Positions 1 to 40,839 of a DNA stretch of 40,839 nucleotides are shown in pieces. The stretch's first letter is position 1. Each line of letters starts with the position of its first letter. The position numbers were made by a program, and so were the translations under genes. The stretch is taken from positions 1 through 40,839 of the forward strand of contig CAMBGF010000005.1 in the NCBI GenBank assembly GCA_945866135.1. Direction: 5' to 3'. The notes under the pieces are model-generated. The model saw only the letters and a program-made list of their open reading frames with translations. It did not search any database and had not been told where the DNA came from. This stretch comes from Bifidobacterium breve (GTDB lineage Bacteria; Actinomycetota; Actinomycetes; S36-B12; UBA5976).

Positions 1-2362
1 TTTTATTCTTGTAATGAACTTCAAGAGTTTCGCGGTTATACCTTGCGCCATGGCATACTTCACAAGGCACATAGACATCAGGCAAAAAATTCATTTCAAT
101 TTTCAAAGTGCCATCACCTGAACAGGATTCGCATCTGCCGCCTTTAACGTTAAACGAGAATCGACCTTGTTGATAGCCGCGCATTTTAGCTTCTGGAGTT
201 TCCGCGAAGAGTTTGCGCACGTGATCAAATACCCCGGTGTAAGTCGCTGGATTTGAGCGCGGGGTTCGACCAATAGGACTTTGGTCAACATGAACAACTT
301 TATCTAGTAGCTCAACGCCCTCAACTTTTTTATGTCGACCAGGTACGGTGCGCGCTCCGTTTAGATCGCGAGCTAATACGTTGTACAGCACATCATTTAT
401 CAAAGTGGATTTTCCAGAACCAGAAACCCCGGTGATTGCCGCGAACACACCAAGTGGAATTTCTACTGTGACATCAGCCAGATTGTGTTCACTGGCGTTA
501 AAGATCTTTAGCTTGCGACTTGAATCCACAGGCCTACGTGTTGATGGAACTTCAATTTTTCGTTTCCCAGATAAGTACTGCCCAGTAATTGATTCTTTAG
601 TCTTAATCAATTTCTCGTAAGATCCACTTGAAACTACATAGCCACCGTGCTCCCCCGCACCTGGGCCGATGTCTACGATCCAATCCGCGGTTCGAATCGT
701 GTCCTCGTCATGTTCCACAACAATTAGCGTGTTGCCTAGATCACGAAGCCGAATTAGAGTTTCGATCAATCGATGATTATCGCGCTGATGCAATCCAATA
801 CTTGGCTCATCCAGGACATAAAGCACGCCTGTTAAGCCACTGCCGATCTGGGTTGCTAACCGAATTCGCTGCGCTTCCCCGCCAGCGAGAGATCCAGCAG
901 AGCGCTCTAGTGAGAGATAGTGCAAGCCAACATCAATTAGAAAAGCTAACCGCTCATTAACTTCCTTCAAAACTCGATCTGCTATTGCTCGCTCCCGCGG
1001 AGAAAGTTCTAATTCTTTTAAAAATTGTGCGCACTCGCCAATTGGTAATTCTGCAATTTGCGCAATGCTTTTGCCATTCAATGTGACCGCTAATGAAAGT
1101 GGCTTTAGGCGCGCACCATGACAGGCTGGGCATGGAACTTCCCTCATGTAACCCTCGAGCTTTTCCCGACTTGAATCACTTTCTGATTCTTGGTGCTTAC
1201 GTTCGATGTACTGAATTACACCCTCAAAGCCAGTGGAATAAGTGCGTTGGCGACCATACCGATTTTTATACTTAACTTGAACTTCGTGATCATTACCTTG
1301 TAGCAATGCATTGCGCGCCTTTACAGGAAGTTTCTTCCATGGCACGTCAAGTGCGAACTCCAACTCTTTGGAAAGAGCTTTAGTCAACCTAAAAAAGTAA
1401 TCGAATATGTGTCCCGAAGCCCAAGGATCAATAGCTCCCTCTTCCAAAGTTAAGTCCGGGTTAGGTATCACTAAATCGATGTCCACTTCCATCTTGTTCC
1501 CAAGACCAGCACATTCTGGACAAGCTCCAAAAGGTGAGTTAAACGAAAAGGATCTTGGTTCCAACTCTTCGAATTGATTCCCGTCGAATAAGCAAACTAG
1601 ATGCTCGCTAAACATTCGTTCCCGCTCGGGATCATCCTCAGGTAAGTCCACAAACTCTAGAGTCACTAACCCACTGGAAAGGCGAAGCGCAGTTTCCACG
1701 CTGTCTGTTAACCGTCGGACGGCATCAGGCTTAACGGCAAGGCGGTCAACCACTACTTCGATGGTGTGCTTTTCTTGCTTCTTTAAAACAGGTGGCTCTT
1801 CTAGTGGGTAAACCACGCCATCGATACGCGCTCGCGCAAACCCTTGTGACTGCAGGCTCCGAAATAACTCGGCGTACTCGCCTTTGCGCTCTCGCACAAT
1901 CGGAGCAAGCAATTGAAATCTCGTGCCAGTCTTTATTTCTAAAATTCGATCAACAATTTGTTGCGGTGATTGGCGGGCAATTGCCCGGCCACAATCGGGA
2001 CAGTGCGGCCTGCCAGCTCGCGCGAAAAGCAATCGCAAGTAATCGTAAACTTCCGTAATCGTGCCAACAGTTGATCTTGGGTTACGGTTAGTGGATTTCT
2101 GGTCGATTGAAACTGCCGGCGAAAGGCCCTCAATGAAATCAACATCAGGTTTATCCATCTGCCCGAGAAACTGCCTGGCATATGCAGAAAGTGACTCAAC
2201 ATAGCGACGTTGTCCCTCAGCAAAAATAGTGTCAAATGCCAGGGATGACTTTCCGGATCCAGATAAACCCGTAAAAACTATGAGTGCGTCTCGGGGCAAG
2301 TCAATGTTTATGTCTTTGAGGTTGTGCTCTCTGGCGCCACGGACAATTAACTTATCAACCAC
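1..2362 (-). CDS. uvrA: Excinuclease ABC subunit A, C-terminal ~160 aa beyond window edge
   Basis: Translated by hand from GTG at 2362: [101 protein letters not shown]; frame still open at [18 protein letters not shown] near position 1. Absent from the ORF track because its stop lies outside the window. Confidence 0.96.
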
Positions 2363-2368
2363 GCCTCT

Positions 2369-2374
2369 ATGTTA
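2369..2374 (-). promoter_or_regulatory. -10 element TAACAT, N6 before uvrA GTG
   Basis: TAACAT-AGAGGC-GTG. Confidence 0.55.
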
Positions 2375-2443
2375 GTTGGCTTGATCATTTGGCGCATCGG
2401 TGAGCCATCCAGCATGGGCCTATGCGCATGGGATCTGCGAACT

Positions 2444-3484
2444 TTAACTCTGAACATCCTCATCAGGTTTGTGGTCAAACGCCTCACCGCGGTGTTCGGT
2501 AGCTTCCGTTGTTATGTGGGCGGCCTGACTTGCATGCGCCAACGTTGGATCCCGTTTAACCGCAGCAAGGCTCGTCATAACTGTTACCCCTAAAGTAAGC
2601 AGGATAACCATCAAGGATTGGGCGATCGTTATGTGTGGTACTTCAAGATCTGTGGTGCCATCAAGTGCTTCGAAAAACAGCTTTATGGCTATGAAACCCA
2701 GGATAATTGCGAGTCCTCTGGCTAAATAAATTATCTTTGCAAGTAAGCCATCTAGTAAGAAATAGAGTTGGCGCAATCCCATCAAGGCAAAAGCGTTTGC
2801 GGCAAAAACCAAATACGGTTCTTTAGTTAGGCCAAAAATTGCTGGGATGGAATCCAGCGCAAATAATAAGTCCGTAGTGCCGACTGCCAGAATCACCAGA
2901 AATAGTGGAGTGATGTGGCGCTTACCCGAAATTTTTACTGTTGTTTTAGTACCGTCATAATCTCTGGAAGTTGGCACATATTTTTCCACCCATCGAACCA
3001 GGCCATTACCTTCAAGATCCGGTTCCTCACCATGGGAACGCCACACCGTGATTGCGGTGTAGAGCAAAAAAGCCGAAAAGACGAAAAACGTAGCAGCAAA
3101 TCTCGAAATTGCTGCGGCGCCAACCACAATTAATATCCCGCGCAAGATAATTGCTAGGGCAACTCCGATTAGTAAAACCCGGTGCTTTAGTGCCTCTGGT
3201 ACCGCAAAGGATGACATCAAAACTATGAATACAAAAAGATTGTCGACAGACAAGCTGTATTCCGTTATCCAGCCCGCAAGAAATTGCTGCCCATATTCAG
3301 CGCCGAAGTAGGTCCAGACAAAAGCTGCAAAAACTAGCGCGCCAACAATGTATGCCACTACCCAACGTGCTGCCTGTTTAGGACCAAACACATGCGGTCT
3401 GGCATCGACTACAAGAAAATCTAAGATGAACGCGGCAGCCAATACTCCAAGAGTGGTTGCCCAGATGAGCGGCGAAACTTCCAT
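2444..3484 (-). CDS. TerC/Alx family integral membrane protein
   Basis: 346 aa multi-TM protein with TerC-like motifs (EYSLSVDNLFVFIVLM, GTTDLLFALDSIPAIFGLT); lies between uvrA and uvrB. Confidence 0.9.
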   Translation of the reverse strand: MEVSPLIWATTLGVLAAAFILDFLVVDARPHVFGPKQAARWVVAYIVGALVFAAFVWTYFGAEYGQQFLAGWITEYSLSVDNLFVFIVLMSSFAVPEALKHRVLLIGVALAIILRGILIVVGAAAISRFAATFFVFSAFLLYTAITVWRSHGEEPDLEGNGLVRWVEKYVPTSRDYDGTKTTVKISGKRHITPLFLVILAVGTTDLLFALDSIPAIFGLTKEPYLVFAANAFALMGLRQLYFLLDGLLAKIIYLARGLAIILGFIAIKLFFEALDGTTDLEVPHITIAQSLMVILLTLGVTVMTSLAAVKRDPTLAHASQAAHITTEATEHRGEAFDHKPDEDVQS

Positions 3485-3490
3485 GACTAA

Positions 3491-3496
3491 ATTCTA
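3491..3496 (-). promoter_or_regulatory. -10 element TAGAAT, N6 before terC-like ATG
   Basis: TAGAAT-TTAGTC-ATG. Confidence 0.6.
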
Positions 3497-3497
3497 T

Positions 3498-5573
3498 CTA
3501 GGCGTGGCCGGCTAGTGTCATTTGCCTTAACTCTTTCTTAAGTTCTGAAATCTCATCACGTAACCGCGCAGCTAGCTCGAACTGCAATTCACTGGCCGCA
3601 GTGTGCATCTGTTCACTCAACTGATCAATTAAATCGCCCAGATCACGCGCTGGAATACTACGCAAATTTTGTCTTACGGATGTAGGTACCCGCATACCTG
3701 ACTTTTGATTCGCCATGAAATCCGCAGTGTCATCATCTTCCCTGCTTATTAAGTCAGTGATGTCCGCGATCTTTTTACGAAGTGGTTGCGGATCTAGACC
3801 ATGCTCCAAGTTATAGGCAACCTGCTTTTCGCGACGTCGATTTGTTTCATCAATAGCAAATCGCATTGAGTCCGTGATTTTGTCGGCATACATGTGTACT
3901 TCACCTGAGACATTTCGAGCTGCCCGGCCAATAGTTTGAATTAAGCTGCGGTGACTTCGCAAGAAACCCTCTTTATCGGCATCCAAAATCGAAACGAGTG
4001 AAACTTCGGGTAAATCCAGCCCTTCGCGCAGCAAGTTAATACCAATTAATACGTCATACTCGCCCAGTCGCAATTCACGTAGCAATTCCACGCGGCGAAG
4101 CGTATCGATTTCTGAATGCAGATAGCGAACTCTGATACCCTGCTCCAACAAATAATCTGTTAAATCTTCAGACATTTTTTTCGTCAGCGTGGTCACTAGT
4201 ACTCGAGTGCCATTGGCTGCGCGAATTCGAATTTCATGGATCAAATCATCAATTTGTCCCTTAGTAGGCTTCACAATGATTTCTGGATCTACTAAGCCCG
4301 TTGGGCGAATAACCTGCTCCACCACATCGTCATTCACGACCCCAAGTTCATACTTTCCTGGAGTTGCTGACAGATACACGGTTTGCCCAACTCGATCAAG
4401 GAACTCTGGCCACTTAAGCGGTCGGTTGTCCATCGCACTAGGTAACCTAAAGCCGTGCTCAACTAGAGTGCGCTTACGCGAGGCGTCCCCCTCATACATT
4501 GCGCCGATCTGTGGAACAGTTACGTGGCTTTCATCGATTACTAATAAAAAGTCATCAGGAAAATAGTCAAGTAAGCAGTTAGGCGCTGAGCCAGCATCCC
4601 GTCCATCAATATGTCGGGAATAGTTTTCAATGCCCGAACAGAACCCTAAGTTTTGCATCATTTCAATGTCATAGGAAGTACGCATCTTGAGACGCTGCGC
4701 CTCGAGCAACTTACCTTGAAGTTCCAATTCGGGGACCCGAATTGCCACCTCTGCCTCGATTTCACTGATAGCTCGATTCATTCGCTCGGGTCCTGCCGCA
4801 TAGTGCGATGCCGGGAAAATGTAAATTTCTTTATCGTCAGTAAGTATCTCTCCGGTAACTGGATGCAGCGACATTAATCGCTCAACTTCATCCCCGAACA
4901 TTTCAATGCGTACTGGGTGTTCTTCATAAACTGGATACACCTCGATAGTGTCGCCGCGAACACGAAATGTACCACGAGTAAAAGCAATATCGTTTCTGTT
5001 GTATTGAATACCAACTAATGAACGCAACAAGCCATCACGATCCAGAGATTCGCCTACTTTTAGTCGAATCATCCGGTCTACATACTCCTGCGGAGTTCCC
5101 AGACCGTAAATGCAGGAGACACTTGCCACAACTATGACATCTCTGCGAGTTAACAAACTATTTGTTGCGCTGTGTCGCAACCTCTCCACTTCTTCGTTAA
5201 CCGAAGAATCTTTTTCAATGAAAGTATCACTTTGTGGAATGTAAGCTTCTGGCTGGTAATAGTCGTAATAGGAGACGAAATATTCAACAGCATTATTTGG
5301 CAACAACTCTCGGAATTCATTGGCAAGCTGTGCGGCCAAAGTCTTATTTGGTGCTAACACAAGCGTGGGGCGTTGCAATTTTTCAATCAACCAAGCAGTC
5401 GTAGCACTTTTTCCAGTGCCGGTTGCTCCAAGTAATACAACATTTTTTTCTCCTGCAACGATGCGGCGTTCAATCTCGGCAATCGCGGCTGGTTGATCAC
5501 CGGCTGGCACATAATCGCTAATTACTTCAAAGGGTGCGACAGTGCGCTCCAAATCAGTAATTGGTCTTGTCAT
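3498..5573 (-). CDS. uvrB: Excinuclease ABC subunit B
   Basis: 691 aa; GATGTGKS Walker [14 protein letters not shown]-terminal UVR domain. Confidence 0.98.
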
Positions 5574-5579
5574 GTCTTA

Positions 5580-5585
5580 AGACTA
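5580..5585 (-). promoter_or_regulatory. -10 element TAGTCT, N6 before uvrB ATG; first three bases are the coaE stop
   Basis: TAGTCT-TAAGAC-ATG. Confidence 0.55.
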
Positions 5586-6164
5586 CGGGGAAATCTGATT
5601 CCAGACATTTAACACTTGAGCCCGTAACTGTGCCAAGGTTCCTGAGTTGTCAATTACGTAGTTTGCGACCGCCCGCCTTTGCTCATCCGTTGCTTGCTTA
5701 CTCATGCGCGCGGCAATGTCACGCTCTCCTAATCCACGAGCTAACAAGCGCTCGGTGCGTAGTGGTTCTGGCGCAAGCACCACAATTACCTGATCAAACT
5801 GCTGTTCTAGCTTCTTCTCGACTAATAGCGGGGTGTCATATATAACGGTGGTGCCCGCTGTTAATGACTCTCGAATCTCTTGCACTTTGCCCGCTACTTC
5901 CGGGTGCACTACATCTTCAAGTTCCTTGAGTTTTGAGCTATTCTCAAAAACCTTGGCAGCCAAAATGCTGCGATCAATGTTTCCAGATGAATCCAAAATT
6001 TCATCACCAAATTTGTTCACGATTGATTCATACCCAAGCTGACCAGGCTCAAGAACTTCTTTTGCTATGGCATCAGCGTCAATAACGGTCGCGCCGAGAT
6101 CGGCAAACATCCGAGCCGCAGTGGATTTCCCACTACCAATTCCGCCGGTTAATCCTAGGTACAC
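5583..6164 (-). CDS. coaE: Dephospho-CoA kinase
   Basis: 193 aa, GLTGGIGSGKSTAARMFADLGATVIDAD. Confidence 0.95.
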   Translation of the reverse strand: MYLGLTGGIGSGKSTAARMFADLGATVIDADAIAKEVLEPGQLGYESIVNKFGDEILDSSGNIDRSILAAKVFENSSKLKELEDVVHPEVAGKVQEIRESLTAGTTVIYDTPLLVEKKLEQQFDQVIVVLAPEPLRTERLLARGLGERDIAARMSKQATDEQRRAVANYVIDNSGTLAQLRAQVLNVWNQISP

Positions 6165-6170
6165 GCTTCC

Positions 6171-6176
6171 ACTTTA
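6171..6176 (-). promoter_or_regulatory. -10 element TAAAGT, N6 before coaE GTG
   Basis: TAAAGT-GGAAGC-GTG. Confidence 0.55.
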
Positions 6177-6225
6177 ACTTCAAAATCTTTAAAAGAGTGG
6201 AAACCTAATTGCAATCGCATAAAAA

Positions 6226-6259
6226 CTAATGGGCCCCTACTTCCGTAGGAGCCCATTAG
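6226..6259 (-). terminator. Intrinsic terminator downstream of rpsA
   Basis: CTAATGGGCCCCTAC-TTCC-GTAGGAGCCCATTAG (14/15 paired plus one G-U wobble), followed on the minus strand by TTTTT. Confidence 0.88.
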
Positions 6260-6269
6260 ATAGCAAAAT

Positions 6270-7721
6270 TTACTCTGGCTTATCGGCCAGTTCAGTTCGC
6301 AATGCTTGCAGCGATGCATCTTCGGACAATGTGCCCTCTGATGTAGTTTCGCCAGAATATGAAGTTGGGGCTTCGGCATCAGCAATAGCTGCAGCGTCGG
6401 CCTTCTTTGATTCACCAGCTGAGAGCTTATGCGCTTCCCACTTGGCATGAGCCTGCGCGTACTGGCGTTCCCATTCCGCTTTCTTCTCTTCATTGCCTGG
6501 TAACCATTCGTTGGTTTCGGAATCGAAACCCTCTGGGTAAATGTAATTGCCCTTATCGTCATACTGATTCATGCCGTAAAGTCCAGCGTCAAATGAGACT
6601 GACTCATCGACATCAACGTCTTCATTTGCTTGCCGAAGTGAAAGTGAAATCCGACGACGTTCCAAGTCAATGTCAATAACCTTGACGAACGTGGTGTCAC
6701 CTACCTGAACAACTTGTTCTGGAATCTCGACATGTCGACCCGCAAGTTCAGAGATATGAACTAGGCCCTCAATGCCATCACTTACTCGAACGAAGGCGCC
6801 GAATGGCACTAACTTTGTTACTTCACCAGGGACAACTTGACCAATGGTGTGTGTACGAGCGAAGTGCTGCCATGGATCTTCTTGAGTTGACTTCAAGGAA
6901 AGCGAAACTCGTTCGCGCTCAAAATCAACTTCCAAAACTTCTACAGTTACTTCTTGTCCGACTTCAACCACCTTGGAAGGATGATCTACATGCTCCCAAG
7001 AAAGCTCTGAAACGTGTACTAGGCCATCTACGCCACCAAGATCAACGAAAGCTCCGAAGTTAACAATGCTGGAGACAACACCCTTACGGATTTGCCCCTT
7101 TTCAAGTTCGTTCAAGAAACCGTGACGAACTGCGCTTTGTGATTGTTCTAAGTACGCGCGACGGGAAAGTACCACGTTATTGCGATTCTTATCTAGTTCA
7201 ATAATTTTTGCTTCGATTGGCTTGCCAATGTAAGGCGCAAGATCGCGAACGCGACGCATTTCAACCAACGACGCCGGCAAGAAGCCACGTAAACCTATGT
7301 CTACGATCAAGCCGCCCTTGACGACCTCGATAACAGTTCCGGTAACAATGCCATCTTCTTCTTTGATCTTTTCGATAGATCCCCAGGCACGTTCATACTG
7401 AGCGCGCTTCTTAGAAAGAATTAATTGACCTTCTTTATCTTCCTTCTGTAGAACTAGAGCCTCGATAACTTCACCAACAGTTACAACTTCATTTGGATCG
7501 ATATCGTGCTTGATGCTCAATTCGCGCGATGGAATGATGCCTTCGGTCTTGTAGCCGATGTCTACGAGAACTTCGTCTCGACTTACTTTTACTACGATGC
7601 CTTCGACGATGTCTCCATCGTTAAAAGGCTTTATGGTGGCGTCAACGGCAGCCATGAATTCTTCGGCAGATGCGAAATCGTCAACGGTTATGGAACTGGT
7701 CTTGTCAGTAGTGACAGTCAT
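6270..7721 (-). CDS. rpsA: 30S ribosomal protein S1
   Basis: Four S1 RNA-binding repeats (GVVSSIVNFGAFVDLGGVDGLVHVSELSW etc.). Start placed at ATG 7721 (MTVTTDKTSS), not the ORF-track start at 7766. Confidence 0.95.
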   Translation of the reverse strand: MTVTTDKTSSITVDDFASAEEFMAAVDATIKPFNDGDIVEGIVVKVSRDEVLVDIGYKTEGIIPSRELSIKHDIDPNEVVTVGEVIEALVLQKEDKEGQLILSKKRAQYERAWGSIEKIKEEDGIVTGTVIEVVKGGLIVDIGLRGFLPASLVEMRRVRDLAPYIGKPIEAKIIELDKNRNNVVLSRRAYLEQSQSAVRHGFLNELEKGQIRKGVVSSIVNFGAFVDLGGVDGLVHVSELSWEHVDHPSKVVEVGQEVTVEVLEVDFERERVSLSLKSTQEDPWQHFARTHTIGQVVPGEVTKLVPFGAFVRVSDGIEGLVHISELAGRHVEIPEQVVQVGDTTFVKVIDIDLERRRISLSLRQANEDVDVDESVSFDAGLYGMNQYDDKGNYIYPEGFDSETNEWLPGNEEKKAEWERQYAQAHAKWEAHKLSAGESKKADAAAIADAEAPTSYSGETTSEGTLSEDASLQALRTELADKPE

Positions 7722-7824
7722 TAAATTATTGCCTCGATGCGGATAGAAATAGTGCGGAAGTTGCATTCTTTCCTTGCGGATCCTGCGGAACTAGGTCTGT
7801 CCTTGGGCAAATGGCAACTCTCTA

Positions 7825-7853
7825 AGGATAGGCACGCTCAAGTTCTGGGTCAA
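7825..7853 (-). promoter_or_regulatory. Sigma70-like promoter for rpsA with about 100 nt leader
   Basis: TTGACC (7848-7853)-N17-TATCCT (7825-7830). Confidence 0.65.
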
Positions 7854-7910
7854 AAGCACTAACCAGGTGGAAACCTGCAAAATTAGACGATTTGCTACCC
7901 AGCCACCTCT

Positions 7911-10643
7911 TTAATGGCCAGCAGCAGCCCAAGAGGCGCCAATTCCGATGGAAACATCCATCGGAACCTGCAAGTTACCGACACTTTGCATGTTTGTCAC
8001 CACAATTTGGGTTACCGCCTCGAGTTCACCGGGGGCAATCTCCACCACTAATTCATCGTGCACTTGAAGCAATAATCGCGACTTAACCCCCGCTTCGGCT
8101 AGGCCAGCTGCAACTCGAATCATTGCCACCTTTACTAAATCGGCGGCCGAACCCTGGATCGGCGCATTCAGGGCCATTCGCTGTGCCATGTCGCGCAACT
8201 GGCGATTTTCACTATTCAAATCCGGCAGATACCTGCGTCGTCCCATAATCGATTCGGTGTAACCCAACTTGCGAGCCTCAACAACAACGTTAGACAAGTA
8301 ATCCCGAACACCGCCAAAACGCTCAAAGTAGGTATCCATTAATGCTTTAGCTTGGTCGTTTCCAATGCCTAGTTGTTGCGCAAGCCCGTATGCCGAAAGT
8401 CCGTAAGCAAGACCGTAGGACATTGCTTTGATTTGGCGTCGCATGTCTGCATCAACTTTTTCTGGTGGCACTCCAAAGACTTGAGAACCAACTGTGGTGT
8501 GTAGATCTTCACCAGTTTTTAACGCCGCAATTAAACCTGGATCATTTGATAAGTGCGCCATAACGCGCAATTCAATTTGACTGTAATCAGCAGTAAGCAG
8601 GGTTTCAAATTCTTTTCCAACTACAAAGGTGCCGCGGATGGCAAAGCCCTCTGATGTTCTAATTGGAATGTTCTGCAGATTTGGCTCAGTACTTGATAGC
8701 CGGCCAGTAGCAGCAACCATCTGGTTAAAACTGGTATGAATTCGACCATCGGAGGCAACGGATGCGAGCAGTCCCGTAACAGTTTGCTTCAGCTTGCTGA
8801 CTTCGCGGTATCGCAATAACGCGACAAGTAGTTCATCCTCAGGAAACTTTGCAAGTAAGCCTTGCAGGGATTCCGCATCGGTGGTGTATCCAGTTTTTAT
8901 CTTTTTAGTTTTTGGCAAACCACGTTCTTCGAAAAGAACTTCTTGGAGTTGCTTAGGCGACCCCAAGTTAAATTCATGACCGACGCTGGCGTGTGCCTGC
9001 TTGACCGCGGCTGCACTATCTCCTTCGAAATTTTCTTCCAACTTCTTAAGCGCTTTAACATCTACCGCGATGCCATAGCCCTCCATCTGGGAAAGAATGG
9101 CAATCAATGGCAATTCAACTTCGTTAAATAACGCAAGCCCGCCGCGCTTGATCAATTCAGCGCCCAAGTATTCACTTAGATCCAAAGTTGCCCGCGCTGA
9201 TAGCGCTAGATCTTGACCCGACACTTCACTAGATCCATCAAGTGAGAGCTGAGCACTTGGTGCTGACGCGACGTCGCTTAGGGACTTGTTTAAATAGCGA
9301 AGTACCAGATCTGAGAGCGCAAAGTTTCGCCCACCAGGTGAAACCAAATACGAGGCGATCGCAGTATCAAAAACTAATCCATTGAATGCAATTCCCGCAG
9401 CGGCGAAAGCAAGCATCGGACCTTTTGCATCATGTGTGATCTTTGGGCTCGCACTGCCTAACCAAGTTATTAACGCACTGCCACCATCAGCCATAGTGCA
9501 CCAAACACTTTCGCCACTGTTGGCTACTAGTGCGATCGCCTCGATATTTCCAGTTCCGCTGCCCCAGTTTCCAGCGACACTAAACGCGATGTTCGTCGCC
9601 GCGTGAGATTTTAACCAGCTCGCGAGTGCATCTGATTTAACTTGTTGCGTAACGACCTCAAACCCATCGGATGCCTCTGACTCAGTAAATACCTGCGTTG
9701 GTTCATCTTGCGCTTTAGAACTCTTGCTGGATTTCTCGGGTCCCCCAGTATTACTTGGCGAACCGGCGGCAGTTGGCCAAGCGGCAAATAGTCGCGGGCG
9801 AAGTGCGGAAAACTCCAGAGCATCCAGCGCAGCATGCACTACGCCCGAATCATATTCTCGCTTTGCATATGAAGTGATGTTTGTATCCACCGGAGCATTC
9901 TCCACGAGTCGATTCAATTCGAAATTGAGCTGCACTTGTTCCAAATTTGCCCGCAGCGCTTCGCCCACTTTGCCTGCGATGGAATCTGCAATCGCAATGA
10001 TGTTTTCTAGCTCGCCATACTCCGCGATCCACTTCGCAGCTGTTTTTGGACCAACACCAGGCACACCCGGCAAGTTATCACTTGTCTCCCCGACCAATGC
10101 TGCAAGTGTTCGGTATTGCTTGGGTGTAACACCATATTTCTCAAAAACTGATTCTGGTGTCATTAAGACTAAGTCAGACATACCTTTTCTGGGATAAAGA
10201 ATTGTTACCCGATCATCGATTAACTGAAATGAATCTCGATCGCCACTTATTATGCTCACTGGGAAGTCGCAAGCTTTTGCAAGTGTTGCCAATATGTCAT
10301 CTGCCTCGAAGCCGTCGGCCTCTACGACTGCTATGTTCAAGGCCGCTAGAACTTGCTTAATAAGTTCAACTTGCCCTTTGAATTCTGGTGGTGTCTTTGC
10401 CCGGGTGGCTTTGTATTCGGGATACCGTTCACTTCGAAAAGTATTCCTAGAAACATCGAAAGCTACTACCAGGTGACTTGGCTTACGGTCCTTTAGCACA
10501 TTGACCAACATCGAGATAAAACCATAAACTGCATTGGTGTGCTGTCCAGAACTTGTGGCGAAGTTTTCCACTGGCAGGCCATGAAATGCCCGATAGGCAA
10601 GCGAGTGACCATCCAAGATGAGAAACTCAGGGGTAGCAATCAC
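7911..10643 (-). CDS. polA: DNA polymerase I
   Basis: 910 aa; 5' nuclease domain (GDRDSFQLI, GVPGVGPKTAAKWI) and family A polymerase motifs (TADYSQIELRVMAHLS, RRQIKAMSYGLAYGLSAYGLA, LLQVHDELVVE); GTG start. Confidence 0.98.
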   Translation of the reverse strand: MIATPEFLILDGHSLAYRAFHGLPVENFATSSGQHTNAVYGFISMLVNVLKDRKPSHLVVAFDVSRNTFRSERYPEYKATRAKTPPEFKGQVELIKQVLAALNIAVVEADGFEADDILATLAKACDFPVSIISGDRDSFQLIDDRVTILYPRKGMSDLVLMTPESVFEKYGVTPKQYRTLAALVGETSDNLPGVPGVGPKTAAKWIAEYGELENIIAIADSIAGKVGEALRANLEQVQLNFELNRLVENAPVDTNITSYAKREYDSGVVHAALDALEFSALRPRLFAAWPTAAGSPSNTGGPEKSSKSSKAQDEPTQVFTESEASDGFEVVTQQVKSDALASWLKSHAATNIAFSVAGNWGSGTGNIEAIALVANSGESVWCTMADGGSALITWLGSASPKITHDAKGPMLAFAAAGIAFNGLVFDTAIASYLVSPGGRNFALSDLVLRYLNKSLSDVASAPSAQLSLDGSSEVSGQDLALSARATLDLSEYLGAELIKRGGLALFNEVELPLIAILSQMEGYGIAVDVKALKKLEENFEGDSAAAVKQAHASVGHEFNLGSPKQLQEVLFEERGLPKTKKIKTGYTTDAESLQGLLAKFPEDELLVALLRYREVSKLKQTVTGLLASVASDGRIHTSFNQMVAATGRLSSTEPNLQNIPIRTSEGFAIRGTFVVGKEFETLLTADYSQIELRVMAHLSNDPGLIAALKTGEDLHTTVGSQVFGVPPEKVDADMRRQIKAMSYGLAYGLSAYGLAQQLGIGNDQAKALMDTYFERFGGVRDYLSNVVVEARKLGYTESIMGRRRYLPDLNSENRQLRDMAQRMALNAPIQGSAADLVKVAMIRVAAGLAEAGVKSRLLLQVHDELVVEIAPGELEAVTQIVVTNMQSVGNLQVPMDVSIGIGASWAAAGH

Positions 10644-10649
10644 ATCTTG

Positions 10650-10655
10650 ATCTTA
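10650..10655 (-). promoter_or_regulatory. -10 element TAAGAT, N6 before polA GTG
   Basis: TAAGAT-CAAGAT-GTG. Confidence 0.6.
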
Positions 10656-10666
10656 GAGGGGTACCA

Positions 10667-11074
10667 GTGAGTCAGAGCCAAGAGAACCAGGCCGAGCATG
10701 TTGAAATCGGCGCGATGGCGCAGCGGATGGGAATTACCATAAGTTTTGCCACAGCCGCCAAAGTAGTAGGACACATGCCAGTTGAAGGCAACACTCAACC
10801 GTTTGGATTGCTAAATGGCGGCGCTTCGATGGCTCTTGCCGAAACTCTTGGTTCCGTCGGCGCCCACCTGCACGTTGGGCCAACTCGAAGTGTTGTTGGC
10901 ATTGACATAAATGGCACGCACCACAGAAGCGCAACTTCTGGAATCGTAACTGGCACAGCTACTCCCTTAAGTTTGGGGCGCACTATCGCCGTATATGAAA
11001 TTGTGGTGACAGATGACCGGGATAAGCGACTTTGCACTGCGCGATTAACTTGCTTATTGCGGGATTTGTCTTAA
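10667..11074 (+). CDS. PaaI-like hotdog-fold thioesterase
   Basis: 135 aa; LLNGGASMALAETLGSVGA hotdog motif; GTG start with GAGGGG SD; divergent from polA. Confidence 0.88.
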   Translation: MSQSQENQAEHVEIGAMAQRMGITISFATAAKVVGHMPVEGNTQPFGLLNGGASMALAETLGSVGAHLHVGPTRSVVGIDINGTHHRSATSGIVTGTATPLSLGRTIAVYEIVVTDDRDKRLCTARLTCLLRDLS

Positions 11075-11120
11075 CTCGTTAAATCCCTAACTTCTAAAAA
11101 TTTCCTGAAAGGCTAGTGGC

Positions 11121-11846
11121 ATGTTCATTGGGTCCGGCACGTTAATAAATGTCGTCGCGGTTTTGATTGGTTCCACCATTGGCGTCTTTATTGCGCACCG
11201 ATTAAATGAGAAAATCCGTGAAGTTGTAACTGATGGCCTTGGATTAGCCACCGGAATGATCGCAGTACTCACTACCGCGGCCATAACTAATCCCCTGCTT
11301 ACCCAAACTCTTGGCTCAGGTCGCCCTGTGCTTATTGTGCTTGCCAGTGTTGTTGTTGGTGGGATGCTTGGCACTGCGATGCGAATTGAAGAGCGTCTGG
11401 AAGCATTTGGTGACCGCTTAAAAGCAAAGTTTTCTGGAGAAGACGGTTCGCGCTTCACTGAAGGATTTGTCGCTGCTTCGTTGCTTTTTTGTGTTGGGGC
11501 GATGTCAGTGCTAGGTCCGATAACTGACGGATTGGGTGGCGGTAACGAAATTTTAGTGTTGAAATCGACGCTTGATTTCTTTGCCTCGATTGCCTTCGCT
11601 TCGGTATTTGGCTGGGGAGTCGCTGCATCCGCGCTAACAATCTTGCTGTTTCAAGGCAGTCTGACACTACTTGGATATGCTCTGGGAAACTTCATGTCAG
11701 AAGTTCAAGTACTAATGCTCACTGCAACTGGCGGACTCTTACTGCTGGCAATATCCCTGCGATTGCTTAACCTTAAGCAAATACCGGTGGGAAACATGTT
11801 GCCGGCACTGATTATCGCCCCGCTCTTAACTGCAGTCTTTTCCTAG
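11121..11846 (+). CDS. DUF554 family membrane protein
   Basis: 241 aa; MFIGSGTLINVVAVLIGSTIGVFIAHRL, DGLGLATGMIAVLTTA, GGGNEILVLKSTLDFFASIAFAS typical of DUF554/YdfK. Confidence 0.87.
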   Translation: MFIGSGTLINVVAVLIGSTIGVFIAHRLNEKIREVVTDGLGLATGMIAVLTTAAITNPLLTQTLGSGRPVLIVLASVVVGGMLGTAMRIEERLEAFGDRLKAKFSGEDGSRFTEGFVAASLLFCVGAMSVLGPITDGLGGGNEILVLKSTLDFFASIAFASVFGWGVAASALTILLFQGSLTLLGYALGNFMSEVQVLMLTATGGLLLLAISLRLLNLKQIPVGNMLPALIIAPLLTAVFS

Positions 11847-11860
11847 CTCTTGTTGCAAAA

Positions 11861-11894
11861 AAATAACCCCAACTCAAAAGAGTTGGGGTTATTT
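11861..11894. terminator. Bidirectional intrinsic terminator between convergent DUF554 gene and livF
   Basis: Perfect 15-bp hairpin AAATAACCCCAACTC-AAAA-GAGTTGGGGTTATTT with A/T flanks on both sides. Confidence 0.92.
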
Positions 11895-11904
11895 AAATTG
11901 TTAC

Positions 11905-12633
11905 TTAACCGCCGAGGTATGCCTGTGCGATTGCTGGATCAACGGCAAGTTTCGAGCCGTCACCCTCAAGCTTTAAGTGACCTGATTCAAGTACGTAAGC
12001 ATAATCAGCAATTCGAAGCGCTGCCAAAGCATTTTGCTCAACCAAGAGAATTGTTACTCCGGACTTACGAATTGTCTCAATTGTTTCAAAAATCAAGTCA
12101 ACAAGCACCGGTGCAAGTCCCATCGAAGGCTCATCCATAATGAGAAGCTTTGGCTCGCCCATTAGTGCGCGACCAACAGCAAGCATCTGCTGCTCGCCAC
12201 CAGACATGGTTCCAGCTTTTTGGGTAATTCGTTCGCGCAGGCGTGGGAAGAGTTCTAGAACTCGCTCCCTACTCTCTTTAACAGCTGCTGAATCTTTGCG
12301 AAGGTAAGCTCCGAGATCCAAATTCTCATCAACGCTCATTCGAGGAAAGATACGACGACCTTCTGGCGAGTGACAAATACCTTTTGCGACAATCTCATGG
12401 CCCGGCATTCCGTCAATCTTTTCCCCGCGAAATTCGATGCTGCCAGTCTTTGGATGCATAAGGCCACTTATGGTGCGCAATGTCGTTGACTTGCCCGCGC
12501 CATTGGATCCGATAAGCGAAACGATTTCACCCTCGCGTACTTCAAAGGAAAGTCCCTTGACAGCTGTGATTGCGCCATAACCAACCGTTATGTCACTTAC
12601 CTTCAGCATTACCGGTGTGTCTAAACGTGCCAT
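11905..12633 (-). CDS. livF: Branched-chain amino acid ABC transporter ATP-binding protein
   Basis: GSNGAGKSTT, MSGGEQQMLAVGRALM, LLIMDEPSMGLAPVLVD; position in liv cluster. Confidence 0.93.
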   Translation of the reverse strand: MARLDTPVMLKVSDITVGYGAITAVKGLSFEVREGEIVSLIGSNGAGKSTTLRTISGLMHPKTGSIEFRGEKIDGMPGHEIVAKGICHSPEGRRIFPRMSVDENLDLGAYLRKDSAAVKESRERVLELFPRLRERITQKAGTMSGGEQQMLAVGRALMGEPKLLIMDEPSMGLAPVLVDLIFETIETIRKSGVTILLVEQNALAALRIADYAYVLESGHLKLEGDGSKLAVDPAIAQAYLGG

Positions 12634-13427
12634 TATTTGCTAGCCTCCGAACCGCTCTTGCCTAGGTAGGCTTCAATAACTCTTGGATTTGATCTAACTT
12701 CAGCCGGAGTTCCCTCAGCGATTTTTTGTCCCTGATCAAGAACTGTTACCCGCTCGGAAACTTCCATAACAACACTCATGTCATGTTCAATTAACAAAAT
12801 GCTGATTCCTTTGTCTTGCTGCAGCTTTCGAACGAACGCAACGAAAGTAGCTGACTCGTTTGGGTTCATGCCCGCAGTTGGCTCATCCAAAAGCAAAACA
12901 CTTGGACGTAGTGCAAGAGCGCGCGCTACTTCCAGACGCCTTTGGTCACCGTAGGAAAGGTTGCGAGCGTATTCGTGTGTTGTGTAACCAATTCCGACGT
13001 AATCTAGCAACTCTTGAGCAAACCTACGCGCTTCTTCTTCTTCCGCGCGCTGCTTCTTGGTACGGAAAATAGTGGCAAATACCCCTGCGCTCATATGTGA
13101 GTGCATGGCTACCATGACGTTTTCTTGAGCGGTCATTAATCCAAATAACCGGATGTTCTGGAAAGTGCGCGCGATACCACTCTGCGCAATATCGTGAACC
13201 TGGTCACCAGTGATTTCTTTGTCACCAAAGATAACCGCGCCACTTGTTGGCTTATACAGGCCGGTAAGCACATTGAAGAATGTAGTTTTCCCAGCTCCGT
13301 TAGGACCAATTAACGAAACGATTGATCCTTGTGGAATTGTGAACGAAACATCGTCAACTGCCACCAGGCCGCCAAATTCGACATGAATGTTCTGCGCATC
13401 TAATGCTGCTGTGCTACTTAAGCTCAT
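12633..13427 (-). CDS. livG: Branched-chain amino acid ABC transporter ATP-binding protein
   Basis: GPNGAGKTTFFNVLTGLYKPTSG, SYGDQRRLEVARALA, LLLDEPTAGMNPNE. Confidence 0.93.
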   Translation of the reverse strand: MSLSSTAALDAQNIHVEFGGLVAVDDVSFTIPQGSIVSLIGPNGAGKTTFFNVLTGLYKPTSGAVIFGDKEITGDQVHDIAQSGIARTFQNIRLFGLMTAQENVMVAMHSHMSAGVFATIFRTKKQRAEEEEARRFAQELLDYVGIGYTTHEYARNLSYGDQRRLEVARALALRPSVLLLDEPTAGMNPNESATFVAFVRKLQQDKGISILLIEHDMSVVMEVSERVTVLDQGQKIAEGTPAEVRSNPRVIEAYLGKSGSEASK

Positions 13428-13429
13428 GC

Positions 13430-14620
13430 TTAATGGCTCCCAATCTTTGTGTCGTCAGTGACTTTTTCTACATCTTCGAGCTTTTCTTCATTCATAACCA
13501 TTCTCATGCGAGCTTCTGGTAAGAAACCCTCACGACGGAAGAGCATCATTAGCACCAGTAGCAAACCGAATAGCAAGAACTGGTATGACGGGAAATTGAA
13601 TTTTGTACCAAAGGTGTTATTGATCAATTCACCAACTTGTACAAGTCCTACTGCGTTAACCCAAGCCAGTACGGTTGCGCCCACAACAACACCCCAAACG
13701 TTACCCATGCCACCTAGAACAACCATGGCCAAGATAATAATTGAGATTACGAAGTTGAATCGATCGGCGTAAACACCGCCAATCAAGATCGCAAAGCCGA
13801 CGCCGCCAATACCTCCGCCAACAGCGCCGATTGCATAGGAAGAAAACTTAGTGCGCCACAATGGCACGCCCATCATGCTGGCAGCAAGTTCATCTTCACG
13901 AATTGCTAGCCAAGCTCGGCCTAAGCGACCATCGCGGAGTCGAATTGAGAAAAAGATCATTGCCCCAGCCATCAAGGACACCATCAGGAATTTCGCTGGT
14001 AGGTCGAAGGTTCCTATTGTGTAACCAAAGATTTTTGGTTGATCCAAACCACCGATACCTTGCGCGCCGTTAGTTATGTTAAGTCCGCCAATATCCGATC
14101 CATTGAGCATGAACTGCGGGATGATTTCTCCAAAACCAAGGGTAACCAAAGCTAAGTAATCACTCTTAAGGCGCAGCGTTGGTCCGCCAATTATGATGCC
14201 CCAAATCGCAGTAAACACCCCACCAAGTATCAGAACTATGAATACGTTGAAATGAATGCCCTGCTCAAGTCCTGGGCGGGGGTTACCAAAGAAATCGACT
14301 TGAAACTGACTTAAAAACGGTGACATCAACCAACCAGCAACGTATCCGCCAAGTGCCCAGAAAGCCACGTAACCCAGGTCGAGTAATCCGGCGTACCCAA
14401 CAATGATGTTGAGTCCAAGTGCCATCAAGATCCAAATCATAATTTCAGCAAGTGAGTTCAACGAGAACCAAGCGTTAAAAAATCTTTGCACCTGAGTATT
14501 TGCATTAGGCAAAACAAAGACATTAAGCAGGAATATAACTCCAACTACTGTGCTAAAGCCAATTGCCCACTTCTTGTTGTTGACCCCTACTGCGTGATGA
14601 GCCGCTTGTAATTTTGTCAT
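13430..14620 (-). CDS. livM: Branched-chain amino acid ABC transporter permease
   Basis: LNIIVGYAGLLDLGYVAFWALGGYV, LRLKSDYLALVTLGFGEII LivM signature. Confidence 0.92.
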   Translation of the reverse strand: MTKLQAAHHAVGVNNKKWAIGFSTVVGVIFLLNVFVLPNANTQVQRFFNAWFSLNSLAEIMIWILMALGLNIIVGYAGLLDLGYVAFWALGGYVAGWLMSPFLSQFQVDFFGNPRPGLEQGIHFNVFIVLILGGVFTAIWGIIIGGPTLRLKSDYLALVTLGFGEIIPQFMLNGSDIGGLNITNGAQGIGGLDQPKIFGYTIGTFDLPAKFLMVSLMAGAMIFFSIRLRDGRLGRAWLAIREDELAASMMGVPLWRTKFSSYAIGAVGGGIGGVGFAILIGGVYADRFNFVISIIILAMVVLGGMGNVWGVVVGATVLAWVNAVGLVQVGELINNTFGTKFNFPSYQFLLFGLLLVLMMLFRREGFLPEARMRMVMNEEKLEDVEKVTDDTKIGSH

Positions 14621-14621
14621 G

Positions 14622-15668
14622 TTAAACCTTTTCCTGTGAAGACTGGCCTAAGAGGCCACCGGGACGGTAAACCATTAAGAGAATCAAGATTGTAAAAACC
14701 ATAGTTTGGGACCAACGTTGCCCAGGTCCAACTGTCAAGCCATCGTTGTAAGCCTGGATCAGTCCAACTATTAGTCCGCCAAGGACTGCGCCGTAAAGAT
14801 TACCAACACCGCCAAGGACCGCCGAAGTGAATGCGATCAAGCCAAGTTGGAAACCTAAGTTGTAAGAAACGGTGCCGATAGTTTGCGCCCACATAATTCC
14901 GGCAGCACCTGCTGCTGCGCCTGCGATAGCAAATGTGAAAGAAATAGTTTGATTCACGTTAATTCCCATCAAACGTGAAGCATCTTTATCTTGCGCAGTC
15001 GCGCGCATAGCTCGTCCACGACGAGTCTTATTAACGATGAAAACGAAAAGAATCAAAATTGGAATCGTGACTGCGAAAATTACAAACGTCTTGAATGCAA
15101 CTTCTAGGCCAGCAAACTGATACTTCGTGGCAGGTAGCACGGTGTTGACATTCACTGGAACCGAACCGACCCACTTTAGACCGATCCATTGCAGCACGAA
15201 TGACATACCGACTGCAGTAATCAGCGGCGCCAATTTTGGTGCATTACGCAATCGCCGATACGCCACTCGCTCGATTGTCACATTTACAATCGCGCCAAAA
15301 ATCATCGTTAGTAAAAGGACCACTAGGAGCAGCGCGAAGTTTTTCGCGCCTGGCGCTTTCGCGCCAAATAGCTCAGTTAAAATCGCAAAACTGAATACTG
15401 AACAAAGCATGAATAAATCGCCATGGGCAAAATTTATGAGCTCGATAATTCCGTATACCAAGGTGTAACCGAGGGCGATCAAAGCGTAAAGCAATCCATT
15501 GTTAATTCCATTTATGGAAACCTGCAGGAAAGCACGCGGATCAATGACTAAGTTAAAGCCGAGCCAGTAAGTAATTACGCCGATTACTAAGAACATGGAA
15601 ATTCTTAGTAATAATTCCGACAAACTTATTTTCTTTTTTCGAGCAATGCCCGTGGCAACCGAAGTCAT
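14622..15668 (-). CDS. livH: Branched-chain amino acid ABC transporter permease
   Basis: GINNGLLYALIALGYTLVYGIIELINFAHGDLFML; LivH signature; GGGAG SD before ATG. Confidence 0.93.
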   Translation of the reverse strand: MTSVATGIARKKKISLSELLLRISMFLVIGVITYWLGFNLVIDPRAFLQVSINGINNGLLYALIALGYTLVYGIIELINFAHGDLFMLCSVFSFAILTELFGAKAPGAKNFALLLVVLLLTMIFGAIVNVTIERVAYRRLRNAPKLAPLITAVGMSFVLQWIGLKWVGSVPVNVNTVLPATKYQFAGLEVAFKTFVIFAVTIPILILFVFIVNKTRRGRAMRATAQDKDASRLMGINVNQTISFTFAIAGAAAGAAGIMWAQTIGTVSYNLGFQLGLIAFTSAVLGGVGNLYGAVLGGLIVGLIQAYNDGLTVGPGQRWSQTMVFTILILLMVYRPGGLLGQSSQEKV

Positions 15669-15761
15669 CCGTAAGATCTCCCTTTGATTGGTACTGAATT
15701 GTCGACTAATTCGTTCCTAATTTAACATCATAACTTGAAAAATCTAACCAAATTAGGGAAA

Positions 15762-15791
15762 TGGGTGGGATTGGTAAACCAATCCCACCCA
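15762..15791 (-). terminator. Strong hairpin between binding-protein gene and livH; possible attenuator
   Basis: GGGTGGGATTGG-TAAA-CCAATCCCACCC, 12-bp perfect stem plus flanking T-A pair; only a weak T tract on the minus strand. Confidence 0.7.
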
Positions 15792-15830
15792 AACCTTTGC
15801 TACGTCAATACAACGTAACCTCTATGCGTA

Positions 15831-17084
15831 TTACTTGACTTCGATTGCTCGGATGTCAGTTTCTACGCCACCAGTCATTTGCTGCAGTGTCATGGTAACT
15901 GTATCCACGTCACCAGTTTCCTGGTTGAGGCAGAAGCCCATACCAGATACTGATTCTTCAGCAGATAGACAGATCGGCTCGCCACTGAATACAGCAGCAA
16001 GGACACCCGCACGGGTACCATCTGATGCTGCAATTGCCTTCATGATTACCTGCATCGCTACACCACCGTAAACAGCGTATGAGCTGTTTGGCTCATAGCC
16101 GTACTTAGCAATGTATGCATCGATGAACGCAGCTGGAGCTCCGCCACCCTTTTTGATGCCATCAAGTGACTTACCAGCGAATGTCATCCATAGACCTTCA
16201 GCTTCTGGCATTTCCCGCAGAGTTGGGTAGCCGGAGAAACCGTCTGGAGCCATTGATGGGAATACAGTGTTATCGCCAAGAACTGCAGTCTTATCCTTTA
16301 CCAACTGAACACCATTGTTATCAAAGATGCCTGCGTAGTAAACGATGTCAGCGCCCTGTCCCTTTACTTTTTCAAAAGTAGAGGTGTTGATTGAGCCAGC
16401 CTTGATGTCCCAACCACTGCGAAGTACTGTTCCACCTAGCTTGGTGAACTCAGCTTCAACAGCGTCGGCTAGACCGATTCCGTATGCCTGGGTGTCATCA
16501 AGAAGTGCAAGAGTGCGCTTGCCTAGCTCGTTGTACATGTACTGAGCTGCAGCTGTTCCCTGGAAACCGTCGTGTGCAATTACGCGAGCGTAGTTGCGAG
16601 CACCTGATGGGTAGTAAAGTGCTGGTTCGCCAGCATCCCATTCAATGGTTAGACCTGGGTAAGTGTTTGCGTGAGAAACCATTAATAGACCAGCTTCGTT
16701 AGCAACTGGAATAATGATCTTTGCACAACCGGAGTTGTATGTACCCATGATCGCAACTTCATTTGTGTTTGCTACGTGATCCTGTGCGTTCTTTGCACAA
16801 GCTGCATCGTCCCAAGCACCCTTAGCTGCTGTTGAGTTATCATATTCTTTGATTGCGACTGAGTAGTCTCCAGCTTTGCCACCGGCTTGTTCAAGAACAA
16901 GTGCTACTACTTCATTTGTTGACTTGCTGGCATCAGCTGAAGCGCCCTGGATTGGAAGGTCAGTACCTACGATAAGTACTTCGCCACCAGCAGCAGAATC
17001 GCTAGCTTCTTCCCCACCGCTGCAAGCAGCAAGTGCTAGTGCGCCGGCAAGAGCCAGTGCACCAATTTTGATCGGCTTGATCAT
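15831..17084 (-). CDS. Branched-chain amino acid ABC transporter substrate-binding lipoprotein
   Basis: Start at ATG 17084 (MIKPIKIGALALAGALALAACSGGEEAS) after AGAGGAAA SD; lipobox LAAC; type I periplasmic-binding fold; adjacent livHMGF. ORF-track start 17126 is an upstream extension. Confidence 0.9.
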   Translation of the reverse strand: MIKPIKIGALALAGALALAACSGGEEASDSAAGGEVLIVGTDLPIQGASADASKSTNEVVALVLEQAGGKAGDYSVAIKEYDNSTAAKGAWDDAACAKNAQDHVANTNEVAIMGTYNSGCAKIIIPVANEAGLLMVSHANTYPGLTIEWDAGEPALYYPSGARNYARVIAHDGFQGTAAAQYMYNELGKRTLALLDDTQAYGIGLADAVEAEFTKLGGTVLRSGWDIKAGSINTSTFEKVKGQGADIVYYAGIFDNNGVQLVKDKTAVLGDNTVFPSMAPDGFSGYPTLREMPEAEGLWMTFAGKSLDGIKKGGGAPAAFIDAYIAKYGYEPNSSYAVYGGVAMQVIMKAIAASDGTRAGVLAAVFSGEPICLSAEESVSGMGFCLNQETGDVDTVTMTLQQMTGGVETDIRAIEVK

Positions 17085-17248
17085 TTGTATTTCCTCTCGT
17101 TGACCCGACGAATTCTTTTCGGGCAACTCCTAAAATAACCCATAAACTCCGGATCATTCATGGAAAATGCTCCAATGTCGCCAGGAGTTACGGGTTCGTT
17201 ACCTGAGTAATTTGGGACTTAGTCCCCCCATGCGAAGAATGCAGCGGG

Positions 17249-18748
17249 CTATCTTCGCCGTTTTTCCCGAATTCGTAGGTTAATCACTATCGGTGAGCCA
17301 ATAAAGCCAAATTCTTCTCGGAACCGCCGTTCTACAAATCGGCGATACCCAGCCTCCAGAAAACCTGAAGTAAAGAGGACAAAAACCGGAGGCGAGACGC
17401 TGGCCTGGGTGCCGAACATGATTTTTGGCTGCTTGCCGCTGCGCACTGGGTGCGGGTGACTTGCCACAATCTGCGCTAGGAAGGCATTCATGCGCCCAGT
17501 TGGCACTCGAGTCTCCCAACCTGCAATCGCAGATTTCAAGGCGGGTACTAGGCGATCCTTATGCCACCCAGTTTGGGCGCTGAAGTTGATTCGCGGGGCC
17601 CAAGCAACTTGAACTAAGTCGCGTTCAATTTCGCGCTCAAGGTAAAACCGACGTTCCTCATCGACAAGATCCCATTTATTAAATGCGATGACAAGTGCCC
17701 GACCAGATTCCACAACCATGGAAATGATTCGCAAATCTTGCTCTGTCATTGGTTCACTTGCATCAAGCAAGACGACTGCTACGTCAGCTTTATCAAGCGC
17801 AGATTTAGTTCGTAGGGTGGCGAAGTATTCATGGCCGGAAGCGTTCTTAGATTTACGTCTTATTCCTGCGGTATCTACCAAGATCCACTCTTCGCCATCC
17901 AACATGACCAGTTCATCAACTGGATCCACGGTAGTTCCCGCGACGCTATCTACTACTGCGCGTTTTTCGCCCGTTAACGCATTTAGCAAACTTGATTTTC
18001 CAACATTTGGCTTACCAAGAAGTGCCACTCGATGTGGTCCCCGCGGCCTGGCCAAACCCGATCCGTCTTCTGGAAATGCAGCCAGCACTACATCGAGTAA
18101 ATCTCCACTGCCACGTCCGTGTAATGCTGAAACTGTGTATGGCTCCCCTAGTCCAAGTGACCAAAGTCGGGTGGCTTCAAGTTCAGCGCGCTCATCATCA
18201 ACTTTGTTAGCCACCAAAATCACGGGCACTTTTGCTTGTCTTAGCACTCGCACAATCTGTTCGTCAGCATCGGTGGCGCCAACTGTTGCGTCTACGACAA
18301 AAACCACGACATCACTTGTGTTGATTGCAGCCTCAGCTTGCGCTGAAACCTGTGCGCTCATCCCAACAGCGTCGTATTCCCAGCCACCCGTATCAACAAC
18401 AATGAACGGTACGCCGCTCCATTCGGTTTCATATCGAACCCGATCCCGAGTAACACCAGGTGTGTCTTCAACTACAGCCTCGCGTCTGCCAATAATTCGA
18501 TTAACCAAAGTGGACTTACCAACGTTTGGTCGCCCGACTACGGCAACAATTGGAAGTGCACCTTTATCCTCAAATACTTCGTCAATCTCATCGGTTGGGA
18601 TCCCAAGTTGATCTAGTAATGCCGCGTATTCGGATTCACTTAAATCTTCCCAACGTTCGGGAATTTCAATAGTGTCGTCCAATTCAACAGCGTCACCAGC
18701 AACGTCATAGATAATCGTTTCGGCGTTTGGATCCAGGGAATTATCCAC
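17249..18748 (-). CDS. der: Ribosome biogenesis GTPase Der (EngA)
   Basis: Two tandem GTPase domains ([28 protein letters not shown]) plus C-terminal KH-like domain. Confidence 0.97.
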
Positions 18749-19406
18749 GGTAGGACCGCGCTAAATCAATGACTTGGATTATTACTTCGCTAAGTTCCAT
18801 ATAAGTAGTGTCAATAACTGTTGCGTCTTTGGCAATCTCAAGGGGTGACATGGCCCGCGTGGAATCTGCGTGATCTCGCTTTTCCATACTTGCATTCGTT
18901 TCGCTCATGTTTGCGCCCACTTCAATAGCGCGCCGTGCTGCCCGCGCTTGTGGATCGGCAGTGATAAAGAGTTTCACAGGTGCATCTGGCAGAACTACCG
19001 CGCAGATGTCGCGCCCTTCAACGACGATTCCTGAATGCGACTTTGCAACTATCTCGCGCTGTAAGGCAACCATTACTTGCCTTACTTGCGGAATAGCGCT
19101 AACTGCGCTGACTGCTTGTGTCACAACTTCGCCGCGAATGGGTTCGGATACATCGACTTCACCAACTTTTATTCCCGGCTCAGCTGGATCTGTGCTTGGC
19201 ACTACCACTGCGGAACTGACCAGATCGGCAATTTGCGCAGTGTTAAGTAGGTCAGCACCTTTACTTTGCACATACCAAGTTGCAGCGCGATACATGCTGC
19301 CAGTGTCTAGATATTCCAGCCCAAGTTCGGTGGCAACGGCCCTACAAACACTTGATTTTCCTGAACCACTAGGGCCATCTACGGCAATAACTAGGGGTTT
19401 GGACAT
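18741..19406 (-). CDS. cmk: Cytidylate kinase
   Basis: [49 protein letters not shown]. Confidence 0.95.
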
Positions 19407-19412
19407 AAATAC

Positions 19413-19418
19413 AGTCTA
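19413..19418 (-). promoter_or_regulatory. -10 element TAGACT, N6 before cmk ATG
   Basis: TAGACT-GTATTT-ATG. Confidence 0.6.
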
Positions 19419-19431
19419 ACTGAGCCAACAC

Positions 19432-20484
19432 CTAGCCAATAACGACAAAATTGGCGCTTTCTAGAAGCGATAACAAAGTTGGTTTTGCGGCCAATGAAAC
19501 TGTTAGTTCAACTAATCCAGTTGGCTTACCAAGTGAATGATCAATGCGAACGTCCTCGAGATTGACTTGTGCTTTAGCTGCTTCGGTAAATACTCGAGCT
19601 AACTCACCTGGCTTATCGTCAAGTCGCACTGCAATCGTGGTTGTATTTTGATTCGCTACGCCGTGTTTTCCTGGCAACCTATCCCTGCCCTGCGCGCCGC
19701 GAATAAGTTTTTCAGTGATTTGGTCATCTTCTCCTGCAGTTAATGCAGCAGCAAAATCTAAAAGGCTATTTGCCACGTTAGTTACGCGCGTTGCGATGTA
19801 CTTAGAATTCTCACTCAAAATATCAGTCCATAAAAGTGCATCTGATCCAGCGATTCGGATAGTGTCTCTGATGCCTTGACCAGCCAATTCAATTTGGGAG
19901 AAGTCAGCATCCATTAACTCCCCTGCTAATACGGATGCAACTACTTGTGGGGTATGTGAAATTAGCGCAACTGCTTGATCATGCTCTTCATTCGTGCGAA
20001 GAATTACGAATGCACCCAACGACTCAACAAGTTCTCTAACTGTAGTAATTGCTTGCTCGCTAGTTATCGCACTTGTAGTTACCACCCAAGGACGATCCAA
20101 GAATAAGTTCCCTTGCGCACCTTGGGCTCCCGAAACTTCTCGCCCTGCCATTGGGTGACCGCCCACTAGGCGATCCCATTGCGTAAAACCCAATTTTTCA
20201 AGTTCTGTGAAAATGGAAACTTTGACACTTGCCACGTCAGTTAACACTGCTGTTGCGTGCTTCGCGGCGTACTCGAAAAATACTTTCGCAACACTTGCCG
20301 GAGGTGTCGCAACAATTACGAGCGAAATTTCTTCATTTTGGTAGACAGCAGCGCCGCTTACTTTAACTGCGGAATCTAGTGCACTGGCATCAATGTCAGC
20401 CAGAAATACACTTCTACCCTGCGCAGTAAGTCCTAACGCGATGGACGTACCAATTAATCCTGTGCCAACTATCAGTACAGCCAT
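19432..20484 (-). CDS. tyrA: Prephenate dehydrogenase with C-terminal ACT domain
   Basis: VGTGLIGTSIALGL Rossmann motif; GGHPMAGREVSG; ACT-like DDKPGELARVFTEAAKAQVN. Confidence 0.93.
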   Translation of the reverse strand: MAVLIVGTGLIGTSIALGLTAQGRSVFLADIDASALDSAVKVSGAAVYQNEEISLVIVATPPASVAKVFFEYAAKHATAVLTDVASVKVSIFTELEKLGFTQWDRLVGGHPMAGREVSGAQGAQGNLFLDRPWVVTTSAITSEQAITTVRELVESLGAFVILRTNEEHDQAVALISHTPQVVASVLAGELMDADFSQIELAGQGIRDTIRIAGSDALLWTDILSENSKYIATRVTNVANSLLDFAAALTAGEDDQITEKLIRGAQGRDRLPGKHGVANQNTTTIAVRLDDKPGELARVFTEAAKAQVNLEDVRIDHSLGKPTGLVELTVSLAAKPTLLSLLESANFVVIG

Positions 20485-20486
20485 TA

Positions 20487-20870
20487 TTACTGCGCTATGT
20501 CTTTGCGAAGCGCCTCTGCGCCGCGCAAGTAAACGTGCTTTATTTCGCTGCGCGGACTGCTGGTCTGGACATGGAGCATGACTCTAATGACTTTTTCCAT
20601 CGCGCCGACTACATCGAGTTCTTGCGCGCAAATCAGTGGCACATCTGCCAACCCAATCCCGCGGGCCGCAGCAGCTGGAAAGGCACTATGCAAGTCTGGT
20701 GTTGCAGTGAAGAAGATGCTGACTAGATCTTCTAAGCCCACTTCATTGCGCGCCAAAATCTCGGAAAGCAATTCAGTAACTGCTTCCGCCATTTCTTGGG
20801 CATCGTCTTGCTGTAAGCAAGTAGCCCCACGAATTGCTCTAAAGTTCACAATCCCAATCCTAGAGCCCAA
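20487..20870 (-). CDS. aroH: AroH-type chorismate mutase
   Basis: RAIRGATCLQQDDAQEMAEAVTELLSEI... VSIFFTATPDLHSAFPAAAARGIG. Confidence 0.92.
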   Translation of the reverse strand: MGSRIGIVNFRAIRGATCLQQDDAQEMAEAVTELLSEILARNEVGLEDLVSIFFTATPDLHSAFPAAAARGIGLADVPLICAQELDVVGAMEKVIRVMLHVQTSSPRSEIKHVYLRGAEALRKDIAQ

Positions 20871-21594
20871 CTGCGTTATAAAGTTTCCCTAATTCTTTGT
20901 TCTCCAGCACTCTCAAGTTTCCAGACTTGAGATTACCCAGCGCGATCGGACCCACTTTAGTTCTAACTAGATCTACTACTGGGTACCCCATTTCGTCGAA
21001 GAGCCTTCGCAAAATTCGATTTCTACCCTCGTGTATAGAAATTTGAACCACAGTTTGATTTTTACCAGTTTCAAAAATTTTACAATCCGTCACAGCCACC
21101 GGGGTTCCCTCAATTAAGACGCCAGCCAGAATTTTTGCGATGTCTTCCTTAGTTACGTGACCTGTTAATCGAGCTAAATAAGTTTTCACTATGCCATGCG
21201 AAGGATGTCCCAGCCGCTGACTTAATTCACCATCATTTGTTAATAGCAGCAGTCCTTCTGTATCTGCATCAAGCCTGCCAACGTGGAACAAACGCTGTTC
21301 AAACTGCGCCACTAAGTCGCCGACACATTCTCGATTATGCTCATCCAGCATTGTCGTAATAACGCCGCGCGGTTTATTTAGAGCCACCACAATATGGCCA
21401 CTTGTTTGCGCGATTCTTACGCCATCAACATGAATAATGTCGACATCAGGATCCACTCGCGTGCCTAGCTCATCAGCGATCACGCCGTTTACGGTCACGC
21501 GATGAGTAGTAATAAACTCTTCGCATTTTCGGCGGGAGCCAAGTCCGGCGCTAGCCAGAACTTTTTGCAGTCTTATTCCAGAATCTGACATCAA
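20860..21594 (-). CDS. rluB: 23S rRNA pseudouridine synthase (RluB family)
   Basis: S4 domain RLQKVLASAGLGSRRKCEEFI; GRLDADTEGLLLLTNDGEL. Confidence 0.92.
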   Translation of the reverse strand: MMSDSGIRLQKVLASAGLGSRRKCEEFITTHRVTVNGVIADELGTRVDPDVDIIHVDGVRIAQTSGHIVVALNKPRGVITTMLDEHNRECVGDLVAQFEQRLFHVGRLDADTEGLLLLTNDGELSQRLGHPSHGIVKTYLARLTGHVTKEDIAKILAGVLIEGTPVAVTDCKIFETGKNQTVVQISIHEGRNRILRRLFDEMGYPVVDLVRTKVGPIALGNLKSGNLRVLENKELGKLYNAVGL

Positions 21595-21601
21595 AGTTTT
21601 T

Positions 21602-22258
21602 CTAGTTATTGACTAAGTCAAGAACTTCTTCAACATTGTCTGGCATTGGCAAGTGCGCAGCAATTGGCGGCAGCTCCTCGAGTGACTTTAATCCCAGACG
21701 CTCTAGAAAATAATTAGTTGTGCGATACAAGTGCGCACCGGTCTCATGATCGTGTCCAGTTTCTTCGATCAAACCTCGGGTGACCAGAGTGCGCACCACA
21801 CCATCAACATTTACACCTCGAATAGCTGAGATTCTCGATCGTGTTACCGGTTGACGATATGCAACTACGGCCAGTGTTTCTAAACCTGCCTGAGAAAGCC
21901 TGCCGTGTTGGCCATCGAGAACAAAGCGCTCAACTACTTGGGCGCAGTTATCTCGCGTCCAAAATCTCCAACCACCAGCAAGTTCACGAAGATCAAAACC
22001 TCGCTCTTGAATTGCGTACTCCTGGGCCAAGTCATGCAACGTGGTAACGACAGCCTCTTGTGGCGTCCGAGTCAAAGTTGCCAATGTTGAGGAAGTCATG
22101 GGCTCTTCGGCCACCATAAGTAGCGCCTCTAAAGCTGCGCGCAACGAAGGTGCACCAAGTGATACCCCATCATCTGTTTCAACATCAGTTGCTGATTCAC
22201 CATCAATTAAGTCAAGGCTTTCTTCAGTCATTGGTGTCATTACCTTCCTGTTCGTCAT
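21602..22258 (-). CDS. scpB: Segregation and condensation protein B
   Basis: LRAALEALLMVAEEPM; LAGGWRFWTR; LSQAGLETLAVVAYRQPVTRSRISAIRGVNVDGVVRTL. Confidence 0.93.
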   Translation of the reverse strand: MTNRKVMTPMTEESLDLIDGESATDVETDDGVSLGAPSLRAALEALLMVAEEPMTSSTLATLTRTPQEAVVTTLHDLAQEYAIQERGFDLRELAGGWRFWTRDNCAQVVERFVLDGQHGRLSQAGLETLAVVAYRQPVTRSRISAIRGVNVDGVVRTLVTRGLIEETGHDHETGAHLYRTTNYFLERLGLKSLEELPPIAAHLPMPDNVEEVLDLVNN

Positions 22259-23144
22259 TAGTGCGGTCGTGGCTCTCGCCTAACTGATTTCGGAATTGCT
22301 CAATTTGCGTAGTCTCAAATTCATCAATGTCCCCAAGCGCATCGATGTCTATCTCATCATCACCAATCCAGCGAACATAAAGCTCCCCTAGTGGCGTTGG
22401 TTGGTCGAAAGTTACCAGGCCATCCCGGTAAATTTCAAGCAATGCTAAGAAGCGCGCAACTACTAATAGTGTCGTATCGCAATCTCGCGTCAACTGTTTA
22501 AACGAAGCTTGGCCAACCCGGCGTAAGCGCTCCACGATTATGGCCGCTTGCTCTCGAACCGAAACTCGAGCTGCGTGAATGTGTGCTACCGAAATAACGT
22601 CTGGGAGCTTAGGTTCCAGCGCTCTGGCGGCAAGATTTGCGAAGTCATCTGCGCTCATACCAAGTTCAACTTCAGGTAAAAGTTTGACGAATCTTTCATC
22701 TAGCCCAACTGCGCGCGGGTGCTGGCGCCCGGCAGTTGCGAGTAAATGCTTAAAGTCTGCTGACATCGCCTTGAATGCTCGATATTGAAGTAACCGAGCA
22801 AGTAACAAATCTCGCGCTTCCAAAATAGCAATGTCTTCTTCGTCTTCAACTTCGCCGCCTGGAATTAAGCGAGCAGCTTTCAAATCAAGCAAAGTTGCCG
22901 CGATAACTAAAAACTCAGTTGCTTCATCGAGCGTCCAATCCTCGCCACGGGCCTTTATGTAGCCAAGAAAATCATCAGTGACTTGATGCAGGGATAAAGC
23001 CGTAACATCAAGGCGATGTTTTGCGATGAGGGAAAGTAAGACATCAAATGGACCCGAGAATTCCTCGAGCGAAACTACAAATGATTCTGCGGTCTCTTCC
23101 AGTGCAGTGGTCTTAAGTTTCGGCTCGGCGGGCGCCGCAATCAT
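22224..23144 (-). CDS. scpA: Segregation and condensation protein A
   Basis: FSGPFDVLLSLIAKHRLDVTALSLHQVTDDFLGYI; ATEFLVIAATLLDLKAARLIPG. Confidence 0.93.
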   Translation of the reverse strand: MIAAPAEPKLKTTALEETAESFVVSLEEFSGPFDVLLSLIAKHRLDVTALSLHQVTDDFLGYIKARGEDWTLDEATEFLVIAATLLDLKAARLIPGGEVEDEEDIAILEARDLLLARLLQYRAFKAMSADFKHLLATAGRQHPRAVGLDERFVKLLPEVELGMSADDFANLAARALEPKLPDVISVAHIHAARVSVREQAAIIVERLRRVGQASFKQLTRDCDTTLLVVARFLALLEIYRDGLVTFDQPTPLGELYVRWIGDDEIDIDALGDIDEFETTQIEQFRNQLGESHDRTNDEQEGNDTND

Positions 23145-24130
23145 TACTTCGTAACCGAGCCTTGGGACTCAAGGCGTGCGACTAACTCCCATGCCAAATT
23201 GCGGTAATTTATCGCACCCGGGGAATTAGGTGCTTGCTCAATTATTGATACCCCAGCTTTTGTTGTTTCTGGGAACTTCACCGTACGACTGATTGTGGTG
23301 TGAAATACCGATTCGCCGAAAGCATCAAGTACTGCCTGAATAGTCTCGCGGGTGTGAAGCGTACGAGCGTCAACCATAGTTGGTAGGACGCCAGCAATTG
23401 TCAATCGGCTGTTGAGTCGCTCTTTCACTTTCGTAATTGTTTCGCGCAACATCTCGACGCCGCGGAGTGCAAAGAACTCACATTCCATAGGTATTACAAC
23501 GCCATCAGCTGCTGTTAAAGCATTGACAGTCAGCAGACCAAGTGAAGGCTGGCAATCGATCAAAATGTAATCATAGTTTGGTCGCACAGATTCAAATGCC
23601 CGGTCAAGTGCATACTCGCGCGCTACTTCGCCGGCCAGTCGTAATTCGGCCGCGCTTAATTGAATGTTCGCCGGAAGTAAGTCAAGTCCCGCAATAGAAG
23701 TTTTCATTACGACATCAGTTGCTGGCGAGGTGTTTGAATCCATCAACATGTCGTACACCGTCTTGGCGCCTCCTAGATCATCCGGATTCACACCCAGACC
23801 AATAGACAACGAGCCCTGGGGATCCATGTCGACCATAAGAACTCTGCGACCGGCCTCAGCAAGGGCGGCACCTAAATTGATTGTGGTTGTGGTTTTACCA
23901 ACACCACCTTTTTGATTTGTCATCGCAATTACATAAGCAGGACCGTGTGTGGCTAACGGAGCTGGCGCACGAAAAGTTGGCAGTGGGCGTCCCGTCAAAC
24001 CAATTACTACTCCAGCGGCAGTGTTAGAAACAATAGGCGTAACGGTCGATGAAGGCTCGGGAGCAATCGAAGTATGTCGGGGCAAAACTTGATCAGAAAT
24101 GTTTTGCTCCTGTGGAATTGGAACTGTCAT
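23144..24130 (-). CDS. parA: ParA/Soj-like ATPase (scpAB-associated)
   Basis: AMTNQKGGVGKTTTTINLGAALAEAGRRVLMVDMDPQGSLS deviant Walker A. Confidence 0.93.
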   Translation of the reverse strand: MTVPIPQEQNISDQVLPRHTSIAPEPSSTVTPIVSNTAAGVVIGLTGRPLPTFRAPAPLATHGPAYVIAMTNQKGGVGKTTTTINLGAALAEAGRRVLMVDMDPQGSLSIGLGVNPDDLGGAKTVYDMLMDSNTSPATDVVMKTSIAGLDLLPANIQLSAAELRLAGEVAREYALDRAFESVRPNYDYILIDCQPSLGLLTVNALTAADGVVIPMECEFFALRGVEMLRETITKVKERLNSRLTIAGVLPTMVDARTLHTRETIQAVLDAFGESVFHTTISRTVKFPETTKAGVSIIEQAPNSPGAINYRNLAWELVARLESQGSVTK

Positions 24131-24288
24131 GATTACCCTTCCCAGCGCAGGTTCTAGCGTACAAACAAGATTTCTTCAGATCCGAGACATTTTCATCGCT
24201 GAGGAAGTTACGACAACCCTAGGTTAAGCCCTTTATCCCGCAAACACTGGGATCTACTGAGTAATTTAACAAGGTGTGGCGCGCTAAA

Positions 24289-25254
24289 TCAGCCCTTGGC
24301 ACGCGGGTGCGAGGTGGCATAAACCTCGCGAAGTTGATCAACGGTAACCATGGTGTAAATCTGCGTTGTGGTAACCGAAGCATGACCCAAAAGTTCCTGG
24401 ACCACACGAACATCCGCCCCGTTTTCAAGTAAATGCGTGGCAAACGAGTGCCGCATAGTGTGCGGGGAAACTTTGCCAGCTAAGCCCGCGCGGCTGGCAA
24501 TTTCCTGCAAAATCGTCCAGACGCTTTGCCGGGAAAGCCTTCCGCCACGAGCATTTAGGAATAGGGCTTGGTCTGCCTTACCTTTTGCGGCTAGTACTGG
24601 TCTAGCACGAACCAAATATCTTTCAAGGGCGCTCAATGCATGAGATCCAACAGGAACTAGGCGTTCTTTACCCCCCTTGCCACGCAACCGCAAGATTGGC
24701 ACGTCAGGGCTCAGATTCGATCCAGCATCCAGATCAAGATCAATTAGCTCCGATATTCGGGCGCCGGTGCCATAAAGCAATTCCAAAAGTGCCTGGTCGC
24801 GCATCAGCAAAACCGGCAAGTCACCTTTACTATTTACCCCCACCTCAGCCAGCAGTTTCTCGATATCAGCAAAACTCAAAGCCTTAGGTAGACGTTTAGT
24901 TATTCCTGGAGGTTTCACTGATCTAGCGGGATCTGTCGTTGTGATGCCCTCTTTGACTAAAAATGAATGCAACCCACGAACTGCGATAACAGTTCTTGCT
25001 GCCGAGGTCGCAGCTAACGCAGGATGCGCCGAATCACCAAGGCGCAGTGCAACTAAAAAGTCTGAAACCTGTTCTGGGGTGACTTCAACAAATGAAAGCT
25101 TCCCCTTTTCCTCGAGAAAATCCCCGTACCGGGCTAAATCCCGGCGATACGCCGACATCGAGTTCTTGGCTAAACCGCGCTCGATCAACAAATGATCTAG
25201 ATAACCAGAAATGTGCCGACGAATTTGGCTGATTGCCGGCTGCGAGTTGGTCAC
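24289..25254 (-). CDS. xerD: Tyrosine recombinase XerD
   Basis: 321 aa; [54 protein letters not shown] with catalytic R/H/R/H/Y. Confidence 0.92.
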
Positions 25255-25260
25255 ACTAAG

Positions 25261-25266
25261 AACTTA
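25261..25266 (-). promoter_or_regulatory. -10 element TAAGTT, N6 before xerD GTG
   Basis: TAAGTT-CTTAGT-GTG. Confidence 0.55.
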
Positions 25267-25320
25267 CCTGACATAACTATAAAAAGTAGGAACTAGCACA
25301 CGCAAAAAATCAAACAGTGA

Positions 25321-25656
25321 CTAAATTTTTGCGAACTCGTTACGTCGCGCGATCATTACTTCGCGTCTTGCTACTTCTTGGCTTACACCTAAGAGCAATG
25401 TTGAAAGAGGCGTATCAAGGGCGCCGCATACTGCTGCAAGCAATTCAGAGGAAGCTTCCTTTTGCCCGCGCTCAAGCTCCGAAAGGTAACCAAGTGATAC
25501 TTGGGCATCTCGAGAAACATCGCGCAAGGTGCGCGATTGTTCAGTGCGGCGGCGGCGCAACTCTTCACCAATTACTTGGCGCATTAAAATCATCTTCTTG
25601 CCAGAATTTGCAGACTGCGCAGCTGGATCAGAGATTTTGAATGTGTGTGTCAGCAT
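25321..25656 (-). CDS. clgR: ClgR-like XRE family transcriptional regulator; an in-frame upstream start at 25722 is also possible
   Basis: [49 protein letters not shown]. Internal ATG 25656 is preceded by a strong TGGAGGTG SD. Confidence 0.85.
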
Positions 25657-25676
25657 TGGGGCACCTCCAGTTTGCA

Positions 25677-25704
25677 GCGTTAAGTTTTGCGGCGTTAAGT
25701 TTTG
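25677..25704. repeat. Two direct copies of GCGTTAAGTTTTG, 15-bp period, between the two possible clgR starts
   Basis: 25677-25689 and 25692-25704 are identical 13-mers. Confidence 0.85.
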
Positions 25705-25801
25705 GTTCATTGTGCTTTCCATACCTTTGATTTTATCATCAATCCACTGTTTATGACTTCTGGGCGATTATGCCCGCTGCTGGACCCGTTAAACCTATTG
25801 G

Positions 25802-26311
25802 TTAAAGGAATGTCAGTAAGAGTTCTAGCGCAGCTGCCACAGTTTCTTCTCGAATTTGATCTCGCGCCGCTCGCGGATCGGTTAATTCGGGAAATAGGTG
25901 CAACTGCTCAACCACAGAATCAATGACACTGCCCTGCTCGTCACGCTGAATACACGCAACAAAAACCGTACCCAGCAGGTGTCCGTCCTGTGAGTCTGGA
26001 CCAGCAACTCCCGTAACAGCTAAGCCAAATTCAGCGTCCAAACGCTGCGCAACACCAGTTGCCATGTCCAGGGCTACTTGGGCTTGAACCGCGCCACCTT
26101 CGGAGAGCAAAGTCTCGGATACACCCAGCAAAGTGGCCTTTAAATCTGAGGCATAGGCAATTACCCCACCACGATAAATTTTTGAGGCACCAGGAATCGA
26201 TGTAATCGTTGAACCAAGTTGCCCACCAGTTACAGACTCAGCCGTTGCAACCGAGCGTCCCTGCATAGCCAAAATAACAGTTAGTGCTAGCGAATCAATA
26301 TCTGTTTTCAT
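25802..26311 (-). CDS. pncC: CinA C-terminal domain / nicotinamide-nucleotide amidase
   Basis: SVATAESVTGGQLGSTITSIPGASKIYRGGVIAYASDLKATLLGV; VTGVAGPDSQDGHLLGTVFVA. CinA C-terminal domain only. Confidence 0.9.
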   Translation of the reverse strand: MKTDIDSLALTVILAMQGRSVATAESVTGGQLGSTITSIPGASKIYRGGVIAYASDLKATLLGVSETLLSEGGAVQAQVALDMATGVAQRLDAEFGLAVTGVAGPDSQDGHLLGTVFVACIQRDEQGSVIDSVVEQLHLFPELTDPRAARDQIREETVAAALELLLTFL

Positions 26312-26325
26312 CAACCATCACACAT
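26311..26325 (-). other. Putative leaderless micro-ORF ATG TGT GAT GGT TGA (MCDG*) overlapping the pncC start codon by 1 nt
   Basis: -10-like TAATCT 26333-26338 and -35-like TTGAGA 26357-26362 (N18 spacer) place the TSS at about the micro-ORF ATG. Confidence 0.4.
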
Positions 26326-26379
26326 TCGTTTTAGATTAACTTGCCTTGGCTTATTATCTCAAGTGTTTGCAGCTGGTGG

Positions 26380-26973
26380 CTAGCGAGCACTGCTAGACGA
26401 GAATTTAACTTTAAGTGCGTAATCTATCCCAGTAACAATAGTCAGGGTGAGTGCTACCCCAAGTGACACTTGGGCCACTATATCCACCCAGCCTGAAACC
26501 GGAATCAAGAATGCAACTATGGCAACAATCTGGCTGACCGTTTTAACTTTTCCACCGCGACTAGCTGGAATCACGCCGTGATTGATAACCCAAAAACGCA
26601 TGATCGTGATCGCTACTTCGCGAAAGAGAATAACGCCAGTCACCCACCAAGCTATTTCACCCGTGATTGACAGCGCAACCAGCGCAGTACCAATTAATGC
26701 TTTGTCCGCTATCGGGTCAGCGATTTTTCCAAAGTTCGTAACTAAGCCATATCTTCTTGCCCAAACGCCATCAACTAGATCTGTGATGGCTGCCACCAAA
26801 AATATCGCGGCGCCTGCCCACTGCGCAGTCTGCGTTTGTTCCACACCAAGTACTAAATATCCAAAAATTGGAACTAGCAGCAATCTTGCAACCGTAAGTG
26901 CGTTTGGAACATTAAGTATCGGCACGTCATTGTTGGTATCACCCATGTGATCCGGGATAGGTGATTGCGTCAC
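26380..26973 (-). CDS. pgsA: CDP-diacylglycerol-glycerol-3-phosphate 3-phosphatidyltransferase-like protein
   Basis: CDP-alcohol phosphatidyltransferase motif ITDLVDGVWARRYGLVTNFGKIADPIADK. Confidence 0.9.
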   Translation of the reverse strand: MTQSPIPDHMGDTNNDVPILNVPNALTVARLLLVPIFGYLVLGVEQTQTAQWAGAAIFLVAAITDLVDGVWARRYGLVTNFGKIADPIADKALIGTALVALSITGEIAWWVTGVILFREVAITIMRFWVINHGVIPASRGGKVKTVSQIVAIVAFLIPVSGWVDIVAQVSLGVALTLTIVTGIDYALKVKFSSSSAR

Positions 26974-28352
26974 GAGCTGACTTCTTCTGCGATCAAGTCC
27001 ACTCCATCACAATCAACAACTACTGCCTGAACAAATTGTCCAACTTCAAATTCATTTGCAGAAATAACAGTTGTGCTGCCATCTACTTCAGGACCTTGAT
27101 GCGCACTTCGCCCAATATTGCTAGGTTCTTCAATCAAAACCTCGACAGCCTGACCGATACGGCTTCGAGCCACATCTTCACTTACTCGCAGAGCGACCTT
27201 AATTACCGCTTCTCGTCGGGCTGCAACTTCATGATCGGGTAAATGGTCGTCAAGTTTTACGGCAGCTGTGCCTTCTTCGTCCGAATAAGCAAACACGCCA
27301 ACTGCATCCAGACGCGCACCTTCAATGAATGCAATTAATTCAGCAAGATCCTCTTCGGTTTCGCCAGGGAAACCAACAATTACATTAGTGCGGGCTCCTG
27401 CAATCGGATTGTGTAATCGGATGGCGCTTAATAAGTCTAGAAAACTATCGGTACCACCAAATCTTTTCATCCGACGCAGAACTGTGTTGCTTGCGTGTTG
27501 AAATGACAAATCAAAATAAGGGACGACGCCAGGCGTATTTGCAATAACCGAAATCAAATCTGGACGCATCTCAGCTGGCTGCAAGTAGGAAACTCTTACC
27601 CACTCAATTCCATCAGGTTGGGTTAGTAGCGGTAACAACTTTTCCAGCAATCTCAAGTCGCCTAAATCTTTGCCATAGGAAGTTGAGTTTTCACTTACGA
27701 GCAATAATTCGCGAACACCATTGTCACCAAGCCAGGCTGCCTCTTCAAAAATTTCACCTGGGTCTCGGGAAACAAATGACCCACGAAAAGCTGGAATCGC
27801 GCAGAAGGTGCACTTACGATCACAGCCGGAAGCAATTTTTAGGGGTGCCCAAGGCGTTGCCTCTAGGCGCTGGCGATAAATGTGTGGACCCATTCCAGGT
27901 GTACCAACACTCTGCGCAACTTCCTGACGGGCAATCGGAGAAATCGGTAGCAATTTCCGCCGATCACCTGGGGTATGAGCTGCAATACTTTCGCCTGCTA
28001 AAACTCTGCGTAGCGTTGATCCGATCTCTACATAATCATCAAAACTCAAAATTGCATCAGCTTCTGGTAACTCGGCAGCCAAATCTTTTCCATATCGCTG
28101 GGCTAAACAACCGACTGCTACTACTTTTCCACTGCCAGCGAGTAATTCGCTAGCTTGCAAAATGGTATCGATCGAGTCTTTCTTAGCTTGCTCAATAAAC
28201 CCACAGGTATTAACAAGCACTACATCTGTTTGCTCGCCATCAGAAACTAAGTTCCAGCCATCGGCAGTTAGTCGACCAGCGAGTTCTTCGGAGTCCACAT
28301 CGTTTCGTGAACACCCGAGTGAAACTATTGATACTCGGGGATTTTGGGTCAC
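26970..28352 (-). CDS. rimO: Ribosomal protein S12 methylthiotransferase
   Basis: CSRNDVDSEELAGRL; radical-SAM CDRKCTFCAIPAFRGSF; C-terminal TRAM. Confidence 0.93.
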   Translation of the reverse strand: MTQNPRVSIVSLGCSRNDVDSEELAGRLTADGWNLVSDGEQTDVVLVNTCGFIEQAKKDSIDTILQASELLAGSGKVVAVGCLAQRYGKDLAAELPEADAILSFDDYVEIGSTLRRVLAGESIAAHTPGDRRKLLPISPIARQEVAQSVGTPGMGPHIYRQRLEATPWAPLKIASGCDRKCTFCAIPAFRGSFVSRDPGEIFEEAAWLGDNGVRELLLVSENSTSYGKDLGDLRLLEKLLPLLTQPDGIEWVRVSYLQPAEMRPDLISVIANTPGVVPYFDLSFQHASNTVLRRMKRFGGTDSFLDLLSAIRLHNPIAGARTNVIVGFPGETEEDLAELIAFIEGARLDAVGVFAYSDEEGTAAVKLDDHLPDHEVAARREAVIKVALRVSEDVARSRIGQAVEVLIEEPSNIGRSAHQGPEVDGSTTVISANEFEVGQFVQAVVVDCDGVDLIAEEVSS

Positions 28353-28362
28353 AACGTGAAGT

Positions 28363-30999
28363 CTACTCGCCGCGAATCATTGCTATTGTCCCTGGCAAAT
28401 CTTCTGCAGTGACCAAAACTTCCCGAGCTTTTGAACCCTCTGACGGTCCGACTATGTTTCGCGATTCCATCAAATCCATTAAACGTCCAGCCTTAGCAAA
28501 CCCAATTCGTAATTTACGCTGCAGCATTGATGTTGAGCCAAACTGTGTGGACACAACCAGTTCAACTGCTGCCAATAAATCATCTAAGTCATTTCCGATA
28601 TCGCCATCAACTTCGCGCAATGCTGCAACTGGCGCTGTGACATCTTCGCGATACTGCGGCACCATCTGAGTTTTGGCATGCGCTACGACTGCGCGAATTT
28701 CTGCTTCAGTAACCCATGAGCATTGAATTCGAATTGGCTTAGAGGTTCCCATTGGCAGAAATAGTCCATCGCCTTGACCAACAAGCTTTTCAGCGCCTGG
28801 CTGATCAAGTATGACCCGACTATCAGCCAGACTTGAAGTTGAAAATGCTAGTCGGCTTGGCACGTTGGCTTTAATCAAACCTGTTACCACGTCAACCGAT
28901 GGGCGCTGGGTCGCTAACACTAAATGGATTCCAGCTGCGCGGGCCAGCTGGGTAATTCGTACGATGGAGTCTTCGACATCGCGCGGGGCGACCATCATTA
29001 AGTCGGCAAGCTCATCCACAACTACAAGTAAGTAAGGGTACGGACGTAACGTGCGCTGCGAGCCAACCGGCGGCGCAACAATTCCTGCCTTAACTGCTCT
29101 ATTAAAGTCATCAACATGTCGAAAGCCGTAAGCCGATAAATCGTCGTAACGCGCTTCCATCTCTTTTACGACCCAGGCAAGTGCATCTGCAGCTTTCTTG
29201 GGATTAGTGATAATCGGGGTAATCAAATGCGGAATGCCTTCATAGGCCGTTAACTCAACGCGCTTAGGGTCTATCAAAACCATTCGAACTTCATCGGGAG
29301 TTGAGCGCATCAAAATTGAAGTGATGAGTGCATTCATGCAACCAGATTTACCAGCGCCCGTGGCTCCAGCCACCAAAAGGTGCGGCATCTTTGACAAATT
29401 AGCGACGGTAAACCCGCCCTCAACATCTTTACCAAGTCCAACTAACATCGGATGCTCGTCGCCTGCTGCTTCAGCGCTGCGCATTACATCACCAAGTGAG
29501 ACGATTTCGCGATCCGAATTTGGGATTTCAATTCCGATCGCGCTCTTACCCGGAATCGGCGAAAGAATGCGAACATCCGCGCTAGCAACTGCGTAGGCGA
29601 TGTTTTTACTAAGCGCAGTAACTCGCTCAACTTTGACTGCCGGTCCAAGTTCGACTTCATATCGTGTCACGGTCGGTCCACGCTGAAAACCGGTAACTTT
29701 GGCATCAATTTCAAATTGCTCAAGCACCTGAGTTAACGCCTCAATTACTGCATCGTTTGCTGCAGTTCTCGCTTTTGGCTTAGCTCCGGGCTTTAAGAGG
29801 GCTTCACTTGGAAGTGTGTAATTCAATGCTGATGCAAGTGGCAGTTGAACTGGCTTAGAAATTGGATCAAGCATCGAAGCTGGTTGCGAGGGAACCGACA
29901 TTTTTGCTGCAGTTGCCGAATCGGGAACCTGTACTGCTTCACTCGCCCAGGTATCACCTAGAGCCATCACGTCAACAGCGATCGTGTCTAGGCTTGTGAC
30001 ATCTTGGGTTTCGGGAATCGCCTCTACTTCTGGCTCAATAACAATTGCGCTGACAACCGGAGTTACAAATGGCATGTCTCCGACTAAAGCACCAATGGCC
30101 AAAGCTGGGTCAAGAGATACTTCTGGCTTGTTCCTTCTAAGGACGCGGCTCAACAAAGTGCGTGAAGGTTTAACGGATACATCGAGTGCCAACTGTGCTT
30201 GCGCACTTGAAATGGCATCGAGATTAGGATGCGAAGCCGCTGTTTCGGTCTCAACTTTAGCCCGAGCGAATTTGCCCTGAAGTAATTTGAATTTTGCTGG
30301 AATTGAATTTACTGGCGTCGCCGTAATGATTAAGAGCGCAAAAAATAACACAACAAACAAAAGCAGTACGGTAACGATACTTCCGACAGCGCTAACTAGC
30401 GGCGCGGTAACAGACCAGCCAACCCAACCTGCTGCGCCTCGCATAGCTTGTGCGCCCTGGGCTGGCTGCGGATTGCCAACATAAATCTGGGTAATTCCCA
30501 TGACGCTAAGTGCCAGCAGTGTCCAGCCAATTGTTAATCGACCCTTCTTTTGCGAAGGCGCATCTGGGTGGCGCAAAGTTTGGATTGCAATACCTAAAAG
30601 TGCAAGTGGAGCAACTGCATCAAAAACTCCAATTCCTCCAGTCACCACGCTGGTGATAACTCCAGAAACGAATCCGGCCACATCAAACCAAATGACCGAG
30701 GCAACAATTATTGCAACGCAAAGATAAAGCAGACCAAGTCCGTCCCTGCGATGAGCTGGGTCTAAATCGCGAGCACTTCGCCCAAGGCCGCGAGCGATCG
30801 CGCCGACTACGTGGGCAATTCCAAGCCAAAGCGCGCAACTAAAAGTGCGTAGGCCATTCATTGTTGTAGTTAGTACTGGAGGCGCTGAGCGTTTTGCTGA
30901 TTTGCGACGTTGCACTGGGGCTCGGCCCTTGGCAGAGTTACGCCCTTGGGGTCTTGCTGCTGGGCGCGGTCGAGTCTTTGCCGTTGACGGGGAAGCCAT
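28363..30999 (-). CDS. ftsK: DNA translocase FtsK
   Basis: 878 aa; N-terminal TMs, LVAGATGAGKSGCMNALITSIL, LVVVDELADLMM, C-terminal gamma winged helix. Confidence 0.97.
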   Translation of the reverse strand: MASPSTAKTRPRPAARPQGRNSAKGRAPVQRRKSAKRSAPPVLTTTMNGLRTFSCALWLGIAHVVGAIARGLGRSARDLDPAHRRDGLGLLYLCVAIIVASVIWFDVAGFVSGVITSVVTGGIGVFDAVAPLALLGIAIQTLRHPDAPSQKKGRLTIGWTLLALSVMGITQIYVGNPQPAQGAQAMRGAAGWVGWSVTAPLVSAVGSIVTVLLLFVVLFFALLIITATPVNSIPAKFKLLQGKFARAKVETETAASHPNLDAISSAQAQLALDVSVKPSRTLLSRVLRRNKPEVSLDPALAIGALVGDMPFVTPVVSAIVIEPEVEAIPETQDVTSLDTIAVDVMALGDTWASEAVQVPDSATAAKMSVPSQPASMLDPISKPVQLPLASALNYTLPSEALLKPGAKPKARTAANDAVIEALTQVLEQFEIDAKVTGFQRGPTVTRYEVELGPAVKVERVTALSKNIAYAVASADVRILSPIPGKSAIGIEIPNSDREIVSLGDVMRSAEAAGDEHPMLVGLGKDVEGGFTVANLSKMPHLLVAGATGAGKSGCMNALITSILMRSTPDEVRMVLIDPKRVELTAYEGIPHLITPIITNPKKAADALAWVVKEMEARYDDLSAYGFRHVDDFNRAVKAGIVAPPVGSQRTLRPYPYLLVVVDELADLMMVAPRDVEDSIVRITQLARAAGIHLVLATQRPSVDVVTGLIKANVPSRLAFSTSSLADSRVILDQPGAEKLVGQGDGLFLPMGTSKPIRIQCSWVTEAEIRAVVAHAKTQMVPQYREDVTAPVAALREVDGDIGNDLDDLLAAVELVVSTQFGSTSMLQRKLRIGFAKAGRLMDLMESRNIVGPSEGSKAREVLVTAEDLPGTIAMIRGE

Positions 31000-31005
31000 A
31001 TAACA

Positions 31006-31011
31006 AATATA
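31006..31011 (-). promoter_or_regulatory. -10 element TATATT, N6 before ftsK ATG
   Basis: TATATT-TGTTAT-ATG. Confidence 0.65.
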
Positions 31012-31136
31012 TCTGAATCACACGGGTAACTCTGGCACCAAGCGTGTCGGCGTGTCGCTCAAAAATGCCATATATGTCAATCGAATTGCCGAAAAATTCT
31101 TGATCGAATATTCCGCGCTACCGGAGGTAAGGCTAC

Positions 31137-32822
31137 TTATTCGGAGATGATTAACGGCACAATCATGGGTCTGCGACGATGCTTCTCGCCTACCCACTTA
31201 CCGGTAACTCGGCGAACCATCTGCCCAAGTTGGTGTGTGTCAGTAACGCCTTCATTGAGCGCAGTTTCTAGAGTCTTGCGGATGGCAGGAAGAATCTCGG
31301 CGAACACACTTTCTTCCTTACTGAAGCCACGCGCGTGGATTTGTGGTCCCGCAATAACTTTTCGGTCGGCAAAATTAACGGCTGCGACAATGGAAAGAAA
31401 TCCATCCTCGCCAAGTACTCTTCGATCTTTTAGCAAAGATTCGGAAACTTCACCCACGGTGGAACCCTCGACGTAAACATAGCCACATGAGATAGCGCCA
31501 ACTATCGATGCTCTGCCAGCAACTAGATCCACAACTATGCCATCACCAGCAAGTATCACGCGAGCTTCTGGTATTCCAGTCTTGATTGCAAGATCGGCAT
31601 TTGCTCGCAGGTGTCGCCATTCCCCATGAATTGGCATCACATTCTTTGGCTTCACAATGTTGTAGCAGTACAACAACTCCCCTGCAGCTGCGTGACCCGA
31701 AACGTGCACCAAAGCATTGCCTTTGTGTACAACATGGGCGCCAAGACGTGTCAAATCATTGATGATTCGATAAACAGCGTTTTCATTTCCTGGAATCAAA
31801 GATGATGCCAGAATCACAGTGTCGCCAGGTCCAACGGAAATTGCATGATCTTGATTCGCAATTCTGGCTAAGGCTGCCATGGGTTCACCTTGTGAGCCAG
31901 TGCAAATTAAGACAGCTTGATTATCTGGCAAGTCTGCAATTTCATCACTTGAAATTAGTGTCCCAGCTGGAATGGTTAAGTAATCAAGGTCACTAGCTAA
32001 CGCCATATTGCGAACCATAGATCGACCCACGAATGCGACTTTGCGATTGTTGCGGGTAGCTACGTCAATAATTTGTTGAACTCGGTGAACATGTGAGGCA
32101 AAGGAAGCCACTATTACTCGCCCAGTAGCGCCGCCAATGACCTGTTGGAGCGTGGGAATGATATCTTTTTCACTCGTAACAAAACCTGGAACTTCCGCAT
32201 TAGTTGAATCAACTAAAAATAGATCTACGCCAGCATCTCCAAGTCGACCAAATGCATTTAAGTCTGTGACACGTCCATCAAGTGGTAATTGATCCATCTT
32301 GAAATCACCAGTAATCAAAATAGTTCCTGCTGGTGTCGTCACTGCAACGGCTAGAGCATCAGGGATCGAGTGATTTACTGCGATGAACTCAACTGAAAAA
32401 TCGCCATACTTTTGCGTCATACCTTCTTTGACTATCAAAGTTTGCGCTGAAATGCGATGCTCTTTAAGTTTGCTTTCTACGAAAGCTAAAGTAAGTTTCG
32501 AACCAACAATTGGGATATCCACCCGGCCACGCAGTAGATATGGAACTGCGCCAATGTGGTCTTCGTGTCCATGAGTTAGCAATACTGCTTCCACGTCGCC
32601 CAATCGGTCCTGGATATGTGCGAAATCTGGCAAAATCAAATCCACACCGGGTTGGGTTTCTTCTGGAAACAAAACACCACAATCAACGATGAGTAATTTG
32701 CCGCGGTATTCCAGGACCGTCATATTTCGGCCAATGTCTCCAAGGCCGCCAAGCGCAACTACGCGAAAGGCATTATCAGCAAGTGCAGGTGGTTCTGGCA
32801 GCTCTAGTTGTGAAACACTCAC
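31137..32822 (-). CDS. rnj: Ribonuclease J
   Basis: LTHGHEDHIGAVPYLLRGRVDIPIVGSKLTLA; metallo-beta-lactamase/beta-CASP fold. Confidence 0.95.
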   Translation of the reverse strand: MSVSQLELPEPPALADNAFRVVALGGLGDIGRNMTVLEYRGKLLIVDCGVLFPEETQPGVDLILPDFAHIQDRLGDVEAVLLTHGHEDHIGAVPYLLRGRVDIPIVGSKLTLAFVESKLKEHRISAQTLIVKEGMTQKYGDFSVEFIAVNHSIPDALAVAVTTPAGTILITGDFKMDQLPLDGRVTDLNAFGRLGDAGVDLFLVDSTNAEVPGFVTSEKDIIPTLQQVIGGATGRVIVASFASHVHRVQQIIDVATRNNRKVAFVGRSMVRNMALASDLDYLTIPAGTLISSDEIADLPDNQAVLICTGSQGEPMAALARIANQDHAISVGPGDTVILASSLIPGNENAVYRIINDLTRLGAHVVHKGNALVHVSGHAAAGELLYCYNIVKPKNVMPIHGEWRHLRANADLAIKTGIPEARVILAGDGIVVDLVAGRASIVGAISCGYVYVEGSTVGEVSESLLKDRRVLGEDGFLSIVAAVNFADRKVIAGPQIHARGFSKEESVFAEILPAIRKTLETALNEGVTDTHQLGQMVRRVTGKWVGEKHRRRPMIVPLIISE

Positions 32823-33715
32823 AGACTGAAACCACCCTTGATTAAATCTGCCTTCAAAACTTTTCGTTGTTCAGGTGTTGCAGGCACCAAAGGTAAGCGA
32901 AGTGATCCGCCACCAACGCGACCGAGTAGATCTAGGGAAGCCTTGACCATAATCGCACCGCCCGCGCGAGTCATAATTCCTTCCGTGATTGGGACTAAAG
33001 ATTCATTGATCTTGCGCGCAGTCAGAACGTCATTATTCTGGATCGCTTCAACCATCTGCTTATGACGGTCAGCAACTACATGTCCCGTGACACTTACTAC
33101 CCCAATTGCGCCAACCGAAAGCAGCGCTAAATTTAATGGGTCATCGCCTGAATAATATGCCAGATCGGACTGCGCCATAATCTGTGAAGCTGCCCAAATG
33201 TCACCTTTTGCATCCTTGTTAGCAAGAATTTTTGGATGCTCACTGAGTTGCAACATTGTGTCATTACTAATTGCCACACCAGAACGTCCTGGAATGTCAT
33301 AAACCATGATTGGTAGATCAGTTGAATCTGCAACAGCGATCATGTGCGCGAAGATTCCAGCCTGCGGTGGCTTGTTGTAATAAGGAGTAACTACTAGCAA
33401 ACCATGTGCGCCCGCTGCTGCTGCATCTTTTGCCAGCAGAACTGAGTGCGCAGTGTCATTAGAGCCAGCGCCAGCAATTACGCGCGCCCGGTTCCCAACA
33501 GCATCGAGGACGACTTTAAGTAATTCAAGTTTTTCATGTTCATCGGTTGTTGGTGATTCTCCTGTGGTGCCATTAACTACTAGACCATTGTTTCCAAGGT
33601 CAACTAAGTCGTTAGCTAACTGAGCTGCGGCCGCAAAATCAATCTTGGTGCCATCAGCATTGAACGGGGTCACCATGGCCGTTAATACGGTGCCAAAGGC
33701 ATCTACAGCTTTCAC
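32819..33715 (-). CDS. dapA: 4-hydroxy-tetrahydrodipicolinate synthase
   Basis: FGTVLTAMVTPFNADG; NGTTGESPT; YYNKPPQAG. Start proposed at GTG 33715 (VKAVDAFG), in frame with the ORF-track start 33760. Confidence 0.93.
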   Translation of the reverse strand: MKAVDAFGTVLTAMVTPFNADGTKIDFAAAAQLANDLVDLGNNGLVVNGTTGESPTTDEHEKLELLKVVLDAVGNRARVIAGAGSNDTAHSVLLAKDAAAAGAHGLLVVTPYYNKPPQAGIFAHMIAVADSTDLPIMVYDIPGRSGVAISNDTMLQLSEHPKILANKDAKGDIWAASQIMAQSDLAYYSGDDPLNLALLSVGAIGVVSVTGHVVADRHKQMVEAIQNNDVLTARKINESLVPITEGIMTRAGGAIMVKASLDLLGRVGGGSLRLPLVPATPEQRKVLKADLIKGGFSL

Positions 33716-33731
33716 AAAAACAACGTTATCA

Positions 33732-34451
33732 CTAGGGTGCCACTCGCCCATTGGCCACAAAAGATGCGTGGGTTAATGGCATTAGTCGCTTGAATTCTTC
33801 TTCATACTTTTCAGCAACCATTTCGATTTCGCGCTGTGGGAATGATGGGAAATGAGAACCTTCAGCTTTACGACGCAGGCTAATGAAATTCATCATCGCC
33901 CGCGCATTCATAGTCACATATGCTGACGAGTAAATAGTTACTGGCAAAACTATCCGGGCTACTTCGCGAGCAACCCCAGCTTCTAGCATCGCTTCATACG
34001 ATTCATAAGCAACTGCGCAAGCTTTCTTAGTTTCATTGGTTACTAAGTCAAATTGTTCTGGCGTGCCATCAACAAATTCGTACGCCCCAGGTTTACCCAC
34101 TTGAATGAGTTTGCGTTCTGGACCTGGCACATAAAACTCGGGTTCAAGTACTTTGTATCGACCAGACTCTTCGTTATAGCTAGCCATACGATGACGAAAA
34201 TGTTCCCGCCACATAAAAATTGGAGCTTTCACAAAGAACGTAAAGACCGAATGTTCAAATGGACTGCCGTGGCGATCGCGCATCAAATAATTTATTAGCC
34301 CCGCGGAGGCAGCCGAGTCTGCGTCGATATCTACCGCAGACTGATCACCCTTTGTGGACACCCGAGCGGCCCATAAAACATCAGCATCCCCCGCTGAGTG
34401 CTTAACTAACTCTACGACTACATCGCTACGAAATTTGACCTCTTGGCTCAC
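33732..34451 (-). CDS. thyX: Flavin-dependent thymidylate synthase
   Basis: REHFRHRMASYNEESGRY ThyX motif. Confidence 0.96.
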   Translation of the reverse strand: MSQEVKFRSDVVVELVKHSAGDADVLWAARVSTKGDQSAVDIDADSAASAGLINYLMRDRHGSPFEHSVFTFFVKAPIFMWREHFRHRMASYNEESGRYKVLEPEFYVPGPERKLIQVGKPGAYEFVDGTPEQFDLVTNETKKACAVAYESYEAMLEAGVAREVARIVLPVTIYSSAYVTMNARAMMNFISLRRKAEGSHFPSFPQREIEMVAEKYEEEFKRLMPLTHASFVANGRVAP

Positions 34452-34457
34452 CAGTAA

Positions 34458-34463
34458 AGACTA
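34458..34463 (-). promoter_or_regulatory. -10 element TAGTCT, N6 before thyX GTG
   Basis: TAGTCT-TTACTG-GTG. Confidence 0.6.
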
Positions 34464-34471
34464 TCGGCGAG

Positions 34472-35323
34472 TTATTTGGGCGTCAGAGAAGGTTCGCTTA
34501 TTTTGTCCCGTTTAAATGGTCGAGCGTCTACTGGTCGCAAGAAAAAGAAAAGTACGGTCGTAACAAATCCCAGATAAACAACAGCCTGCAGGAGCGTCGT
34601 CTTCGCGCTGATGTTGAAAATGCCAGCCAATAACGTCGTAATCAGTGAATTCTCAGGAAGTAACGTACTGAGGTTCAAAATCACATTGCCATCACCTGGC
34701 AGTAACGCTACCTCTTGGAATTCATGAATTCCGTATGACAAAACGCCAGCCGCAACGAAAATTAAGAGGATTCCAGTTGTTCGAAAGAACTTTGGCAAAT
34801 TGATGCTTGCTGAGGATCGATAAATTCCCCAACCCAAAAGCACTGCGGTAGCTAGACCTAGAGTTAGACCAAATAATGATGTTGCCGCGCTTCCGGAAGC
34901 CTGCGATGCTGCCCAGTAAAAAATGGCGGTTTCTACGCCTTCGCGAAGTACTGCTACGAAGGCCATAACTGCGACCGCTAATTCCCCACCCGAAACTTGT
35001 GCGGCATCAAGTTTTACTTTGAGATCACTGGACATTGTCCGGGCGGCGCTTTTCATCCAGAAGATCATCCAAGTTACAAAGATCACCGCGACAAAGGAAA
35101 CTATGCCAGCGAAGATTGGTTCAATACTTTCGGCCAACTCACTTGAAATTGACTCCAGCGCTATCGCTACGGCAATACTCATCGCTACCGCAAGAAGAAC
35201 ACCGTTTCTTACGTAGCGGATTAGATTATTTCGGTTTGTGCGCTGCAAATAGACGACAAGAATGCTGACAACTAGAGCTGCTTCGAGCCCTTCACGTAAG
35301 CCAATCAGGTAGTTTCCCAGCAT
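34472..35323 (-). CDS. FTR1 family iron permease
   Basis: Seven-TM profile; two REGxE motifs (LREGLEAALV, LREGVETAIFY). Confidence 0.92.
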   Translation of the reverse strand: MLGNYLIGLREGLEAALVVSILVVYLQRTNRNNLIRYVRNGVLLAVAMSIAVAIALESISSELAESIEPIFAGIVSFVAVIFVTWMIFWMKSAARTMSSDLKVKLDAAQVSGGELAVAVMAFVAVLREGVETAIFYWAASQASGSAATSLFGLTLGLATAVLLGWGIYRSSASINLPKFFRTTGILLIFVAAGVLSYGIHEFQEVALLPGDGNVILNLSTLLPENSLITTLLAGIFNISAKTTLLQAVVYLGFVTTVLFFFLRPVDARPFKRDKISEPSLTPK

Positions 35324-35332
35324 CTCAAACCT

Positions 35333-35368
35333 TTCTATTTATGCAACCATATTGTTGCATAAATAGAA
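35333..35368. promoter_or_regulatory. Perfect palindrome upstream of the FTR1 gene; candidate metalloregulator operator or SD-occluding hairpin
   Basis: TTCTATTTATGCAAC-CATATT-GTTGCATAAATAGAA, 15-bp perfect arms; overlaps predicted -10 (TATTCT) and SD (AGAAAGG). Confidence 0.75.
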
Positions 35369-35413
35369 GAATAGCCAATTTAGATTAAATGCGCAATTTG
35401 GGCGCTGCTTTAG

Positions 35414-36310
35414 CTATTTTTCAGAACTCCTTTGTGAGATTCGCGCTTTCTGGGTAACTGCAATACAAATCACCACAACACTTGCCGCCAGTAACGTCGC
35501 TTTAGTTACGTACTCATTTAGCAACCAAGCGGACCAAAGTAATGTCAAAAGTGACTGAATTAGCTGTACTTGTGAACCCTTTGCCACACCCAATTCGGCG
35601 AGTCCCCGGTACCAAGCAAAGAAACCAAAATACATGGACCCAAAGGCAGTAAACAGAAAAGCTAGCAGCGCTACGGGAGTAATAGTGTGGCTATCGCTGC
35701 CTAACCAAAGCGAGATTGCAAAATAAGGAAGTGAAATTGGCAGGGTTAGCACTACGCACCAGGAAACTACATGCCAACCAGGCATGACTTTACTTAGCGC
35801 TGCTCCTTCAACATAACCAATCGCTGCTGCAACGACTGCGCCGAGCAGATAAAGATCAGCTTTTAGGGACGCGCCCTCTTGGCCGCCGTGAATCCAGGCA
35901 TAGACAACCAAAGTAAAAGTACCTACCAGAGCCGCAAACCAAAACGTCTTAGGTACGTGCTCATGTAATCGGGTAACTGCAAGTATCGCTGTCACAAGTG
36001 GCAATCCGGCAGTGATGACAGCGGCATGTGCGCTTGTTGTTTCTTGGAGTGCAAGTGTTGTCAAGATTGGCCAGCCCACAACAATTCCACTGGCAGTTAC
36101 AAGCAACGGGCGCAATAATTTGCGTTCTGGAAATTGTGCCTTTGAATACTTAAGGAATGCAATAGCTAGCATTCCTGCTAATGCTGCTCGTCCAAAAGTT
36201 AGCGTCCATGGCGAAAAACCAGGCAGTGCTAGTTTGACCATTGGCAGCGTGAATGAAAATGTCAGGACTCCAATAAAGGCAAATGCGAAGCCACGATAAT
36301 TCATAGTCAT
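35414..36310 (-). CDS. EamA/DMT family transporter
   Basis: Ten-TM EamA repeat architecture; FAFIGVLTFSFTLPMVKLAL, FGRAALAGMLAI, FLFTAFGSMYFGFFAWYRGL. Confidence 0.85.
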   Translation of the reverse strand: MTMNYRGFAFAFIGVLTFSFTLPMVKLALPGFSPWTLTFGRAALAGMLAIAFLKYSKAQFPERKLLRPLLVTASGIVVGWPILTTLALQETTSAHAAVITAGLPLVTAILAVTRLHEHVPKTFWFAALVGTFTLVVYAWIHGGQEGASLKADLYLLGAVVAAAIGYVEGAALSKVMPGWHVVSWCVVLTLPISLPYFAISLWLGSDSHTITPVALLAFLFTAFGSMYFGFFAWYRGLAELGVAKGSQVQLIQSLLTLLWSAWLLNEYVTKATLLAASVVVICIAVTQKARISQRSSEK

Positions 36311-36316
36311 TCTTTT

Positions 36317-36334
36317 ACCTTAGTGCGCTAAGTT
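36317..36334. promoter_or_regulatory. Compact divergent promoter for the EamA gene (-) and azlC (+)
   Basis: TAAGGT-AAAAGA-ATG on minus; TAAGTT-N9-ATG on plus; both hexamers share the inverted repeat CTTAG-TGCG-CTAAG (36319-36332). Confidence 0.55.
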
Positions 36335-36343
36335 TGTCTGACT

Positions 36344-37048
36344 ATGGAGTCAACTGCCGCGGATTGGTTAACAGTTCGCAAAGAGATTATTGGCAATGCA
36401 CTTAGCATTGGTGTGGCCGTAGCAATGTATGGCGTGTCATTTGGCGCCCTGGGAACCACAACTGGACTAACAATTCCACAAACTATGGCGCTGTCCCTTC
36501 TAATGTTTACTGGCGCAAGTCAATTCACTTTAGTTAGCACATTAGCCTCGGGCGGTACCGCATTAACAGCTGTTATCGCCTCTTGGTTAATGGGAACTCG
36601 CAATGCTGCTTACTCCATGCGCATGACACCTATTTTGAAAACTAGCGGTGTTGGCAGGCTTGTAGCTGTGCAACTAACTATTGATGAATCAACAGCGATG
36701 GGACTAGCCCAGGACGAAACGGCTTACGAAGGTCGAGCTTCGCGTTTAGCCTTTTGGGCAACTGGACTATCGGTGTATGTGCTTTGGAATTCAGCTACTT
36801 TTATTGGCGCAGTGAGTGTCTCTGCAATCGGTGATCCAAAGACTTTCGGTCTTGATGCTGCAATTGCTGCCGGATTATTTGCCTTAGTTTGGCCCCAAAT
36901 TAAGTCTCGGATCGCTATAGCGGTTGCCCTAGGTGGTGCGTTAATCGCATTAACGCTGACGCCTTTTGTCTCCCCTGGAATTCCAGTTCTAGCAGCGGCA
37001 TTAGTTGCAATAATTATTGGCTGGACAACAGGACGAAGGGTTCTCTGA
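36344..37048 (+). CDS. azlC: AzlC family branched-chain amino acid permease
   Basis: GVSFGALGTTTGLTIPQTMALSLLMFTGASQF; GTRNAAYSMRM. Confidence 0.9.
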   Translation: MESTAADWLTVRKEIIGNALSIGVAVAMYGVSFGALGTTTGLTIPQTMALSLLMFTGASQFTLVSTLASGGTALTAVIASWLMGTRNAAYSMRMTPILKTSGVGRLVAVQLTIDESTAMGLAQDETAYEGRASRLAFWATGLSVYVLWNSATFIGAVSVSAIGDPKTFGLDAAIAAGLFALVWPQIKSRIAIAVALGGALIALTLTPFVSPGIPVLAAALVAIIIGWTTGRRVL

Positions 37049-37356
37049 TGTGGTTTGCAGTTTTAGCGGGCGCAGCAGGTTGTTACGCACTTAAATATGT
37101 CGGTAGCGCGATACCAGGACATGTGCTGGAAAAGCCTTCAGTTAAACAAGTCGTGCTGTTATTGCCGATTGCACTTTTATGCGCCCTAGTTGCCGTCCAA
37201 ACAATTGCAACTAATCAAACATTGGTAATTGATGCCAGAGTTCCAGCTCTTGCTGTTGCTACCGTGGCGCTTCGATTTAGAGCCCCATTTATAGTTGTGG
37301 TGTTAATCGCTGCTGCAACAGCAGGCGGCCTAAGGTACTTCGGACTAGCAAGTTAA
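37048..37356 (+). CDS. azlD: AzlD family protein
   Basis: 102 aa small membrane protein directly following azlC with start/stop overlap. Confidence 0.87.
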   Translation: MWFAVLAGAAGCYALKYVGSAIPGHVLEKPSVKQVVLLLPIALLCALVAVQTIATNQTLVIDARVPALAVATVALRFRAPFIVVVLIAAATAGGLRYFGLAS

Positions 37357-37366
37357 TTCTGCAAAT

Positions 37367-38116
<750 letters not shown>

Positions 38117-39445
38117 TTACTCCGGTCCAACTACTGCGGTAAGGCGTTCCTGCGACCACAAGTGATGCGCAAGTGCCTGTACCTCCTCTAGCGTAACTGA
38201 GGAGATCCGCTCTAACACCTGGGAAACCGAAGGAACGTAGCCGTGATTCATTTCCGATCGGGCAATCCGGCTCATTCGCGAAGAAGTGTCCTCTAGACCC
38301 AAGACCATTCCCCCGCTTACTTGGCCTTTGGCCTTAGCCAGTTCTGCTTCAGTTATGCCGTTGAGTGCTACCTCGTCTAGTACATCAGTAATTACTTGAG
38401 TCACCTGTTCCAAATTCTTTGGGCTACAGCCGGCGTATACCCCAGCCATTCCAGCATCTTGGAATTGTTGTCCGAAGGAATATACGGTGTAGACCAACCC
38501 ACGCTTCTCGCGAACTTCTTGAAATAGTCGACTAGACATTCCACCACCAAGTGCTGCGTTGAAAACTGACTGAATGTAGCGTCGCTCATCACCTCGATCT
38601 AGCCCTGGAACACCAATTACTAAGTTCGCTTGCTCAGTTGTCTTATCGAATTTAACGTAGCCGCCAGTGTGTGAAACTTTAGTTTTTACTTTAGGTGGCA
38701 CATACGGTGTTTCTTCGCCAGCTAAATCGACGCCACCGAGATCAAACGCTCTTCGAATTTGCTTAACAATCGAGGCATGATCAATGTTTCCAGCAACGGC
38801 AATAACTAGTCGATCTGGCGAGTAGTACTTGCGATAAAAACCGTGAATGGACCTACGCGAAAGTGATGAGATGTTTTCGACTGTGCCCAAAATCGATCTA
38901 CCAAGTGGTGCATCGCCAAAAAGAGCACGTGAAAATTGTTCGTGCACAATGTCTGCTGGATCATCGTCGCGCATTGCAATTTCTTCGAGGACAACTTGGC
39001 GCTCTTGATCAACGTCAATAGTGGTGATTGTGGCTGAGGTGATCATGTCGACTAGAACTTCAATCGCTTCTGGCACGCTGGTATCTAGCACCCGAGTGTA
39101 AAAGCAGGTCACTTCTTTTGAGGTGAACGCATTCATTTCGCCACCGACCGCATCGATGGTTGATGAAATGTCTAGAGCTGAACGATTCTTAGTCCCTTTA
39201 AATAACAAGTGTTCTAAATAGTGGGCAGACCCAGTTTGCGAAGCAACTTCATCACGGGAACCAACGTTTACCCAAATGCCAATGGCAGCTGAACGAACTG
39301 ACGGCATCTGCTCGGTAATAATTCGAAGGCCGCCTGGAAGTACAGTGCGCTTTACGAGTCCGCCTTGTTCAGCAGTTAATAATGTGCGAGTGGTCCCTGG
39401 GCGTTGTTCATGCCCAAGGACCACTGCGGAGTTTCGTGCGCTCAC
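38117..39445 (-). CDS. M16 family zinc metallopeptidase
   Basis: HYLEHLLFKGTKNRS (HxxEH) inverted zinc motif; downstream of pnp. Confidence 0.93.
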   Translation of the reverse strand: MSARNSAVVLGHEQRPGTTRTLLTAEQGGLVKRTVLPGGLRIITEQMPSVRSAAIGIWVNVGSRDEVASQTGSAHYLEHLLFKGTKNRSALDISSTIDAVGGEMNAFTSKEVTCFYTRVLDTSVPEAIEVLVDMITSATITTIDVDQERQVVLEEIAMRDDDPADIVHEQFSRALFGDAPLGRSILGTVENISSLSRRSIHGFYRKYYSPDRLVIAVAGNIDHASIVKQIRRAFDLGGVDLAGEETPYVPPKVKTKVSHTGGYVKFDKTTEQANLVIGVPGLDRGDERRYIQSVFNAALGGGMSSRLFQEVREKRGLVYTVYSFGQQFQDAGMAGVYAGCSPKNLEQVTQVITDVLDEVALNGITEAELAKAKGQVSGGMVLGLEDTSSRMSRIARSEMNHGYVPSVSQVLERISSVTLEEVQALAHHLWSQERLTAVVGPE

Positions 39446-39448
39446 GTT

Positions 39449-40839
39449 TTAGTCTTCGTCTCCATCATCAGCAGAACTGTCATCAGAACCTTCAACTACA
39501 GGTACGAGTGACAACTTTCCACGTGGATCGATTTCCGCGATTTCAACATGAACTTTGTCGCCAGTCTTCAATACGTCTTCGACATTCTCAACACGCTTGC
39601 CACCCGAAAGTTTGCGCAGCTGGCTGATGTGAAGCAGACCGTCCTTACCTGGAGAAAGGGATACGAACGCACCAAAGTTAGTTGTTTTAACAACTGTTCC
39701 CATGTAGCGCTCGCCGATCTCAGGCATTGTTGGATTTGCAATAGCGTTCACCTGGGTGCGAGCTGCTTCTGCTGCTTCCCCATTAGTTGCGCCAATGTAA
39801 ACCGTGCCGTCATCCCCAATGGAGATATCAGCGCCAGTTTCTTCTTGAATCTGGTTGATGATCTTGCCCTTTGGACCAATAACTTCGCCAATCTTGTCGA
39901 TTGGAATCATTACTGTGATGATGCGAGGCGCAAACGGCGACATTTCATCTGGTACGTCGATTGCCTCAAGCATGACCTCCAAGATTGCTAACCGAGCTTC
40001 GCGCGCTTGGGTAAGTGCATCCGCAAGTACGGATGCTGGAATGCCATCAAGTTTGGTATCAAGCTGTAAGGCAGTGATGAAATCCTTTGTGCCGGCAACC
40101 TTGAAGTCCATGTCGCCAAATGCATCTTCAGCTCCGAGAATGTCGGTAAGTGCGACATATTCAGTTTTGCCATCAATTTCATCTGAGATTAGACCCATCG
40201 CAATACCAGCAACTGGCGCTTGTAACGGCACACCAGCATTTAGTAACGAAAGTGTTGAAGCGCAAACAGAACCCATCGAAGTGGAACCATTTGAGCCTAG
40301 AGCTTCCGATACCTGACGAATTGCATAAGGGAAATCCTGCTTAGTTGGTAGCACTGGAACAAGTGCGCGTTCCGCTAAAGCGCCGTGACCAATTTCGCGA
40401 CGCTTTGGGCTTCCTACACGACCGGTTTCGCCAACTGAGTAAGGCGGAAAGTTGTAATTGTGCATGTAATGCTTACGCGTTACTGGCGACAATGTGTCCA
40501 ACTGCTGTTCCATCTTCATCATGTTCAAAGTAGTTATGCCAAGAATTTGGGTTTCACCACGCTCAAACAGTGCTGAACCATGAACCCGAGGAATTACATC
40601 TACTTCAGCGGACAGCGAGCGAATGTCGCGCAGGCCACGGCCATCGATACGAACTTTGTCCTTGATGACGCGCTTGCGAACAAGTTTCTTAGTTAGTGAT
40701 CGAAGTGCGGCGCTAACTTCCTTTTCGCGACCCTGGAAATCTCCACCAACACGCTCGATGGTTAGATCCTTCACGCGATCTAATTCAGTTTCACGATCTT
40801 GTTTTCCAGCAATAGTTAGTGCCTTAGCAAGTTCATCAG
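39449..40839 (-). CDS. pnp: Polyribonucleotide nucleotidyltransferase, N-terminal part beyond window edge
   Basis: RNase PH domain [37 protein letters not shown] and S1 domains; frame open to window end. Confidence 0.95.

Follow-up and report, generated by a model that had tools for sequence, protein, structure and literature searches.

A palindrome that overlaps the promoter of an FTR1-type iron permease gene is probably a SufR operator, at which, as predicted from sequence, the [4Fe-4S] form of SufR would repress iron uptake together with the suf genes, holding the place of DtxR/IdeR. This suggests that iron uptake has passed to SufR in a lineage in which DtxR/IdeR, the usual iron regulator, was not found. 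The comparison set held 43 genomes of the family, 23 of them from the genus itself, and 143 other genomes of the order. Positions without a contig label refer to the window, which is the whole stretch of 40,839 nucleotides that was analysed.

The palindrome at the FTR1 promoter

The presumed controlled gene lies on the minus strand at 34472-35323 and encodes an FTR1/EfeU iron permease of 283 amino acids (PF03239, E = 3.9e-55; NCBIfam EfeU, 299.5 bits, cut-off 255). The initial annotation had described this gene as lacking an adjacent EfeO- or EfeB-like partner, and within the limits of the assembly this is true of the whole genome: the EfeO family was matched in 0 of the 43 family genomes and the EfeB family (Dyp-type peroxidase) in one of the 43, a genome other than the present one. 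FTR1 as the sole iron importer was considered and set aside, given the presence of FecCD-type systems. A FecCD-type permease is encoded at G000:C25:148-1092 of this genome, so that further routes of uptake for siderophores, heme or cobalamin may exist.

The palindrome is most likely an operator. It occupies 35333-35368 on the minus strand and reads TTCTATTTATGCAAC-AATATG-GTTGCATAAATAGAA. Its earlier description as a perfect palindrome of 36 bp is accurate for the two 15-bp arms but not for the 6-nt centre, where one mismatched pair leaves 34 of the 36 bases symmetric. Perfect arms of at least 15 bp with loops of 0-10 nt are expected 0.0004 times in a window of equal composition, and the sole other repeat of this class in the window is found at 11861-11894. 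The latter and two further stretches (15762-15791 and 6226-6259) are near-perfect inverted repeats with loops of 2-4 nt and a terminator-like shape. Nested in the palindrome on the same strand are a 24-bp box, TTAYGNAAC-N6-GTTNCRTAA (35339-35362), which is kept across the genus, and a core, CAAC-N6-GTTG (35344-35357), which is perfect in this genome and corresponds to the published SufR operator motif (PMC8593673, PMC11995493, PMC13421787).

The promoter proposed initially is present, with a -35 hexamer TTGCGC (35391-35396, minus strand) and, after 17 nt, a -10 hexamer TATTCT (35368-35373, minus strand). The pattern TTGCnn-N17/18-TAnnnT was found in 16 of 16 FTR1 promoters examined, TAnnnT being placed 2-6 nt before the 24-bp box. 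The -10 hexamer abuts the operator, the left arm beginning on its last base as had been stated. The arms were also said to run into the Shine-Dalgarno-like AGAAAGG (35330-35336, minus strand, by direct reading); this is true of the present genome, but in most relatives the box is further upstream, its first base some 50-62 nt ahead of the start codon. A short ATG frame on the minus strand (35325-35360; MQQYGCINRKV, then a stop) opens within the box and stops a single base short of the start codon of FTR1, and is probably due to chance.

A second site at sufR and the box in related genomes

A scan of the 1.28-Mb assembly with the palindrome alone as query, allowing up to 3 mismatches, returned two sites, the one at FTR1 and one at G000:C26:12081-12104; the reversed control gave none. 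The search for a further copy near metal genes had been set beforehand as a check, and the copy lies at sufR, in an iron-metabolism operon. It overlaps the GTG start of a gene for a SufR-like protein of 222 amino acids, which matches the cyanobacterial SufR model TIGR02702 with E = 6e-17 and 62 bits, below the curated cut-off of 178.8. Reading of the ORFs gives the operon order sufR-B-D-fdx-C-S-U-T, where fdx is a ferredoxin-like gene, and SufB, SufC and SufS score above their curated cut-offs. Among SufR sequences, Cys169, Cys182 and Cys210 are present in 38 of 38, and Cys165 in 34 of 38.

CAAC-N6-GTTG spans the sufR start codon, at -18 to +6, in 18 of the 18 genus sufR loci read. The site overlaps the predicted promoter or transcript start at FTR1 and at sufR alike. 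The layout of the sufR sites resembles that in S. avermitilis, for which a SufR motif has been reported that covers part of the -10 and extends as far as the transcription start site (PMC11995493).

Conservation upstream of orthologous FTR1 genes, on which the initial annotation had made its proposal depend, was observed. The motif precedes an iron importer gene in 22 of 23 genus genomes, namely FTR1 in the 16 of 23 where the search of the family genomes found that gene, and an FbpA-like ferric ABC importer in six. In these six, which carry the box and lack FTR1, it precedes a gene for a solute-binding protein; this gene adjoins thyX and sits in the chromosomal slot that FTR1 takes in the others. 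The closest solved relatives of this FbpA-like protein are ferric-binding proteins (best E = 1e-73), and its NCBIfam matches are weak and named as aminoethylphosphonate carriers. G041 (75% complete) is the sole genus genome in which FTR1, the FbpA-like importer and the box were all missing.

The exact 24-bp box was found in 21 of 23 genus genomes (control, 0), the box of G027 having 1 mismatch, and in 0 of the 143 other genomes of the order. When up to 1 mismatch was tolerated, the family genomes yielded 27 sites and the reversed control 7. Importers account for 22 of these 27 sites, and as the genus genomes are related, these do not amount to 22 independent events. Extra boxes with 1 mismatch occur once each at G021:C25:61970, G035:C50:6927 and G038:C2:14309. 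Taken with the copy at sufR, conservation at the FTR1 orthologues argues for the repressor-type operator that had been predicted on this iron-gene promoter. Counting against SufR, CAAC is found in the left half of 8 of the 18 distinct genus boxes, the other 10 having AAAC or TAAC.

In the sister genus g3 the sufR box is of the TTACGCAA type, with the inner C lost, and the box at the FbpA-like gene, TTACGAAA...TTTGCGTAA, has lost the same base. The likely recognition helix of SufR reads RHH in g3, compared with mostly RKQ, RKT or RKH in the genus. With three genomes sampled at sufR and two at the importer, these sequences are no more than suggestive of co-variation. Looser matches to the box were seen at the FbpA-like gene in g8 and in two g2 genomes. 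The g2 motif near FTR1 falls within the last part of the preceding coding sequence, where coding constraint may account for it.

Alternative readings of the palindrome

The initial annotation had named a Fur- or DtxR-type iron regulator as plausible, and the palindrome is probably an operator for neither. DtxR was rejected, as the DtxR C-terminal domain (PF02742) was found in 0 of 23 genus genomes and no DtxR-like box was seen at these promoters. Upstream of FTR1 in 12 relatives with the SufR-type box (L099-L110), the best match to a TTAGGTTAGGCTAACCTAA-like (DtxR/IdeR) box has at least 7 mismatches. Matches to PF01325 in the genus are weak, were taken as helix-turn-helix fragments, and were set aside because PF02742 found nothing there. 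Since many assemblies are incomplete (this genome is 79% complete), the absence of DtxR rests on the genome set and not on a single genome. PF02742 was matched in six genomes, all in g4-g7 and none in the own genus, g2, g3 or g8. The FTR1 genes of g4, g5 and g7 have IdeR-like boxes upstream, and such boxes are also found at FTR1 in many other Actinomycetota, as judged by best mismatch count, a rough scoring. Genus g2 showed no clear DtxR gene, and no clear SufR-type box at FTR1 either.

Fur commonly controls both iron uptake and suf genes in other organisms, and the main rival to SufR is a Fur-family protein (Fur/PerR/Nur-like), encoded by a gene next to a nitrobindin-like gene, which could bind the FTR1 and sufR sites as the true iron regulator. 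At least one Fur-family gene above cut-off is present in 43 of 43 family genomes; that of this genome has no zinc genes beside it, and its product has the Fur and PerR models as best NCBIfam matches, below cut-off. However, genera without the box have Fur-family genes just as regularly, and the motif is that of the published SufR operator, placed at sufR in the manner known from the autoregulation of SufR. A Fur-type regulator is encoded in the genome, but its control of FTR1 is unlikely, because the motif is that of SufR and, apart from FTR1, occurs in this genome at sufR alone. Some Fur-family genes adjoin znuABC-like (L184, L185) or ZIP-like (L180) transporter genes, and these three proteins are likely Zur. 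A motif alone names no protein, and another DNA-binding protein might recognise the palindrome; it would then be mere chance that this protein had its operator in common with SufR and also acted at the sufR promoter, which makes it very improbable.

The inverted repeat had also been suggested to act as RNA, its arms hiding the Shine-Dalgarno sequence in a hairpin. The fold is stable in this genome (-32 kcal/mol, z = -2.7), and the right arm reaches the Shine-Dalgarno sequence. Against this, at least one base pair is lost in 10 of the 18 distinct boxes, in most cases at position 6 with no compensating change, and the box is well upstream of the Shine-Dalgarno sequence in most relatives; for these two reasons the hairpin can scarcely be credited. 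In addition, a transcript whose first base lay some 7 nt beyond the -10 would begin within the left arm, and the Rfam search gave no credible family and one sub-threshold Drosophila match. An intrinsic terminator of the upstream EamA-like gene was rejected on direct reading, there being no T-run after either arm.

Proposed control of iron uptake by SufR

For the favoured reading as a SufR operator, the following mechanism is proposed. A SufR dimer carrying [4Fe-4S] clusters would bind CAAC-N6-GTTG just downstream of the -10, and this holo-SufR would block the FTR1 promoter while the Fe-S supply is good. At low iron or cluster supply, or upon cluster damage, apo-SufR would release the DNA, and iron uptake and the suf assembly operon would therefore be switched on together. 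The sense of regulation, with holo-SufR as the repressing form, is carried over from published SufR work and presumably applies here.

The SufR operators of cyanobacteria and S. avermitilis are likewise CAAC-N6-GTTG inverted repeats over a promoter, and the cluster-binding repressor likewise lies beside or heads the suf operon (PMC8593673, PMC11995493, PMC13421787). Unlike in those operators, the motif here is also on an iron-importer promoter. SufR has been described as dedicated to suf (PMC8593673), and ftrC is a further proposed SufR target in one cyanobacterium (PMC13421787). The Mycobacterium tuberculosis SufR (Rv1460) represses the suf operon and is reported, by ChIP-seq, to have sites upstream of four other genes, none of which, as named in that report, is an iron importer (PMC6034842). 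The literature searched, which left most subscription journals outside its scope, described no case of SufR acting at an iron importer; this is weak evidence of novelty.

RirA of rhizobia is a [4Fe-4S] repressor of iron uptake whose DNA binding is lost at low iron, and the SufR proposed here would resemble it as a cluster-bearing repressor of iron uptake (PMC6748827). RirA, unlike SufR, is an Rrf2-family protein acting at IRO boxes; as it belongs to another family, the likeness would be one of convergence, not membership. The DtxR/IdeR boxes at actinobacterial FTR1/EfeU genes, in sister genera and many Actinomycetota, are just upstream of the same gene family, but the box is a different one, and a DtxR gene was not found in the genus. 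We infer that the place that DtxR/IdeR appears to hold in the sister genera is taken by SufR in the lineage without detectable DtxR. For Nanopelagicales without DtxR/IdeR, the chances are about even that SufR is the main iron-uptake regulator, a RirA-like convergence in which the operator was kept while FTR1 and a ferric ABC system replaced one another as the importer beneath it; the sister genera g3 and g8 may match, with co-varied boxes.

If true, these findings would extend SufR from the control of Fe-S assembly to the control of iron import, and would show how iron is managed without detectable DtxR in a small-genome freshwater lineage. They would also provide a clean case of an operator that outlived the replacement of the gene it controls.
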